Part shown: piece after piece, positions 1 through 64,000 of the stretch | Layout: each line of letters begins with the position of its first letter | Numbering within the stretch: position 1 is the stretch's first letter | NCBI GenBank assembly: GCA_013696965.1 | Contig: JACCXN010000056.1 | Location: forward strand, 15,457-79,456 | Reading direction: 5' to 3' | Source of the DNA: Bacteroidota bacterium | GTDB lineage: Bacteria > Bacteroidota > Bacteroidia > JACCXN01 | DNA: 64,000 bases | Translations under genes and position numbers: made by a program | The notes under the pieces: model-generated | What the model saw: the letters and a program-made list of their open reading frames with translations, nothing else | Databases searched by the model: none | Told to the model about the DNA's origin: nothing

Positions 1-421
1 AAATCCCGCATATAGGGAAGTGTGCATGGGTACAACCGGTCATGCCGAAGTTATTCAGGTTGTATTTAATCCGGAAATTATATCCTACAAAGAATTACTG
101 GAGGTTTTTTGGAAAACACACGACCCAACTACCTTAAACAAACAAGGAGCAGATGTAGGTTCCCAATACCGATCAGCAATATTTTACCACGATGAAATGC
201 AAAAAAAGCTTGCAAGCCAATATAAAGAAGCCCTTGATAAGTCAGGAATTTTTGACAAACCAATTGTAACAGAAATTAGCCCGCTAATAAATTTTTACAA
301 AGCAGAGGAAACCCATCAGGATTACTATAGCAGAAACCCTAATCAGCCATACTGTTCAGTAGTAATAAATCCCAAACTCCAAAAATTAAGACAGGTATTT
401 CAGGATAAATTGAAAGAATAA
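1..421 (+). CDS. msrA: peptide-methionine (S)-S-oxide reductase MsrA, 3' part
   Basis: This is the C-terminal part of MsrA, which reduces methionine-S-sulfoxide in proteins and free methionine. The reading frame is open from base 2, so the gene begins before the window; the GTG at 20 lies inside the conserved region and is not the start. Visible family features are NPAYREVCMGTTGHAEV, in which YREVC and GHAEV match the substrate-pocket region, the FFxTHDPTTLNKQGADVGSQYRS-type block seen here as FWKTHDPTTLNKQ, and the C-terminal EETHQDYY segment. The catalytic Cys of the GCFW motif lies upstream of the window and cannot be checked. Identification is firm; only completeness is unknown. Confidence 0.95.
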   Translation, partial: NPAYREVCMGTTGHAEVIQVVFNPEIISYKELLEVFWKTHDPTTLNKQGADVGSQYRSAIFYHDEMQKKLASQYKEALDKSGIFDKPIVTEISPLINFYKAEETHQDYYSRNPNQPYCSVVINPKLQKLRQVFQDKLKE

Positions 422-891
422 ATCGTATTAAGGATATTTATCCCTGTTGGTTTTCCATAAATTACCGGTGTTTATAATTTAAAAACTATTATTGTAAGGC
501 AATACATATGAATTGCATGGAAAATTTATAAAAGTGTACTTTAATCCTTGTTCTTTTTAATGCAATCGACCTGCTTTAATTTAAGAATAAAGCTTTGGAT
601 TCTTCTACAAAGGCAGCATTGTTTTTTACTTTAAACCCAAAGTATTCTGCATGAAAAACTAGCCAAGTATAGTGTAATCCTTAAATTTATAAAATCATTA
701 AATGTCCTTTTACTTTTCGGTATGTAGCTTATTTAAGGAATCTTAATCGCAATTTAAAGTACAATCAGGAAGGATGAATTAAATTAGAAAATTATTTGAA
801 GATGGCTGGTTCTTTTGTTATTAACCCCAAAATTTTTAAGGAATCTTTAGTAAATTAATATACTTTTACTTTCTAATTTAAAAAATTAAAC
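422..891. other. intergenic, 470 bp, nothing recognised
   Basis: This AT-rich spacer lies between msrA and the SRPBCC gene. I see no conserved protein, tRNA or clear hairpin. The last 40 bases (TATACTTTTAC near 860) loosely resemble a -7 box but do not match TAnnTTTG. Confidence 0.5.
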
Positions 892-1917
892 ATGAAAGCA
901 CTTAAATACGTATTATTTTCAGTTATTGGAATTGTAGCAATTTTGTTAATAACAGGCTTGTTCTTATCCAAGGAAGCTCATTATGAACGATCCATTGTAA
1001 TAAATGCACCTTTGGAATTGATAAATAAACAGATCAGCAGTCTGGAAAACATGAATTCATGGTCTCCCTGGAATGAATATGACCCTCAAATGAAGATAAC
1101 TTATACGGGAAAAGATGGCCAGGTAGGTTCGGTGTTTCATTGGGAAGGGAATGAGGATGTTGGGAAAGGAAGTCAGGAAATTACCCTTATATCTGACACT
1201 AAAATTGAGACTAAGGTTATTTTTATTGAGCCTTGGAGCTCAGAAATGAAAGCCATATTTACATTGGAACCTGAAGCATCTGGAGTTAAGGTAACGTGGG
1301 CTTCGGATGGAACAAATCCTTATCCTTTTAATGTATTTTGTTTGTTTATGAATATGGATGAAATGATAGGAAAGGACTTTGAGAAAGGATTAAATAATTT
1401 GAAAGAAAAAGCAGAGAATTTAAATAAAGAGCAAAGGACATACAATGGCTATACTATCAAAGAAATAACTCTTGAGCCACGTGTTTATTTGGCTAAAAAA
1501 GGAAATATTTCTTTTGATAAAATTGAGGGTTTTTACTTAGAAAACCTTCCTGCAATTATGGAAAGCGTAAATAAAGCAGGAGTGGAGCTTTCAGGTGCTC
1601 CCTGTGGTTTGTTTTATCGTTGGGATACTGAAACTAATTCAGCAGAAATGGCCGCTGCAATGCCGGTAATTGAAAATGAAAAAATAAGTACGATAAAAAA
1701 GTTTGAGCGTATTGATGTAGGGGGAGGAAAAACATTACATATTGCTTTTTACGGATCCTATGAGAAAACAGAAGCAGCGCACAATGCAATGGATGAATAC
1801 ATGGTAGAAAAAGGACTCCATTTAAACGGAGAGGTTATAGAGGAATATGTTACAGACCCATCAACTGAGCCAGATCCATCAAAATGGTTGACAAATATTT
1901 ATTACGTTGTAAAGTAA
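892..1917 (+). CDS. membrane-anchored SRPBCC domain / GyrI-like effector-binding protein
   Basis: This 341-residue protein has an N-terminal membrane segment at about residues 5-27. A SRPBCC (polyketide cyclase/dehydrase, START-like) domain follows at about 32-175, with the typical WSPWNEYDPQMK and GSVFHWEG patterns. A GyrI-like small-molecule-binding domain (AraC effector-binding family) covers about 185-341 and ends in the usual DPSKWLTNIYYVVK-type strand. This two-domain layout is common in Bacteroidota. The ligand is unknown, and no DNA-binding domain is present, so it is not a transcription factor by itself. It stands alone and is followed by a good terminator. Family assignment is firm; function is not known. 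Confidence 0.85.
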   Translation: MKALKYVLFSVIGIVAILLITGLFLSKEAHYERSIVINAPLELINKQISSLENMNSWSPWNEYDPQMKITYTGKDGQVGSVFHWEGNEDVGKGSQEITLISDTKIETKVIFIEPWSSEMKAIFTLEPEASGVKVTWASDGTNPYPFNVFCLFMNMDEMIGKDFEKGLNNLKEKAENLNKEQRTYNGYTIKEITLEPRVYLAKKGNISFDKIEGFYLENLPAIMESVNKAGVELSGAPCGLFYRWDTETNSAEMAAAMPVIENEKISTIKKFERIDVGGGKTLHIAFYGSYEKTEAAHNAMDEYMVEKGLHLNGEVIEEYVTDPSTEPDPSKWLTNIYYVVK

Positions 1918-1935
1918 AATTTAATTTTTAATTTT

Positions 1936-1967
1936 TATCAAAGCTCCTTTTGGAGCTTTTTTTTTGA
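1936..1967 (+). terminator. rho-independent terminator
   Basis: An 8-bp stem AAAGCTCC/GGAGCTTT with a TTTT loop is followed by a run of T, 20 bp after the stop codon of the SRPBCC gene. Confidence 0.85.
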
Positions 1968-2081
1968 TTTGTAATTTTATTCATAAAAAAACAGGAATGA
2001 GGCTTTCGAATTGCTGATTTTTTTTAAATTTTTTTAGGGTAGGATTTAATAAACATTTAGCTATAAGGATAAAGTGCACTA

Positions 2082-3311
2082 TTACAAACGAAATTTAAAC
2101 AGTTGTACAAGCACTTGATGGTATTCTTTTTCTGTTTTCAGGTATTCATCAAAAGAATTGTTGTAATAGCTCAACTCAAGAAAATATTCAATGGTTGAGA
2201 TTTGGCCAAAAGCCAGGGCTTTGTTTAAAAGGTCAGTATTATTCAATGTTAAAAAAAAGGTTTGGTATTCCTTAAGTGTAATTTCCAGGTTCTTGTAATT
2301 TTCATACAGTTGTTTTATTTCGTGGTAATGCTCATTTCGATGCTCTTGTACTAGCAGTTCTTTAAAAATTAATCTTGCCTGCTGCGTTTTCACTGTGTTT
2401 TTGTTTTCCCAAATGGGTATTGTTATTCCAAAATGCACACCCTGGAATTTTTGACCTAAAATTCCCTGATAATGATACCCTGTTTCCATTTTTGGAAGTG
2501 CCAAAGCCTTACTTAATTCCAGCTGCTTTTGTCCAATAAGTTTTTCCAGTTCCAGGAATTTTCGTTTTGGGTCATTCTTCTCAATTTCATCCTCCAATTG
2601 TTCAAAGCCAGGAATAGGCGGTAACAATGGATAAAGAGTATCTGTAAATACAATTTGTTTTCCTCCATTAAGTGCGGTAAGTTTTTGATTTAGCTGGTTT
2701 ATGAAAGACAGGTTTTGCTGGAAATTTTTATTGATTTCAATACCTTGCAACTGAACTTTATTTACTTCTAAAACAGTACCATCCCCTTTTTTAAGCCTGG
2801 TTTTATAATAATTTAATAAATTCTCCGAATTTTCCTTTCGTTTGAGTAGCTCCAAATGAAGTTTATTCCGGTAAATCAATTCAATACAAATAGCTTTTGC
2901 TTCAAGCAAAACATTTTGTTGTGTTTCAATAAATTGAAATTCAGTATTTTGAATTTGAAGTTCAGATACTTTTTTTCTTTTTATATAAGCAGTAGGGAAA
3001 TCAAATGCCTGACTGATTGTAAAATCAGTTTGGTTTCCTGCTGTACTTGGTGACCCTATCATGTAATCATAATTAATATCTGGATTATAAAGGGATAATC
3101 CTGTTTTAAAATGAAGTTTTTCTGCATCCAGATATTGCCTGTTGGCTGCAATTGTAAGATTGTTTTCTGCAATATTATAAAGTAAAGTATCCATATTTGA
3201 TTGGGCTTCTGCCTTTATAGCATAAGTTAGGAGCGCAATTCCAAATAAAATCTTGAATTTTAAACTTCGAATATTTAGTGTGGAAAAAATGCTGAATTTT
3301 AAATAATGCAT
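2082..3311 (-). CDS. TolC-family outer membrane efflux protein (CusC/CzcC-like)
   Basis: This is the outer-membrane channel of the tripartite metal exporter encoded by this operon. The frame is open from 3380, but the ATG at 3311 is preferred. It lies 28 bp after the pump stop codon and gives a normal signal peptide with cleavage near AEA|QS. The longer start would overlap the pump gene by 41 bp. The mature part is predicted to be mostly helical, with Lys/Glu/Gln-rich heptads in two repeats, as in TolC/OEP proteins: about residues 60-235 and 250-405. At about 409 residues it has the usual length. It is last in the minus-strand order lipoprotein, adaptor, pump, channel. Confidence 0.85.
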   Translation of the reverse strand: MHYLKFSIFSTLNIRSLKFKILFGIALLTYAIKAEAQSNMDTLLYNIAENNLTIAANRQYLDAEKLHFKTGLSLYNPDINYDYMIGSPSTAGNQTDFTISQAFDFPTAYIKRKKVSELQIQNTEFQFIETQQNVLLEAKAICIELIYRNKLHLELLKRKENSENLLNYYKTRLKKGDGTVLEVNKVQLQGIEINKNFQQNLSFINQLNQKLTALNGGKQIVFTDTLYPLLPPIPGFEQLEDEIEKNDPKRKFLELEKLIGQKQLELSKALALPKMETGYHYQGILGQKFQGVHFGITIPIWENKNTVKTQQARLIFKELLVQEHRNEHYHEIKQLYENYKNLEITLKEYQTFFLTLNNTDLLNKALAFGQISTIEYFLELSYYNNSFDEYLKTEKEYHQVLVQLFKFRL

Positions 3312-3339
3312 AATAAATTTCTTTAAATCCTTAATTGAT

Positions 3340-6300
3340 TCAATGAATTGATGATTTAGACTGATTATTATTGTCAGCATTTACATTTGGGTTAACTAAA
3401 TAATAAATCACAGGAACAATAAAGAGGTTAAGCACGGTTGATGTGAGCAATCCTCCAATTATAACTTTTGCCATTGGGCTTTGAATTTCATTACCAGGCA
3501 AATCGCTGGCCAGGGCAAGGGGAATCAATGCTAGGCCGGCAGTTAGAGCTGTCATTAATATAGGGCTAAGCCTGTCTTTGGATCCTTGTATAATTGTGTC
3601 AAACAAATTAAAACCTTCTTCTCTTAAAGTTTTATAGTGTGAAACAAGTAAAATTCCATTTCGTGTAGCAATACCGAAAAGGGTAATAAAACCAATAATG
3701 GCTGGAATACTTAAAATTCCGCTTGTGAAAAAAATACTAAAAACTCCACCAATTAATGCAAGTGGAAGGTTTAGCAAAATGATGGATGCAATTTTGAGGT
3801 TTTTAAACTCCTGGTAGAGCAGGAGGAAAATTACGAGTAAGGAGAGTAATGAGGTTACAAATAAGGTATTTGAGGCCGCCTCCTCAGATTCAAACTGGCC
3901 TCCATATTCAATATGATAATCAGAAGGAAAAGTAACCTTATTGGAGATAATTTCTTTTATTTCCTCAACGGCCCCTTTTTGGTCCCGGCCAGTAACATTA
4001 GCAGATACAACAGTTTTACGCTGAACTTTTTCACGGTTAATGGTATTGGGACCAGAAGTACTTTCAATGTCTGCTATATAATGAAGGGGTATTTTAAAAG
4101 TTGAATTTTGACTATTTGAAGGCCCATATGCATCTATTAAAGTGTTTTTAATATTTTCAATTTTACCTCTGTTGGCATTATCAAAGCGAAGTATTAAATC
4201 AAAGGTTTTGTTCCCTTCATATATTTCAGCAACTTTTTCTCCGGCAAAAGCCACATCAACAAAAGTATTAAATGCACCAATAGTGATTCCATAATGATTT
4301 AATAATTCTCGTTTAGCCTTAATTTGCACTTGTGGAATTTCAATTTGTTGTTCAACACTCACATCAACAAGTCCCTCAATGTTTTGGATTTTATTTTTGA
4401 TTTCATTGGACAAAATAAAAAGTTGATGCAAGTCAGGTCCGAATATTTTAATGGCAATGTTTGCCCTTGTTCCAGACAACATATGGTCAATTCTATGACC
4501 AATTGGTTGTCCAATGGTAATATTTGTACCTGTTACTCCTGCAAGTTTTTCCCTGACCTCTTTCATGAATTCCTCACGGCTTCTTTTGTCAAGAACAAAA
4601 GGAGCATCAATTTCAGAAGAATTAACGCCCTGTGCATGTTCATCCAATTCAGCTCTTCCGGTTCTTCTTGTTGTAATTTGAATTTCAGGAACAGTGAGTA
4701 AAGCTTTTTCCACTTGTATGCCTATTTTATTGCTTTCTTCTAAAGAAATACCAGGTAAACTCACTGAACTTACCACAAGTGAACCTTCGTTAAATTCTGG
4801 AAGAAAACTCCTTCCTAATTGTGTTAAGGTAAAAAGAGCAATTAAGAATAAAACAAATGAAAATACAATTACTGTTTTCTTCACATGCATTATTTTAATA
4901 AGTGCCCAGGAATACAATTTTTGAAGCCTTTCTACCAGCCAACTTTCTTTATGGTGTTTTTTTAACATTTTATCATTTGTTAGTAGAAAGCTACAAAGTA
5001 CTGGAGTTAGTGTAATGGAAACAATCAATGAAGCAAACAGGGAAACAATAAAGGCAATGCCAAGAGGAGCCAAAAGTTTTCCTTCCATTCCCGAAAGAAA
5101 GAAAAGAGGAATAAATGCAACAATGATAATAAAAGTGGCATTGATAATGGATGTTCTGATTTCAACCGAAGCATCAAAAATAACCCTGAGTTTATTGCTT
5201 TGTTCCTTTACAGGCTTTAAAGCGTTCTCCTTAAGCCGCTTAAAAACATTTTCTACATCAATAATAGCATCATCTACCAATGCGCCAATAGCGATTGCCA
5301 TTCCTCCTAAACTCATTGTATTTATTGTAAAACCAAGCCATTGCAATGTTAAAATCGCAGTTATTAATGAAATGGGAATAGCTATTAATGAAATTACTGT
5401 TGTTCGCCAATTCATTAAAAAGATGAAAAGAATAAGCACCACAAAAATGCTCCCTTCCAATAGTGTTTTTTTTATATTGCTGATGGATGCGTTAATAAAA
5501 TCAGCTTGTCGGAATATTTTTGTATTTATTCTGACGTCTTTTGATAAATTATTTTGAATATCAGCAATAGCATTATCTATTTCTTCGGTTAGTTTCAGGG
5601 TATTAGTGCCAGGTTGCTTCATTACGGTCATTATCACAGCAGGATTGCCATTTAATGACCCATCACCAATTTTGATGGATGAACCAATTGTAACATTAGC
5701 AAGATCTTCAATTTTTACAGGTTTTCCATTCACCATTTTCACAACAGCTTTTCCAATTTCTTTTACATCATTTGTTCTCCCTATCCCTTTTACTATATAT
5801 TCATTATTATATTCATTCATAAATCCACCCGAAGAATTTCCATTGGTTTGTTTACTTGCAATTAATAATTCAGAGAGTGTAACTGAGTAAAAGTTCATTT
5901 TTTGAGGGGAGGCAAGAATTTGGTATTGCTTGTATTCACCACCAATTACAACAACTTGAGCAACACCACTTGTGGCTAATAACCTGGGCCTTATAACCCA
6001 ATCAGCAAGGGTTCGTAAATCCATTAAAGATGTGCTGTAGGCTGTTAAACTAATAAGCATAATTTCTCCCATTATTGAGGATTGAGGTGCCAAAACAGGG
6101 TTGCCAGCTCCCTGAGGAAGCCTTTGTGCTACAGTTGCAATTTTTTCATTTATTATTTGTCTTGCCTTAAAGATGTCTGTATTCCATTCAAATTCAACCC
6201 AAACAATTGAAATCCCTGCAGAAGATGAACTTCTAACCCTGCGTACATTTGTTCCTCCATTCACTGATGCTTCAATTGGAAAGCTAATTAGCTTTTCTAC

Positions 6301-6480
6301 TTCTTCCGGGGCCATTCCATGGGCTTCTGTTAAAACCACAACAGTAGGAGCAGTGAGATCAGGAAAAACATCAACTTCCATGCGTGAGGCCACGAATGAA
6401 CCGAATAGAATGAGAAGTACAGACCCTACAATTATCAGGAGGCGATTGCTTAATGAAAAGTTGATTATTTTATTGAGCAC
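3340..6480 (-). CDS. heavy-metal efflux RND permease, CusA/CzcA family
   Basis: This 1046-residue inner-membrane proton/metal antiporter is the pump of a tripartite exporter for Cu/Ag or Co/Zn/Cd-type cations. The N-terminal transmembrane helix is followed by the porter domain, with VFPDLTAPTVVV and the GPDLHQLFILSNEI-type repeat in the second half. TM4 carries GALVDDAIIDVEN at about residues 399-411, whose acidic residues (D403, D404, D408, E410) fit the proton-relay motif of HME-RND pumps. Full length with both halves intact. The sequence alone does not settle the metal. The His-rich lipoprotein and the His-ending adaptor in the same operon argue for soft or borderline metals. The gene starts 107 bp after the adaptor stop. 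Confidence 0.93.
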   Translation of the reverse strand: MLNKIINFSLSNRLLIIVGSVLLILFGSFVASRMEVDVFPDLTAPTVVVLTEAHGMAPEEVEKLISFPIEASVNGGTNVRRVRSSSSAGISIVWVEFEWNTDIFKARQIINEKIATVAQRLPQGAGNPVLAPQSSIMGEIMLISLTAYSTSLMDLRTLADWVIRPRLLATSGVAQVVVIGGEYKQYQILASPQKMNFYSVTLSELLIASKQTNGNSSGGFMNEYNNEYIVKGIGRTNDVKEIGKAVVKMVNGKPVKIEDLANVTIGSSIKIGDGSLNGNPAVIMTVMKQPGTNTLKLTEEIDNAIADIQNNLSKDVRINTKIFRQADFINASISNIKKTLLEGSIFVVLILFIFLMNWRTTVISLIAIPISLITAILTLQWLGFTINTMSLGGMAIAIGALVDDAIIDVENVFKRLKENALKPVKEQSNKLRVIFDASVEIRTSIINATFIIIVAFIPLFFLSGMEGKLLAPLGIAFIVSLFASLIVSITLTPVLCSFLLTNDKMLKKHHKESWLVERLQKLYSWALIKIMHVKKTVIVFSFVLFLIALFTLTQLGRSFLPEFNEGSLVVSSVSLPGISLEESNKIGIQVEKALLTVPEIQITTRRTGRAELDEHAQGVNSSEIDAPFVLDKRSREEFMKEVREKLAGVTGTNITIGQPIGHRIDHMLSGTRANIAIKIFGPDLHQLFILSNEIKNKIQNIEGLVDVSVEQQIEIPQVQIKAKRELLNHYGITIGAFNTFVDVAFAGEKVAEIYEGNKTFDLILRFDNANRGKIENIKNTLIDAYGPSNSQNSTFKIPLHYIADIESTSGPNTINREKVQRKTVVSANVTGRDQKGAVEEIKEIISNKVTFPSDYHIEYGGQFESEEAASNTLFVTSLLSLLVIFLLLYQEFKNLKIASIILLNLPLALIGGVFSIFFTSGILSIPAIIGFITLFGIATRNGILLVSHYKTLREEGFNLFDTIIQGSKDRLSPILMTALTAGLALIPLALASDLPGNEIQSPMAKVIIGGLLTSTVLNLFIVPVIYYLVNPNVNADNNNQSKSSIH

Positions 6481-6587
6481 TTATTTCTCTTTTTAATTAA
6501 TAATACTTTCAGAAGATTTAAAACTTGAATAAAATAGTTTAGAATTTCAATTGTTAATTTAAATCCTCAGCAATATTCAAAATTCCA

Positions 6588-8090
6588 TTAATGTTCGTGT
6601 CCATGTGCTGGTAAAGTGCCAGAGGCGGTGGATAACTTAATTTGATAAGCTCCCTTTGTTACTATCCTTTCTCCTTCATCAACACCACTTAAAACCTGAA
6701 CATTTAACCCATCACTTGCACCAATTTTTACTTCGCGTTTTTGAAAACTTTCCCCGGCAGTTTGCACATATACAAAAAAGTTTCCTTGCTCTTCAATTAA
6801 AGCGGAAATGGGAATTACCAATGCATTTGGAATGGGTAATGATTTCAGGTAAACCTCTACAACTGATCCAGGAATGAGAGATCCAGTGTTTTCAATTTCA
6901 AAAGTAATGGGAATGAATGGAGAATTGGCAGATGCGCTTTTTCCATAAGTAATAACTTTACCATTTAACTCCTGAGTGCTATAAATTGCTTCGTTTCCAG
7001 GTAATTTAAAATTGGCAGAATGAATGGATGGCAGTTTTTCAAAATATTTTTGTGAAATATTGGATTGAAGAATAAGCTTTTTATTTTTTGAAAGGGTTGC
7101 CAATGGTGTTCCCGCTTCAACGAATTGTCCTTCATTGACCAAAATATTTTTAACAAAACCATTAATAGGAGATGAAATCAATTGCCCTCCTGCGGAATAA
7201 TTTTTTGAAATTGTGTTAAATACAGTTTGCGCCTGGTCAAAATTAAGTTTGATGTTTAGAAAATCTTTTTCAGAAACGATTTTGTCCTCCACCAATTCCT
7301 TTGCACGTTCATAATCGGCCTTTGCTTTTTCGAAATTTATTTTTGCTTCCTTGTATTTTGCATCGATGTTTCCTTGAGCTAAGTCACCACCTGTAACGGT
7401 AAATAAATTTGTTCCTGCCATTACTTCTGAACCGATAATTGTATTATTTCCAGAAAACAAAACAATTCCACTGGCCTTTGCAGTAACAATCATTTCATCA
7501 CCAGGAGCAGCCAAAATTTCACCGCTGGTTTTAATAACCTCATTAAAAGTTTTCTTTTCTAAAGGTGTATTTGCAAATTCAACTTTCCATGCTTGTTCTT
7601 TTAAATATGGAATGTCATCTGCCGTTTCTTCTTTTGTTTGGGCTACTAATGCCGATTTTTCATCAGTAAATACCATCACATTTTCAATACTCACACGATC
7701 CGTAAAATTCGGGGTTTTAATATCGAAAATGAGTTTCCCTTTACCTGCTGTAGTAGGGGATAAACTTAAACGGAAAATCCCGGGAGAACTTGGTTTATTA
7801 ACCGTGTTTTTTATCCCCTTGTTATTTAAAATTAAACTAACAGTTATTTCTCCCTCCTTTAAAGGATAGAAGTTTTCACCCAATACTGTAATGTGTGCAG
7901 TAAAGTTGGAAATTGAATTTAAAACCAGGGGTTTAAACTCAACAAACAATTCTGTTTTGTCTGAATAAATTGTAAAAGAAAGAGGATCAAGGCCCTTTGT
8001 TCCTTGTTCATGAGCATTTTCATGGGAATTGTTATTACACCCTATCAAAATGCTTATTAAAAGGGTGAAAAATAGTATTTTACTTCTCAT
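6588..8090 (-). CDS. RND efflux periplasmic adaptor lipoprotein (CusB/CzcB-like)
   Basis: This 500-residue membrane-fusion protein should bridge the pump and the outer-membrane channel. The signal peptide ends in a lipobox, ILIGC (Cys18), so it is probably lipid-anchored. Residues about 35-145 form an extra N-terminal beta domain typical of Bacteroidota CusB-like proteins. Next come a barrel-sandwich/lipoyl half, a helical hairpin at about 240-295 rich in Lys/Glu/Ala, the second lipoyl half (GQLISSPINGFVKNILVNEGQ) and a beta-barrel/MP domain. The C-terminus ends AHGHEH, a likely metal-binding tail, and further His residues follow the lipobox. It is 17 bp downstream of the small His-rich lipoprotein gene, in the same direction. 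Confidence 0.9.
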   Translation of the reverse strand: MRSKILFFTLLISILIGCNNNSHENAHEQGTKGLDPLSFTIYSDKTELFVEFKPLVLNSISNFTAHITVLGENFYPLKEGEITVSLILNNKGIKNTVNKPSSPGIFRLSLSPTTAGKGKLIFDIKTPNFTDRVSIENVMVFTDEKSALVAQTKEETADDIPYLKEQAWKVEFANTPLEKKTFNEVIKTSGEILAAPGDEMIVTAKASGIVLFSGNNTIIGSEVMAGTNLFTVTGGDLAQGNIDAKYKEAKINFEKAKADYERAKELVEDKIVSEKDFLNIKLNFDQAQTVFNTISKNYSAGGQLISSPINGFVKNILVNEGQFVEAGTPLATLSKNKKLILQSNISQKYFEKLPSIHSANFKLPGNEAIYSTQELNGKVITYGKSASANSPFIPITFEIENTGSLIPGSVVEVYLKSLPIPNALVIPISALIEEQGNFFVYVQTAGESFQKREVKIGASDGLNVQVLSGVDEGERIVTKGAYQIKLSTASGTLPAHGHEH

Positions 8091-8107
8091 GATGTTACCT
8101 CAAATAG

Positions 8108-8338
8108 TTAATGCTCGTGTTTATGGCCTTCATCTTCATGATTGTGTTCATGGTCATGTTCTGAATTTTCAATACTGTCAACCGAAAACTCTTCCTGGTG
8201 GTGCTGGTCCTCATTATGGTGTTCATGCATTGTTCCGTCTTCATGCTGATGGTGTTTATGGTTGTGTTCTTCACTTTGATTGTTGTTGCATGAGCTTACA
8301 AAAGCAAGTACTGCGATGGATAGTAATATTCTTTTCAT
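8108..8338 (-). CDS. small His-rich lipoprotein, putative periplasmic metal-binding protein
   Basis: This 76-residue protein has a signal peptide and a lipobox FVSSC (Cys17). The mature part is almost only His, Glu, Asp, Gln and Asn. I count 17 His in about 59 mature residues, in patterns such as HNHKHHQH and HDHEHNHED. The composition and its position as first gene of an RND metal-efflux operon point to a metal buffer or donor for the exporter. No fold family is recognised. An antisense open frame of 134 codons across it is a shadow of the biased codons. The product being expressed is likely; its function is inference. Confidence 0.75.
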   Translation of the reverse strand: MKRILLSIAVLAFVSSCNNNQSEEHNHKHHQHEDGTMHEHHNEDQHHQEEFSVDSIENSEHDHEHNHEDEGHKHEH

Positions 8339-8414
8339 TACTTTATAATTTTTGGTTAAGAAATAGATTCAATATGTACTCTTACAATAGTTATATGGCA
8401 CAGGTTAGCCGATT

Positions 8415-8540
8415 TCAAAATGGAATTGTTTGAATTGTAAAAACGGGAGGAGCTCGTAATCCTGAAAAAAGGGCAGGAGGAGAGGCGTATTTTTTTTCAA
8501 CATCCCTGCAAATATAAATAAAAAATAACTGTATGCTACC
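8415..8540 (-). pseudogene. possible remnant of a small protein C-terminus upstream of the RND operon
   Basis: An open stretch of 41 codons without a start codon reads DVEKKYASPPALFSGLRAPP near its middle and ends with a TGA at 8415-8417. The Pro-Pro-rich end reminds me of the C-termini of small proteins that often precede such exporter genes in Bacteroidota (HYC_CC_PP type). The HYC and CC parts are not visible, and a promoter-like box lies within the segment. It may be a decayed gene or a chance frame. Confidence 0.25.
8509..8516 (-). promoter_or_regulatory. putative -7 promoter box for the metal-efflux operon
   Basis: TATATTTG on the minus strand matches the Bacteroidota -7 consensus TAnnTTTG and is followed by CA. 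It lies about 170 bp upstream of the His-rich lipoprotein start. No clear TTTG at the -33 position was found. Confidence 0.4.
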
Positions 8541-8634
8541 TTAAGGAGTTTGAAATAAGGAGAAGAACTATTGAACCCCATACAGCTCTAATTCCTTGCA
8601 TAAAAAAAGCAATTATCTTATAATATTACTGTTT

Positions 8635-9339
8635 CTAAATCTTTTTTTTATTCGATTTTTTTTGTTTTGTTTTTTCCTGCTTTATAAGCTTTTTAATTTT
8701 TTTTCCTCTGGTTCCCTGAAGCCTCGTTCTAAATTTTTCTCTTTCAATTATGGAAACAAAATCTTGCTCAAATGCTTTTTTCTCATCAATCTCAGGGTCA
8801 ATTTTAGGGATAGTTTTAAGTAAATCATATTTCATTGGTATAAATTGAACGTCCAATCCAAATTTATTGTTTACACTTTTAATAAAACTAGACTGGGGAA
8901 CATCAGTTGCAAGGGCTATTGTTTTGAATCCTTTATCCTGTGCTAGTTTATAGGAATAATAGAGATTTTCTGTACTATGTTCTGCTTTAGTTTCTATAAA
9001 TATATTGTTTTCAGGAATGCCTAATGCTTGTGCATATAAGGCCATTATTTTACTTTCTACATAGGGGCTGTAAACTGCGCTTCCCGAAAAAATTATATTT
9101 TTAACCATTCCCTGCTCATAGAGATAAATTCCCCAATAAACCCTTGCCTTTAAAGTTGCATTCCAACCGCCTTTGTTATAAGGAAAACCAGTTACAATAA
9201 CTGCATCGAAAGGGGCTTTTGCCAAGGCTTCTGTATAATATAGTTCAGGATCAGTATAGTATTTGGAATAAAATTTAGCACAACCTGTTATCATGCAAAT
9301 AAAAATTGCCAGGATTAAATAAAAAGGAAGTTTAATCAT
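8635..9339 (-). CDS. YdcF/ElyC-family (DUF218) lipoprotein
   Basis: This 234-residue protein has a signal peptide with lipobox MITGC (Cys20). The DUF218 domain covers about residues 45-190: FDAVIVTGFPYN, then RVYWGIYLYEQG, the FSGSAVYSPYVES segment with its conserved acidic residue, and ETKAEHSTENLYYSYKLA, where the ST.EN motif is diagnostic. Members such as SanA and ElyC act in envelope or peptidoglycan homeostasis, but their reaction is unsettled. The C-terminus is an unusual strongly basic tail of about 25 residues (GKKIKKLIKQEKTKQKKSNK). It is monocistronic, with a -7-like box just upstream. Confidence 0.85.
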   Translation of the reverse strand: MIKLPFYLILAIFICMITGCAKFYSKYYTDPELYYTEALAKAPFDAVIVTGFPYNKGGWNATLKARVYWGIYLYEQGMVKNIIFSGSAVYSPYVESKIMALYAQALGIPENNIFIETKAEHSTENLYYSYKLAQDKGFKTIALATDVPQSSFIKSVNNKFGLDVQFIPMKYDLLKTIPKIDPEIDEKKAFEQDFVSIIEREKFRTRLQGTRGKKIKKLIKQEKTKQKKSNKKKI

Positions 9340-9727
9340 TTAAAAATGGAGCTTGTAATTGTTTTTATGGATTTATATTAAGCAAATATAAGCCATATTA
9401 AATAAAATGAATTCCATTAAAAAAGCAATTTAAAACATAGCCCAATAGGTTTTTTATCACACAAAGTTAAAAGAAGCTCTTCTCTCATTCAAAGGATTGA
9501 TTATACAGATTTCTGTCAACTAGAAATTATTTCCTCAAAAAGGGGAATTCCAAGAACAATTATCTCAAAAATGGAATATTTATTTCGCCAGGCTTGCTTT
9601 GTTTTTGTGCTTATGCACAACCAAAACTATTGATTGCAATAAAGGAGAAATAAGTGGTTTTTATAGTACGGAATTTGTTGAAATGGTTTGGTAAAAATCT
9701 TAATCAACCAATTAAATACATTTTACT
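9340..9727. promoter_or_regulatory. divergent intergenic region (388 bp) with a minus-strand -7 box
   Basis: TATATTTG on the minus strand at 9383-9390 is a good -7 box for the YdcF-like gene, about 45 bp from its start. The rest separates that gene from gap. I could not place a confident plus-strand promoter for gap, and I see no decayed gene. Confidence 0.4.
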
Positions 9728-10747
9728 ATGACAAGAGTTGCAATTAATGGACTTGGACGTATAGGCCGGGCTGCTTTTAAAATTATAATGAACACAAAAG
9801 AATTGGAACTAGTAGCTGTAAATGATATTTCTTCTCCCGATGATATTCTTTATTTACTAAAACACGATTCAGTTTATGGAATTTATGATAAATTTCTGGA
9901 ATACAACAAGAACAGCAATGAAATAAAAATTGACGGAAAAATCATTAAAGTTTACAGCGAAAAAGAACCTGTAAACTTGCCCTGGAAAGAACAAAATATT
10001 GACATTGTTTTTGAATGTTCAGGAAAGTTCACAAATAAGCAGGATATGCAAAAACACCTTGATGCTGGTGCAGAATATGTAATTCTTTCTGCCCCTGGCA
10101 AAGGTGATAATATTCCAACTGTTATTCCCGGAGTAAACGAACCCAACTCAGAAGATAGATTAATTTCCACTGCCAGTTGCACAACAAACTGTATTGCACC
10201 TGTTATGGAAATAATGGACCGCAATATTGGAATTAAAAAGGCTATTATGACCACAATTCATGCTTATACTTCATCTCAGGCTGTTGTTGATATGCCGAAT
10301 AAAAGCAGAAGAAGAGGAAGGTCTGCCGGGCTTAATCTTGTACCTACAAGTACTGGAGCAGCCAAGGCAACCTCAAAAGCTTTACCTCAATTCGAAAATA
10401 TTTTTGACGGTGTAGCAATCAGAGGACCTGTTCCCTCAGGATCAATAGCTGATATTACCTTAATTACAAATAGAGATACCTCTGTGGAGGAGATTAATAA
10501 AATTTTCCAGCAAGAATCAATTAGCAGACGCTATGATGGTATACTTGGTACAACAGGCGAGGATTTGGTTTCATCGGATATTATCAAAGATCCCAGGGCT
10601 TCAATTGTAGATACTCAAATGACAATGGTGGTTGACGGCAACCTGGTGAAGATTATGAGCTGGTATGATAATGAATGGGGATACGTAAATCAAATGGTAA
10701 AAGCAGGCATTAGCCTGGCACAAAAGATAAAAGAACCTGTTTCTTAA
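9728..10747 (+). CDS. gap: glyceraldehyde-3-phosphate dehydrogenase, type I
   Basis: This enzyme catalyses phosphorylating oxidation of glyceraldehyde-3-phosphate with NAD(P)+. The 339-residue protein opens with the Rossmann motif NGLGRIGR and carries the active-site block SASCTTNC (catalytic Cys151), the HAYTSSQ segment with the partner His, the SRRRGRSAGLNLVPTSTGAAKA phosphate-site loop (seen as RRRGRSAGLNLVPTSTGAA) and WYDNEWGY near the C-terminus. It is complete. It is first of three tightly spaced glycolytic genes, with the next start 15 bp after its stop. Confidence 0.97.
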   Translation: MTRVAINGLGRIGRAAFKIIMNTKELELVAVNDISSPDDILYLLKHDSVYGIYDKFLEYNKNSNEIKIDGKIIKVYSEKEPVNLPWKEQNIDIVFECSGKFTNKQDMQKHLDAGAEYVILSAPGKGDNIPTVIPGVNEPNSEDRLISTASCTTNCIAPVMEIMDRNIGIKKAIMTTIHAYTSSQAVVDMPNKSRRRGRSAGLNLVPTSTGAAKATSKALPQFENIFDGVAIRGPVPSGSIADITLITNRDTSVEEINKIFQQESISRRYDGILGTTGEDLVSSDIIKDPRASIVDTQMTMVVDGNLVKIMSWYDNEWGYVNQMVKAGISLAQKIKEPVS

Positions 10748-10762
10748 TTCTGTAAATTTTCG

Positions 10763-11698
10763 GTGATGATAGTAACTTTAACTGTTAACCCAGCATTGGA
10801 TATTTACACAAGCGTTGATCAAATTGAGTCAAACAAAAAGTTAAAATGTGCCCCTTCACGCATGGATCCTGGAGGTGGAGGAATCAATGTTTCCAGGGTT
10901 ATCCAGAGACTTGGTGGAAAATCTTTAGCCATTTATACCAGGGGAGGGTATACTGGAAAAATGTATAGTGAATTACTGGACAAGGAAAATGTAAACCAGG
11001 ATCCTGTAGATGTCAAAAATGACCTAAGGCAAAACTTTGCTGTAAGGGAAACTTCGAGTGGGAATTTGTTCCGCTTTGGTATGCCGGGTGCAGTTTTAGA
11101 AGAAGCTGATTATCAAATTATTTTAGAAAAAATTGAACACTATAATAAGGCTGAATTTTTAGTAGTAAGTGGCAGCTTACCTCCTGATGCCCCACATGAT
11201 TTTTATGTTCAAGTTGCCAAAAAAGCAAGAATCAACAAACAGAAATTTATTTTGGATACATCTGGTAAAGCATTATCAGGAATACTGGAGGAAGGTGCAT
11301 ATCTTATAAAGCCCAGTATTGATGAACTTAAGGATTTAACAGGAGAAAATGCAGAGGATGAACAAGAACAAAGAAATTTGTTACTAAAAGTAATAGAAAA
11401 CTATGATGTCAATATTATTGTTCTTTCACTTGGTGCAAAAGGGGCATTAGTGGCAACACAAAACAGAGTTGATCATTTTCAGGCACCTTCTGTGGAATCA
11501 AAAAGTTCAATTGGTGCAGGAGACAGTATGGTGGCAGGAATTGTATTTAGTTTGGCTCAAGGAAAGTCCTTAACAAAAGCTGTTTTATTTGGACTTGCCT
11601 GCGGAAGTGCTACCATTAAAACTCCCGGTACACAACTACTTTATAAACAAGATGCAGAACAACTCTATAATGAGCTGATTTCTTTGCAGTTAAAATAA
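10763..11698 (+). CDS. pfkB: PfkB-type 6-phosphofructokinase (1-phosphofructokinase family)
   Basis: This 311-residue ribokinase-fold sugar kinase starts with LTVNPALDIYTSVDQIE. It has the substrate block MDPGGGGINVSRVIQRLGG at about residues 33-51 and the signature SSIGAGDSMVAGIVFSLAQG at about 253-272, whose Asp is the catalytic base. The MVAG-type ending and ACGSATIKTPGTQL resemble E. coli Pfk-2 more than FruK or tagatose-6-phosphate kinase. There is no PTS gene nearby, which supports fructose-6-phosphate as substrate. It sits between gap and pgi with gaps of 15 and 14 bp, an evident operon. A second, unrelated PfkA is encoded at 34474. Exact substrate is inferred. Confidence 0.85.
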   Translation: MMIVTLTVNPALDIYTSVDQIESNKKLKCAPSRMDPGGGGINVSRVIQRLGGKSLAIYTRGGYTGKMYSELLDKENVNQDPVDVKNDLRQNFAVRETSSGNLFRFGMPGAVLEEADYQIILEKIEHYNKAEFLVVSGSLPPDAPHDFYVQVAKKARINKQKFILDTSGKALSGILEEGAYLIKPSIDELKDLTGENAEDEQEQRNLLLKVIENYDVNIIVLSLGAKGALVATQNRVDHFQAPSVESKSSIGAGDSMVAGIVFSLAQGKSLTKAVLFGLACGSATIKTPGTQLLYKQDAEQLYNELISLQLK

Positions 11699-11712
11699 TA
11701 ATTAATATAAGT

Positions 11713-13383
11713 ATGGAAAAATTAACTGAAAATTCTGTCTGGCAAGAACTTACAGCACATTATCAAAAAACAAAAAAACTTGAAATAAAAGAGTTGTTTG
11801 AAAATGATTCTCAACGGTTTAATAAATTTTCAATTCAACACGAAAACCTGTTGGTTGACTTTTCAAAAAACAGAGCAAATGAACAAACTATTGCCTTATT
11901 ATTGGAATTGGCAAAAAGCAGGAATGTTCATAAGGCTATCAATGACCTGTTTTTAGGAGAAAAAATCAATTTAACTGAAAAACGATCTGTTCTTCATACT
12001 GCTTTAAGAAATTTTTCACACGAGCCGATTTCTGTAAATGGAAAAGATGTAATGCCCGAAGTTTTTAAGGAAAGGGAACAAGTGCGAAGGCTTTCAGAAA
12101 AAATAAGAAATCAACAGTGGAAAGGATTTACAGGGAAAACGATAAACTGTTTGGTAAACATTGGAATAGGAGGTTCGTATTTAGGTCCAAGAATGGTAAC
12201 TGAAGCATTAAAAGATTATGAAAATACCACTATTCAGATTGAATTTATTGCAAATATTGATGGCGCAGATTTACGCCAAGCCCTTAAAAATACCGATCCT
12301 GAAACAACACTTTTTATCGTTTCTTCCAAATCATTCAATACTCCCGAAACATTAATCAATGCTTCCATTATTAGAAATTTGTTAATGACAAGATTTCAGG
12401 ATGAAAAGGCAATTGCTTCACATTTTATAGCCATAACTGCAAATCCTGAAAAAGCAATGGAATTTGGAATTCCTTATCAAAACATATTAAAATTATGGGA
12501 CTGGGTAGGCGGTAGGTTTTCTATTTGGTCTTCGATGGGTTTTGTTTTGGCAGTACAAATAGGTTATGCCCGTTTTGAAGAATTTTTAGAAGGAGCAAAC
12601 GATATGGATGAACATTTTAGAAACACACCTTTAAATAAAAACATTCCTGTTATTCTTGCCCTTTTAGGAATCTGGTACAATAATTTTTTTAATGCTCAAA
12701 CATATGCTTTGCTGCCTTATAGCCAGCATCTTCGTTTACTGCCTGCTTATTTTCAACAGGTTGATATGGAAAGCAATGGAAAAAGTGTATCTAAATCCAA
12801 TGAAATAATCGATTATTCAACTGGTCCTGTTATTTGGGGACAGCAAGGAACAAACGGCCAACATGCTTTTTTTCAACATTTGCATCAAGGCACAAAAATG
12901 ATTCCTTTTGATTTAATTGGTTTTGTAAACAGTATGGAAGAATACGAACACCATGACGAACAACATGAATTTCTATTTGCCAATTTATTAGCCCAATCAA
13001 AGGCGTTTGTTGAAGGAAAAAATTCAACCCAATTGCTGGATGAACTGTTATCAAAAGGATTTTCCACCGAGGAAGCAAAAGGTTTGCTATTACACAAATC
13101 ATTACAAGGAAACCATCCTCACAATGTGATACTTTTTGATCAATTGAATCCCAGGAACCTTGGAATGGTTATGGCCATGTACGAACATAAAATTTTTATA
13201 CAAGGAATTATTTGGGACATTAATTCTTTTGATCAATTTGGAGTAGAACTCGGAAAAGAACTTGCCGATGATTTAATGCCCTATTTAAAAAATGAAAGGG
13301 AGAATGATAATTTGGATAATTCTACAAAGGGTTTGATAAATTTTTATAGAAACCAAAGATTCAGTATAAAGGCAAATTTATAA
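11713..13383 (+). CDS. pgi: glucose-6-phosphate isomerase
   Basis: This enzyme interconverts glucose-6-phosphate and fructose-6-phosphate. The 556-residue protein is of the long (E. coli-like) PGI type. Visible signatures are NIGIGGSYLGPRM, VSSKSFNTPET in the SIS domain, WDWVGGRFSIWSSMG, VDMESNGKSV, GQQGTNGQHAFFQHLHQGT with the conserved His, and FDQFGVELGKELA, the classical C-terminal PGI motif. It is complete. It is third in the gap-pfkB-pgi unit. A 237-bp gap follows before the PGM/phosphatase gene, so the downstream pair may have its own promoter. Confidence 0.97.
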   Translation: MEKLTENSVWQELTAHYQKTKKLEIKELFENDSQRFNKFSIQHENLLVDFSKNRANEQTIALLLELAKSRNVHKAINDLFLGEKINLTEKRSVLHTALRNFSHEPISVNGKDVMPEVFKEREQVRRLSEKIRNQQWKGFTGKTINCLVNIGIGGSYLGPRMVTEALKDYENTTIQIEFIANIDGADLRQALKNTDPETTLFIVSSKSFNTPETLINASIIRNLLMTRFQDEKAIASHFIAITANPEKAMEFGIPYQNILKLWDWVGGRFSIWSSMGFVLAVQIGYARFEEFLEGANDMDEHFRNTPLNKNIPVILALLGIWYNNFFNAQTYALLPYSQHLRLLPAYFQQVDMESNGKSVSKSNEIIDYSTGPVIWGQQGTNGQHAFFQHLHQGTKMIPFDLIGFVNSMEEYEHHDEQHEFLFANLLAQSKAFVEGKNSTQLLDELLSKGFSTEEAKGLLLHKSLQGNHPHNVILFDQLNPRNLGMVMAMYEHKIFIQGIIWDINSFDQFGVELGKELADDLMPYLKNERENDNLDNSTKGLINFYRNQRFSIKANL

Positions 13384-13620
13384 AAAACAGGTTTTAACAC
13401 TTGTAATAACCTTTCATGTTTTAGAAGGAAAAACAATATTCAATTCTATCGATAAAATAGGTCCCCGTGTTGTCAAAAAACAATAGGTTTTATTTTTAAA
13501 TAATAAAAAAAGAAGCGAATAATTGAAACTCAAAAACAAAAAATAGCGAAATGGATTACTTTAAGTAATAGTTAAGATGATAAATGATAAGAATCTGTAA
13601 ATGAACTTGAACAATTATAT

Positions 13621-15147
13621 ATGAAAAATAATTTACAAGCTGCAATTGTTGATCTTGATGGGGTAATTACCAACACTGCAATTCAGCATGCAAAGGCTTG
13701 GAAGATTATGTTCGATCAATACAACAAACAAAGAGAACAAGAAGGAAACAAAAAGTTTCTCCCCTTTTCTATAGAATCAGATTATCCTAAATATATTGAT
13801 GGTATTCCAAGATATGATGGTGTTCGGGAATTTTTAAAATCTAGAGAAATAGAAATTCCTTATGGAGATCCTAAGGATAATGCTGGAAAAGAAACGATTT
13901 GTGGATTGGGAAACTGGAAAAACGAACTTTTTCATAAAGTAATAAAAGATGAAGGGATACAGGTGATCGAAAAAAATATAGAAGCAATAAAAAATTGGAA
14001 AAAGCTTGGATTAAAGACTGCTGTAATTTCATCCAGCAAAAACTGTAAGCAAATTCTTGAAGCTACGGGATATGAATATTTGTTTGACACACGTGTAGAT
14101 GGTATTATTTCAGTAGAAAGAAACATAAAAGGCAAACCAGCCCCGGATATATTTTTGGAAGCAGCCAGGGAATTAAATGTAAAACCTGAAAATGCACTGA
14201 TTGTGGAAGATTCACTCGCTGGAGTTGAAGCCGGCAAAAAAGGGGATTTTGCACTTGTTGTTGGAATAAAGAATGGTTCAAATACAGCAGAATTGTTAAA
14301 AAAAGGGGCAGATGAAGTAGTTGACAATCTACAACAGGTTGATATTAACCTTAAAAAGGCAAAATTACCCAAGTATTTACCACTTGCTATTAAACATATT
14401 CCAGAACTCAAAGAAAAGTTTAAAAATAACAAAGCCCTTTTATTTCTTGATTTTGACGGAACATTAGCTCCTATTGTTGAATTTTTCGAGGATGCTGCAA
14501 TGTCTGAGGAAATGAAGGAGCTTTTGGAACGATTAGCTTCTAAATACCAGGTAGCAGTAATAAGCGGAAGAGGGCTTAGTGATGTAAAAAACAGGGTTGG
14601 ATTAAACAATATTTATTATGCAGGAAGCCACGGCTTTGAAATTTCTGGACCAAATGGTTTTTACCAGGAACATGAACTTGCCCATAAAATAATCCCTGTT
14701 TTTGATGTATTAATACCTGAATTGAATCAAAAACTAAAATCAATTCCTGGGCTAAAATTGGAAAGAAAAAAATTCACTCTTGCCGTTCATTACCGCCAGG
14801 TTGCTCAAGAAAAGCAACAAGAAGTAATTGATGCAGTTGAAAATGCCTTAAAAAAACACAGGGAAGTAAAAGCAGGAAAAGGAAAAAAAGTGATTGAGAT
14901 TCGCCCAAATATTGATTGGGATAAAGGAAAGGCAGTTTCAATGTTAATTCATAAGCTTGACCACTCAAAAAATGAGTATTTACCGGTTTATATCGGAGAT
15001 GACATTACAGATGAGGATGTATTTATTATACTGGATAATGGACTAGGTATACTCGTAGGGGAGCATGGAAGCCAAACCTATGCCGATTATTACCTGAGGG
15101 ATGTTCAGGATGTTCAGAATTTTTTAAACCAATTGTTAATCGAATAA
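13621..15147 (+). CDS. two-domain HAD protein: beta-phosphoglucomutase + trehalose-6-phosphate phosphatase
   Basis: This 508-residue protein joins two HAD enzymes. Residues about 5-245 are beta-phosphoglucomutase-like: DLDGVITNTA with D11 and D13, then the helical cap, ISSSKNCKQIL, KGKPAPDIFLEAA and EDSLAGVEAG. Residues about 270-505 are a trehalose-6-phosphate phosphatase: FLDFDGTLAPI with D277 and D279, VISGRGLSDV, GSHGFEI, EIRPNIDWDKGKAV and IGDDITDEDVF. Both active sites look intact. The next gene, 7 bp downstream, is a GH65 phosphorylase. The same three domains in the same order occur in one mycobacterial polypeptide (OtsB1, Rv2006). The first domain would convert beta-glucose-1-phosphate to glucose-6-phosphate; the second would make trehalose from trehalose-6-phosphate. 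Confidence 0.88.
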   Translation: MKNNLQAAIVDLDGVITNTAIQHAKAWKIMFDQYNKQREQEGNKKFLPFSIESDYPKYIDGIPRYDGVREFLKSREIEIPYGDPKDNAGKETICGLGNWKNELFHKVIKDEGIQVIEKNIEAIKNWKKLGLKTAVISSSKNCKQILEATGYEYLFDTRVDGIISVERNIKGKPAPDIFLEAARELNVKPENALIVEDSLAGVEAGKKGDFALVVGIKNGSNTAELLKKGADEVVDNLQQVDINLKKAKLPKYLPLAIKHIPELKEKFKNNKALLFLDFDGTLAPIVEFFEDAAMSEEMKELLERLASKYQVAVISGRGLSDVKNRVGLNNIYYAGSHGFEISGPNGFYQEHELAHKIIPVFDVLIPELNQKLKSIPGLKLERKKFTLAVHYRQVAQEKQQEVIDAVENALKKHREVKAGKGKKVIEIRPNIDWDKGKAVSMLIHKLDHSKNEYLPVYIGDDITDEDVFIILDNGLGILVGEHGSQTYADYYLRDVQDVQNFLNQLLIE

Positions 15148-15154
15148 AAGGACT

Positions 15155-17575
15155 ATGGAAGAATGGATAATTAAATATTCAGAATACATTCCTGAGAAAG
15201 AACTTTTAAGAGAGGCTTTATGTACTGTGGGTAATGGTTATTTTGCAACACGGGGAGCAGCAGAGGAAAGTCAACCGGGAAAAAATCATTATCCTGGAAC
15301 TTATCTGGCAGGTGGATACAATCGATTAGAAACCGAAATTGCAGGTAAAATAATAGAAAATGAAGATCTTGTAAACTGGCCCAATTGGACTATTTTAAAA
15401 TTTAAGCCCGAAAATGGAACATGGTTAGACATGGATAAATTTACAATTCTTAGTTATGAACAAGATCTGAATTTAAAAGAAGGGATTTTCGAACGTAGAA
15501 TTCATTTTAAGGATGAGGAAAAAAGGGAAACAAAGCTTGTAACACGAAGAATAGTAAGCCTAAGAAATATGCATTTAGCTGCTATTGAATGGGAACTAAC
15601 ACCTCAAAACTGGTCGGGAAATATAACCCTGCATTCTGCATTGGATGGCTCTGTTATTAACAATGGAGTTGAAAGATACCGTGAATTAAACAGCAAACAT
15701 TTAATACCATTGGAAAAAGGGCATTTTGAAGAAGATTGCATTTTTTTAAAGGTAATGACAAATCAATCAGAAATTGTAATGGCTCAGGCAGCAGCAACAA
15801 CTGTATATTTTGATCAATACGATTCCCCTATAACAAGAACCACTGTGTTGGAAGAGGCTTACATAGGGCAGGAATTAACTTTTGCAGCAGAAGTTAATAA
15901 AACCATTAAAATAGAAAAGATTGTTGTAGTGTATACTTCTAAGGACAAAGCAGTTTCAGAGCCCTTAAGTGAAGCTAAAAAAGAAGTTAAGCGTACGGGT
16001 AATTTCCAAAAAATCAAACAGGACCAAATTGCAGAGTGGAAAGAACTTTGGGATCAATGTGATATTCTTTTGGAAGCAGATGACTCCGAAGATCAATTGT
16101 TGCTTCGCTTTCACATATTCCATCTTTTTCAAACCTATTCATTAAACACTATTGATCTTGATGCAGGCATACCTGCCAGAGGATGGCATGGTGAAGCATA
16201 CAGAGGACATATTCTTTGGGATGAACTTTTTATTTTTCCATTCTTTAACATTAGTATTCCTGAGCTCACACGCTCGTTGCTTATGTACAGGTATAGAAGA
16301 TTACCAGAGGCGCGTTTTGCAGCTACCAACAACGGTTACCAAGGTGCAATGTTCCCTTGGCAAAGTGGTAGCAATGGGAGGGAAGAGAGTCAAGTAATTC
16401 ACCTGAATCCGGAATCTGGAAGATGGGTTGATGACAATACTTATTTGCAAAGGCATGTGAATTCAGCCATTGCTTACAACATTTGGCAATACTTTGAAAC
16501 AAGCGGTGACCTTGAATTCCTATCTTTTTATGGAGCGGAGCTTTTAATGGATATAACAAAATTTTGGGCAAGTAAGGTTATTTACAATAAAGACAGAAAG
16601 CGTTACGAGATCCATAATATAGTTGGCCCCGATGAATATCATACCCACTATCCAGGATCATTGGAAATAGGCTTAAGAAACAATGCCTATACTAATGTAA
16701 TGGTAGTATGGACTCTCATTCATGCCCTTAAAGCAATGGAAAGGCTGGACAATAGAAGAAGAAATGAACTGATGCATAAATTAAACATAAATCAGGAAGA
16801 TATTTCCCGTTGGAATAACATTAGCAGGAATATGTTTGTTCCATTTATTAATCAAGGAACCATAATTGAACAATTTGAAGGATTTGAAAATTTAAAAGAC
16901 CTTAATTGGGAAGAATATCATACTAAATATGGAGAAATGCTTCGTTTGGACCGGATACTTGAAAAGGAAGGAGATGAAGTAAATAGGTATAAGGCTGTAA
17001 AGCAAGCAGATGTTTTAATGCTCTTTTACCTTTTCTCAACAGAGGAATTAACAGAGTTATTCGAACATATGGCTTATGATTTTAACCCTTATGAATCAAT
17101 TCCTCTGAATATTGACTATTATGAGAAAATTTCGTCACATGGTTCCACATTAAGTAAACTGGTTTATTCCTGGGTATTCGCGCGTACTCACAGGGAAAAA
17201 TCATGGCATCATTTTAAAAAGGCACTACTTAGTGACTTTAAAGACGTGCAGGGAGGAACTACACCTGAAGGTATTCATTTAGGGGCCATGGCAGGAACCA
17301 TTGATCTTATCCAAAGGTGTTATACAGGAATAGAGTTCAGAGAAGAAGAACTCTTTTTTAATCCCCAACTGCCTGAAAACGTGAAGCAAATTAAATTCCG
17401 GCTACGCTATAGAGAGCACTGGCTTGAAGTGAAATTAACCAAAGATAATTTGTACCTCAAAAGCCATGGAGGTTGGGAAAATGAAATAAGAATTATTGTT
17501 GGTGGACAAGCCTTTTTAATGCGAAAAGGGGAAGAAAGGGTAATTGATTATGCTAAACATATGATTGGAAGTTGA
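15155..17575 (+). CDS. GH65 family disaccharide phosphorylase, probably trehalose-type
   Basis: This 806-residue protein has the full GH65 layout: N-terminal beta-sandwich (about 1-265), linker helices, (alpha/alpha)6 barrel (about 310-700) and a short C-terminal beta domain. The proposed general acid is Glu494 in IVGPDEYHTH. Other family segments are RGWHGEAYRGHILWDELF, GAMFPWQSGSNGREE and the SSHGSTLSKLVYSWVFAR phosphate-side loop. Inverting GH65 phosphorylases release beta-glucose-1-phosphate from maltose, trehalose, kojibiose or nigerose. The adjacent PGM/trehalose phosphatase gene favours trehalose or trehalose-6-phosphate, by inference. AAAGGA before the ATG is a plausible ribosome site. 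Confidence 0.88.
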   Translation: MEEWIIKYSEYIPEKELLREALCTVGNGYFATRGAAEESQPGKNHYPGTYLAGGYNRLETEIAGKIIENEDLVNWPNWTILKFKPENGTWLDMDKFTILSYEQDLNLKEGIFERRIHFKDEEKRETKLVTRRIVSLRNMHLAAIEWELTPQNWSGNITLHSALDGSVINNGVERYRELNSKHLIPLEKGHFEEDCIFLKVMTNQSEIVMAQAAATTVYFDQYDSPITRTTVLEEAYIGQELTFAAEVNKTIKIEKIVVVYTSKDKAVSEPLSEAKKEVKRTGNFQKIKQDQIAEWKELWDQCDILLEADDSEDQLLLRFHIFHLFQTYSLNTIDLDAGIPARGWHGEAYRGHILWDELFIFPFFNISIPELTRSLLMYRYRRLPEARFAATNNGYQGAMFPWQSGSNGREESQVIHLNPESGRWVDDNTYLQRHVNSAIAYNIWQYFETSGDLEFLSFYGAELLMDITKFWASKVIYNKDRKRYEIHNIVGPDEYHTHYPGSLEIGLRNNAYTNVMVVWTLIHALKAMERLDNRRRNELMHKLNINQEDISRWNNISRNMFVPFINQGTIIEQFEGFENLKDLNWEEYHTKYGEMLRLDRILEKEGDEVNRYKAVKQADVLMLFYLFSTEELTELFEHMAYDFNPYESIPLNIDYYEKISSHGSTLSKLVYSWVFARTHREKSWHHFKKALLSDFKDVQGGTTPEGIHLGAMAGTIDLIQRCYTGIEFREEELFFNPQLPENVKQIKFRLRYREHWLEVKLTKDNLYLKSHGGWENEIRIIVGGQAFLMRKGEERVIDYAKHMIGS

Positions 17576-17618
17576 AAAGATAATGGATTTGATCCACTTT
17601 CAAATTCGATTCAGTATT

Positions 17619-17995
17619 TTATAGATTAAATTTCAAATTTGAAGAGGAAAGTAAAAACTCCAGTTCATCCACCTGTTTTTTTAAGACAACCATCTCCGCT
17701 TGCATTTGGGTAATCAGCTGAGATATATCCTGATGATGATCACCGCTAATTACTATAAATTTTTCAGCCATGTAGTTTCCATTAATATTGGCTCCGTTGT
17801 TGTTTAACCGCATACGCTGGTTGGCTTCCGTACGTATTAAAAACCATTTCGCCTGAACTTGCCTGAAAGGTTACATCATCAATGCTTGCAGGCACAAACA
17901 AGGAAAAACGCTCAATGCCATTGCCTGCACCTTTAAATAAACGTCAGGCGTTGATATTACCTGCCGGGGTTTAGATGCAAAAAAATAATGGTCAA
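17619..17995 (-). pseudogene. decayed gene with coiled-coil C-terminus (tail-fibre/S74-like repeat protein)
   Basis: On the minus strand the last 64 codons (17813 to 17619) end in a short coiled coil, ISQLITQMQAEMVVLKKQVD, the usual end of Bacteroidota proteins with fibre or endosialidase-chaperone-like tails. Upstream, in another frame, an open stretch reads KGAGNGIERFSLFVPASIDD and then VTFQASSGEMVFNT. The two parts join only across a frameshift near 17825-17850, and a TGA at about 17945 interrupts the upstream part again. I read this as one degraded gene end. An intact reading frame in a relative would confirm it. Confidence 0.45.
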
Positions 17996-18090
17996 GCAAC
18001 CATTAAGAAAAACCCACGTCTTATTTTTTAAACCATTAAAAATTGGAAAAATTCATTGCGAGTTCCTCAAGTAAAACCATTAAACGAAGT
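17996..18090. other. intergenic, nothing recognised
   Basis: This AT-rich stretch lies between the decayed gene and the leader repeat. No coding or hairpin signal is seen. Confidence 0.4.
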
Positions 18091-18188
18091 ATGAAATAGC
18101 CATGCACCTTCACAAACATCAATGAATATAACATGGCTATCCCGATTAATCTTGATGGCAGTTAAAAACAAATTATATACATATACAT
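18091..18188 (+). repeat. leader repeat copy A (hairpin leader ending at a start codon)
   Basis: It begins ATG AAA TAG. A 9-bp inverted repeat follows: ATAGCCATG at 18096-18104 pairs with CATGGCTAT at 18132-18140. After a CAGTTAAAAA stretch it ends with AAACAAATTATATACATA directly before the ATG at 18189. Closely related copies, with the same beginning and end, lie on the minus strand at 25604-25793 and on the plus strand at 62543-62639. Confidence 0.8.
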
Positions 18189-18293
18189 ATGAATAAAAAA
18201 ATCAAAGAAAAACAAAAGCAAAAAGAAGTACAGCGTTGTATTGCAAAATTAAGTCAATTGGGCTTCACGGTAAGATTAACGCCAGTATATTAA
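18189..18293 (+). CDS. possible small Lys-rich peptide downstream of the leader repeat
   Basis: A 34-codon frame starts exactly at the end of leader repeat A and encodes a very basic peptide (MNKKIKEKQKQKEVQRCIAK, then LSQLGFTVRLTPVY). I recognise no family. Its start occupies the same place as the real starts of the two other genes that follow this leader, the only reason to take it as coding. It could be the decayed start of a longer gene. Confidence 0.35.
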   Translation: MNKKIKEKQKQKEVQRCIAKLSQLGFTVRLTPVY

Positions 18294-18503
18294 ATAAAAA
18301 TTTAAAAAACCAAAAGCTCGACTTTTTTTCTGGAATAATAAATCCGTGTATGAAATTGAGCTAACAATAGGTTAAGCACAAACACTTGTAGCAAAGCAAA
18401 CGTAGCAATACCAAGCCGAAGCACGAATATGAAAATTTACAATCTCTTAACCTGTTTTAAAAACAAGATGAAAAACTATTGAATAAAAACAAAAAAAACA
18501 CAT

Positions 18504-21197
18504 ATGAAAAAACATCTATCTATTCTTTTTATTTCCATCACTTTATTGGGGCTGAAAATTTCATCTGCACAGGTCTTTGAATGGGGCATTTCTCAATCCT
18601 GGCTCAGCGTGGATGTCGACATTGATAATTTTGGAAATTCCTTCAATGCCGGCTCTTTCCAGGGAACTACTGTAGTGGGGAGTAATTCCTATACCAGTGC
18701 TGGAGGAGTGGATGTAATAATATCAAAAATCAATCCTTCCGGCACGCTGCTTTGGTCAACGGTAATGGGAGGGGTACAAAACGACAATGTAGCACAAATT
18801 CACTATGACGGCAATGGGAATGTTTGGGTGATTGGTAATTTCTCAGGTGTAATGACTATAGGGACATTCACAATTTCGGCTGGTGGAGGTACTGATGTAT
18901 TTATTGCCAAACTAGATGCCGCATCGGGAACTGTTCTTGCCGCGTTGAAGGGAGGGGGATCCGGGAACGACCAGGCAATACAATTAGCTTCCGATGCAGC
19001 AGGGAACATTTACGTATGTGGAACATATGTTAGTTCTTTTACTATAGGAACAGTTAATATTACCGGATCCGGTTCGCTGGCTGTTTTTCTTACCAAGCTT
19101 GATGCAGCAGCTGTGCCACAGTGGGGAACGAGCATACATAATCAAAGTTTAGCAACAACCTGGACAATGAACGTGGATGCAGCCGGAAATTCATATATTG
19201 GTGGCTTTGCCAATTCAGTAACTTCTAATTTTGGTTCTACTGTTGTAACAATGAATCAAACTAAAACGTTTATAGCAAAATTTAACACTTTAGGTGTGTA
19301 TCAATGGGCCGCCCTGGCACAAATGATGGGTGAGCTAATGGGTGTGTGCAATGATGCAGCAGGAAACACCTATGTCTCCGGAAATTTTAATGCAACAGCT
19401 GTTTTTGGATCCACTACTTTAAATGGCCCTCCATTGAATGATGATATTCTTTTGGCCAAAGTAGATGCTTCTGGAAACTGGGTTTGGGCCAAACAATATG
19501 GCGGTAATGGCAATGATGGCGGTTACGATCTAACCTGCAATGCCAATGGAAACCTTTTTTTGGCAGCCTCCATAGAGGCATCATTTACTTTAGGAAATAC
19601 CAATGTTAGCTCCGGTGGATATAAAGAGGTAGTTATTGCCGGATTCAATAGCAATGGTGATGACCTTTGGGTAATTCAAACATTAGGACCGGGGTCTAAT
19701 TTCATATATTCAATTACACATGATGACGCAGGCGGCATCTATATATGTGGCTATGGCCAGGCCTCCATGACCTTTGCAGGAGCACCAGTGCTGACAAGCG
19801 GGGGCGAGTACCTGATAAAAATATCAAATAACGCCAATACCATAAGTGGAACCGTATTTCGCGATTATAACAATGATGGAATAATGAACGGTGCCGATAG
19901 TGGGATACCCAATGTTATGACTGAATTAAACCCGGGATCATCACTTTTTAGCTCCTCTTACAACGGCAAATATAACGCTTATGCTCTTGCAGGCAGCTGG
20001 ATAGTTCAATTGCCTGTTTTACCACCTTATTACTCATTAACCACCCCTGCCACACAATCAGGGGTTTTTACCGGTATTGGTCAGTTAGACACTGCCAACC
20101 ATTTCGGGCTTTACGCGATACCCAACATGAATGATCTTCGTGTAACTGTTACTCCCCTAACTTCTCCCAAAGCGGGATTCGTATTAAATTACTATGTTAC
20201 TTATGAAAACACGGGAACTACTACACTGAACGGAAATATTGATTTTACATTTCCCAGTTTATTGAGCTATATCGGAGCTTCTCCTCCACAGACTTCCCAG
20301 GTAGGACAAACCCTGAGCTGGAACATTGGAAGCATCCCTCCTCAGACAATTGGAACCATCAATGTGTTATTTAATATTCCAACTTCAGTTACAATTGGAA
20401 CTCCTGTAAATTCAATCGCAACCATAACACCTGTTGTAGGCGACATGGTATCCGGTGATAATACCGATCAGTCTTTGTTAGTGGTGGTAGGGCCTTATGA
20501 CCCAAACTACAAGGAAGTTGACCCGTTAGAAATGACACCAACTGCTGTTAGTGAGGGGACCTGGCTTAATTATACCGTTCACTTCCAAAATGTAGGAAAT
20601 GCCCCGGCCCATACCGTTATTTTAAAAGATTCACTTTCGCAAAATCTTCTTCGTTCAAGTTTACAAATATTGGCCTATAGTCACCCGGTGGCATTTAATA
20701 TAAATCCCTCGGGCATTGCGGAATTTAGATTTGACAACATTATGTTAATTGACAGTGTTTCTGACCCTGTGGCAAGTTGTGGCTTTGTAAAGTTCAGGGT
20801 TAAGCCTATTCCCACTTTGCAGCTGGGAGACTCTATTCCTAATTTTGCAGACATTTATTTTGATTATAACCCACCCATTACTACCAATACAGCGGTAACA
20901 AGAATCGAACTTCCGGCAGGTATCAAAAACACATCTGATTCGCCATTTTCTGTAAAGATTTATCCTGTTCCTTCCCCTGGAAAATTTACCTTGGAATTGG
21001 AAACAGATAATGCCGAGGACATGCAAATAAGCATTTACAATGCATTGGGGCAGCAAGTTTACAATGAAACAATAAATAAAATTTCGGGATTATTTTTAAA
21101 AGAAATTGACCTGCAGCAAAGGAACAATGGAATTTATTTTATCCAGGTAGCTCATGATGGAAAAACATCGACTCAAAAAATATTGCTTCACAGATAA
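18504..21197 (+). CDS. T9SS-secreted protein with SBBP propeller repeats and C-terminal sorting tail
   Basis: This 897-residue protein has a signal peptide cleaved near SSA|QV. Residues about 25-450 are beta-propeller (SBBP-type) repeats with recurring DAAGNIYVCGTY-, DVFIAKLDAAG- and GNDxA-like blocks. A short SdrD/Cna-like segment follows at about 450-545 (FRDYNNDGIMNGADSG). Then come two Ig-like DUF11/DUF7619-type domains at about 550-810, including DPNYKEVDP and PNFADIYFDYNPPITTNTA. The last 80 residues are a type A T9SS sorting domain (VKIYPVPSPGKFTLEL, then NGIYFIQVAHDGKTSTQKIL). It should be exported and attached to the surface. Its partner is unknown. It lies close to a PorP/SprF-like gene. 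Confidence 0.88.
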   Translation: MKKHLSILFISITLLGLKISSAQVFEWGISQSWLSVDVDIDNFGNSFNAGSFQGTTVVGSNSYTSAGGVDVIISKINPSGTLLWSTVMGGVQNDNVAQIHYDGNGNVWVIGNFSGVMTIGTFTISAGGGTDVFIAKLDAASGTVLAALKGGGSGNDQAIQLASDAAGNIYVCGTYVSSFTIGTVNITGSGSLAVFLTKLDAAAVPQWGTSIHNQSLATTWTMNVDAAGNSYIGGFANSVTSNFGSTVVTMNQTKTFIAKFNTLGVYQWAALAQMMGELMGVCNDAAGNTYVSGNFNATAVFGSTTLNGPPLNDDILLAKVDASGNWVWAKQYGGNGNDGGYDLTCNANGNLFLAASIEASFTLGNTNVSSGGYKEVVIAGFNSNGDDLWVIQTLGPGSNFIYSITHDDAGGIYICGYGQASMTFAGAPVLTSGGEYLIKISNNANTISGTVFRDYNNDGIMNGADSGIPNVMTELNPGSSLFSSSYNGKYNAYALAGSWIVQLPVLPPYYSLTTPATQSGVFTGIGQLDTANHFGLYAIPNMNDLRVTVTPLTSPKAGFVLNYYVTYENTGTTTLNGNIDFTFPSLLSYIGASPPQTSQVGQTLSWNIGSIPPQTIGTINVLFNIPTSVTIGTPVNSIATITPVVGDMVSGDNTDQSLLVVVGPYDPNYKEVDPLEMTPTAVSEGTWLNYTVHFQNVGNAPAHTVILKDSLSQNLLRSSLQILAYSHPVAFNINPSGIAEFRFDNIMLIDSVSDPVASCGFVKFRVKPIPTLQLGDSIPNFADIYFDYNPPITTNTAVTRIELPAGIKNTSDSPFSVKIYPVPSPGKFTLELETDNAEDMQISIYNALGQQVYNETINKISGLFLKEIDLQQRNNGIYFIQVAHDGKTSTQKILLHR

Positions 21198-21436
21198 TAA
21201 TTAATCTGTTTGTAAAGAAATCGAAAGAGAAAATAACAACAATCTCCAGTGGGAAGGCACTACAACATTTTAGAACGCTTGATCCAAATAGGGAAGTAAA
21301 ACCTGGTTGAAATCCTGGTTTAAGTCTGTTAGTGGCTGTTGTATTCCTGCCACCAAGACACCAGGACACAAAGCAAACAATAAGAATTAATCTTTTACAT
21401 AAAAACTTTGTGATTTTGTGGCCATTATATATGCCT
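21198..21436. repeat. intergenic with REP-like imperfect palindrome
   Basis: Between about 21349 and 21424, CCACCAAGACACCAGGACAC followed by AAAG faces CTTTGTGATTTTGTGG. This gives an imperfect inverted repeat of the CACCAAGACAC type that recurs in many environmental bacterial genomes. No coding signal overlaps it convincingly. Confidence 0.45.
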
Positions 21437-21715
21437 TTAATGATTTTCTTTCAACCATTCCTGCTCCAAGTCTCCTTGCCAGACTTCAAGTACTTTTTCT
21501 ATGATGCTTTTTTGCTCCTCCATTGTTTTATCAAACATGGAAATCAGTAAGGATTTTAATTGGCTATACTTGAATTTTTTTCCTTTTGGCCCGCCAAATT
21601 GATCAGCATAACCATCAGTGAAAATATAAATTTCATCTCCTTTTTTTAAAGGGATTGAATAAATTTTTTCATGCAATTCTTTTAGGCAACACGCTTTCTG
21701 CACTGTGTTTAACAT
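21437..21715 (-). pseudogene. fragment duplicated from the 3' end of a SpoIIE/PP2C phosphatase gene
   Basis: Residues from IPLKKGDEIYIFTDGYADQF through EKVLEVWQGDLEQ are nearly identical to the C-terminus of the TPR-PP2C protein at 28941-31148. At DNA level about 215 bp differ at only a handful of positions. Similarity ends abruptly at GDLEQ, where the full gene continues VDDICIVGVHI, and before the IPLKKGD block. The fragment has no catalytic N-part and no credible start. It is a recent partial copy, in opposite orientation to the intact gene. Confidence 0.85.
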
Positions 21716-21962
21716 TTTATTTGCTACTAAATTTTTTTCAAAGCAATAATTTTTTAAAATAATAAATGGGTCGCTTACGATAAGTTAATGACCCTTTATT
21801 TTTTCTTTATCGTGTTGGGATCTTTATGGCAGTTGAAAAGATAATGGTTCAATTTGAAAGCTTTTTAATTTGATGAAATATATTAAGTTTGTGAGGAAAT
21901 AAATTTTAGGTTCTTGATTTTTGTAAAACCTCAAAAAATCCTGAATTCATTCTTAAAATAGT
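21716..21962. other. intergenic before the PorP/SprF gene
   Basis: No gene is seen. The segment TTATGGCAGTTGAAAAGATA near 21828-21847 echoes GTTGAAAAGATAATGG just after the GH65 stop codon at 17571, which may be a short dispersed repeat. Confidence 0.3.
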
Positions 21963-22925
21963 ATGAAAAGAATCCTTCTTATTTTATTTTTTTTCACAGC
22001 AACATCCTCCCTTGCCCAGGATCCTTTGCATATGCAGGCATATAGCAACCCTATAGTATTAAATCCTGCATTTAGCGGAGGGAGTGAAGGGCCTACATTA
22101 TATTCTAACTACAGATACCAATGGCCTGGAGTTTCAGCTCCCTATAAAACTTTTCGTCTTTCCATGGATATTCCTGTGGATAAAATGAACAACGGTTTTG
22201 GATTCTTTTTTGAAGACGATAGATCAGGGGATATACTAACTAAAAATGCATACCTGCTTTCTTATGGTTATTCCTTAAATTTAGGAGAGACTATCTCCAT
22301 CAGGGCAGGTTTAAAAGGTGGGATTAGGCGTTCAAAACTAGATGTTAGTAAACTTACCTATGGAGATATGATTGATCCAAGAAGAGGATTTATCTATGAA
22401 ACAAACAATCCAAATAATTCAATAAACACATATAAAACGTATGCTGATTTAGGTGCAGGGCTTTTATTAAGTGCGAATAAGTTTGATTTTGGATTTGCAA
22501 TGGACCATTTAAACAGGCCTAACATAAGTCATTCCAATAGTAGTTCCCGGCTTGCGGTATTAGCAAGCTTTCATGGAAGCTATACTGCTGGATCAGAAAG
22601 GTTAAATGTGTCCCCTTATTTTATTTTCAAAAAACATCAGCAGTTTCAACACCTTATTTTAGGTACTTATTTTAATGTAAAAAAAGTATTTTGTGGTTTA
22701 GCCTATTATAGTCCTGGTAATTCAACAAATGGCGCTGTTGTTTGTGCAGGTTTAAATTTAAAATATGTAAGAATTGGTTATAGTTATGATATTATGTTCC
22801 TTTCATTTTTACCAAAACCCTTAGGAAGCCATGAAATGATGTTATCGGTTTTTTTACCTGGTAAAAAAGAAAGGAAAAAATTAAGGGTAGCACATAATCC
22901 ATTATATTCTCCAATGGCTTTTTGA
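21963..22925 (+). CDS. PorP/SprF-family type IX secretion membrane protein
   Basis: This 320-residue outer-membrane beta-barrel protein has a signal peptide cleaved near SLA|QD. It has the family start QDPLHMQAYSNPIVLNPAFS followed by NYRYQWPG and alternating beta strands to the end. PorP/SprF proteins are T9SS-linked and serve individual cargo such as SprB-like adhesins or CTD proteins. No cargo gene is directly adjacent on the same strand, though T9SS proteins flank it on both sides. Identification is firm; the cargo is not known. Confidence 0.9.
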   Translation: MKRILLILFFFTATSSLAQDPLHMQAYSNPIVLNPAFSGGSEGPTLYSNYRYQWPGVSAPYKTFRLSMDIPVDKMNNGFGFFFEDDRSGDILTKNAYLLSYGYSLNLGETISIRAGLKGGIRRSKLDVSKLTYGDMIDPRRGFIYETNNPNNSINTYKTYADLGAGLLLSANKFDFGFAMDHLNRPNISHSNSSSRLAVLASFHGSYTAGSERLNVSPYFIFKKHQQFQHLILGTYFNVKKVFCGLAYYSPGNSTNGAVVCAGLNLKYVRIGYSYDIMFLSFLPKPLGSHEMMLSVFLPGKKERKKLRVAHNPLYSPMAF

Positions 22926-22968
22926 AAAATATTTTTTTTCAACTTTTTAAATCAAACCTTTAAATACC

Positions 22969-23433
22969 ATAAGAGCACTCGTAATAGTTTGTGTTTTAAT
23001 TTTCTTTGTCGTTTCTGTTAAAGGACAAAATACAAACCCAAACCCCAACTTTAAACCAGAGCTTGCAAAATCCTTAGGTGCAGATGATTATGGAATGAAA
23101 AGTTATATATTGGTTATACTTAAAACAGGCACAAACAAAACTACTGACAAAACTTTCATAGATAGTTGTTTTAATGGGCACATGACCAATATTGGACTTT
23201 TAGTAGAAAAAGGATTGCTTGTAGTGGCAGGGCCAATTGGAAAAAACGAGAATTCCTACCGTGGAATTTTTATTCTAAACGTAACAACTTTCGAAGATGC
23301 AAATGAACTTCTACAGACAGACCCAGCAATAAAAGAAAGGCTCCTGGAAGCAGAAATTTACAAATGGTATGGCTCGGCAGCACTTCCTGAATACCTTAAA
23401 GCTTCAGATGAAATATGGAAGCTTAAGCCATAA
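22969..23433 (+). CDS. secreted YciI-like (YCII domain) protein, start codon apparently ATA
   Basis: A YCII-type ferredoxin-fold domain of about 95 residues (KSYILVILKTGTNK to AEIYKWYGS) has an ATG at 23095 just before its first strand. The same frame stays open upstream to 22951 and encodes a convincing signal peptide, RALVIVCVLIFFVVSVKGQN, and a linker rich in Asn/Pro. This stretch contains no ATG, GTG or TTG in a suitable place. The candidate initiator is ATA at 22969. Either a rare start is used, the original ATG has mutated, or translation starts at 23095 giving a cytoplasmic protein. YCII proteins have an uncertain catalytic role. Confidence 0.7.
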   Translation: MRALVIVCVLIFFVVSVKGQNTNPNPNFKPELAKSLGADDYGMKSYILVILKTGTNKTTDKTFIDSCFNGHMTNIGLLVEKGLLVVAGPIGKNENSYRGIFILNVTTFEDANELLQTDPAIKERLLEAEIYKWYGSAALPEYLKASDEIWKLKP

Positions 23434-23525
23434 AATAAATAAGTGCTAATTCATTAAAAAATAAACTCTACGCTTATTTTTTAATTTTTTTTAAAATATA
23501 AGGGCAAAAAACTAGTGCTGTTTAT

Positions 23526-23576
23526 AGAAAAACCCAGACTATTTTCAAGTTTTTGAAAACCATCTGGGTTTTTTAT
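23526..23576. terminator. bidirectional terminator between convergent genes
   Basis: AAAACCCAGA pairs with TCTGGGTTTT, and an inner TTTTCAA/TTGAAAA stem sits inside it. It lies between the convergent YciI-like and VOC genes, with A and T runs on the two sides. Confidence 0.8.
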
Positions 23577-23613
23577 AGGTGATTTAATGACTTTGTAGAA
23601 AAAAAATATTTTT

Positions 23614-24093
23614 CTATTTATGCTCAGCAAACATGGCATCAGAGCGCTTTTGCATCTCTTCAAATGATACATCTTCAATATGAGTAGCAATAGTCCATTT
23701 ATGTCCAAATGGATCAATTAAACTACCTGAACGGTCTCCATAAAACTGATCCTTTACATCCATGTTATTATCTATTTTGGCACCGGCCTCTATGGCTTGC
23801 TTAAATACCTTATCAACATCTTCAACATATATACACAAAGCTACAGGGGAACCTCCCAATGTTTCAGGACCTTTATTTCCCCAATCAGGAAATTCTTCTG
23901 CCAGCATTATCCTGGAATTGCCAATTTCAATTTCCGCATGGCCAATTTTTCCATCTCCCATTGAAATACGTCCGATTTCCTTTGCTCCAAAGGCTTTTTT
24001 ATAAAATTCAATTGCTTGTTCCGCTCCTTTTATATTTAAATAAGGGGTTACACTATGGTATCCTTCAGGAATTGGATTTGTATTTTTTGTCAT
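23614..24093 (-). CDS. VOC superfamily (PhnB-like glyoxalase/bleomycin-resistance fold) protein
   Basis: This 159-residue cytoplasmic protein carries the PhnB-like VOC domain: VTPYLNIKGAEQAIEFYKKA, FGAKEIGRISMGDGKIGHAEIEIG, ALCIYVEDVDKVFKQAIEAG and the C-terminal DRSGSLIDPFGHKWTIATH. The His and Glu residues at the usual metal-ligand places (GHAEIEIG, FGHKWTIATH) are present. Substrate is not predictable from sequence. It is transcribed alone. A TATATTTG box on the minus strand (24135-24142) lies about 42 bp upstream of the start. Confidence 0.88.
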   Translation of the reverse strand: MTKNTNPIPEGYHSVTPYLNIKGAEQAIEFYKKAFGAKEIGRISMGDGKIGHAEIEIGNSRIMLAEEFPDWGNKGPETLGGSPVALCIYVEDVDKVFKQAIEAGAKIDNNMDVKDQFYGDRSGSLIDPFGHKWTIATHIEDVSFEEMQKRSDAMFAEHK

Positions 24094-24134
24094 AATTGTA
24101 TAAAGTTTTAAATATAATTTATTAATGCTTTTAA

Positions 24135-24142
24135 CAAATATA
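24135..24142 (-). promoter_or_regulatory. putative -7 box of the VOC gene
   Basis: TATATTTG on the minus strand matches TAnnTTTG and lies 42 bp upstream of the ATG. Confidence 0.4.
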
Positions 24143-24310
24143 CAAAATTTGATATTTATTTATTTCATGTTTTTGATAGGATCCTGAATTGGAAATGTGA
24201 TCAGCATTGCGTGAAGATTAAGAGAAAAAAGTAAAATGTGTCTAAGCAAAATATTACTGCTTTTCGAAATACTAACTCTTGTTTTTTTATACCATCCTAA
24301 CTTTGAAAAA

Positions 24311-24356
24311 AAAGCAGGTTTTTAATTATTAGGATTAATAATTAAAAACCTGCTTT
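24311..24356. terminator. long perfect hairpin terminator
   Basis: A 21-bp perfect stem (24311-24331 with 24336-24356, loop GGAT) is flanked by an A run on its left. It lies 50 bp after the stop of the minus-strand T9SS gene and would stop its transcription. Confidence 0.85.
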
Positions 24357-24406
24357 CTTAAATTCGAAATTTGTAATGCAAATAATAATCAGGGTATTAT
24401 CCTTAA

Positions 24407-25603
24407 TTATTGCTTTATCATCTTTTGTAAATGACTATTGTTATGATTGTAAACCCTTACAAAATATAAACCAGAAGATAGTTGTGAAATATCAATTGTT
24501 AAGGAGGTTAAGGTTTCCGAAATCACTTTTTTCCCCAATGAGTTTACGATCTCAACATGGGTGAATTCCTCTGAATTAACAAGTTTTATTTCATTGATAG
24601 CAGGATTAGGGTAAATGAAAAAAGCATTTTTATCAGTGACTTTATTTGAGGTTTCAGTAATTAAGGAACCAGCTGATTCAATTGCAAAAAGCTCATTAAT
24701 AGTTGATAAATAGGAATAATCAATATTACCATTGCTTATATTGATAGAAATTAAATTCTCATTTCCTAATAAATCATAACCAATGGTAATAAAACGCTTG
24801 TTAAGTGTATCAAAACTTGTTGCTTGGGGATTATAATCATCCAAGTCAGAGGGTAAATAAGTTTTTATGATAGTTTCTGTTTCCAGTATTAAGTTTATTT
24901 CAACCAACTGTAAATCTCCTCCACCTAATGGTCTTGCCAAAGAATACACCTTGCCATTGGCATTCTGAGGGCTAAAAATTTCTAGAGCTGGTGAAACATA
25001 GGAATAATCAACATTTCCGGAAGTGGTATTTATTGCAATTACACTTTCATCATAATTTAAATCATATCCAATTGCAATAATTCGATTGTTTTGATGATCA
25101 AAACTGGTAGATTCAGGATTGTAATCATATAATTCAGTATCTAAGTACGTTTTAATTACAGTTTCTGCGCTTAAGGATAAATCAAATTCAATTAATTGTA
25201 AATCTCCATTCGTTAAATTTCTTGCAAGGGAATAAATTTTTCCGTTTCCATATACCAGGCTAAAAGGTTCAACATTAGGGGAATTGTATGAATAATCTAT
25301 ATTTCCGGTAGTTGTGTTTATAGAAATAATACTTTCATTACCCAATAAATCATATCCAACCGTTAAAAATCGATTGTATTGAAAATCAAATGATGTTATT
25401 TCGGGATTATAATCATTGAGTTCTGCAGGTGTGTAAGTCTTAATTAAAGATTCTGTTCCTGATGTCAAATTAATTTCAATAAGTTTCAAATCACCGCCTC
25501 CAAGCGGTCTTACTAATGAATAAATTGGAGAATTCTGAGCTGTAAGTACTGGAGTTAATATTGAAAAACTAAGTAATAAGAAAAGAGTAATTTTTGTTTT
25601 CAT
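24407..25603 (-). CDS. T9SS-sorted secreted protein with three ~95-residue internal repeats
   Basis: This is a 398-residue protein. The ATG at 25603 (MKTKITLFLLLSF) is chosen because it directly follows the conserved leader repeat and gives a normal signal peptide cleaved near LTA|QN. The longer ATG at 25633 would lie inside the leader. Three tandem copies start with IYSLVRPLGGGDLKLIEINL, IYSLARNLTNGDLQLIEFDL and VYSLARPLGGGDLQLVEINL. Each continues through a KTY..ELxDYNPExTSFD block and ends near GNIDYSY, a probable beta-propeller. The final 75 residues are a T9SS type A tail (FFIYPNPAINEIKL, then SSGLYFVRVYN). Function unknown; surface or secreted by sorting signal. Confidence 0.85.
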   Translation of the reverse strand: MKTKITLFLLLSFSILTPVLTAQNSPIYSLVRPLGGGDLKLIEINLTSGTESLIKTYTPAELNDYNPEITSFDFQYNRFLTVGYDLLGNESIISINTTTGNIDYSYNSPNVEPFSLVYGNGKIYSLARNLTNGDLQLIEFDLSLSAETVIKTYLDTELYDYNPESTSFDHQNNRIIAIGYDLNYDESVIAINTTSGNVDYSYVSPALEIFSPQNANGKVYSLARPLGGGDLQLVEINLILETETIIKTYLPSDLDDYNPQATSFDTLNKRFITIGYDLLGNENLISINISNGNIDYSYLSTINELFAIESAGSLITETSNKVTDKNAFFIYPNPAINEIKLVNSEEFTHVEIVNSLGKKVISETLTSLTIDISQLSSGLYFVRVYNHNNSHLQKMIKQ

Positions 25604-25702
25604 ATGTATATAATTTGTTTTTTTAGTTGTCATCCCGATTTATCGGGACGACAAGTTATCTTTATTATTGTTTGTGCACTGTTCGGTGCATGGCTATTTC
25701 AT
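25604..25702 (-). repeat. leader repeat copy B, gene-proximal unit
   Basis: Read on the minus strand it starts ATG AAA TAG at 25702 and contains GCACCGAACAGTGC, a small hairpin. It carries a second, strong hairpin at 25627-25654, with TTGTC-x-TCCCGA pairing TCGGGA-x-GACAA. It ends AAACAAATTATATACAT directly before the start codon at 25603. Fifty bases of it are repeated with one mismatch in the distal unit 91 bp away. Confidence 0.8.
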
Positions 25703-25793
25703 ATGTGTTTTTTTTTGTTTTTTAACTGTCATTTGGTATAGCCATGTTATCTTTATTAGTGTTTGTGCACTGTTCGGTGCATGGCTATTTCAT
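25703..25793 (-). repeat. leader repeat copy B, distal unit
   Basis: This is a second tandem unit on the minus strand. It starts ATG AAA TAG at 25793. The arms ATAGCCATG and CATGGCTAT (25780-25788 and 25738-25746) can form a 9-bp stem around a 33-nt loop. It ends ACAAAAAAAAACACAT next to the start codon of the proximal unit. Confidence 0.8.
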
Positions 25794-25868
25794 ATTATTT
25801 TGTTTTTACCTGTTTTCCCATTTCTAATGTACTTTTTTTGTTTGCCATTTTTTATTTTCCACTAATTA

Positions 25869-28241
25869 CTAAAAACTAAAATTCCAAGTTAAAGAAGGAA
25901 GTATTGGGAAAAGAGAAACTTGTATTGCCTTTACCTCAAGGTTTCCTTTAGAGATATCTCCTGCATTATCAAAATAAATAAAATAGGGATTGTACCTGTT
26001 ATAAACATTAAAAACAGAAAAATTCCAACTCGAGCGGAACTTGCCTTCTCTTTTGGTGTTATAAGTAACAGAAACATCGGCTCTATGATAAGCAGGCATA
26101 CGGAAAGAGTTGCGTGCGCCATATTCGCTAATAAGAAAACCATCAATAGTATAGCGGGTTACAGGAAGGGTGATTGCATTGCCTGTACCATAAATAAAAA
26201 TGGCAGAAAAGGTCCATTTGGGATTTAAATCATAAATCAACACCACTGACATATCATGTCTTCGGTCAAATTTTGCAAAAAACTCTTTGCCAGCATTTAT
26301 TTCAGGGAAAATTCGGGTTGTGCGGGAAAGTGTATAACCAATCCAGCCATGTACCTTACCCTTTCTTTTTTTAATAAAAAATTCCGAACCGTAAGCTTGT
26401 CCATCACCAAATGTAAGTCCTTGATCAGGATTATCGAACATTCCGTTTTCCGGAAGATAGCCTTCTTTGTATTCTACCTGGTTTTTCATTTCCTTATAAT
26501 AGAGTTCAACAGAAGTTTCAAAAGTATTGTCAAAGAAGTTTCTGAAATAGCCAATGGCGTACTGGGTGCCTAGTTGAGGGCTTACAAGTGAAGTACTAGG
26601 AACCCATATATCCGTAGGAAGGGAAACAGCAGACAAAGATGCCATATGAATGTATTGGTAGTTCCTGGTATAAGAGGCCTTTATTGAAGAATTACGATTT
26701 AGAGCATATCTTAAAGAAAGTCGTGGTTCCGGTCCACCATGGTCAATTACTTTTTCTCCTGAATTATAGAAAATGGTATCAGTTGTTTCTCCACGATCAT
26801 CTTTCACAAATCTGTTAAAAGGCCCAACCTGGCGAAAAAAGGAATACCTTATTCCTGCATTCAAAGAAAGTTTATCGGTTATTGTAAATTCATCAGTAAT
26901 GTAAATTGCAGCCTCATGGGCATATAAACGTGTAATACTTCCAGTATCAAAAATAACATCACCCTGTTTTGCAGTGGCATTGCTCGGAGTAAAGGTGTGG
27001 TAGTTGTAATTTGCACCGAATTTAACATTGTGGCGGATACTTGGAAACCAATTGAAATCAACTTTCCCATTCCAACTCCTGATTCCTGAAAATAATCTAA
27101 ATTCAAAATCTGACTGCATGGCTTCAAATGCAAACTGATAATCGCTAAAAATAGCAGTTGCGTTCATGAATAATTTATCATTGAACAAATGGTTCCAACG
27201 TGCCGAAGCAGTTGAATTTCCCCAGGGAATATCAACATTAAAGCCGGCTTTTTTGTTTCGGTATGAGAAAACATCCCTGCCAAAGTATCCGCTAAGAAAC
27301 AACCTGTCCTTATCGGAAATCCTGTAATTTACCTTCCCGTTTAAATCATAAAAATAATAGCCTGAACCTTTAAAGGGAGAAGTATCTTTAATAAACTGTT
27401 TTGCCAGCACATCAATATAGGTTCTTCTGCCGGAGATAATAAAAGAAGAGGTGTCTTTTATTAAAGGCCCTTGAATAGTAAGCCTGGAGGAAATAAGGCC
27501 AAGGCCTCCATCAACCTGAAGTTTTTTACTGTTTCCCTCCTTCATGGAAACGTCAATTACTGAGGCAAGTCTGCCACCATAATTTGCTGGCATTCCACCT
27601 TTAATGAGTTGAATGTTTTTAACAGCATCGGAATTGAATACTGAAAAAAATCCGAAAAGATGGGAAGCGTTGTAAACAACAGCTTCATCAAGCAGGATTA
27701 AATTTTGGTCAGGCCCTCCACCTCGAACGTAAAAGCCCGAATTGCCTTCCCCAGCTGATTGTATCCCGGGCAAAAGCTGCAATGCTTTCAGAATATCCAC
27801 CTCTCCCATGAATGCTGGAAGAGTTTTTATTTGTTCCACATCCATTTCTATTCGGCCCATTTCTGTGCTTTGAATATTTTTATCTTCTTTTTCACCAGTT
27901 ATAACTACCTCTTTCCCCAAAATGGATTTGGGATTAAGTGCAATATTTATTCTTTTGTTCTCATTAAGTAGTATGGCCTGGGAATAATCCTGAAAACCAA
28001 GAAAGGATGCAATAAGGGTGTGTTCTCCTTTATCAAGGGTAATTGAATAAAAGCCATATTGATTGGAAGTAGCACCTTTTAAAATCTCCTTTACATATAT
28101 ATTGGCTCCGGTAAGAAATTCACCAGTATTATCATCTTTGACATAACCACTGATTGTGAATTTGTTTTGAGCTAGGAGTGAGCTGGAAGCAAATAAAAAA
28201 CAAGTAAGTAAAAAATATCTACCACTCAATAATATTCTCAC
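25869..28241 (-). CDS. TonB-dependent receptor with carboxypeptidase-regulatory-like N-domain
   Basis: This 790-residue outer-membrane receptor has a signal peptide cleaved near LLA|QN. A carboxypeptidase-regulatory-like beta sandwich spans about 27-112 (FTISGYVKDDNTGEFLTGAN, SNQYGFYSITLDKGEH). A plug domain follows at about 120-230 (LLPGIQSAGEGNSGFYVRGG, NLILLDEAVVYNASHLFG), and then a 22-strand-type barrel to the C-terminal FSF. The first domain and the lack of a SusD partner place it in the broad carboxypeptidase-like TonB group. Substrate is not predictable. It stands alone, downstream of a palindromic double -7 box shared with the tRNA side. Confidence 0.9.
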   Translation of the reverse strand: MRILLSGRYFLLTCFLFASSSLLAQNKFTISGYVKDDNTGEFLTGANIYVKEILKGATSNQYGFYSITLDKGEHTLIASFLGFQDYSQAILLNENKRINIALNPKSILGKEVVITGEKEDKNIQSTEMGRIEMDVEQIKTLPAFMGEVDILKALQLLPGIQSAGEGNSGFYVRGGGPDQNLILLDEAVVYNASHLFGFFSVFNSDAVKNIQLIKGGMPANYGGRLASVIDVSMKEGNSKKLQVDGGLGLISSRLTIQGPLIKDTSSFIISGRRTYIDVLAKQFIKDTSPFKGSGYYFYDLNGKVNYRISDKDRLFLSGYFGRDVFSYRNKKAGFNVDIPWGNSTASARWNHLFNDKLFMNATAIFSDYQFAFEAMQSDFEFRLFSGIRSWNGKVDFNWFPSIRHNVKFGANYNYHTFTPSNATAKQGDVIFDTGSITRLYAHEAAIYITDEFTITDKLSLNAGIRYSFFRQVGPFNRFVKDDRGETTDTIFYNSGEKVIDHGGPEPRLSLRYALNRNSSIKASYTRNYQYIHMASLSAVSLPTDIWVPSTSLVSPQLGTQYAIGYFRNFFDNTFETSVELYYKEMKNQVEYKEGYLPENGMFDNPDQGLTFGDGQAYGSEFFIKKRKGKVHGWIGYTLSRTTRIFPEINAGKEFFAKFDRRHDMSVVLIYDLNPKWTFSAIFIYGTGNAITLPVTRYTIDGFLISEYGARNSFRMPAYHRADVSVTYNTKREGKFRSSWNFSVFNVYNRYNPYFIYFDNAGDISKGNLEVKAIQVSLFPILPSLTWNFSF

Positions 28242-28271
28242 AAATACAGTTTTATAAATGTTTTGTTTTAA

Positions 28272-28287
28272 TAACTTTGCAAAGTTA
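28272..28287. promoter_or_regulatory. palindromic pair of -7 boxes (divergent promoter)
   Basis: TAACTTTGCAAAGTTA is a perfect 16-bp palindrome. Each half is a TAnnTTTG box, one reading toward the TonB receptor (start 28241) and one toward tRNA-Pro (28351). It could serve both directions or be an operator site. Confidence 0.4.
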
Positions 28288-28350
28288 ATTTTTAAATATA
28301 ATTAATATTCTATTGCGTTAAAGTTTTTAAAATCTTTAAAATATCTATTT

Positions 28351-28424
28351 CGGGGTGTAGCGTAGCCCGGTATCGCGCCAGCCTGGGGGGCTGGAGGTCG
28401 TCAGTTCAAATCTGGCCATCCCGA
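28351..28424 (+). tRNA. tRNA-Pro (GGG anticodon)
   Basis: The cloverleaf folds by eye: acceptor CGGGGTG with CATCCCG (one G-T pair), and an anticodon stem CCAGC/GCTGG around loop CTGGGGG giving anticodon GGG. The T arm is GTCAG-TTCAAAT-CTGGC, and the discriminator is A. The CCA end is not encoded (CTA follows). Confidence 0.95.
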
Positions 28425-28430
28425 CTAAAA

Positions 28431-28476
28431 AGAGGCCGTTCACAAAAGTAAAATTTTGAGACGGCCTCTTTTTTTA
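28431..28476 (+). terminator. terminator of the tRNA gene
   Basis: AGAGGCCGT at 28431-28439 pairs with ACGGCCTCT at 28461-28469, followed by seven T. It lies 6 bp after the tRNA. Confidence 0.9.
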
Positions 28477-28608
28477 TGGGTTATCGAGAAATTTTTATCC
28501 ATTTATATTTCTTCAGCCAGGCATTTAAACCTTTTTCTTTTTTTGTATCAAATAGTTTTTAAAACGAACAAAAATACTTGAATACTATGATTTTATTATA
28601 CCGAATTG

Positions 28609-28781
28609 CTAGTAATGCGAATCAAGGGTTGGATTTTTATAGTCCCGAAGGGACGAAATATTAATAGCCCCGACATTTCTGTCGGGGATTCATTCACCCT
28701 GATTACATCGGGGATTACCAATATTACACTCCTACGGAGTGTAATAAGAACAATAATTCAACTCTTGATGAGCATTAGTAC
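28609..28781. repeat. MITE/REP-like palindromic element, about 173 bp
   Basis: Imperfect terminal inverted repeats of about 25 bp (28609-28633 and 28757-28781; core TAATGC..ATCAAG.GTTG) enclose three small hairpins. These are TCCCGAAGGGA, CCCCGACA..TGTCGGGG and ACACTCC..GGAGTGT. The element carries no gene. The composition is much more GC-rich than its flanks, and TCCCGAAGGGACGAAATATT is a known style of dispersed repeat in Bacteroidota. Confidence 0.6.
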
Positions 28782-28940
28782 TTAATAATGCTAATTAATA
28801 ATTCTACTATTTTTAAAAATGAATAAGGAAATAGGAGTGTTTTTCTTGAATTGCATAGACAATCCAACTTTTTTCCATAAAGATTTTCTTTGTAATGAAA
28901 ATAAATTTTAATTTGGCACTATGGTATTTTTTAATAAATC

Positions 28941-31148
28941 ATGATGAGAAATTTGCTTCTCGTTTTCCTTGTATTCTTTTTTCTTACATTAACCAATAAT
29001 GCAGCTTTTGCTGATATTGATAGCCTTTTAACTGTTTTAAATGGATCAAAAGGGGAGAAAAAAGCAGAAGTTCAGCTTGAACTTTGTAAGCAATATAAAG
29101 GAAAGGATACAGAAAAAGCACTTGAATTTTGTACAATTGCTACCCGTTTTTATACAGAATCAGGAAATGAAAAAGCCCTTTCAGAATGCTACCATTGCAC
29201 AGGAAATGTTTATTATGTTAAGGGAGAATATCCTAAAGCTATCGTTTTTTTTAAAGATGCATTAAAAATAAGAAATTCCATAGGTGATGATGAGGGGGCA
29301 GCCAATTCCTTAAACAATCTTGGAGTAATGCATCGAAAAATCGGGCAATTGGAAATGGCTTTGGAATATTATATAAAAGCCCTTGAGTTAAAAGAAAAAA
29401 ATGGTGCCAATGAAGATATAATTGGAACCATAAATAACATTGGAAGTCTTTATTATACCCAGAAGAATTATGACAAGGCCCTGAAATATTTTGAAAGGGC
29501 TCAGTTTCTTTACCAGGGACAAAAGGATAAAAATGGCCTTGCTGCCACTTACAATAACTTATCACTTATTTATTTTGAGCAAAATGACAAAAGCAAGGCT
29601 TTTGAATACAATAAGCTATCCTATGATTTAAGAAAAGAAATGGGGGATGATCATGGAATGGGGGTTTCATTGAACAATTTCGGAAGAATATATGAATTGG
29701 ATAACAATTATGAAAAGGCCCTGGAAAATTATTTTGAATCGGAAAAAACATATAAAACCATTGGAGATTTAATAAACCAGGCGAATGTTTTAAATAATAT
29801 CGGGGGAATTTACATTAAACTCAAAAATTATAAAAAAGCAAAAGAATATATTTTCCGTAGTTTAACCCTGGCTCAAAATCTTGATAATATGCCCCAGGTA
29901 AAGGATAATTACCTAAGCCTTTCGGAAGTGAATTTTGCCTTGGGTAATTATAGGGATGCATACGATTACCTGAAAGAATACAATGTGCTTAAAGATTCTG
30001 TCTTAAATGAACAAAGCAAGGCCAGAGTAGAGGAGTTGGAAACGAAGTATGAGTCGGGACGCAAAGAAAAGGAGATTGCATTATTGACGAAAGAAAAAGA
30101 AATGGAACAGTTAAGCCGTTTCACTGAACAAAACAAGAATAAACTTATTTTAAATTCGCTCTCTGCAGGTTTTTTCCTGATTATTATCATTGCTGTGCTA
30201 TTATTTTTTATAAACAGACAAAAGCAAAAGGCAAACAAAGTTCTGGAAAAACAAAATGCGGAGATAAATCTTCAAAAAGTTGAAATACAGGGAAAGAATA
30301 ATGAACTTGGAATTAAAAACAAAGAAATTACGGATAGTATAATCTATGCTAAAAGAATACAGGAGGCTATTTTCCCTGCCGACAATTTTTTTAGTGACCT
30401 TTTGCCCGATTCTTTTGTTCTTTTTAGGCCAAAAGATATTGTAAGTGGTGATTTTTATTGGGCAAACAAGATTAATTCAAATGAGAATTCCGCACCGGGA
30501 ACTTTATTGTTTGCTGCTGTAGATTGTACTGGCCATGGTGTTCCAGGGGCATTCATGAGTTTGGTGGGTTATAACTTGTTAAATCAGGCAGTAAAGGAGC
30601 ATCAGCTCTGCAAACCCTCCGAAATTCTTGATTATCTTAATGTAAGTTTGAATGAAACCTTAAGGCAGACCTATGATGAAAGCATGGTTAAGGATGGGAT
30701 GGATATTTCTTTGTGCTCATTAAGTTACTCTAAAAACAAAAGTGAACAGGAGAATGAGTATACTATAAATTTAGAATTTGCCGGAGCTTATAACCCTGTA
30801 TGGATTTTAAGAAAAGATAAAAACAATGCAGTACCTGAATTGATTGAAATAAAACCAAATAAACATCCTGTTGGAGCTTTTCTTGGTGAGGAGTTAAAAT
30901 CATTTACAAACAATGAAATCCCATTAAAAAAAGGAGATAAAATTTATATTTTCACTGATGGTTATGCTGATCAATTTGGCGGGCCAAAAGGAAAAAAATT
31001 CAAATATAGCCAATTAAAATCCCTACTGATTTCCTTGTTTGATAAAACAATGGAGGAGCAAAAAAGCATCATGGAGAAAGTACTTGAAGCCTGGCAAGGA
31101 GACTTGGAGCAGGTTGATGATATTTGTATTGTTGGAGTTCATATTTGA
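28941..31148 (+). CDS. TPR sensor with SpoIIE-type PP2C serine phosphatase domain
   Basis: This 735-residue protein has a signal peptide or N-anchor (to about residue 25, AFA|DI). About seven tetratricopeptide repeats follow at 40-350 (ALSECYHCTGNVYYVKGEYP, SLNNLGVMHRKIGQLEMALE and onward), then a coiled coil, one membrane helix at about 400-424 and a second coiled coil. The SpoIIE/RsbU-like PP2C phosphatase covers about 490-735: DIVSGDFYW, DCTGHGVPGAFMSLVG and FTDGYADQFGG supply the metal-binding Asp residues. It would read a periplasmic signal and dephosphorylate a cytoplasmic protein, perhaps an anti-anti-sigma factor; no partner gene is adjacent. A fragment copy of its 3' end lies at 21437-21715. 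Confidence 0.9.
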   Translation: MMRNLLLVFLVFFFLTLTNNAAFADIDSLLTVLNGSKGEKKAEVQLELCKQYKGKDTEKALEFCTIATRFYTESGNEKALSECYHCTGNVYYVKGEYPKAIVFFKDALKIRNSIGDDEGAANSLNNLGVMHRKIGQLEMALEYYIKALELKEKNGANEDIIGTINNIGSLYYTQKNYDKALKYFERAQFLYQGQKDKNGLAATYNNLSLIYFEQNDKSKAFEYNKLSYDLRKEMGDDHGMGVSLNNFGRIYELDNNYEKALENYFESEKTYKTIGDLINQANVLNNIGGIYIKLKNYKKAKEYIFRSLTLAQNLDNMPQVKDNYLSLSEVNFALGNYRDAYDYLKEYNVLKDSVLNEQSKARVEELETKYESGRKEKEIALLTKEKEMEQLSRFTEQNKNKLILNSLSAGFFLIIIIAVLLFFINRQKQKANKVLEKQNAEINLQKVEIQGKNNELGIKNKEITDSIIYAKRIQEAIFPADNFFSDLLPDSFVLFRPKDIVSGDFYWANKINSNENSAPGTLLFAAVDCTGHGVPGAFMSLVGYNLLNQAVKEHQLCKPSEILDYLNVSLNETLRQTYDESMVKDGMDISLCSLSYSKNKSEQENEYTINLEFAGAYNPVWILRKDKNNAVPELIEIKPNKHPVGAFLGEELKSFTNNEIPLKKGDKIYIFTDGYADQFGGPKGKKFKYSQLKSLLISLFDKTMEEQKSIMEKVLEAWQGDLEQVDDICIVGVHI

Positions 31149-31180
31149 TGGGTGTAACAGGAATAAAAAGCCTGCATAAC

Positions 31181-32956
31181 TCAATCCCCAAAAATGTTGG
31201 TTTTTTTAACAAAATACCTTAAAACAAGAAAAGAAACCAAGGCTGTAGCAAACCAAATTAAAGCATCATACCATTCCCTGAAAATAATTTTTCCACTTAA
31301 AAACAGAATGGAATAGGTCATAAGTACTGCACTTAGCCAACAAATTACAAGGTTTCCTATTCTTCCGGGTTTAATATCCAGGGCAAAATGTTTGCTTATT
31401 GGATTCCAATATCCTTCTGGCTTTACTTTTTTGTAGAAATCAAAGAGTTTTTGTTCTTCAACAGGTTTGGTAAAAAAGGTAACAGCAAGCCATATTATGG
31501 TTGTTACTCCTGCAGTAAGAAAAAAACTATCTGGAAACTGCATATCAAAACCAAAACGAGTCACTGCATAAACGATAAATGGGGTAATGGTAGCGGCAAT
31601 TTCGCTCCATGCATTAATTCTCCACCAATACCATCTTAAAATAAGTACAAGGCCTAATCCTGCACCACATTCAATAATAAAACTCCAAACTCCGGAAATA
31701 GTCTGAATGAGCGAGGTAACATAAATAGCAATAAGCATTATAACCACAGTAGCAATTCTGCTGGCCTTTACGTAAGTTTTATTCGCTTTTTCAGGGTTTT
31801 CAAAACTATTTTCAGGTTTAATGAATCTTTTATAGAAATCATTTACAACATAACTTGCCCCCCAATTTAATTGAGTTGAGATAGTACTCATGTATGCCGC
31901 AAAAAAAGAAACAAGTAAAAGTCCTTTTAAACCGGGAGGCAGAAATTCTTTCATGGCCATAACATAGCCTAGTTTTTTATCTGCTTCACCCAATTCAGGA
32001 TAAAGTACTATTACGGATAATCCAACTAAAATCCAGGGCCAGGGACGAAGGCTATAATGTGCAATTTGGAAGAACAAAGTAGCATAGATTGAATGTTTTT
32101 CATTTTTAGCACTCATCATCCTTTGGGCAATGTATCCTCCTCCTCCTGGTTCTGCTCCTGGGTACCAGCTAGCCCACCAAATACTAAGGTAAGCCAGGAA
32201 TGCACCAATAGTAATGGTTAGGATTCCACCAGCTTCAATTAAAGTGGTATTGGTTGTAATTACGGGGAAAAAATCCAGTGTGTTTGGAGGAAGTTTATCT
32301 TTTAAGCCAGCAATTCCACCTATTTTTTCAGAAGAAACCACAATTACGGCAAGAACAATACTACCCGTCATAGCAATTACAAATTGAATTACGTCCGTAA
32401 CGGCTACCCCCCATAATCCTGAAATGGTGGAATAAGTTGCAGCAACAACCATTGCTCCTGCTACATACCAAAGGGCTTCAGTTTCTGATATCTCAAAAAA
32501 CACAACCAATATGGCGCGTAGTGCAACATTTACCCATCCAATAATTAAACAATTTATAAACAAACCAAGATAAAGAGATTTAAAACCTCTTAGAAAGGCA
32601 GCACTTTTGCCACTGTATCTTAATTCAATGAATTCTACCTCTGTAAGAATTTCTGCTCTTCTCCATAAACGGGCGAAGAAAAAGGTAGTTAACATCCCAC
32701 CAAAAAGCATATTCCACCACAACCAGTTTCCAGAAATCCCGCTTTGGCCCACAAGTTCGGTAACTGCTAAAGGGGTATCTGCGGCAAATGTAGTAGCCAC
32801 CATGGAAATACCGGCTATATACCAGGGTAAATTTCTTCCCCCCAAAAAGAAATCAGAAAGACTTCCGCTTGCTTTATCCTTGTATAATAAACCAATTATA
32901 AGTGAAAGAAAGAAAAACACCGCGATTAGCAGCCAGTCAATAAATTCTAAAGTCAT
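31181..32956 (-). CDS. sodium:solute symporter family (SSS) transporter
   Basis: This 591-residue inner-membrane protein has about 14 hydrophobic helices. The SSS start is typical: DFFLGGRNLPWYIAGISMVATTFAADTP, seen as FLGGRNLPWYIAGISMVATT. It also has AEILTEVEFIELRY, AATYSTISGLWGVAVTDVIQ and AAYMSTISTQLNWGASYVVNDFYKRF, the conserved region near the end of TM8 that helps form the sodium site. Substrate (sugar, amino acid, organic acid) cannot be told. It is convergent with the TPR-PP2C gene. A TATATTTG box on the minus strand at 32977-32984 lies about 20 bp upstream of its start. Confidence 0.9.
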   Translation of the reverse strand: MTLEFIDWLLIAVFFFLSLIIGLLYKDKASGSLSDFFLGGRNLPWYIAGISMVATTFAADTPLAVTELVGQSGISGNWLWWNMLFGGMLTTFFFARLWRRAEILTEVEFIELRYSGKSAAFLRGFKSLYLGLFINCLIIGWVNVALRAILVVFFEISETEALWYVAGAMVVAATYSTISGLWGVAVTDVIQFVIAMTGSIVLAVIVVSSEKIGGIAGLKDKLPPNTLDFFPVITTNTTLIEAGGILTITIGAFLAYLSIWWASWYPGAEPGGGGYIAQRMMSAKNEKHSIYATLFFQIAHYSLRPWPWILVGLSVIVLYPELGEADKKLGYVMAMKEFLPPGLKGLLLVSFFAAYMSTISTQLNWGASYVVNDFYKRFIKPENSFENPEKANKTYVKASRIATVVIMLIAIYVTSLIQTISGVWSFIIECGAGLGLVLILRWYWWRINAWSEIAATITPFIVYAVTRFGFDMQFPDSFFLTAGVTTIIWLAVTFFTKPVEEQKLFDFYKKVKPEGYWNPISKHFALDIKPGRIGNLVICWLSAVLMTYSILFLSGKIIFREWYDALIWFATALVSFLVLRYFVKKTNIFGD

Positions 32957-32976
32957 ATGAATTCCAGGATTAGGGA

Positions 32977-32984
32977 CAAATATA
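32977..32984 (-). promoter_or_regulatory. putative -7 box of the SSS transporter gene
   Basis: TATATTTG on the minus strand matches TAnnTTTG 20 bp upstream of the ATG, leaving a very short leader. Confidence 0.4.
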
Positions 32985-33086
32985 AAAAATAAGATTATTC
33001 ATTTTTTTAAATTTAACAGTTCAAGCAATTCTTATTTTTACTATATAATATTAAACAATTTGGTCTTCATTTTTCATTACATTGTT

Positions 33087-33094
33087 TAACTTTG
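33087..33094 (+). promoter_or_regulatory. putative -7 box upstream of the THUMP methyltransferase
   Basis: TAACTTTG matches TAnnTTTG. A TTTG at 33059-33062 lies upstream, but the 24-bp spacing is longer than usual. Confidence 0.35.
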
Positions 33095-33188
33095 TAGATT
33101 ATTGTAGGCTCATTTTTTATTTGGAAAAAATTTAATTTTCAATAAATAATTTACACAGAGGGGACAAAAAACATTATATTTAACTGAA

Positions 33189-34400
33189 ATGAACAAAATT
33201 AAAACAGAACAAGCAGGAGATTTTAAAATGATAGCCAAGACCATATATGGTTTGGAAGATATACTTGCTTCAGAATTACTAAAGCTGGGTGCAAAGGGAA
33301 TTGAAACGCATAACCGGGCGGTATTGTTCACGGGGGATATGGGTTTCATGTACAAGGCAAATTTAAGTCTTCGCACTGCTTTACGGATATTAAAACCTAT
33401 TTTTAGTTTTGAGGTACAGGATGAGCAATCGCTTTACAAGGAAATAAACAATTATGAATGGGAATCATTAATAAGCCCTGAGAATACTATTGCAGTGGAT
33501 TGTGTGTTAAATACACCACTTTTTAGCCACAGTATGTATATCTCCCAAAAAACAAAGGATGCTATTGTTGATCGTTTTAGGGATAAGTTTGAAAAAAGGC
33601 CATCTGTAGAGCTTAACAATCCTGATTTACGAATAAACATTCATATTTCCGGAACCACATGTTCTGTGGCTCTTGATAGTTCAGGATATTCCTTACATAA
33701 AAGGGGGTATCGTGAAACAACGGGTATTGCACCAATAAATGAAGTGCTGGCAGCAGGTTTAATTATGCTAACAGGATGGGAGAGGCATCTTCCTTTAATT
33801 GATCCAATGTGCGGCTCAGGGACTATTTTAATAGAGGCTGCACTAATGGCCAATAACATTCCTCCGGGTTACTTCAGGGAAAGTTTTGGGTTTCAGAAGT
33901 GGAAAGATTATGATGAAAAGCTTTTTGAAATGATTTTGGAATCATCCGTTAACAAGATCCGTAATGATGATTATGTAAAAATTCTTGGATGTGAAAAAGA
34001 TGCTGAGGTAGCGAAAATTGCTGTTGAAAACGTAAAGCATGCAAAAGTAAATGATGTGGTTAATATTACTAAAGGTGATTACGAAGAGTTTGAACCTCCT
34101 CAATCAAGAGGGGTTGTAATTATGAATCCTCCATACGGAGAAAGGATGGAGGACCAGGACATCAGCGCTTTGTATAAAAAAATAGGCGACACATTAAAGC
34201 AAAAATACCAGGGCTATGATGCCTGGATCATAAGTTCAAATCCTGAAGCCTTTAAAAGTGTTGGGTTAAGGCCTTCAAGAAAGATAACTGTTTTTAATGG
34301 TCCTTTGGAATGCCGTTTTATGAAATTTGAAATGTATGCAGGAACCAAAAAGTTGCATAAGGTTAGAGAACGTGAGGATAGGGAGAATGGGCAAAAATGA
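33189..34400 (+). CDS. THUMP-domain class I SAM-dependent rRNA methyltransferase (RlmL N-terminal/YpsC type)
   Basis: This 403-residue protein has a THUMP RNA-binding domain at about 15-165 and a methyltransferase domain at about 170-385. DPMCGSGTILIEAALMANNI is the SAM-binding motif I, and NPPYGERM is the catalytic NPPY motif of N2-guanine or N6-adenine methyltransferases. By family it should make m2G in 23S rRNA (as in RlmL at G2445), but the exact base is inferred. The second, RlmK-like domain of E. coli RlmL is absent, as in YpsC-type proteins. The ATG at 33189 is used; M14 (33228) would also be possible. Confidence 0.9.
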   Translation: MNKIKTEQAGDFKMIAKTIYGLEDILASELLKLGAKGIETHNRAVLFTGDMGFMYKANLSLRTALRILKPIFSFEVQDEQSLYKEINNYEWESLISPENTIAVDCVLNTPLFSHSMYISQKTKDAIVDRFRDKFEKRPSVELNNPDLRINIHISGTTCSVALDSSGYSLHKRGYRETTGIAPINEVLAAGLIMLTGWERHLPLIDPMCGSGTILIEAALMANNIPPGYFRESFGFQKWKDYDEKLFEMILESSVNKIRNDDYVKILGCEKDAEVAKIAVENVKHAKVNDVVNITKGDYEEFEPPQSRGVVIMNPPYGERMEDQDISALYKKIGDTLKQKYQGYDAWIISSNPEAFKSVGLRPSRKITVFNGPLECRFMKFEMYAGTKKLHKVREREDRENGQK

Positions 34401-34473
34401 TGATAAGGCTAAAAGTTTTTTTTAGTAAATCGTTTAGCTAAAGCCCAGTATTAACAATCAATATCAATTATTA

Positions 34474-35445
34474 ATGAAAAAAATAGCAGTTTTTACATCT
34501 GGAGGAGATTCACCCGGCATGAATGCAGCAATAAGGGCAGTAGTGCGTGCAGGGATTTATAATGGACTAGATGTTTATGGTATTGTGCGTGGATACGATG
34601 GAATGATTAATGGGGATATAATTAAAATGGAATCTCATTCAGTAGGTAATATTATCCAAAGAGGAGGAACTATATTAAAGTCAGCACGTAGCGCCCGTTT
34701 TTTTACTTATGAGGGTAGGAAGCAAGCTTTTGAAAAATTACAGGAATTTGGAATTGAAGCTTTGGTTGCAATAGGTGGTGATGGTACATTTAAAGGTGCC
34801 GAAGCCTTAAGTAAGGAATTTGGGGTGAAAGTAATTGGCTTACCTGGTACTATTGATAATGATTTGCGTGGAACGGATTTTACAATTGGTTATGATACTG
34901 CAATTAATACGGTAGTTGAAGCTGTAGATAAATTGCGGGATACAGCCGATTCGCACGACAGGTTGTTTGTGGTTGAGGTTATGGGCCGTGATGCAGGATT
35001 TATTGCCATGCGAAGTGGTATTGGAGCAGGGGCCGAAGCAGTGCTTGTTCCTGAAAATCCTACCTATATCGATCAATTGGTTAAAGTTCTTGACAGGGGC
35101 TGGAGACGACAGAAAATGAGCAGTATAATTATTGTTGCTGAAGGCGATGAATCAGGTGGTGCTTTTGAAGTTGCCAGGAAAATCAAGGAAAAACTCACGA
35201 ATTACGACATAAGAGTTACTATTCTTGGTCATGTACAAAGGGGGGGAAGTCCTAGCTGTATGGACAGGTTATTGGCCAGCAGATTAGGAGTGGCTGCAGT
35301 AGAAGGATTAATTGAAGGAAAAACAAATGTAATGGCAGGAGTGGTAGATAAAAATATTAAGTTTACTCCATTCTCTGAGGCTATAAAGCATCACACCGTT
35401 CTAAATGGAGATATGATGCGATTGGTGGAAATTCTTTCAATCTGA
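34474..35445 (+). CDS. pfkA: ATP-dependent 6-phosphofructokinase
   Basis: This 323-residue enzyme phosphorylates fructose-6-phosphate to the 1,6-bisphosphate. It has GGDSPGMNAAIRAVVRAG at the N-terminus, GGDGTFKGA (the Gly in GGDGT fits ATP rather than pyrophosphate use), PGTIDNDLRGTDFTIGYDTA with the catalytic Asp, VEVMGRDAGFIA, and LGHVQRGGSPS for substrate binding. It is complete and of usual bacterial length. The priA gene starts 9 bp after its stop, so the two are co-transcribed. Together with the PfkB-type kinase at 10763 the genome has two unrelated phosphofructokinases. Confidence 0.97.
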   Translation: MKKIAVFTSGGDSPGMNAAIRAVVRAGIYNGLDVYGIVRGYDGMINGDIIKMESHSVGNIIQRGGTILKSARSARFFTYEGRKQAFEKLQEFGIEALVAIGGDGTFKGAEALSKEFGVKVIGLPGTIDNDLRGTDFTIGYDTAINTVVEAVDKLRDTADSHDRLFVVEVMGRDAGFIAMRSGIGAGAEAVLVPENPTYIDQLVKVLDRGWRRQKMSSIIIVAEGDESGGAFEVARKIKEKLTNYDIRVTILGHVQRGGSPSCMDRLLASRLGVAAVEGLIEGKTNVMAGVVDKNIKFTPFSEAIKHHTVLNGDMMRLVEILSI

Positions 35446-35454
35446 TATTTCAGC

Positions 35455-37980
35455 ATGCAGGAAACGCTTTTTATAGATGTAATTCTTCCATTGCCTGTTC
35501 CCAGATTATACACCTACAGGATTCCTTTTGATTCAAATGCATTGATTAAAACAGGAATCAGGGTTGTTGTTCAGTTTGGACCAAATAAGTTATATACTGG
35601 CTTGGTTCGAAAAATTCATCAAACCCCACCCAAAGAATACGAAGCCAAATATATAGAACAGATACTGGATTTAAATCCTGTTGTGAATGAAAAACAATTT
35701 GTTTTTTGGGAATGGCTTTCCTCTTATTATATGTGCAATATAGGTGAAGTAATGAATGCCGCTTTACCGGGGGGATTAAAAATTTCAAGCGAAACCAAAG
35801 TAATATTAAATCCTTATTTCGGAAGTGATTATACAAGCTTAAATGATAAAGAATTTCTTATTGTAGAAGCTTTGGAACTTAACCAGGTTCTTACCCTTGA
35901 CCAGGTAAGTGAAATCATTGATCAGAAAACAACTTATTCTGTAATAAAATCATTACTAGAAAAAGGAGCCATTGTAGTTGAGGAAGAAATTAAAGAAAAA
36001 TTCAAACCAAAAACGGAAACTTTTATTCGTCTTACTGAAACCTCAACAAAGGATGAATTCCTTAAAGAATTGTTTGATGGATTAGAAAAAAAAGCACCAA
36101 GACAGCTTGATGTTCTCATGGCAATATTAAGTTTAGGCAGGGGCGAGGGAGGATCTGCACGAAATGTAAAAAAATCGGAAGTGCTTAAGAAGGCCGAAGG
36201 AGCAGAAGGGGCAATAAATGCCTTGGTCAAAAAAGGAATCCTGGAGGTGTTTTCCAGGGAAACAGGCCGTCTTGAAATGGGAGAGGCAATAAGTGGCTAT
36301 TCGAAAAAATTAAATGAATTTCAACAAAAAGCATATGATGAGATAACAGCTCAGTTTAAAGAAAAGGATGTAGTGCTGCTTCATGGGGTTACTTCAAGTG
36401 GAAAAACTGAGATTTACATAAAACTAATTGAAAAAACCCTTGCTCAGGGAAAGCAAGTATTGTACCTGTTACCTGAAATAGCACTTACTGCTCAAATAAT
36501 TAACAGGCTAAGGAATATATTAGGAGACAAGGCAGGGATATATCATTCAAAATACAATGGCAATGAAAGGGTAGAGGTTTGGCAAAAATTAATTGGAACT
36601 AAAAACGGGTTGAATCCAAAAGATGAAGAAGTACCTGGTGATGATCAAAAGGAAAATGCGCCTTACAGTGTAATACTTGGAGCGCGTTCTGCTTTGTTTC
36701 TTCCTTTCGATAACCTTGGTTTAATCATTGTTGATGAGGAACATGAGACCTCGTTTAAACAATTTGAGCCAGCGCCCAGGTATCATGCAAGGGATGCGGC
36801 AATTGTACTTGGAAATTTTCATAAGGCAGATGTGTTACTTGGATCAGCCACACCTTCCATTGAAAGTTATTATAACGCCCAATCAGGGAAATACGGGTTT
36901 GTTGAGTTAATGAAAAGGTTTGGAGGCATGCAAATGCCGGAAATTTTAGTTGCAGATTTAACCGAAGCAAGCCGTAAGAAGCTTATGAAATCTCATTATT
37001 CTCCCCTTTTGCTTGAAAACATTAGCCTTGCCATGGAAAACAAAGAACAGGTTATACTTTTTCAAAACAGGCGGGGATTCGCTCCTCAGATAAACTGCTC
37101 TATGTGCGGCTGGATTCCTCAATGCACCCGTTGTGATGTTAGCCTTACTTACCATAAAAACATCAACCAGTTAAAATGCCATTACTGCGGATATAGCCAT
37201 AGGCCTCCTTCTACCTGCAGTGCTTGTGGTAGTGCTGAGGTAAAAATGAGAGGTTTTGGGACGGAAAAGATCGAAGATGAACTTTCCATATTCTTTCCTA
37301 ATGCCAAAGTTGGTAGAATGGACCTTGACACTACCAGGGGAAAAAATTCATACAAGCAGATAATAAGCGATTTTGAAGAACATAAAATAGATATACTTGT
37401 TGGAACCCAAATGGTAACAAAGGGGCTTGATTTTGATAATGTTGGGTTGGTTGGAATTTTAAGTGCAGACAGTATGCTTCAATTCCCGGATTTTCGTGCA
37501 AATGAAAGAAGTTTTCAACTTATGGCGCAGGTATCCGGTAGGGCAGGACGAAAAAATAAACGGGGAAAGGTAGTGATACAAGCTTTTAAACCAGAGCATC
37601 CCATTATAAAAAATGTAATTGCCAATGATTACCTCTCCATGTATATTTGGGAGATGATGGAACGGAAAAACTTTTTTTACCCTCCCTTCCATCGGTTAAT
37701 TGGCTTTACCCTAAGGCATAAGGATATTGATGTTTTGAATCAAGGGGCAAAGTATTTCGGTGATTTGCTAAAGAAACAGCTTGGAAACAGAGTACTTGGC
37801 CCTGAATTTCCTACTATTGCTAGGATAAGGAATTTGTACAACAAAAAAATACTTGTTAAAATAGAAAAAGAGGCATCAATTGGTACCGTGAAAAGTCAAA
37901 TTCAGGAGATGCAAAATATTTTTAGTCACCATAAAGAGTTTAAATCTGTGAGGATAATAACGGATATTGACCCTTTGTAG
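35455..37980 (+). CDS. priA: primosomal protein N' (replication restart helicase PriA)
   Basis: This 841-residue superfamily 2 helicase restarts collapsed replication forks. The N-terminal 3'-DNA-binding domain covers about 1-105 and a winged-helix region follows. The helicase core has Walker A GVTSSGKTEIYIKL, the DEEHE box, GSATPSIES and QMVTKGLDFDNVGLVG. A zinc region at about 545-595 contains eight Cys in four pairs (CSMC, CTRC, CHYC, CSAC). The C-terminal domain is intact. It is about 100 residues longer than E. coli PriA, because of inserts near residues 190-270 and 385-400. It is coupled to pfkA. Confidence 0.96.
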   Translation: MQETLFIDVILPLPVPRLYTYRIPFDSNALIKTGIRVVVQFGPNKLYTGLVRKIHQTPPKEYEAKYIEQILDLNPVVNEKQFVFWEWLSSYYMCNIGEVMNAALPGGLKISSETKVILNPYFGSDYTSLNDKEFLIVEALELNQVLTLDQVSEIIDQKTTYSVIKSLLEKGAIVVEEEIKEKFKPKTETFIRLTETSTKDEFLKELFDGLEKKAPRQLDVLMAILSLGRGEGGSARNVKKSEVLKKAEGAEGAINALVKKGILEVFSRETGRLEMGEAISGYSKKLNEFQQKAYDEITAQFKEKDVVLLHGVTSSGKTEIYIKLIEKTLAQGKQVLYLLPEIALTAQIINRLRNILGDKAGIYHSKYNGNERVEVWQKLIGTKNGLNPKDEEVPGDDQKENAPYSVILGARSALFLPFDNLGLIIVDEEHETSFKQFEPAPRYHARDAAIVLGNFHKADVLLGSATPSIESYYNAQSGKYGFVELMKRFGGMQMPEILVADLTEASRKKLMKSHYSPLLLENISLAMENKEQVILFQNRRGFAPQINCSMCGWIPQCTRCDVSLTYHKNINQLKCHYCGYSHRPPSTCSACGSAEVKMRGFGTEKIEDELSIFFPNAKVGRMDLDTTRGKNSYKQIISDFEEHKIDILVGTQMVTKGLDFDNVGLVGILSADSMLQFPDFRANERSFQLMAQVSGRAGRKNKRGKVVIQAFKPEHPIIKNVIANDYLSMYIWEMMERKNFFYPPFHRLIGFTLRHKDIDVLNQGAKYFGDLLKKQLGNRVLGPEFPTIARIRNLYNKKILVKIEKEASIGTVKSQIQEMQNIFSHHKEFKSVRIITDIDPL

Positions 37981-38017
37981 ATGGAACAATGTTTGCTTGT
38001 TATAGTTTAAATTAGAA

Positions 38018-38962
38018 ATGCAGGAATATAAATCCCCTTTATATCTTTTAAATGGCCATGCGGCAACAATGTATCCTGCCTTATTTCGTAATCTTCCTGT
38101 AGTTGAGTTAATTGGAGAAAGAATAGATACTCCCGATGATGATTTTTTGCAATTAGACTGGGTAAAGAATGGAAGTAAAAAACTTGTTATTGTTTCCCAT
38201 GGCCTTGAGGGCAATTCCAGAAGGCATTATATGCTTGGCATGGCAAAAACTTTTTCGGAAAATAATTTTGATGTATTGTTATGGAATTACAGGAGTTGTG
38301 GGCCGGTTATGAACCGAACCTTGCGTTTTTACCATAGCGGAGCCACGGATGATCTTACAACAGTAATAAATCATGCAATTAATAAGGGTTATTCTGAAAT
38401 TTCCTTGATTGGTTTTAGTTTAGGTGGTAATTTAACCTTAAAATACCTTGGTGAAAAAGCTCAAAATATTCCCACTCAAATTAAAAAGTCCGTTGTTTTT
38501 TCAGTACCCTGTGATTTGTCTGCAAGTGCTGCTCATTTGAACAAGTGGTATAACAAGATATATTGCAATCGTTTTTTAAATAGCCTTAAATTTAAAGTAA
38601 CTTTTAAATCACAAAAGTTTGAGATACTTCAAGAGAGGCTTCATTTGTTAAAGACGATAAAAACATTAAGAGAATTTGATGATAATTTCACCGCCCCCCT
38701 TCATGGCTTTGATGATGCCGCTGATTACTATGAGCAGTGTAGTTCAATTAATTATATCGACAAAATAACAGTTCCTTGTTTAATAATAAATGCGTTAAAC
38801 GATCCATTTCTTCCAACGGATTGCTACCCTATTAAAGCAGTTGAAAACAATGCTATGGTTTTCCTTGAAATGCCAAATGATGGTGGACATTGTGGTTTTA
38901 CCAGCAGCGGGGAAGCATACTGGTCAGAAATTAGGGCAGTTGATTTTTGTGTTGGATTATAA
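38018..38962 (+). CDS. YheT-family alpha/beta hydrolase
   Basis: This 314-residue hydrolase of the YheT/ABHD family begins with the family-specific YLLNGHAATMYPALFRNLP. The oxyanion region HGLEGNSRRHYMLGMA follows, then NYRSCG, the nucleophile elbow GFSLGGNLTLKYLG (Ser is the nucleophile), the acid region NALNDPFLP and the catalytic His in GGHCGF. All triad residues are present. Substrate is not known, though relatives act as esterases or lipases. It begins 37 bp after priA and may be part of that transcript. Confidence 0.88.
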   Translation: MQEYKSPLYLLNGHAATMYPALFRNLPVVELIGERIDTPDDDFLQLDWVKNGSKKLVIVSHGLEGNSRRHYMLGMAKTFSENNFDVLLWNYRSCGPVMNRTLRFYHSGATDDLTTVINHAINKGYSEISLIGFSLGGNLTLKYLGEKAQNIPTQIKKSVVFSVPCDLSASAAHLNKWYNKIYCNRFLNSLKFKVTFKSQKFEILQERLHLLKTIKTLREFDDNFTAPLHGFDDAADYYEQCSSINYIDKITVPCLIINALNDPFLPTDCYPIKAVENNAMVFLEMPNDGGHCGFTSSGEAYWSEIRAVDFCVGL

Positions 38963-38966
38963 ACCT

Positions 38967-39962
38967 TCAATTTTCTACCAGGGAATGCTTTTTATTACTT
39001 GTAATATTGCTTAAAGTCCAGATTATTTTTTGGGAAACTGATTGCTTTCTAACAGGACAATCAATTACCTGGCAAATCTGGCATGATTGAGCAACACAGG
39101 GGTCAGCATGTATAAAGATTTCAATTCTGCTGCTTGATTTAGAAAGAATAATATCTTCAATTATTTTTAATTCATCGTGGCATTTTTTTAAATCATAATA
39201 CCAGGGAAGTGTAATGTGGCAGTCAATATGCAAGTCAGAGCCATATTTAATCACCCTGAAATTATGAATGTCAATCCAATTGTCTTTCCGGTTTTGGTTT
39301 AAAACCACTATTATTTTTTCTATTATCTCATTGTCGGCCTCATCCATTACGCCAGCAATAGATTTTCTCACAAGATTATAACCTGTATAAACTATAAACC
39401 CTCCAAAACCTATTGCCACAATATTATCAATCCATGCAATGGAAGTAAAAAAGATTAATAAAAGACCTAATAACAATCCTAAACTGGATAAAGCATCAGA
39501 CATAATATGCTTTCCATTTGCATTAATTGTAATTGAATTTAGTTTTTTGCCTTCATACTTAAGATATAAAGCGAGAAGAAAATTTATAAGGCCAGTAGCC
39601 GCAATAAGGTATATACCAATATCGATATTTTTTAAATCCTGGGGATTGATGAGGTTGTAAATTGCTTTTGACACTATGTAAACCCCTGCAATTGCAACTA
39701 AAAAACCTTCAAAACCAGAGGAAAGGAATTCGATTTTACCGTGACCATAAGGATGATTATTGTCTTTAGGCTTTGAAGCAACTGAAACACTATACAAGGC
39801 AAATGCACCAGCTGTTACATTTACAATACTTTCCAATGCATCAGATAAAATGGAGTTTGAGGCAGTAATAAAGTATGCAAGCATTTTAGCTGCCATCACC
39901 AGGATGCTGACAATCAATGCAAGAATTAATGCTTTCTGTTTATCGCTTATCATTTTTGACAA
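38967..39962 (-). CDS. cation diffusion facilitator (CDF) metal transporter
   Basis: This 331-residue inner-membrane exporter has six helices. TM2 carries SNSILSDALESIVN, with an Asp near the metal site, and the NNHPYGHGKIEFLSSGFEG loop is typical of CDF/ZitB-FieF proteins. TM5 has HIMSDALSSLG with the His/Asp site. A ferredoxin-like cytoplasmic domain (WIDIHNFRVIKYGSDLHIDC) follows, and the C-terminus has a Cys-rich tail (DPCVAQSCQICQVIDCPVRK), which could bind metal. Likely metals are Zn, Fe, Co or Cd. Convergent with the YheT gene, the stops being only a few bases apart. Confidence 0.9.
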   Translation of the reverse strand: MSKMISDKQKALILALIVSILVMAAKMLAYFITASNSILSDALESIVNVTAGAFALYSVSVASKPKDNNHPYGHGKIEFLSSGFEGFLVAIAGVYIVSKAIYNLINPQDLKNIDIGIYLIAATGLINFLLALYLKYEGKKLNSITINANGKHIMSDALSSLGLLLGLLLIFFTSIAWIDNIVAIGFGGFIVYTGYNLVRKSIAGVMDEADNEIIEKIIVVLNQNRKDNWIDIHNFRVIKYGSDLHIDCHITLPWYYDLKKCHDELKIIEDIILSKSSSRIEIFIHADPCVAQSCQICQVIDCPVRKQSVSQKIIWTLSNITSNKKHSLVEN

Positions 39963-40200
39963 TTCGTAATTTTCCCGGGTTCATTTTTTGATAGCACTTG
40001 TTCAGAATAAATACTCAAATCCAGAACGAGAACGATTAATTTTAGCCTCAGTTTTGATGGTGTTCTACTTTTCTTGTTCAAATAAATGCCTCACTACTAT
40101 TAGGTAAACTAAACAAATAATAACGAATGGGAAGGTAAATAATTTTATAAAGCAATTTGATAATTATTTAAAAATAGAAGGAATTGATTAGATTTGATAG

Positions 40201-40605
40201 ATGGAAATAGAACAAGTGGATTTTTTACCCGAGCTTAAATTTAAAACTAGCAGGAGCGGAGGAAGCGGGGGGCAGAATGTAAATAAAGTTTCAACTAAGG
40301 TTGAATTGAATTTTGATGTGCTTAATTCCTCTATTCTTGATGCACAGCAGAAAATAAAGGTTCTTAAAAAACTAGAAAAAAGAATTACAAAAGAAGGAAT
40401 TTTACAAGTAATTGTGCAAACTGAGCGCACCCAACTAGGTAATAAAAGGATTGCCATTGAAAAATTCCATGAATTAATTGCAAAATCCTTTGTGGAAAAA
40501 AAGAAAAGAAAAGCCACCAAACCAGGTAAGGCTGCAAAAGAAAAAAGACTTAAGGAAAAAAAAATCCAAGGGGAAAAGAAAAAATACAGAAAATTAGATG
40601 TTTAA
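40201..40605 (+). CDS. arfB: alternative ribosome-rescue factor ArfB-like peptidyl-tRNA hydrolase
   Basis: This 134-residue release-factor-like protein has the GGQ motif at residues 23-25 in SGGSGGQNVNKVSTKVEL, which hydrolyses peptidyl-tRNA on stalled ribosomes. It also has the basic C-terminal tail (KKRKATKPGKAAKEKRLKEK) that would enter the empty mRNA channel. Size and tail match ArfB/YaeJ rather than RF1/RF2. A TAGATTTG sequence ends 4 bp before the ATG and could be a -7 box giving a nearly leaderless mRNA, but no -33 element was seen. It stands alone. Confidence 0.9.
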   Translation: MEIEQVDFLPELKFKTSRSGGSGGQNVNKVSTKVELNFDVLNSSILDAQQKIKVLKKLEKRITKEGILQVIVQTERTQLGNKRIAIEKFHELIAKSFVEKKKRKATKPGKAAKEKRLKEKKIQGEKKKYRKLDV

Positions 40606-40729
40606 TTATCAATCTCTCACAATTAAAAAGAGTATGAAAATAGCATTTGCTAAATCTTTTTTATTTCTGATTTGAATATCATCTTATCCTCAAAGAATGT
40701 AATCGAATAAATGTATTAAGCTGCATCAA

Positions 40730-41425
40730 TTAATCTGCTTTTTGTAAAAAATCATTCCACAAGGCATCCTCTTTGGGAGGATTCGCTATTATTTCAATTT
40801 GTTCTTTTTTTACAGGATGCATAAACCTTACTTTTCTGGCATGTAGGTGAATGGAAGCATCTTTATTGCTGCGGGCAAACCCATACTTTAAATCTCCTTT
40901 AATAGGGCATCCAATTGATGCAAGCTGGACTCTTATCTGGTGATGTCTTCCAGTTTGTGGATTTATTTCCAATAAATGGTAATTGTCAGAAGAAGCGATT
41001 AGCTGATAATGAAGTTCTGACCTTAAAGCTCCCGGTTTTTCTACCAAAGAAGCCCTGGATTTGTTTTTTTCTTCATTTTTAATTAAATAATGAATTAGGG
41101 TGCCATTTTCCACAGAAGGCCTCTGCTTTACAACTGCCCAATATGTTTTTTCAACTTCCTTGTTTCTAAACATTTCATTGAGCCTGGTAAGGGATTTGCT
41201 GGTTCGCGCAAACAATACAATTCCGCTTACCGGGCGGTCTATCCGGTGCACGGTTCCTAAAAACACATCGCCCGGTTTATTGTATTTGTCTTTTATATAG
41301 TCCTTCACATAATCGCTAAGCGGTTTATCCCCGGTTTTATCACCCTGAACAATATCGGATGGCCTCTTATTTACAGCTATAATATGATTGTCCTCATAAA
41401 GAACTTCTAATTTGGTATTCAGCAT
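40730..41425 (-). CDS. RluA-family pseudouridine synthase
   Basis: This 231-residue protein is a stand-alone RluA-type catalytic domain without an S4 domain. The active-site motif is HRIDRPVSGIVLFARTSKSL with Asp63. Further conserved segments are LLEINPQTGRHHQIRVQLAS and GCPIKGDLKYG. It should isomerise uridines in rRNA or tRNA. The lack of an S4 domain and the small size are closer to RluA or TruC than to RluC/RluD. Exact target cannot be told. Confidence 0.9.
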   Translation of the reverse strand: MLNTKLEVLYEDNHIIAVNKRPSDIVQGDKTGDKPLSDYVKDYIKDKYNKPGDVFLGTVHRIDRPVSGIVLFARTSKSLTRLNEMFRNKEVEKTYWAVVKQRPSVENGTLIHYLIKNEEKNKSRASLVEKPGALRSELHYQLIASSDNYHLLEINPQTGRHHQIRVQLASIGCPIKGDLKYGFARSNKDASIHLHARKVRFMHPVKKEQIEIIANPPKEDALWNDFLQKAD

Positions 41426-41450
41426 TTAAAGTTTGAATTTTCAGGTATAA

Positions 41451-41487
41451 AATAAAAAATCCGAAACTCCTTAAAGTCCCGGATTTT
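41451..41487 (-). terminator. terminator of the YugP-type protease gene (minus strand)
   Basis: On the minus strand AAAATCCG-x-GACT pairs with GAGT-x-CGGATTTT and is followed by T-rich sequence. It lies 21 bp past the stop codon at 41508 and before the RluA-type gene. Confidence 0.8.
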
Positions 41488-41507
41488 CTCAATGAATGGT
41501 CCGGATA

Positions 41508-42188
41508 TTAATTTCTCCTGCCAAGGTAAATCATAATGTAATAAGCCAGTGTTGCAAGGGATGCAAGCGCGGCAACAACATAAGTTAAGGCTGCCCATTT
41601 TAAGGCGTCCTTGGCTTGAGCGTTTTCAGTACCCCTTGTAATTCCTGCGGAATTAATCCAAACAAGAGCTCTTCTGGATGCATCAAACTCTACAGGTAAA
41701 GTAATAAAACTAAAGAGTGTTGTGGTGGCAAACATTAAAATACCAATAAGAAGTAATTGAGGGAAAGCATTGAAAAACAAAATACCTCCGAGCAATACCC
41801 ATTGCATGTATTTTGAAGAAACACTTACAACAGGAACCAGGGTGGAGCGCATTTGTAACCAGGCATAGGCATGGGCATGTTGAACAGCGTGACCAACCTC
41901 ATGAGAGGAAACAGCAGCAGCAGCTACACTTTTTCCCATGTATACATCAGGGCTTAAATTTACTGTTTTGTTAGTTGGATTATAATGATCAGAAAGATGA
42001 CCATCAACCGAAATAACTTTGACATCATAGATATCATTGTCTTTTAGCATTTTTTCTGCTATCTCTTTTCCAGTTAAACCCGCACCATTTGGCACCAGTG
42101 AGTACTCTTTGAATTTTTTCTTTAGTTTGCTTCCAATCAACCAGCTTAAAAGCATGAAAAATCCAAAAATTAAATAAATTCCGATCAT
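41508..42188 (-). CDS. YugP-family zinc metallopeptidase (membrane)
   Basis: This 226-residue protein of the DUF2227/peptidase membrane-zinc family starts with a membrane helix. A zinc site HEVGH lies at residues 96-100 in AAVSSHEVGHAVQHAHAYAW. Before it the conserved KVISVDGHLSDHYNP and VNLSPDVY blocks appear. Two or three hydrophobic segments follow, then VEFDASRRALVWINSAGI, containing the third-ligand region. Substrate is unknown. A TATATTTG box at 42222-42229 on the minus strand is a likely promoter element. Confidence 0.88.
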   Translation of the reverse strand: MIGIYLIFGFFMLLSWLIGSKLKKKFKEYSLVPNGAGLTGKEIAEKMLKDNDIYDVKVISVDGHLSDHYNPTNKTVNLSPDVYMGKSVAAAAVSSHEVGHAVQHAHAYAWLQMRSTLVPVVSVSSKYMQWVLLGGILFFNAFPQLLLIGILMFATTTLFSFITLPVEFDASRRALVWINSAGITRGTENAQAKDALKWAALTYVVAALASLATLAYYIMIYLGRRN

Positions 42189-42221
42189 CGTTTTTTAGTG
42201 TTAATTTTTTATAATTATTTG

Positions 42222-42229
42222 CAAATATA
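42222..42229 (-). promoter_or_regulatory. putative -7 box of the YugP-type gene
   Basis: TATATTTG on the minus strand matches TAnnTTTG, with a TTGG about 16 bp upstream of it. Confidence 0.45.
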
Positions 42230-42551
42230 CTCTCAATAAACGTTCCCAAGGATTCAATATTTTATTTTTTATCCTAATTTAATTAACAAATGACAATTGT
42301 GGCAGGTAGAAAAGGCCTTAAAGTGCCATATTGACAACTAGATTAACACTTTTGATTTAAAAACTGAATTTTTTTATACGATTTGAAAAAAAAATTGGCA
42401 CCCTGAGTTTTGCGGTTTTTTTTGTTCGGTATTTCATTTTTCAAAGTAAAACAAATAATGAATGAAAGGCCTGTCAGTAAAGGTTTTCGGCACATTTTTT
42501 GATATTTAAAATAAGGAAAAACAAGGAAAATTTAAACATTTAATTAGAAAA
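42230..42551. other. intergenic between divergent genes, nothing further recognised
   Basis: About 320 bp of AT-rich sequence lies upstream of the small heat-shock gene. It should hold its promoter, but I could not place a heat-shock operator or a clear -7 box. Confidence 0.35.
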
Positions 42552-42558
42552 AAGGAGG
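42552..42558 (+). promoter_or_regulatory. strong Shine-Dalgarno site of the hsp20 gene
   Basis: AAGGAGG lies 8 bp before the ATG of the hsp20 gene. Such a site is unusual here, since almost all other starts in the window lack one. Confidence 0.8.
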
Positions 42559-42566
42559 AACAAACA

Positions 42567-43019
42567 ATGGCACTAACAGAATTAAAGAAAAGAAGAGACG
42601 AAGAACGAGTTCCGGATGTATTTAGGGGTGTTTCCAACTTGTTTGATGAATTTTTACGAAACGAATTTTTAACAAGGGAAACAGGTTTTGTCCCCGGAGT
42701 GAATATTAGCGAGGACAACGAAAACTTTTTTGTTGAAGTTGCTGTTCCGGGTTATACAAAAGAGGATATTAAGGTTGAAATGAATAATCATATACTTACC
42801 ATATCTGCTGAGAAAAAAGAGGAAGAAGTGATGGAAGTAGAAAAAACCTTTACAAGGAGAGAGTTTAGTTATGGATCATTTTCCAGGACTTTAGCTCTTC
42901 CAGAAACGGTAAGGGAAGAAAAGATTAAAGCTAAATATGAAAATGGAATACTTAGGTTTGTGTTACCTAAAAAGGAAGAGGCAAAACCACAGCCAGCCAA
43001 AACAATAGAGATCGAATAA
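42567..43019 (+). CDS. Hsp20/alpha-crystallin small heat-shock protein
   Basis: This 150-residue ATP-independent chaperone has an N-terminal arm with DEFLRNEFL. The alpha-crystallin domain covers about 45-135 (VPGVNISEDNENFFVEVAVP, GYTKEDIKVEMNNHILTISA) and includes SYGSFSRTLALPETV and the conserved YENGILRFVLPK. The C-terminal tail carries the IEIE type I-x-I motif (TIEIE) used for oligomer assembly. The start is fixed by an AAGGAGG site. A large hairpin follows the gene. Confidence 0.93.
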   Translation: MALTELKKRRDEERVPDVFRGVSNLFDEFLRNEFLTRETGFVPGVNISEDNENFFVEVAVPGYTKEDIKVEMNNHILTISAEKKEEEVMEVEKTFTRREFSYGSFSRTLALPETVREEKIKAKYENGILRFVLPKKEEAKPQPAKTIEIE

Positions 43020-43044
43020 TTTGGGAAGTAGTGATTTTTATTAA

Positions 43045-43140
43045 AAAGAGGTTAAATGAAAAAGCAGTCTATAATTGTATCATCCCTTCGTGATTAGCTT
43101 TTTCAGTGGCCTCTTGAAAAAGCAGCCTCGTTTTTTTTGA
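43045..43140 (+). terminator. large composite hairpin after hsp20
   Basis: AAGAGG pairs with CCTCTT and TGAAAAAGC pairs with GCTTTTTCA inside it. Then GCAGCCTCG and an eight-T run follow, making a plausible terminator. The word GAAAAAGCAG occurs twice (about 43058 and 43116). Confidence 0.55.
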
Positions 43141-43220
43141 ATTTCACGGTAAAAAAAACAAAAGTAGAAATCGGCATCTTTGCGGAAAGTTTTGGGTTTT
43201 TTGCGAGAAAAATATTTCTT

Positions 43221-43407
43221 TTCCAAAGCCGTAAAGAAAATTCAAAGCTGCAAAAGAAAGTTTCATGCAAAGAGCGCAAAGAAAATTTCACGCAAAGCCG
43301 CAAAGAAAGTTTCATGCAAAGAGCGCAAAGAAAATTTCACGCAAAGCCGCAAAGAAAATATCACGTAAAGAGCGCAAAGAAAATTTCACGCAAAGAGAGC
43401 AAAGAAG
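43221..43407. repeat. tandem repeat array, eight units of 20-25 bp
   Basis: The consensus is TTTCACGCAAAGCCGCAAAG plus AAAA. The six best units alternate between 25 bp (GCAAAGAGCGCAAAG core) and 24 bp (GCAAAGCCGCAAAG core), giving a higher-order period of about 49 bp at 43261-43407. Two degenerate units precede them. An open frame across it reads as low-complexity Lys/Arg/Ser and is not a real protein. Confidence 0.85.
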
Positions 43408-43573
43408 TAAATTCAAAATGAAATTTTAATTTTAAGAAAGAAAAGGATATCTTTTTACATTACCTTTAGCCGGAAAAATCAACATATTGCAATTAAATAG
43501 AAAAATAGCAGGAAATAACCTTCAGGGTAGAAAGCTGGTTTAATTTATGAAAAAGACAAATTCGAATCAATAA

Positions 43574-44353
43574 ATGGACAAACCTCTAATTTTAGTAACC
43601 AATGATGATGGTGTAAACGCACCGGGAATACGAGCGTTGATAGAAATTGTTCGTCCTTTTGGGCAGGTTGTAGTAGTGGCTCCAGATAAACCTCAGTCGG
43701 GAATGGGACATGCAATTACTATAAATAACACATTAAGAGTAAATCATATAAAATCCGAAGAAAACTACCAGGAGTACAGTTGTAGTGGCACACCAGTGGA
43801 TTGCGTTAAACTTGCAGTAAAAAAAATAATGCACAGAAAGCCCGATATACTGGTATCTGGAATTAATCACGGTTCAAATTCTTCCATTAATGTTATTTAT
43901 TCCGGAACAATGTCGGCTGCAATAGAGGGAGCATTGGAGAATATTCCATCCATTGGCTTTTCACTTTGTGATCATTCCATTGAGGCTGATTTTTCTGCTT
44001 CAAAAAAATATGTTGCCATTATCGTTGAAACTGCATTGAAAAATAAAATTCCAGATAATATTTGTCTCAATGTTAATATCCCTGCAATTGATTATCAGGA
44101 AATTAATGGAATAAAAATTTGCAGACAATCCGATGCCAATTGGGATGAGAATTTTGATGAGCGGGTTGATCCCTCAGGAAAAAAGTATTACTGGCTTACT
44201 GGTGTTTTTAAAAATTATGATGAGGGACAAGATACAGATATGTGGGCCCTTTCCAATAATTATGTAAGCATTGTGCCTGTTCAATATGATCTTACCGCAT
44301 ATAAAGCAATTGAATCTATCCAAAAGTGGAATACTGGAAGTTGGATCAAATAA
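43574..44353 (+). CDS. surE: 5'-nucleotidase SurE
   Basis: This 259-residue metal-dependent nucleoside 5'-monophosphate phosphatase begins ILVTNDDGVNAPGI (Asp11 and Asp12 are metal ligands). VVAPDKPQSGMGHAIT, CSGTPVDCVKLA and LVSGINHGSNSS with the ligand Asn follow, and then YSGTMSAAIEGAL. All family residues are present, and the C-terminal half is of normal length. It begins a likely run with the small membrane protein and lpxB downstream. Confidence 0.95.
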   Translation: MDKPLILVTNDDGVNAPGIRALIEIVRPFGQVVVVAPDKPQSGMGHAITINNTLRVNHIKSEENYQEYSCSGTPVDCVKLAVKKIMHRKPDILVSGINHGSNSSINVIYSGTMSAAIEGALENIPSIGFSLCDHSIEADFSASKKYVAIIVETALKNKIPDNICLNVNIPAIDYQEINGIKICRQSDANWDENFDERVDPSGKKYYWLTGVFKNYDEGQDTDMWALSNNYVSIVPVQYDLTAYKAIESIQKWNTGSWIK

Positions 44354-44482
44354 AAAATCACTGGATAAACAAGGGAGTAAAAAATGAAAATAAATTGTTT
44401 GCTAAAGCATATTTAATATAAATATTTGAACCTAGAAAGTAAAAATCATTTCTATTTACAATACCAGAAAAATCATTTTCCT

Positions 44483-44779
44483 ATGAATTCTAAAATAAAT
44501 TTAAATACACTTCCCCTGGGCATAGCTGTTGGATTAATGGGTCCTATCCTTGTTCTTCTTGCTTTTTATGGGATAAAATTTAGTCATTTAACACTCATGG
44601 AGTTTTTAAAAGCTTTTATAACAAATAATGTTTTTGTGCAGTTGATTAGTTTGTGTGTGATAATTAACCTCTTTGTTTTTTTTATTTTCATATGGACTCA
44701 CCGTTATTATGCAGCAAGAGGGGTTATAATGTCCACTTTTATCTATACAATTGGCGTTGTAATTTATAAATTCATTTAA
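44483..44779 (+). CDS. small membrane protein of unknown function
   Basis: This 98-residue protein has three hydrophobic segments (about 10-30, 50-70 and 80-98). The ATG at 44483 is preferred to the TTG at 44426, since the extra 19 residues look unstructured. The sequence IWTHRYYAARGVIMSTFIYT lies between the last two helices. I recognise no named family, but small proteins like this often precede lpxB in Bacteroidota. It lies 26 bp before lpxB, so co-transcription is likely. Confidence 0.75.
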   Translation: MNSKINLNTLPLGIAVGLMGPILVLLAFYGIKFSHLTLMEFLKAFITNNVFVQLISLCVIINLFVFFIFIWTHRYYAARGVIMSTFIYTIGVVIYKFI

Positions 44780-44804
44780 TTACTAACATTCAGAAATAAA
44801 GGGA

Positions 44805-45923
44805 ATGAATTATTACATAATTGCAGGAGAGGCATCGGGAGATTTACATGCATCTAACCTAATGAAATCCATTACTCGTTTAGATGGGAAAGCAAAATTC
44901 AGGTGTTGGGGAGGTGATTTAATGCAGGCTCAGGGAGGTGTTTTAGTTAAACATTACCGCGAATTGGCATTTATGGGATTTGCAGAGGTTCTGTTGAATA
45001 TTTCAACTATTTTAAAAAATTTAAAATTCTGCAAAAAAGATATTTCCGAAAATAAGCCTGATGTGCTAATTCTGGTGGACTATCCTGGTTTTAACCTTAG
45101 AATTGCAGATTTTGCTAAAAAAAAGGGGATAAAGGTTTTCTATTATATATCGCCTCAAATCTGGGCATGGAAACAAAACAGGGTACATAAGATAAAGCGG
45201 ATAGTAGATAAGATGTTCGTAATTCTTCCCTTTGAAGAAGATTTTTATGCAAGATTCAATTATAAGGTAGATTATGTAGGACATCCGTTGTTGGATGCAA
45301 TTGAAGAATTCAACACTACCAAGCTGCCTTTTGAAGAATTTACTAAAAAACACAAACTTGGTTCAAAGCCTATTGTTGCGATTTTACCTGGTAGCAGAAA
45401 ACAGGAAATAAGCAAAATGCTAGAGATAATGTTGAGCATTTCTCCATTTTATGCTAATTATCAATTCGTAATAGCCCGGGCTCCTTCAATTGATGCTGAA
45501 TTTTATTCCACTTTTATCAAACAGGGTGATGTGAAAATTATTAGCAACAGCACTTATGAATTGCTTCAGCATTCAACTGCTGCACTAGTAACCTCAGGTA
45601 CGGCTACGCTTGAAACGGCATTGTTTGAAGTTCCCCAGGTGGTTTGTTATTCTGGTGGAATTATCTCCTATACCATTGCAAAAGCACTTATTAAAGTGAA
45701 ATATATTTCCCTGGTTAATTTAGTGATGGATGAAAAGGTTGTAACGGAATTGATTCAGGATGATTTCAATGCTGAAAACCTTAAGCAGCAGCTGGATATC
45801 CTGCTTTTTAATGAACAAGACAAGCAAAGACTTTCCAATAAATATAAGGAATTAAGAAAAAAATTAGGAAACTGCGGTGCTTCCAACAAAACAGCAAGTC
45901 TTATGGTTAATAATCTTCCTTAA
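44805..45923 (+). CDS. lpxB: lipid-A-disaccharide synthase
   Basis: This 372-residue GT19 glycosyltransferase joins UDP-2,3-diacylglucosamine and lipid X in lipid A synthesis at the inner membrane. The start YYIIAGEASGDLHASNLMK is diagnostic. The next blocks are ELAFMGFAEVLLN, LVDYPGFNLRIA, YYISPQIWAWKQNRVHKIKR, ILPGSRKQEISKML and SGTATLETALF, all conserved. It is complete. The window thus supports a lipid-A-bearing Gram-negative envelope. Confidence 0.96.
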   Translation: MNYYIIAGEASGDLHASNLMKSITRLDGKAKFRCWGGDLMQAQGGVLVKHYRELAFMGFAEVLLNISTILKNLKFCKKDISENKPDVLILVDYPGFNLRIADFAKKKGIKVFYYISPQIWAWKQNRVHKIKRIVDKMFVILPFEEDFYARFNYKVDYVGHPLLDAIEEFNTTKLPFEEFTKKHKLGSKPIVAILPGSRKQEISKMLEIMLSISPFYANYQFVIARAPSIDAEFYSTFIKQGDVKIISNSTYELLQHSTAALVTSGTATLETALFEVPQVVCYSGGIISYTIAKALIKVKYISLVNLVMDEKVVTELIQDDFNAENLKQQLDILLFNEQDKQRLSNKYKELRKKLGNCGASNKTASLMVNNLP

Positions 45924-45964
45924 GATTCAAGCATAGTTTAAGGTTTATTTCTATTTTTGCAGCC

Positions 45965-47137
45965 ATGAAGCAGTTGTTGTATTCCTTTTTTAGCCTTATT
46001 CTAAGCCTTTTTTTAATTTCATCCCAAAACATTAGCTCAGCCACTACTGTTAATATTGGAATTTTAACAGAACTTAAGATTTCATCTCTTATACTTTCAG
46101 CCCACTATGGCGATTATTATTTATATGGTGATGGTAACCGTATTATCTTAATTTCGGGTAATGAAAGCCTTTTATGCCAGGTAAAGGAGGATTCTGTACT
46201 TGTGAAAAAGCAAAACACAACAATCGGTACATATAAAATAGTAAAACTAATTGGTAAAAATGCTCCCAATAGTTTTAATATTAAACCGATGAAACCGGAA
46301 AAACCTTTGACTATTTTTGATCATAACCTGGATTTGAGTGTTTCAAATAAATTTTTTAAAATCATAAACAGGGTAAATATAGAGTATTATGTAGCAGGGG
46401 TTGTTGAGGCAGAGAATGGTATTAGTCAAAATTACGAATATTATAGGATGAAGTCCATAATTTGCAGGACATATGCTTTAAACAATTTGAGAAGGCACGA
46501 AGCCGAAGAATACAATCTTTGTAATACAGTGCATTGCCAAGTATATAAGGCCAAGAATAGGCACAATGATGATATATTAATGGCAGCTTTTGCAACAACA
46601 GGAATGGTAATAGTGGATACTAATTTGCAATTGATAACAGCAGCTTTTCATTCCAATTGTGGTGGACAGACTGTAAATTCAGAATCAGTATGGTCCTTAC
46701 CTACAAGTTATTTAAAATCGGTTGATGATACATTTTGTTTGAATATGCCACACGCAACCTGGGAACACCGAATAAATAAGAATGATTGGCTGAATTACCT
46801 GAAAAAAGATTTCCCTATCCTTTCGGATTCCGCCAGTACTTGTTGCAATCTAACCTATTCACAAAATAGGAGGGAGATAGATTTTTTAAACGATAGCCTA
46901 AGGATACCCTTGAAAAAAATTCGCAATGATTTCAGACTAAAATCTACTTTTTTTGTTTTTGAACCTCATGGAGATTCAATTCTGTTAAAGGGAAAAGGAT
47001 TTGGCCATGGTGTAGGGCTTTGCCAGGAGGGAGCAATGCGTATGGCAAAGCTGGGGTTTAAGTTCAATGAGATTTTGCATTTTTATTATAAAGATGTATA
47101 TTTAGTAGACCTATCTGTTATTAATTCTAATCAGTAG
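45965..47137 (+). CDS. SpoIID/LytB-domain protein (putative peptidoglycan-active)
   Basis: This 390-residue protein has a signal peptide (cleavage near SSA|TT) followed by a SpoIID/LytB domain at about 125-385. NIEYYVAGVVEAENG, YRMKSIICRTYALNN, FHSNCGGQTVNSESVW and GKGFGHGVGLCQEGAMRMAK contain the residues conserved in this lytic transglycosylase family. In non-sporulating Bacteroidota these proteins are thought to act on denuded glycan strands. TATTTTTG ends 6 bp before the ATG and may be a -7 box, implying a nearly leaderless transcript. Confidence 0.9.
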   Translation: MKQLLYSFFSLILSLFLISSQNISSATTVNIGILTELKISSLILSAHYGDYYLYGDGNRIILISGNESLLCQVKEDSVLVKKQNTTIGTYKIVKLIGKNAPNSFNIKPMKPEKPLTIFDHNLDLSVSNKFFKIINRVNIEYYVAGVVEAENGISQNYEYYRMKSIICRTYALNNLRRHEAEEYNLCNTVHCQVYKAKNRHNDDILMAAFATTGMVIVDTNLQLITAAFHSNCGGQTVNSESVWSLPTSYLKSVDDTFCLNMPHATWEHRINKNDWLNYLKKDFPILSDSASTCCNLTYSQNRREIDFLNDSLRIPLKKIRNDFRLKSTFFVFEPHGDSILLKGKGFGHGVGLCQEGAMRMAKLGFKFNEILHFYYKDVYLVDLSVINSNQ

Positions 47138-47159
47138 GAGAACTAAATATGCTGTAAAA

Positions 47160-49325
47160 ATGAATTACTTTAGCCGTGCTCCTCTTATACGGCTGATAAT
47201 CCCCTTTACAGCAGGAATTCTTTGTTTTGTTTATAGTCAGTATCCTGTTAAAAATCTTTCTTTTTTCATAGCTTTTCTTGTTTCAATCCTATTTGTATAT
47301 AAAATTACCTTTTCAGGAAAATATAGATTTAGATGGGTTTGGGGATTTTTAACTTCTATATTTCTGTTTTTAGCCGGTTATGAATTAACAGCAATTAAAA
47401 CCCAGAAATTTAATCCTAAGCATTTCAGTAATTATGCGGTGAATAACAATCCTATAATAGGCCGTATAGTTGAACCACTTATTGAAAAAGAAAATTCATA
47501 TAAAACTACAATTGAAATAATAGGAGTTAGGGAGAATGGGATTTGGAAGGAAACCATGGGAAAGGTAATGGTTTATTTTCAAAAAGATACGCTGTGTAGC
47601 ATCCTGGAATTAAATGATAAATTAATAGTGGATGCAATTTTCAAAGATATTGATCCTCCATCCAATCCCGATGAATTTAATTATAAAAAGTATCTCTCAA
47701 ATCATTTCATTTACCAGCAAACCTATATTAAATCCGGTGAATGGAAAACAACAGCCAAGGATCAGCAAATATCATTGTTTAAAATAGCGAATAAGACAAG
47801 GAATACTTTATTGAATATTTTCACCAAATATGGAATTAAAGACAAAGAATTTGCTGTTGCTTCAGCCCTTATAATGGGTTATAAAGACAAGTTAGATCCT
47901 GAAATAATTAGGGCTTATTCTGGTGCGGGGGCTATGCATTTGCTTGCAGTATCCGGATTACATGTGGGCATTGTTTTTTTTGTTTTCAATTTCATGTTGT
48001 TATTTCTGAATAAACTACCCTTTGGCCAAATTATAAAAGCCGTGATCCTACTTTTGGCTTTGTGGGCATATGCAGTATTAACAGGTCTTTCCCCATCCGT
48101 TTTAAGGGCAGCAACAATGTTCAGTTTTATTATTATTGGAAAAGCATTCAACAGAAACACTAACATCTACAATACCCTGGGTGCATCAGCATTTATCTTG
48201 CTTTTATTCAATCCCTATTTGATTATGGAGGTTGGATTCCAACTTTCCTACCTGGCGGTAATTGGCATAGTTTATTTACAGCCAAAAATCTACAACCTTT
48301 ACAATCCATCCAATTGGCTTATAGATAAAGTATGGGGACTCACAGCAGTTTCACTTGCTGCTCAACTTGCAACATTTCCCCTTGGTTTACTGTATTTTCA
48401 TCAATTTCCCAATTATTTTATTATTTCAAATATAGTTGTAATACCTGCGGCAACAATGGTTATTTATTCAGGAATGGTATTGATGGCTGTATCCGGGGTT
48501 GAAGTTTTAGCGGAACTTGTGTCAAAATTCTTTTATATACTTATTAAACTGTTGAATGAGTCAGTTATACTGATTGAAAAACTTCCTTATTCTATTTCAG
48601 ATGGTGTTTATGTTACAATTACACAAACCTGGCTTGTTTATGCCATGATTATTTCAGGAATAGCTTTTTTTGTCATCAAAAAAAATAAATATCTGTTAAT
48701 GATTTTAACTGTTTTCATTGTTTTTTTAATAGCCCGGTTACCTGAAAAGTGGAACAATAATAAACAACAAAAGTTCATTGTTTACAATATTAAGGGCCAT
48801 TCGGCAATTAATTTTATAAATGGGGGCATGAATACAATTATTTCGGATTTATCGCTTATTAATAACAAGAGTAAGATTCAATTTCATATGCGCAATAACT
48901 GGATAAAGCTGGGTGTGAATAAGGAGAACTTCCTGGATTCAGACAAAATTAAAAACGAAATTTTCTCAATTAAGCATGAAAGCGGGTTATTTACCAAAGG
49001 AAATTTCTTCAAATTTAATCGGATTAGTGTAGGATGGATTAATAATAAAACACAATTAGCTGTAAATCCAGTACATAAAATCAAACTGGATTATATCATC
49101 CTTTCAGATAATACGCGCTTTAAAATTAGTGAAGTGATGAAGAATTTTGAGGTAAAAAAAATAATAATAGATTCATCTAATTCTGTGTATAAGGCTAAAC
49201 AGTATGCTGAGCAGTGTTCAGCGTTGCGAATTGATTATCATTCTGTTTATGAAAGTGGTGCTTTTATTGCGGATATTCAAACACATTTTAAAACAAATGC
49301 TTTTGCAGGATTTTGGCACTTTTAA
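47160..49325 (+). CDS. comEC: ComEC/Rec2-family competence/DNA-uptake channel protein
   Basis: This 721-residue inner-membrane protein has a DUF4131 N-part (about 30-190) with two or three helices and an OB-like domain. The ComEC competence domain covers about 220-500, with the signature GAMHLLAVSGLHVGIVF, TGLSPSVLRAATMFS and a run of 7-8 helices. The C-terminal region (550-721) resembles a decayed metallo-beta-lactamase-like domain without the HxHxDH motif, usual for Bacteroidota versions. It should transport single-stranded DNA during transformation. It starts 22 bp after the SpoIID-like gene. Confidence 0.9.
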   Translation: MNYFSRAPLIRLIIPFTAGILCFVYSQYPVKNLSFFIAFLVSILFVYKITFSGKYRFRWVWGFLTSIFLFLAGYELTAIKTQKFNPKHFSNYAVNNNPIIGRIVEPLIEKENSYKTTIEIIGVRENGIWKETMGKVMVYFQKDTLCSILELNDKLIVDAIFKDIDPPSNPDEFNYKKYLSNHFIYQQTYIKSGEWKTTAKDQQISLFKIANKTRNTLLNIFTKYGIKDKEFAVASALIMGYKDKLDPEIIRAYSGAGAMHLLAVSGLHVGIVFFVFNFMLLFLNKLPFGQIIKAVILLLALWAYAVLTGLSPSVLRAATMFSFIIIGKAFNRNTNIYNTLGASAFILLLFNPYLIMEVGFQLSYLAVIGIVYLQPKIYNLYNPSNWLIDKVWGLTAVSLAAQLATFPLGLLYFHQFPNYFIISNIVVIPAATMVIYSGMVLMAVSGVEVLAELVSKFFYILIKLLNESVILIEKLPYSISDGVYVTITQTWLVYAMIISGIAFFVIKKNKYLLMILTVFIVFLIARLPEKWNNNKQQKFIVYNIKGHSAINFINGGMNTIISDLSLINNKSKIQFHMRNNWIKLGVNKENFLDSDKIKNEIFSIKHESGLFTKGNFFKFNRISVGWINNKTQLAVNPVHKIKLDYIILSDNTRFKISEVMKNFEVKKIIIDSSNSVYKAKQYAEQCSALRIDYHSVYESGAFIADIQTHFKTNAFAGFWHF

Positions 49326-50242
49326 TAGTATAGCGGATGGAATTTCACTTGCATTTTACTGTTTAATTCAATTGCCGGCATTGGAATTCTGAATGCACTT
49401 AAAATATAGAAGGTTTTTTTCAAAAATTTACTGGATGTTTTAATGTTTTGAAGATTTATATCGGGAGATATAAAAAATCTTCTGTATGCAGTATATCCAT
49501 AGTTGTTATTGTCCCGGGGGCTTCCATATACCATTTGGGAAGCAGCGTAACCTGTAGCAATATTCAACCATTTTGGGTAATTACTATCATGGGGTAAGAA
49601 AGCAGATAGGTTAAATGATAACCAGTAACTCTGTCCATTATAATCTTTTAGCATTTGTTCGGGTAAACTTTTTCCAAAAGTTTGTGGTCTGAGTGGGGCA
49701 TAGGCAGTGGTATGAAAAGAATATTTCGGCATTATTCTGATTTCATTCCAAGCTAGTTGTTGTGCAATAAGAAATGTAGAACCAGCCATATTAAAACCAA
49801 AATCACTCCATGATGCACCATAATCATCACTAAAACCATCAAAAACTTCAATAGGAGCTTGCAAAACAACACCAAGCATACCACCAATCCAAATTGATTG
49901 AATTCTATCCATACCTGACCATAGAAGCATATCTACCCCTAATCTGCTTTGTTGAAAGGCACTCCAAAAATGTCCACTTTTATCTATTTGATTCCAGTGA
50001 TCCATATCATTATAGAAATGAAAAGAAGTTCCTGTTTCCTTACTGTACCAGGCTTTATTGAGAAGGTATAAACTACCACCAAATCCAATTGCAAAGCCTC
50101 CTGCTAATTTATGAAGCCTTGATTTATTAATTGTAGAAGATTTTAAACTGTCCTTTTCTGAGTGGTTAACAGGAGTTTGAGCCTTACAATAGAGATTTGC
50201 AAAGAAAAGAAAAGCGAAAATGAACAATAAAAATATTCTCAC
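49322..50242 (-). CDS. DUF2279-family (YfiM-like) lipid-associated protein
   Basis: This 306-residue protein has a signal peptide (cleavage near CKA|QT). The DUF2279 region covers about 45-200: DMDHWNQIDKSGHFWSAFQQ, GGMLGVVLQAPIEVFDGFSD and GASWSDFGFNMAGS include its conserved His/Asp residues (DKxGH...A). The C-terminal part alternates like beta strands and ends in RIPMPAIELNSKMQVKFHPL. Function in the family is unsettled. The stop codon overlaps the convergent comEC stop by three bases. A TACCTTTG box at 50261-50268 lies just upstream. Confidence 0.85.
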   Translation of the reverse strand: MRIFLLFIFAFLFFANLYCKAQTPVNHSEKDSLKSSTINKSRLHKLAGGFAIGFGGSLYLLNKAWYSKETGTSFHFYNDMDHWNQIDKSGHFWSAFQQSRLGVDMLLWSGMDRIQSIWIGGMLGVVLQAPIEVFDGFSDDYGASWSDFGFNMAGSTFLIAQQLAWNEIRIMPKYSFHTTAYAPLRPQTFGKSLPEQMLKDYNGQSYWLSFNLSAFLPHDSNYPKWLNIATGYAASQMVYGSPRDNNNYGYTAYRRFFISPDINLQNIKTSSKFLKKTFYILSAFRIPMPAIELNSKMQVKFHPLYY

Positions 50243-50572
50243 GAATTAGGTTATAGCTAACAAAGGTAATTATTATTTAAGTTGAATTTAGATTGAACAT
50301 CAACACTGATTTTCATTCTTTACTAATGATTTGATAAAACTTAGAATTTTTTTAAAAATTTTTCAATGGTTCTATTTAATTGAATTTTTGATCCATTTGC
50401 TAATAACCATTCGCAAAATGTGTAAATAACGCTACATTTTTATAAACTTAAATTTTTCTTTTCTGTACCAAATATTGAAAATTAGGAATTTAAGCAGGAT
50501 GAATAGAAGGCACAATTTTTAAATAAATTAAGAAAGTAAATGCATAAAGAAACAATAAAACAGGAAGAAAGC
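50243..50572. promoter_or_regulatory. divergent intergenic region with minus-strand -7 box
   Basis: TACCTTTG on the minus strand at 50261-50268 fits the -7 consensus for the DUF2279 gene. The remaining 300 bp precede a T9SS protein gene and show no other recognisable signal. Confidence 0.4.
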
Positions 50573-51649
50573 ATGAAATTTCTATTCATTTTAACTTTAT
50601 TCTTTACAATCACAGGTATTGTTTTTACTCACAATAGTTATGCATTTACAGAAATAGAGCAAATAAGGACCAGCAGCGTTTATAATTCAAAAACTGTGGA
50701 GGATTTTACCTTTAACCTTAATTCAATTGGGTTTATAGGGAATTCATTTGCTGCTTCTCCATCAAGTCCATCCTCTTGTATGGATGCAGTAATTGTAAAT
50801 TGTAAGGAGATTCAGTTATCATGGACAACGGGTAATGGTCAGGGGAGGCTAATTGTAGCAAGCAAAGAAAATCCGGTAAACGCATTTCCTATTAACGGGA
50901 ATTCATACAAAGCAAGCTCAATTTTTGGAAAAGGGGAGGATTTAGGGAAAGGTAATTTTGTGGTGTACAAAGGTTCTGGCAACAATACTACACTATCTAT
51001 TGAAGAGGAATCTACTTATTATTTCTCGATTTTTGAGTATAATGAGCATGAAAAGAAATTGTTATACCTAAGCCATGAATACCCAAGCAAGAAAATTATC
51101 ATGGATCAGGTTTTTGTTGAAAACACTATGGAATCTGAGCTGTTTGCTTGTAATGAAAGCCAATTGGTACTTGATGTTGGAGAAGGTTATTTTTCCTATA
51201 AATGGAGCAATGGTTCAGAAAATCAAAAAACAACAATTGATTCTCCAGTTGATTTTGAGCAAAGCTTTTATAGTGTAACTGTTTTCAATGAGAATGGTTG
51301 CTCTAAAAGTATTCCGGTAAAAATAGCCTATATGAATTGTGACAAAGTTAATGGGAATACAAGCGATACTGATTTTGAAGTATATCCCAACCCGGTTAAT
51401 CGTATTTTAACTTTAAGAATGAAAGATAGCCCCACAAACAATTACAAGAGCAATTTGAATGATGAAATTGAACTCAAAACAAGTGTACGTGTTATAGATT
51501 TATTGGGCAATATAAAATATTACGAGAGCTTAAGTTTTTATGCTCAAAGCAAAAATATTTACCTGGGAAATCTGGAACAAGGTATTTATTTATTGCAAAT
51601 AGAAAACAAAGAAAAAGTTGAAACCCGGAAAATAATTATAAGAAGATAA
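50573..51649 (+). CDS. T9SS type A sorted secreted protein
   Basis: This is a 358-residue protein. The start at 50573 (MKFLFILTLFFTITGIVF) gives a clean signal peptide; the ATG at 50540 adds 11 charged residues and is less likely. A fibronectin-like domain spans about 55-170 (EIQLSWTTGNGQGRLIVASK, YYFSIFEYNE). Next comes an Ig-like module at about 175-265 with SYKWSNGSENQ and a Cys pair. A T9SS tail (about 275-358, FEVYPNPVNRILTLRM and GIYLLQIENKEKVETRKIII) ends the protein. Ligand unknown. The next T9SS gene follows after 40 bp, probably as one unit. Confidence 0.82.
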   Translation: MKFLFILTLFFTITGIVFTHNSYAFTEIEQIRTSSVYNSKTVEDFTFNLNSIGFIGNSFAASPSSPSSCMDAVIVNCKEIQLSWTTGNGQGRLIVASKENPVNAFPINGNSYKASSIFGKGEDLGKGNFVVYKGSGNNTTLSIEEESTYYFSIFEYNEHEKKLLYLSHEYPSKKIIMDQVFVENTMESELFACNESQLVLDVGEGYFSYKWSNGSENQKTTIDSPVDFEQSFYSVTVFNENGCSKSIPVKIAYMNCDKVNGNTSDTDFEVYPNPVNRILTLRMKDSPTNNYKSNLNDEIELKTSVRVIDLLGNIKYYESLSFYAQSKNIYLGNLEQGIYLLQIENKEKVETRKIIIRR

Positions 51650-51689
51650 GTTATAGAAAATACACCTTTTATTGTTACTAATGTTGAAG

Positions 51690-53051
51690 ATGAAAACTAG
51701 TGTTCTCTTATTTAAATCAGGAATAATTTTATTGATATTATTCACTATTTGTGAGAATTCATTGGCACAAATTCACAAAATAACTATTGGGGAAATAAAC
51801 TACAAGTCTGATAAAAGTATGGATTCGGGTGATTGGGTAGAGTTATGGAACTATGGAAACCAGACCATCGATATTTCAAACTGGATTTTGCAGGGTGAAA
51901 AATTCAATGAATTTTATATTATTCCCCAGGGTACAACAATTGGTTCTAATAAACGCAAGGTTTTAGTAAGAGATGCGGTGATGTTTCAGCAAATTTACCC
52001 AGGTGTTGATTTTTTAGGTCCTTTTGTATTTAGATTAAGTGGGAAGGGTCAGCCAATAAGGCTTTATGATAATTTCAATATGCTTTATTTGGAAATGGCT
52101 TATAATGATACCCTGCCATTTCCAAAAACTCCGGATGGACATGGAAAAACTTTGGAGTTAATTGACCCTGAAAGTGATTTGAATGATGGTGAAAATTGGT
52201 TCGCAGGATGCATATTGGGATCTCCGGGAAGCCAATTTAAACCTTGTTTCACAAACTTGGTTTTTAGTGAAATAAATCACTCATCAGACGATCTTTTAGA
52301 TGCCGGGGATTGGGTTGAGATCAGGAATGTTGGTAATGTAGAGGTAAATGTAACAAATTGGACTTTTAAAAACAGAAAGGATACACTTACAAATGAGTTT
52401 AAAATACCTGCCAATACTATTGTACAACCTGGAGAGCATTTAATTTTAGCCAAAAAAAATAAATTCAGCGATTATTATCCCGATGTTCCTAATGTAGTAA
52501 AACCTTTTGAGTTTGGAATACGAAGCCATCAGGAAATACTTAAGTTATATGATGAAAATGGTAAAATTTACACATCCATGTTTTATAACAATTTAGCTCC
52601 CTGGCCAGTAAATGCTGGCAATAATGGCATTACACTCGAATTATTAGACTCCAGCAAATCTTTATGTTCCGCAACTAACTGGTTTGATGGATGTGTGGGA
52701 GGCTCTCCCGGAGCTTACTATAGTCCTGTCTGCTTATACAATTCTATAAATAAATATTCAGTCAATAATAAAGAGGATAAAATTTACCCGAATCCATTTA
52801 AAACAAGTACACATATTGAAATAAAAACAGGTGGAGAAAACAGGGAAAACTTAAAATTAGTTGTTTATGATTTTACTGGAAGGGCAGTAAGTACAGAATT
52901 TTATCCGGAAAAGGATATTAACCATTTGGGTGAAGGATGGGTGAAAATTACATTTGAAAGAAAAAGCATAGATCCTGGGATGTATTTTTACAGGCTATAT
53001 TCCCAAAGTAATTTAACTTTAAGCACTGGTAAATTAATGATTGAAAATTAA
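51690..53051 (+). CDS. T9SS protein with two lamin-tail domains
   Basis: This 453-residue secreted protein is preferred from the ATG at 51690 (MKTSVLLFKSGIILLILFTI); ATG at 51681 and TTG at 51672 are alternatives. After the signal peptide (SLA|QI) come two lamin-tail-like (LTD) domains. The first starts ITIGEINYKSDKSMDSGDWV and the second LVFSEINHSSDDLLDAGDWV. Each ends in a TLELxD..SD....NWFxGCxxGSPG block. A T9SS tail (KIYPNPFKTSTHIEI to GMYFYRLYS) follows at about 370-453. LTD domains in bacteria occur in secreted nucleases and adhesins; here no enzyme domain is present. Confidence 0.88.
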   Translation: MKTSVLLFKSGIILLILFTICENSLAQIHKITIGEINYKSDKSMDSGDWVELWNYGNQTIDISNWILQGEKFNEFYIIPQGTTIGSNKRKVLVRDAVMFQQIYPGVDFLGPFVFRLSGKGQPIRLYDNFNMLYLEMAYNDTLPFPKTPDGHGKTLELIDPESDLNDGENWFAGCILGSPGSQFKPCFTNLVFSEINHSSDDLLDAGDWVEIRNVGNVEVNVTNWTFKNRKDTLTNEFKIPANTIVQPGEHLILAKKNKFSDYYPDVPNVVKPFEFGIRSHQEILKLYDENGKIYTSMFYNNLAPWPVNAGNNGITLELLDSSKSLCSATNWFDGCVGGSPGAYYSPVCLYNSINKYSVNNKEDKIYPNPFKTSTHIEIKTGGENRENLKLVVYDFTGRAVSTEFYPEKDINHLGEGWVKITFERKSIDPGMYFYRLYSQSNLTLSTGKLMIEN

Positions 53052-53113
53052 GTATTGCATTTTTTTTTAATAGTAAAAGTTCATGATAAGTGCCAAACCG
53101 TTATTAACAGTAG

Positions 53114-53290
53114 TTATTTTTTATTGAACTCAATGTTTTTGACAGTTCCTTCTGCTGATAAATAAAACTTTGTCACCCCTTTTTCTTTATTTCTTTCAAA
53201 ATGGTAAAGAATTCTTGTCCATTTCCAAATTCATCCTTTTGCCCTACCGTTAGTTTTGTCTTTATGATTGGGATCTTATACCCCTTTTAA
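53114..53290 (-). pseudogene. frameshifted 3' remnant of an unidentified gene
   Basis: On the minus strand one frame reads KLTVGQKDEFGNGQEFFTIL then KEIKKKG and stops. The next frame continues VTKFYLSAEGTVKNIEFNKK and ends in TAA at 53114-53116. The two halves join naturally at an A/G-rich run near 53180, which suggests a one-base slip in a formerly continuous gene end. I do not recognise the family. Confidence 0.45.
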
Positions 53291-53386
53291 TAAAGGCCAG
53301 GTGAAAGCAGAATAATTTACAATTTATTAAATGAGTATTAAGAAAAGCATGAATTTAAAATATAAAAAATCCAAAAATACAACCTA

Positions 53387-53737
53387 TCAATACTCTGGAA
53401 ACCATCCCTGGATTTTGTTTTTAGCTCTTAGTCTTATTTCATCTGTTACATGAGTAGAAACAAGTGTAATTGTTGTTGCAAGCAAGGCAAGGTCATCCGT
53501 ATAGCCAATAATTGGCATAAGATCAGGAATAATATCTAAAGGAGAAATAAAATAACCCAATGCCGCAGCAATTTTTAATTTAACAGAGGTAGGCGTATTT
53601 TTTGCAGATAGCGTGTAATATAAAAGCAAAAGGCAAGAAATCGCTTTAGATCCAAGTATCCCAGCTACTTTTTTTATCTTTTTATTGAAAGTTATTTCGG
53701 AATATTTTTTTTGATAATTAACATTTATTTCCTTCAT
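53387..53737 (-). CDS. YkvA-family (DUF1232) small membrane protein
   Basis: This 116-residue protein contains the DUF1232 core (about 50-95), KLKIAAALGYFISPLDIIPD followed by LMPIIGYTDDLALLATTITL. The SPLDxIPD motif is diagnostic. The N-terminus is basic, and two short hydrophobic stretches suggest membrane association. Function unknown. It is transcribed alone. Confidence 0.88.
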   Translation of the reverse strand: MKEINVNYQKKYSEITFNKKIKKVAGILGSKAISCLLLLYYTLSAKNTPTSVKLKIAAALGYFISPLDIIPDLMPIIGYTDDLALLATTITLVSTHVTDEIRLRAKNKIQGWFPEY

Positions 53738-54133
53738 AAAAAATTTAGTTTAAATTTAAGTTTGATGTCTGGGTTTATGTTTATCCGCTTAATAAATATT
53801 TTACTTAAACAGTTGACACCAGTGTAAAACGAACACTCTGATAACCTTTATTTTAGTTGGTTATTATTCTTTGTGATCATTTAATTTTACATTAAATAAT
53901 AAACTTTTATTAGAGTAGTTTTACCTTCAAATCAACTCCATTAGCATAGCGCATCTTTCTATCATTGCTTTTAAATTCTATCTTTGACATATTGAGCGCA
54001 TTCGTGTTTCATGGAATGGAATTGATCAAACCTAGATATTAGTTGGCTAATCATAGCTTTGATATCATTTAGCGCCCAAATCAGAATTTTAAATTCCTTT
54101 TCAAATTATGGAAATTAACTTTATAAAAACACA
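53738..54133. other. 396 bp between divergent genes, with two tiny minus-strand frames
   Basis: Minus-strand frames at 53971-54105 (44 codons, no ATG at its beginning, reads WALNDIKAMISQLISRFDQF and ends CAQYVKDRI) and 53910-53990 (26 codons, MSKIEFKSNDRKMRYANGVD and LKVKLL) overlap each other. Both look protein-like but match nothing I know. They may be a decayed or very small gene pair. The rest shows nothing. Confidence 0.3.
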
Positions 54134-54889
54134 ATGACTTTAGTATTAGATGACACCGTCAGATTTTACAAAAAAAATGGACATCTTTTATTAGAAGCAA
54201 TTTTTAGTCAGGGAAAAACAATAAAAAAAACATATTACACGAAAAATTCTGAAATAATTGTAGTTGAAGATTATACAAAAAGCTATAAAGGAATGTTTGG
54301 CTCTTTTTATTATGAAGATCCTAATTTAATAGGATGGTTTAGTAATGGCAATCAAGGATGGGTAGTATATCCCTACTATAGAAAAATTCCTCACACGATC
54401 AGATGGGAAATAAATAAACCACTAACTTGGATTGATTTTAAAGGCGCTATTAATGAAACTTCCCCTTTTGATACCATGACATTTTGGGAATTAAATTATT
54501 TCTATGAATACCCTTCGATGAATGAAGTCAAACTCATCACTTTTGTAAATTTTGATGCTAAAAAATCTTGGTATAAAAACCAAAAAGCAACTGATGAATT
54601 ATTAATTCATCAGCAAGGTCTTTTTGATATAATTGAAATTTATTCCCGGATTTTTATTAAAAGAGTTGAAGAAGCAAATGGTTTAAAAAGTGATAGTTAT
54701 GAAGATTTTATTAATCAAGTTTTTCAAAAGACTAAAATAGAATTATACGGATTTCACAAGGAATATTCCAAAGAAACGGATCATGGAAGAAAAGAAGATA
54801 AGCAAGCGGATTGGACAAAAAAAATTAGAGAATTGCTCATTGAATATAACAATTATAGTAACCGGGAAATTATTTTCAGCATTCAATAA
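54134..54889 (+). CDS. DUF922-like protein with degenerate metalloprotease motif
   Basis: This 251-residue protein has no signal peptide. The central part (about 95-180) matches DUF922: TIRWEINKPLTWIDFKGAIN, VNFDAKKSWYKNQ and LLIHQQGLFDIIEIYSR. In the family this last segment is typically HEQ.HFDI.E, a zinc HExxH site. Here it reads H159-Q-Q-G-L163-F-D, so both the Glu and the second His are replaced, and protease activity is unlikely. Residues 1-90 and the charged 200-245 segment are not recognised. It may be a pseudoenzyme or an early pseudogene. Confidence 0.7.
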   Translation: MTLVLDDTVRFYKKNGHLLLEAIFSQGKTIKKTYYTKNSEIIVVEDYTKSYKGMFGSFYYEDPNLIGWFSNGNQGWVVYPYYRKIPHTIRWEINKPLTWIDFKGAINETSPFDTMTFWELNYFYEYPSMNEVKLITFVNFDAKKSWYKNQKATDELLIHQQGLFDIIEIYSRIFIKRVEEANGLKSDSYEDFINQVFQKTKIELYGFHKEYSKETDHGRKEDKQADWTKKIRELLIEYNNYSNREIIFSIQ

Positions 54890-54948
54890 ATGTATTTCAA
54901 AACTTTTGAATTAACATTGTTACAAAGGCAGACAGAATTAAAAATATT

Positions 54949-55429
54949 ATGGAAAACACATCAATAAATGAACTAGGTCCTAGCTTTAGAACCAGAAAGC
55001 CGTGATTATTCATTATACTCCACTTATTTTGTAACCCTTTGTTTACAGGACAAACTGCTTCTTTTCGGAGAGGTAGTGAAGGGAAAAATGCAACTGAATG
55101 AAATAGGATCTTATGCAAAAAGATATTGGGAAGAAATAGCAATCCGTAATCCTCACATTGCATTAGATGCTTTTGTAGTAATGCCCAATCATATACATGG
55201 GATTATATTGATCAATAAAAAGGGAAATCAAAAAGAAATCATGTCCACTATAGTAGGTTCTTATAAAGCGGTAGTAGAGAAATCTGCCAAAGTAATAGTG
55301 CGCAAATTTGCATGGCAAGCAAAAATTCACGCTCAAATAATTAAAGATAAAAGCTCCCATACCACTATTGCTGATTACATTGTAAACAATCCATCAAAAT
55401 GGAGGCATGATAAATTTTATAAATCTTAA
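54949..55429 (+). pseudogene. REP-associated tyrosine transposase (RAYT, IS200/Y1 family), frameshifted
   Basis: The long intact part (55076-55429) includes the HUH motif in FVVMPNHIHGIILI, the probable catalytic Tyr in IVGSYKAVVEK, and the typical end FAWQAKIHAQIIKD and YIVNNPSKWRHDKFY. The expected N-terminal region is split. ATG at 54949 gives MENTSINELGPSFRTRKP and then a TGA, while another frame gives DYSLYSTYFVTLCLQDKLLL leading straight into the intact part. One base has therefore been lost or gained near 55004. RAYT proteins mobilise REP hairpins. No intact REP pair was found next to it. Confidence 0.8.
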
Positions 55430-55806
55430 AATTCTTCCTATTGGTTCAGCTTGCTCCTTAAAATAAATTTTCATATCGCAGTATGTTCCACACTAGGTCC
55501 TTCCCCTCGGGCTAGCACTTCAGTTTAGCCTATGTGGTTCTCATATAAACTAGGGTCTCGGCTTAATTAATGAACTGAGAACTTTCTGCAACCGTAAATA
55601 TAGTTGAAAAACGAAAACATTGTTGTTCATAAATTCCCTCGATCGAGTTTATACAAATGCCCCTACCAGCTGGCGAAAAGTTCATTCATGAGTTCAACTT
55701 AGCCTACAATAAAAAATACCACATTTAAGGTATTGGCAAAACAGATTGCTGTCTATACTTTTGACTCGTTATTTATAATTAGTCTAAATAGGTTAATGAA
55801 ACCATC
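55430..55806. other. intergenic, nothing recognised
   Basis: This 377-bp stretch lies between the transposase remnant and the iron locus. It is less AT-rich than usual around 55490-55560 but has no clear hairpin or gene. Confidence 0.35.
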
Positions 55807-56952
55807 ATGAAAATAAACAAACAATTACTTGCTTTAGTCATTGTTGCAGGAACTATAAGTTTTACTGGCTGCAGAAGAGAGGGTTGCGATGACCCTAAAG
55901 CTAAAAATTATGATCCTAAAGCTAAAAAATCAGATGGGTCTTGTATTTATGATACAGCTTATCAAGTACCCGCTACATATGATTTCGCTAATGTAAGCTA
56001 TACAGGTCAAACCGAAAGGTTAAATATGCTTGATGAGCTTGTTACTGAAATGAAAAAAAGCAATACTCAGGGCACAGCTTTAAGTGCGCAGAAATTAAAA
56101 GAAATGTACAGTAACGAAGGTGGACATTTCAGCTTTACCTCTGCCAATCAATTGAAAAATAAAACTTTTGCTGATGATATAGCTGTTTTCGAAAATTATA
56201 TGGATAAACTGGCTGCTGCAAGTACTTCAACTACCCCAGGATCGAATGGTGTGGCTGGTGTGGTTGCAAGTACCATTGATGGTTCAAAAAAATATTTATT
56301 TGATGAAAATGGAATAGAATACCTTCAATTGATCGAAAAAGGTTTGATGGGCGCAATCACCTATTATCAGGCTACTTCGGTTTATTTAAGTGAAGATAAG
56401 ATCGGTGCTGCAGTTGACAATACAAGCGTGGAGCAAGATAAGGGAACCAAAATGGAGCATCATTGGGATGAAGCATTTGGATATTTCGGTGTTCCAAAAG
56501 ATTTCCCAGCAAATAAAAGCGGTATAAGATATTACGGAAAATACTGTGATGCGCGCAATACCCTGATGAATTCAAATAAAACCTTAATGGATGGATTTAT
56601 TAAGGGCAGGGCAGCCATTTCGAATAAAGATATGGTAACCAAGGACCAAATGATAAAAGTTATCCATGAGGAATGGGAAAGAGTTGTTGCTGCAACGGCC
56701 ATCTCCTATTTAAATAAGGCAAAATCTGATTTTGGTGATGATGCTTTAAGAAACCATGACCTTTCAGAAGCGCTTGCTTTTATCAAAGCCCTAAAATACA
56801 ATTCGGCAAAAAAGATTACAAATCCTCAAATTGATAATGCAGCAAATGCGCTCGGAAGTAATTTCTATGAGATTACCCAGGCAGCAATAGAATCAGCAAG
56901 GGATCAATTAAGTACAATTTATATTTTAGATAGCATAAAAACTTCTTTGTAG
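55807..56952 (+). CDS. DUF4856-domain lipoprotein, probable iron-uptake component
   Basis: This 381-residue lipoprotein has a signal peptide with lipobox SFTGC (Cys22). A short calcium-repeat-like segment follows (CDDPKAKNYDPKAKKSDGSC). Then comes the DUF4856 domain at about 55-375, which is alpha-helical: LNMLDELVTEMKKSNTQGTA, GLMGAITYYQATSVYLS, HHWDEAFGYFGVPKDFP and WERVVAATAISYLNKAKSDF. DUF4856 proteins usually sit beside imelysins and are predicted to bind iron by a shared four-helix layout. Here an imelysin gene follows, then HTTM and TonB receptor genes. Confidence 0.88.
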   Translation: MKINKQLLALVIVAGTISFTGCRREGCDDPKAKNYDPKAKKSDGSCIYDTAYQVPATYDFANVSYTGQTERLNMLDELVTEMKKSNTQGTALSAQKLKEMYSNEGGHFSFTSANQLKNKTFADDIAVFENYMDKLAAASTSTTPGSNGVAGVVASTIDGSKKYLFDENGIEYLQLIEKGLMGAITYYQATSVYLSEDKIGAAVDNTSVEQDKGTKMEHHWDEAFGYFGVPKDFPANKSGIRYYGKYCDARNTLMNSNKTLMDGFIKGRAAISNKDMVTKDQMIKVIHEEWERVVAATAISYLNKAKSDFGDDALRNHDLSEALAFIKALKYNSAKKITNPQIDNAANALGSNFYEITQAAIESARDQLSTIYILDSIKTSL

Positions 56953-56980
56953 GTATAATCTACCAAGGGTAGGATTAATA

Positions 56981-57020
56981 AAATCAATCGGTTCTTATAT
57001 ATAAGGACTGATTGATTTTT
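56981..57020 (+). terminator. hairpin between DUF4856 and imelysin genes
   Basis: AAATCAATC pairs with GATTGATTTTT, and inside it GT.CTTATA pairs with TATAAG.AC, followed by T-rich DNA. It lies about 30 bp after the DUF4856 stop. It could end or attenuate transcription before the imelysin gene. Confidence 0.7.
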
Positions 57021-57123
57021 ATAAAAAACGTTCATACAATAGCCATAATCAGCAATTGGGAACACTAATTAAAAGATGAATATGGGTATTCCTTATGAAC
57101 TTAAAAAATGCAATAATTTAAGA

Positions 57124-58251
57124 ATGAAAATTACTGTTAAAAATACTTGTTTGGTTTTTGGAATTGCTTTGCTTTTCACAACAGTATCTTGTGTAAAAGA
57201 TAAAAAAATTGTGGATGAAAAACCTCCTTTTGACAGAAAGGTAATGTTGGAAAACATAGGTAATGAGATTATAATACCCAATTATAATACGCTGCTTACT
57301 CAAGTGCAAGCGCTGAATCTTGCGGTTGATAATTTTACTGCGGCTCCCAATGATATCAATTTGGAAGAATGTAAAACTGCCTTTTTAAATTCCTGGAAAG
57401 CATGGCAACATTGCTCTACTTTTGAAATAGGGCCGGCAGAACAAAGAATTCTGCGTGCAAATATTAACTCCTTTCCTACAGATACAAATAAAATTAACAA
57501 CAATATAAGGTCAGGCAGCTATAATTTGGCAACCGCTTCCAATCTTACAGCAAAAGGGTTTCCTTCAATTGATTTTCTTTTATTTCACTCCACTTTATCC
57601 TCAGATATTGTCCTGCAGTACACCACTGATGAACATGCTGAAAAAAGAAAACAGTATTTGAATACACTTGTTGCAGAGATTGTTGACCAGGTAACTTATG
57701 TAAATAATCAATGGATAGCTTCTGGAGGAAATTACATTGGCACTTTTACAACTTCATTAGGCAATAATGCCGGCAGTTCAATAGGAATGCTTGTTAATCA
57801 GTTGAATTATGATTACGAAATAATAAAAACCAATAAACTGGGGATTCCTCTTGGAAAAAAATCTTTAGGTACTCCTTATCCTGAAAAAGTGGAAGCTTAT
57901 TATTGTGGTAAATCAATGGATTTAATAAAAGAAAATTTTAATGCTATTGAGGCCTTGTATCTTGGAAAAACAAGTTCAGGTACAAATAAAACAGGCCTTG
58001 ATGATTATCTTCTTCACCTGGATGCCAAACATAACTCAAGCACTTTGGATGCGGCCATAAAAGAACAATTCGTTGTAACCAGGACAGCCATTGCTGCTGT
58101 GCCGGATCCATTATCTTCGACTATTTTAAATAATACCACCCTTGTAAACAGCGCTTACATAGAAATTCAAAAAGCCGTAGTTCTTTTAAAAGCAGACATG
58201 CCATCAGCCCTAGGGGTATTAATTACCTACCAGGATAATGACGGTGATTGA
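57124..58251 (+). CDS. imelysin-family lipoprotein (iron-regulated)
   Basis: This 375-residue protein starts best at the ATG at 57124 (MKITVKNTCLVFGIALLFTT), giving the lipobox TVSC; the ATG at 57076 adds 16 unrelated residues. Imelysin features are the helical repeats and the FEIGPAEQRILRANINSFPTD region. The FPSIDFLLFHST segment corresponds to the GxHxxE region of the family, although the His and Glu there are not conserved. The C-terminal repeat has NAIEALYLGKTSS. Imelysin-like proteins (IrpA, EfeO relatives) bind iron at the cell surface or periplasm. It lies between DUF4856 and HTTM genes. Confidence 0.87.
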   Translation: MKITVKNTCLVFGIALLFTTVSCVKDKKIVDEKPPFDRKVMLENIGNEIIIPNYNTLLTQVQALNLAVDNFTAAPNDINLEECKTAFLNSWKAWQHCSTFEIGPAEQRILRANINSFPTDTNKINNNIRSGSYNLATASNLTAKGFPSIDFLLFHSTLSSDIVLQYTTDEHAEKRKQYLNTLVAEIVDQVTYVNNQWIASGGNYIGTFTTSLGNNAGSSIGMLVNQLNYDYEIIKTNKLGIPLGKKSLGTPYPEKVEAYYCGKSMDLIKENFNAIEALYLGKTSSGTNKTGLDDYLLHLDAKHNSSTLDAAIKEQFVVTRTAIAAVPDPLSSTILNNTTLVNSAYIEIQKAVVLLKADMPSALGVLITYQDNDGD

Positions 58252-58287
58252 TTAATACTGAAAAATTGCATTGATTTTTATTTGAAA

Positions 58288-58322
58288 ACACAGGCATTTG
58301 CAGAAGTTTTTAATGCCTGCGC
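58288..58322 (+). terminator. weak hairpin after the imelysin gene
   Basis: CAGGCATT at 58291-58298 pairs with AATGCCTG at 58312-58319. The T run after it is poor, so termination is uncertain. Confidence 0.35.
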
Positions 58323-58390
58323 CTTTATAAAAAATTAGAAAAATAGAATACTGACACATAGGTTTCACATAGAATAACAATACTTTTAAT

Positions 58391-59743
58391 TTGAATTTTA
58401 AACTATTAAAATCCTCTGCTTTATATAAACCTGTGCATATTGCACCCCTTGCTGTATTCAGGATACTGTTCGGGTTAATAATGACAGTAGGAATAATAAG
58501 GTTTGCCTTAAATGGATGGATAGAGGAAATGTACCTTAAACCTGGTTTCTTCTTTACTTATGCAGGTTTTGAATGGGTACAGCCATTTTCACCACTATTA
58601 ATGTACGCCTGGTTCGCATTTAGCGGAATAGCCGCCTTGTTTATAGCTTTGGGTCTTTATTACAGGTTTTCCACAATACTTTTTTTCATCACTTTTACTT
58701 ATATTGAACTCATTGATAAAAGCAATTACCTGAACCACTATTATTTTATCAGCATAGTGGCCTTCCTGATGATTTTTTTGCCTGCTAACAGGTATTTTTC
58801 GCTTGATACTTATAGAAATCCAGCTCTTGAAATTGAAAAAATACCAGCCTGGATGATTAATTCCCTTAAACTTCAGCTGGGAATCGTTTATTTTTATGCA
58901 GGAATTGCAAAATTAAATTATGACTGGCTAATCAACGCCATGCCTTTAAAGATCTGGCTTCCTGCAAATGCAGGATGGCCTGTAATAGGTAGTTTATTTG
59001 ACGAGGAATGGGTAGCCTATCTTTTCAGTTGGTCAGGGGCAATTTATGATCTTATGATCCCTTTTTTATTACTCTCTGCAAGATTCAGGCCTGTGGCTTA
59101 CTTCGCTGTAATTGTTTTCCATGTATTAACATGGATTTTATTTCCCATCGGCATGTTTCCTTATGTAATGATCTTGTTAACACTTATTTTCTTTTCTCCA
59201 TCCTTTCATTTAAAAATAATCGGATTCCTAAAGAACCTTTTACCAGTCAATAATGTGAAAGCATTTTCCACACCACAGGCATTTACAGCAAAAAAACTCA
59301 TCCTATTTGTTTTCTGTCTTCATTTTTTTATTCAGGTTTTATTGCCATTGAGGTATCTTTTATTTCCCGGTAAGTTATTCTGGACGGAACAAGGCTACCG
59401 TTTTTCATGGAGAGTAATGCTGATGGAAAAAGCAGGCACGGCATTTTTTTATGTTACAGATCCTGTAAGTGGTGGCACAGATGAAATTTCAATCTGTGAT
59501 TATTTAACTACCAACCAGGAGAAAATGATGTGTACTCAGCCCGATATGATTTTGCAGTTCGCTCATTTTTTAAAGAAAGAATATCAAAAGAAAGGAATTG
59601 CCGATCCTATTGTAAAAGTGGAAAGCTACGCTACTTTAAATGGAAGCGGGAGCAGGCTTTATATTGATCCCAATGTTAATCTTTCTGCATTAAGTGACAA
59701 TCATTTTTCAACACGCACATGGGTGCTACCTTTTGAGCGATGA
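58391..59743 (+). CDS. HTTM-domain (vitamin K-dependent carboxylase-like) membrane protein
   Basis: This 450-residue inner-membrane protein has the HTTM domain over about 15-290: PLAVFRILFGLIMTVGIIRF, LIDKSNYLNHYYFISIVAFL, KLQLGIVYFYAGIAKLNYDW and FHVLTWILFPIGMFPYVMIL. The last residues 310-450 form a soluble domain with FSWRVMLMEKAGTAFFYVTD, as in other bacterial relatives of vitamin K-dependent gamma-carboxylase. Translation probably starts at the TTG at 58391; no ATG precedes the first helix. The stop overlaps the TonB receptor start in ATGA, so the two are coupled. In relatives, HTTM genes adjoin imelysin loci. Confidence 0.85.
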   Translation: MNFKLLKSSALYKPVHIAPLAVFRILFGLIMTVGIIRFALNGWIEEMYLKPGFFFTYAGFEWVQPFSPLLMYAWFAFSGIAALFIALGLYYRFSTILFFITFTYIELIDKSNYLNHYYFISIVAFLMIFLPANRYFSLDTYRNPALEIEKIPAWMINSLKLQLGIVYFYAGIAKLNYDWLINAMPLKIWLPANAGWPVIGSLFDEEWVAYLFSWSGAIYDLMIPFLLLSARFRPVAYFAVIVFHVLTWILFPIGMFPYVMILLTLIFFSPSFHLKIIGFLKNLLPVNNVKAFSTPQAFTAKKLILFVFCLHFFIQVLLPLRYLLFPGKLFWTEQGYRFSWRVMLMEKAGTAFFYVTDPVSGGTDEISICDYLTTNQEKMMCTQPDMILQFAHFLKKEYQKKGIADPIVKVESYATLNGSGSRLYIDPNVNLSALSDNHFSTRTWVLPFER

Positions 59744-62163
59744 TTCTTAAATATTACATATTAATATGCCTGGCAATGGGTTCTGCGCTTGGGGCTTTAT
59801 CCCAGGATCTGAATTTAAGCGGAAAAGTTTCTGATGCAGAATCTGGTAAGGCCATATTTGCTGCAAACATTATTTTACAAAAAACATCTTTCAGTGCTTT
59901 ATCCGGAAACAACGGAGAATTTACAATAAAAGGCATTAGCCCTGGTGATTATACCATTATTGTTTTCTTTTCAGGATATAAAACTTACCAGGAAAAAATA
60001 AGGATAGATGCGGATACACAAATCGATATTTCCCTTGGAAAATTAAAAACAGAATTAAAAAATGTAATTGTTACTGCAGAAAAAGATAACAGCTTTGGAT
60101 TGACCAAACTTAATAATGTAGAGAATTCAGCTATATATGCAGGTAAAAAAAGCGAAGTAATTATTATGGAAGACATGACTGCTAACATGGCCACCAATAA
60201 TTCAAGGCAAATATATTCGAAAATAGCAGGTTTAAACATTTGGGAGAGCGATGCAGGGGGAATGCAGTTAGGCATTGGTGGAAGAGGATTAAACCCCAAC
60301 CGGGTTAGCAACTTTAACACCAGGCAAAACGGGTATGATATAAGTGCTGATGCATTAGGATATCCCGAAAGTTATTATTCCCCTCCTGCCGAAGCTGTAG
60401 AAAGAATTGAAATTGTAAGAGGGGCCGCTTCACTGCAATACGGAACTCAGTTTGGAGGTATTATTAATTTTAAACTTAAAAGTGGACCATCGGATAAGAA
60501 AATTCAACTTGTTTCCAGACAAACAGCCGGTTCATGGGGCTTCTTGAATACATTTAACAGCATTGGAGGAACTGTAGGTAAATTAAACTACTATACCTGC
60601 TTTCAATACAAAAAAGGAAATGGCTGGAGAGGCAATTCAGAATTCAATACAAAGACCTCTTTTACAACTGCCACCTATTCTTTCTCCGAAGCATTTAAAT
60701 TAACTTTTGATTACACCTATATGAATTACCTGGCCCATCAAGCCGGAGGTCTTACTGATGCTCAGTTTGCTGAAAACCCAAGATCTTCTTCCAGGGAGAG
60801 AAACTGGTTTTCTGTAGACTGGAACCTATATTCTGTTCAGTTGGATTATAAATTCTCTGAAAAAGTAAGAGTAAACAACCGTTTTTATGGCTTATTGGCA
60901 AACAGAAAAGCCCTGGGATTTTTAGGCAATATCAACCGTGTAGATCATCTTCAGGAAAGAGACCTTTTAGTGGATGAGTTTAGAAATATAGGAAATGAAA
61001 CAAGATTGATCTATACTTATAAAACCAACGGACAGTTCAGCAATTTACTAATTGGAGCAAGGTACTACAATGGCTTTACCAACAGAATGCAGGGATTGGC
61101 AAACAGTAATTACGGGCCTGAATTTCATTATTTAAATCCTTCTGATCTTGAGAATTCTCATTTCCGTTTTCCTAGTTCTAACTATTCTTTATTCGGAGAA
61201 AATGTGTTCCAGCTTACAAAAAAATTAAATATTACTCCAGGTATCAGGTATGAATATATTTCTACAAATTCCCGTGGTTATTATAAAGAAACTTACAAAG
61301 ACATGGGGAATAACATTATTTATTCTTCAACCAATGAGGAGGAAAGATCAAGTGACCGTTCCTTTTTTCTTGCCGGCCTTGGCCTTGGTCATAAATACAA
61401 AGACAATGCTGAAATATATATTAATTTTTCTCAAAATTACCGCTCCATTAATTTCAATGATATGAGGATTGTAAATCCAAACTTCAGGGTTGATCCTGAC
61501 TTGAAAGATGAAACCGGTTATAGCGCTGATTTAGGGTTAAGAGGAAATAAGGACAAAGTGCTACATTATGATGTCTCTATCTTTTACTTAAAGTATAATG
61601 ACAGAATTGGCTCAATTCAAAAACTGGATTCAACAACTTATACTATTTATCGGTTGAGAACCAATGTTGCGGATTCCAGAAACACAGGCATAGAAGCATT
61701 TGCAGAAGCAGATATATGGAAAATTGCCAGAAAAAAAGATACAAAAATAAAACTGTCCGTTTTTTCCAATATTTCTTTAATCAACGCGCGTTATATGGAT
61801 ACTGAAGAAAAAGCGTATGAAGGCAAAAAAGTTGAGTTTGTTCCGGATTATATGCTTAAAACAGGCTTAAATTTCAGACGAAATAATTTAAAAATATCTA
61901 CCCAATACGCCTATACTTCCTCGCAGTTCACAGATGCAACCAATGCAGAATTTACAACCAATGCTGTAAATGGTATTGTTCCCGCCTATTATGTAATAGA
62001 TATTTCAGCAGAATATTCCCGTAAATTTTGGTCTTTGGCTTCAGGAATAAATAATGTTACCAATAATATGTATTTTACCCGAAGGGCAGAAGGATACCCC
62101 GGACCGGGAATCATTCCCTCTGACGGCAGAAGCTTTTATGTTACGCTTCAAATTAAAATCTAA
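59740..62163 (+). CDS. TonB-dependent receptor, FecA-like (probable ferric complex)
   Basis: This 807-residue outer-membrane receptor has a signal peptide cleaved near ALS|QD. A carboxypeptidase-regulatory-like domain covers about 25-105 (LSGKVSDAESGKAIFAANII), the plug about 115-240 (KIAGLNIWESDAGGMQLGIG, VERIEIVRGAASLQYGTQFG), and the barrel to the C-terminal YVTLQIKI. The plug pattern GGRGLNPNRVSNFNTRQNGY and the barrel start resemble FecA-type ferric-dicitrate receptors. The ATG overlaps the HTTM stop by four bases, and the gene belongs with imelysin and DUF4856. Iron as substrate is inferred from this context. Confidence 0.88.
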   Translation: MILKYYILICLAMGSALGALSQDLNLSGKVSDAESGKAIFAANIILQKTSFSALSGNNGEFTIKGISPGDYTIIVFFSGYKTYQEKIRIDADTQIDISLGKLKTELKNVIVTAEKDNSFGLTKLNNVENSAIYAGKKSEVIIMEDMTANMATNNSRQIYSKIAGLNIWESDAGGMQLGIGGRGLNPNRVSNFNTRQNGYDISADALGYPESYYSPPAEAVERIEIVRGAASLQYGTQFGGIINFKLKSGPSDKKIQLVSRQTAGSWGFLNTFNSIGGTVGKLNYYTCFQYKKGNGWRGNSEFNTKTSFTTATYSFSEAFKLTFDYTYMNYLAHQAGGLTDAQFAENPRSSSRERNWFSVDWNLYSVQLDYKFSEKVRVNNRFYGLLANRKALGFLGNINRVDHLQERDLLVDEFRNIGNETRLIYTYKTNGQFSNLLIGARYYNGFTNRMQGLANSNYGPEFHYLNPSDLENSHFRFPSSNYSLFGENVFQLTKKLNITPGIRYEYISTNSRGYYKETYKDMGNNIIYSSTNEEERSSDRSFFLAGLGLGHKYKDNAEIYINFSQNYRSINFNDMRIVNPNFRVDPDLKDETGYSADLGLRGNKDKVLHYDVSIFYLKYNDRIGSIQKLDSTTYTIYRLRTNVADSRNTGIEAFAEADIWKIARKKDTKIKLSVFSNISLINARYMDTEEKAYEGKKVEFVPDYMLKTGLNFRRNNLKISTQYAYTSSQFTDATNAEFTTNAVNGIVPAYYVIDISAEYSRKFWSLASGINNVTNNMYFTRRAEGYPGPGIIPSDGRSFYVTLQIKI

Positions 62164-62542
62164 TACCGGAAAAGATAGCAGTAAAGGATAGTTATTAAAA
62201 GCTTCAGCTCACAAAGCAGCTCTTTTTCTTTTCAAATTAAAACATAATCAGGCCTAAAGGGAAGAGCCTAGTTTTAGAACTAGCCGTTAACTTGTAGTTA
62301 TACTTGCAGCATGCCCAAATAGATTTTTCATTGTAAGTGTAATAAATCCCAAATAATATACTCTAAGCCTTTTTGTAGCCAATTTTCCCCTAAAAGTCAC
62401 ACGAATTCCACACATAAGAGATTATGTCCAAAGAATATTGCATTGTAATAGTAGAAATGCAGGAATGGAATAAAAATAAATGTATTATCAAGAATTGGTT
62501 TTCAAAAAACATTATTGGTAAAAAAATAGGCATGCAAAAACA
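62164..62542. other. intergenic between the iron locus and the leader repeat
   Basis: About 380 bp with no gene seen. CTAGTT..AACTAG at 62271-62286 is a small palindrome. A weak hairpin near 62200-62225, followed by T-rich sequence (CTTTTTCTTTT), may end the TonB receptor transcript. Confidence 0.35.
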
Positions 62543-62639
62543 GCAATGAATATAACAAGGTTAAACGTAAGTTCGTGAAATAGCCATGCACCAAACGTTT
62601 GCAAACACTAATGAAATTTAAAAAACAAATTATATACAA
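62543..62639 (+). repeat. leader repeat copy C
   Basis: The first part (62543-62574, AATGAATATAACAAGGTTAA) matches the middle of copy A and looks like a truncated distal unit. The second part starts GTG AAA TAG CCATGCACC at 62575 and ends AAACAAATTATATACAA directly at the ATG at 62640. The second hairpin arm CATGGCTAT is missing in this unit. Confidence 0.75.
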
Positions 62640-63806
62640 ATGAAAAAAATTACTAGTATAACACTTGCTGCTGCTATAGTCATACTTGCTTTTTCCTGCA
62701 AAAAAGACAACATTTCTAAGGATAAAATTAGCGGAATAAGTCAAAAAGGGCCTTTTATAAATGGATAATCAATAACTGTTTTTGAATTAAATAGCAGCTT
62801 TTCTCAGACAGGAAAATCTTTCAATACTCAAATTTCAGATAACCTGGGCTCTTTTGAACTGTATGATATTAAAACCAAAACACCTTTGGTAAAATTAAAA
62901 GCCGAGGGTTTTTATTATAATGAAGTGACCAATGCCAATTCTTTGGCTTCTATTGCCTTGTATGCTTTATCCGACCTAACAAACAAGAACACTGTAAATG
63001 TCAATATTTTAAGCACTTTAGAGGTTTCCAGAATTGAATATTTGCTTGGCAAAGGTTCTACATTTAAGGAAGCGAAAAAGCAGGCGCAAAAAGAAATTCT
63101 AAACATTTTTTTTATTGGAAAATCCGATATTTCCGAATCAGAGCTGCTGGATATTTCTAAAAACGGAGACGACAACGCTATTTTACTGGCACTCTCAGTG
63201 ATACTGCAAGGATATAGAACAGAAGCTGAAATGTCGCAATTCTTGGCCGATATCTCCACGGATATCAAAATTGACGGTGTATTGAATAGTTCCGCACTTG
63301 GTTCAGAGCTAATAAACAGCGCCAGATTAATCAACTTACCTGAAGTCAGAAAAAATATTGAAAACAAGTTCCAGTCCCTAGGTGTTTCGGCAGTTATTTC
63401 GGATTTTGAAAAATATGTAAAACAATTTATTAGTTCCGCGACCTATACATATACAGGATCAATAAAATATCCGGAAAGTGGTCACTTTGGAATCAATATT
63501 TTAAACAATACAAGCCACCAAATAGTCTCTATTGGCGAAAGTGTTAGCTTTTGTGCCGATTTACCTAAAGGATCCCACCTGAAAGTAATTTCAAATCCTA
63601 ATACAAGTATTGTGGGATATGATATGGGAATAATATTAAATAAATGGATATTTACAGGGGATAATGATAAAGCAGTTTTAGAGTCTATTTCTTCGGGACT
63701 TATTGATTTGAGAGTGCACTGTGTTGGTCAAGGAAGCGTTACCTATGATATTTATGAAAACCATTCATTAACTCCCACAAGAACAAAAACAATTTATATA
63801 CAATAA
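62640..63806 (+). pseudogene. lipoprotein gene interrupted by an in-frame TAA
   Basis: The frame begins at 62640 with a signal peptide and lipobox AFSC. It runs through ISGISQKGPFING, then has TAA at 62766-62768, and continues in the same frame for 346 codons: SITVFELNSSFSQTGKSFNT and onward to TIYIQ. The KGPF.NGSS.TV.EL pattern, common in Bacteroidota lipoproteins, spans the stop, so the TAA replaces one residue in a conserved place. The later ATG at 62886 would lack the signal peptide. I read it as a gene recently inactivated by one base change. Its function is unknown. Confidence 0.8.
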
Positions 63807-64000
63807 AAATTCAATTTCTTCAATTCTGTAATTACCTTTCTTTAGATCTTCTGAATAATATAAGATAAGAAAACAATGTTGTCCTAAACAATTTTTAGGT
63901 TAAGCAAAACTACTGATTTCATTGAACAAATTCATCAGTATTTAACAATTTCAAAAAAGAACCCCTTGTATAAAATCTTGTGGTGGGTCATTGTATTCCT
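63807..64000. other. intergenic to the window edge
   Basis: No gene is recognised. CCTAAACAATTTTTAGG at about 63883-63899 is a small inverted repeat. A short minus-strand frame starting at about 63988 (MTHHKILYKGFFFEIVKY) ends after 18 codons. Confidence 0.3.

Follow-up and report, generated by a model that had tools for sequence, protein, structure and literature searches.

The window analyzed here, a 64,000-nucleotide stretch of a Bacteroidia genome, carries on its minus strand the gene for a secreted 398-aa protein and, directly in front of it, two head-to-tail units of a short repeat. The left ATG of this tandem pair lies at 25793-25791, the middle ATG at 25702-25700 and the ATG of the gene at 25603-25601. 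An earlier reading of the sequence alone had reported about 50 shared bases with one mismatch at a 91-bp period. The pair is real, with one base differing over the first 48-50 bases, and its first and second units have periods of 91 and 99 bp, respectively. The related copies that this reading had placed on the plus strand are also present, starting at 18091 and 62575. The window has exactly four copies of the 16-mer GAAATAGCCATGCACC, where 0.7 would be expected even with three mismatches allowed. The units and the genes behind them are listed below, with the boundary of unit 1 set from the empty-site comparisons that follow.

25789..25793, minus strand: left ATGAA, presumed native start codon before insertion and now part of ATG-AAA-TAG, as judged from empty sites at other genes
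25698..25788, minus strand: element unit 1, 91 bp, lying 3' of the native ATGAA (25793-25789) and having its right-end ATGAA at 25702-25698
25599..25697, minus strand: element unit 2, 99 bp, of the CCCGATAAATCGGG hairpin type, whose right-end ATGAA (25603-25599) includes the T9SS gene's start codon
24407..25603, minus strand: gene behind the pair, 398 aa, secreted, with a signal peptide and a T9SS C-terminal sorting domain
18096..18193, plus strand: single element unit, its right end bearing a 6-base extension, CATATACATATGAA
18189..18293, plus strand: basic ORF of 34 aa behind the single unit, a candidate gene only
62523..62574, plus strand: degenerate unit remnant directly upstream of the unit at 62580, the two forming a two-unit array
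62580..62644, plus strand: shortened unit, 65 bp, middle deleted, with GTGAA as left flank
62640..62768, plus strand: lipoprotein reading frame that begins at the unit's ATG and meets an in-frame TAA after 42 codons

The lipoprotein gene may be broken, as it reads GGA-TAA-TCA in frame. At the tandem pair, an in-frame ATG within unit 2 (GGGATGACAACT, 25601-25633) makes mechanical ORF calls begin 10 codons early; the signal peptide runs from 25603. A short sequence, ACGTAAGTTC(G/T)TGAAA or similar (ATGTAAGTTT), lies beside or inside several units (window 62563-62577, L076 at about 350-370, L066 at about 5690) and is perhaps part of another repeat.

Each intact unit has an NTG in front, almost always ATG, and ATGAA at its end, and so spans the distance from an NTGAA site to its own ATGAA; within arrays, the terminal ATGAA of one unit is the start of the next. 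A beginning of start codon, AAA and TAG had been proposed for all copies. It is common, but TAA, TGA, TCC and TAT also occur in the wider family. The units do end at a start codon as proposed, yet the motif quoted for this end (AAACAAATTATATACA) is not general, the first tandem unit ending in a different A-rich sequence, AAACAAAAAAAAACACATATG. Conservation at the right end also does not stop before the start codon, but includes it together with the next two bases (ATGAA). There are no terminal inverted repeats: the left end reads ATxxCCATG, the right end CANATGAA.

The host genome (3.86 Mb, 106 contigs) contains about 120 copies. Searched with up to two mismatches, GAAATAGCCATGCACC is found at 120 places genome-wide versus none for a reversed-pattern control, and BLAST with the tandem pair gives 62 matches. 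At the host-genome loci read, units measure mostly 89-99 bp, besides a variant of about 147 bp; the family as a whole ranges from about 65 to 150 bp. The longer variant has an extra block, AAATGCTTTAGCATTCTTGAGTTCCTTAAAGGAA, ahead of its right end (L061, L067, L070, L071, L073, L075, L077, L097 and others), perhaps a nested insertion. Units stand singly or in head-to-tail arrays of mixed units, often at contig ends. Left halves of array neighbours are barely more alike than those of random pairs (identity 0.871 versus 0.846), and arrays therefore grow by further insertions; slippage, the local form of the duplication suggested by the sequence-only reading, is rejected on the same figures. The assembly branches at two places. 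The end of nqrB is followed in contig C26 by a three-unit array and a GNAT gene (L075, 4650-5110) and in contig C60 by a different unit and nqrC-F (L091, 1-200), and contig C44 can be reached at its start from C35 as well as from C73, through a 127-base overlap. These branches suggest strain variants, rearrangement through arrays or an assembly artefact, and are a hint of array recombination.

The ATG that closes the last unit is usually that of a real gene, and for conserved genes it proves to be the genuine start codon. The earlier reading would have been refuted by genome-wide copies lying away from start codons, but most lie at one: in a tally made by hand, 31 of about 45 resolvable terminal ATGs in the host genome open an ORF of at least 42 aa, whereas for non-coding ATGAA sites of the window the figure is 21 of 74 (28%; binomial, 2e-8). 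Outside the host genome, almost every unit end opens such an ORF. As had been noticed for the window, the genes behind the units are unrelated. T9SS sorting-domain genes are the commonest class behind host-genome copies (7/28), next to maf, thiC, nqrC, gldC, FAA hydrolase, peptidase and lipoprotein genes; elsewhere the units precede dnaN, gcvH, hisG, sdhC and genes for a DEAD-box helicase, thiolase, universal stress proteins and epimerases. As housekeeping genes are also hit, a recombination target that swaps surface genes, another earlier suggestion, is not the main story. AA follows the terminal ATG in essentially every intact copy, versus 11 of 30 long ORFs in the window. Taken with the unrelatedness of the genes, this identifies ATGAA, and not a gene family, as the target. 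Some gene types carry the element in different families, in each case with that family's own lineage subfamily: FAA hydrolase (L061/L285), RidA (L129/L287), saccharopine dehydrogenase (L222/L275) and universal stress protein (L170/L191/L240). This suggests recurrent independent insertion or preferred sites.

Filled and empty versions of the same site could be compared in four cases: RAYT paralogs, dnaN, sdhC and a universal stress protein gene, the empty sites of the last three coming from species of the same genus. A RAYT (Y1_Tnp) gene on contig C42 of the host genome is interrupted by a copy, and its paralogs on C4 and C105 are intact; the site reads ..AATAAATG-CGATTAAAG.. in C4 (empty) and ..AATAAATGAA[AT..CATATGAA]ATTATGG.. 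in C42 (filled). The dnaN site is filled in genome G156 and empty in G093, whose protein is 98% identical, as well as in G186, G013 and G125; the upstream DNA of G156 and G093 matches up to the native ATGAA. At sdhC, the filled site of G007 (..GCTACTAATTATGAA[ATAGCC..ACACATGAA]TCGTTTT..) compares with ..GCTATTGATTATGAATCGTTTT.. in G089 (93%), and three more genomes are empty. For the universal stress protein gene, G156 has the filled and G093 the empty site, with upstream regions that align in part only. The left ATG(AA) is present at all four pairs. At dnaN, sdhC and the stress-protein gene, the native sequence ahead of the insertion closes with ATGAA, and the filled site carries some 90 extra bp with the element's own ATGAA at their end, a clean insertion at the start codon. 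At sdhC, the base before the right ATG is C, versus T in the native sequence, and the right CAC-ATG therefore belongs to the element. We read the right ATGAA as the element's own end, although a target duplication of four or five bases could leave the same trace. The conserved part, which had been described as a leader and not a gene, is indeed a leader common to unrelated genes, but it is more than that, and of the options offered earlier, the mobile 5'-UTR proves right from the filled and empty sites. It is nearly certain, in our view, that the repeat is a mobile element with ATGAA as its insertion site, in most cases at a start codon.

The host-genome form is narrowly distributed. An exact 17-mer was found in 4 of 395 genomes of the class, and a longer pattern scanned against 84,980 species genomes was found only in the MAGs nzgw115 and UWPOB_BACT3 (own records excluded). 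Units of relatives have diverged from this form and occur in about a fifth of the Bacteroidia genomes sampled: a sequence profile (R1) gave matches at E <= 0.01 in 30 of 149 genomes from many families, with E-values that are rough owing to a shortened calibration and with possible chance hits among genomes having a single weak match. Several of the 30 genomes hold lineage-specific subfamilies with 5-48 matches each.

The sense strand of the units is structured, with z-scores down to -6 and, for unit 2 of the window, a predicted fold at -24 kcal/mol. RNAalifold on a whole-unit alignment returned three pairs only because hairpins of unequal length misalign, and covariation was therefore counted on anchored positions. 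In helix 2, the right-end CAN'ATG, start codon included, is base-paired with a CATNTG further inside the unit. Among 102 units, N:N' is A:T in 62, C:G in 15, G:C in 8, T:A in 8 and another combination in 9, so that 93 of 102 are Watson-Crick; all four pair types occur, with almost no G:T. G007 alone has 16 of 20 complementary N:N' pairs, again of four types. The conserved TTCCATNTG is complementary to CAN'ATGAA if one C bulges. Helix 1 joins xxCCATR to YATGGxx (for example AGCCATG/CATGGCT, CCCCATG/CATGGGG, ATCCATG/CATGGAT and AGCCATA/TATGGC). Here, position x2 pairs in 140 of 168 units versus a maximum of 131 in 2000 column shuffles, and position y in 132 versus a maximum of 112, in shuffles that leave the relatedness of units uncontrolled; covariation of helix 2 within genomes is the stronger argument. 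Not all units conform. Some in the host genome have the CCCGATAAATCGGG hairpin instead of helix 2, and in many a CCCGAT hairpin replaces CATATG without a clear right guide. The right end thus has either a helix with the cut site or the CCCGAT hairpin, and the left-end guide pairing consists of CAT:ATG only. The left hairpin (GCAC..GTGC and variants) is clear in many units and weak in the commonest host-genome class.

The element inserts in one orientation at ATGAA, in most cases one made up of a start codon and the two bases that open codon 2. To its left, the native ATGAA is kept. On the right, it ends in its own A-rich leader and ATGAA, so that the gene regains its reading frame but exchanges start region and start codon for those of the element. 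The old start is left with a short stub, presumably ATG-AAA-stop in the host-genome subfamily or another short frame, and new copies also insert at the element's own right end and so build arrays of unlike units. Several traits suggest a non-autonomous IS200/IS605-like (HUH) element: hairpins lie on one strand, the ends are not inverted copies, the target is a fixed pentanucleotide and an internal segment is complementary to the cut site. Insertion on the 3' side of a tetra- or pentanucleotide, with neither inverted ends nor duplication of the target, characterizes this group (PMC7290912), and guides 5' of their hairpins pair with the cut sites (PMC6006769). By analogy, the element would move as single-stranded DNA through a trans-acting IS200/IS605-like Y1 (HUH) transposase. 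Two segments are putative guides in this model: the internal TT(C)CATNTG would pair with the right-end cut site CAN'ATGAA, and CCAT, located 5' of the left hairpin, with the ATG target. Copies before genes may be retained as the gene comes to depend on the element for translation initiation, and copies elsewhere may decay; selection on the gene-side part of the element could explain why older copies in other genomes are almost all before genes. As a whole, we assign a probability of roughly 0.6 to a dispersed family of start-codon-targeting elements of the non-autonomous HUH type.

That a Y1 enzyme moves the element is, in our estimate, slightly better than an even bet. Y1_Tnp genes occur in every genome tested. 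The neighbourhoods of RAYT/IS200 genes in the host genome, G048, G007, G093, G083 and others yielded no transposase with matching ends, the only copies met near RAYTs being the one that interrupts a RAYT gene and one some 230 bp downstream of a second RAYT, and Y1_Tnp genes with examined flanks carry other palindromes. Left ends without right ends, or the reverse, revealed no longer autonomous copy, only truncated, degenerate or contig-end copies. The host genome has about a dozen RAYT/IS200-like Y1_Tnp genes or fragments (window 55103-55390; contigs C94, C17, C33, C41/C72, C58, C4, C42, C59, C60 and C105). Many of these have their own palindromic repeats right before the ATG, in a layout (hairpin, TGACAT, ATG) like that of the element's right end.

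Other explanations share part of this evidence. A cassette moved by a site-specific recombinase, either a tyrosine enzyme acting integron-like on folded single strands or an IS607-like serine enzyme, with ATGAA as crossover core and arrays built by repeated integration, would account for the finding of the same 5-base core at either junction of all intact copies, the absence of inverted ends and the head-to-tail arrays of unlike units; the shared ATGAA fits a 5-bp-core recombinase and a target duplication of 4-5 bp equally well. We nevertheless consider it unlikely, since an internal segment complementary to the cut site is a feature more familiar from IS200/IS605 elements. An ATGAA core would be non-canonical for integron attC. 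A structured cis-regulatory RNA, that is a leader or switch occluding the start codon, spread by ordinary recombination and conserved mainly for function, develops the shared riboregulator of the sequence-only reading. It is suggested by the internal pairing of the start codon with its strong covariation, by the structure z-scores mentioned above and by the conserved A-rich leader. As the primary nature of the element it is quite improbable given genes as unrelated as dnaN and lipoprotein genes, the copy within a RAYT coding sequence, empty orthologous sites in close relatives, multi-unit arrays, the many host-genome copies that lack the start-codon pairing and the near absence of G:U at the covarying pair. 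Since the start codon pairs with an internal segment, regulation may be a secondary effect, the helix possibly also regulating translation.

The frequency of T9SS genes behind host-genome copies might point to a single leader having been copied passively among paralogous surface genes, through homologous recombination or gene conversion. The empty sites contradict this, as they share only ATGAA with the element, and the unrelated genes and the low similarity of adjacent units leave it very improbable. Translational bypassing, akin to byp, in which translation begins at the left ATG-AAA-stop and the ribosome then jumps across to the right ATG-AAA, would make sense of the take-off-like ATG-AAA-TAG, the hairpin and the matching ATG-AAA landing site in the host-genome subfamily. 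However, arrays would require several hops, the right end has its own leader and ATG, and the G156 subfamily lacks the stop (ATGAAATCCCC), so that we regard it as extremely unlikely. A function of TAG itself as a 'MK-stop' was dropped for the stop's absence in other subfamilies, and a DDE-type MITE is ruled out by the lack of inverted ends.

If the start-codon-targeting element is what we propose, it solves a particular problem of insertion. An insertion into a start codon is expected to destroy the gene in most cases; the element avoids this as it carries its own leader and start codon, and it makes itself indispensable as the gene now starts inside it. It would represent a natural system for the exchange of translation start regions and would explain recurring identical leaders ahead of unrelated Bacteroidetes genes. 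The proposed guide-to-start-codon pairing makes target choice directly testable. For annotators, such leaders call for caution, being mobile and liable to mislead start-site calls and to break assemblies.

The earlier statement that no named family fits holds for the collections searched: Rfam 15 gave no match above gathering score, phage and plasmid collections contained none, and our limited search of full-text literature (subscription journals being outside its scope) retrieved no description of start-codon-targeting elements. HEARO/IscB elements of the IS200/IS605 superfamily integrate at ATGA/GTGA, a similar start-like target, but consist of a much longer RNA plus an ORF, and the element has no Rfam match with them. 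REP/REPIN/BIME sequences with their RAYTs are, like the element, short, high-copy, lineage-specific, intergenic and clustered, and the host genomes carry RAYTs. In contrast to them, the element lacks a GTAG/GGAG tag and an inverted REP pair, was not found flanking RAYT and sits exactly at start codons. A REP/REPIN identity is ruled out, as the hairpin foot is CCAT and not the GTAG/GGAG (or CGTC) tag, the units are head-to-tail and the RAYT flanks that were read carry other palindromes. IS605 stem loops near lipoprotein genes in Borrelia (Delihas 2009, PMC2775950) are similarly dispersed without a transposase and tied to genes, but lie at the 3' ends of lipoprotein genes and supply no start codons. 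TAACTGA direct repeats (MacGregor 2015, PMC4679880) also stand just upstream of the start codons of unrelated genes, in some Bacteroidetes too, yet comprise 7 bases without structure, boundaries or known insertion.

The closest resemblance is to non-autonomous elements derived from IS200/IS605 (PATEs), with which the element shares the absence of inverted ends, a fixed short left target and movement presumably in trans, as well as, less uniformly across its units, hairpins on one strand and an internal complement of the cut site. It differs in that its target is the start-codon pentanucleotide ATGAA, that its own leader and ATGAA restore the gene and that a partner transposase was not found; IS608, moreover, has a hairpin between right-end guide and cut site, where the element has an A-rich loop instead. 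The element is thus probably non-autonomous and of HUH type, with a real chance of being a distinct class. At somewhat less than even odds, it would constitute a new class of mobile element that naturally targets the translation start, recognizes ATGAA by guide pairing, replaces the host start region, is hard to lose and has, in many Bacteroidia lineages, rebuilt the 5' ends of genes by the dozen, even of essential genes like dnaN.
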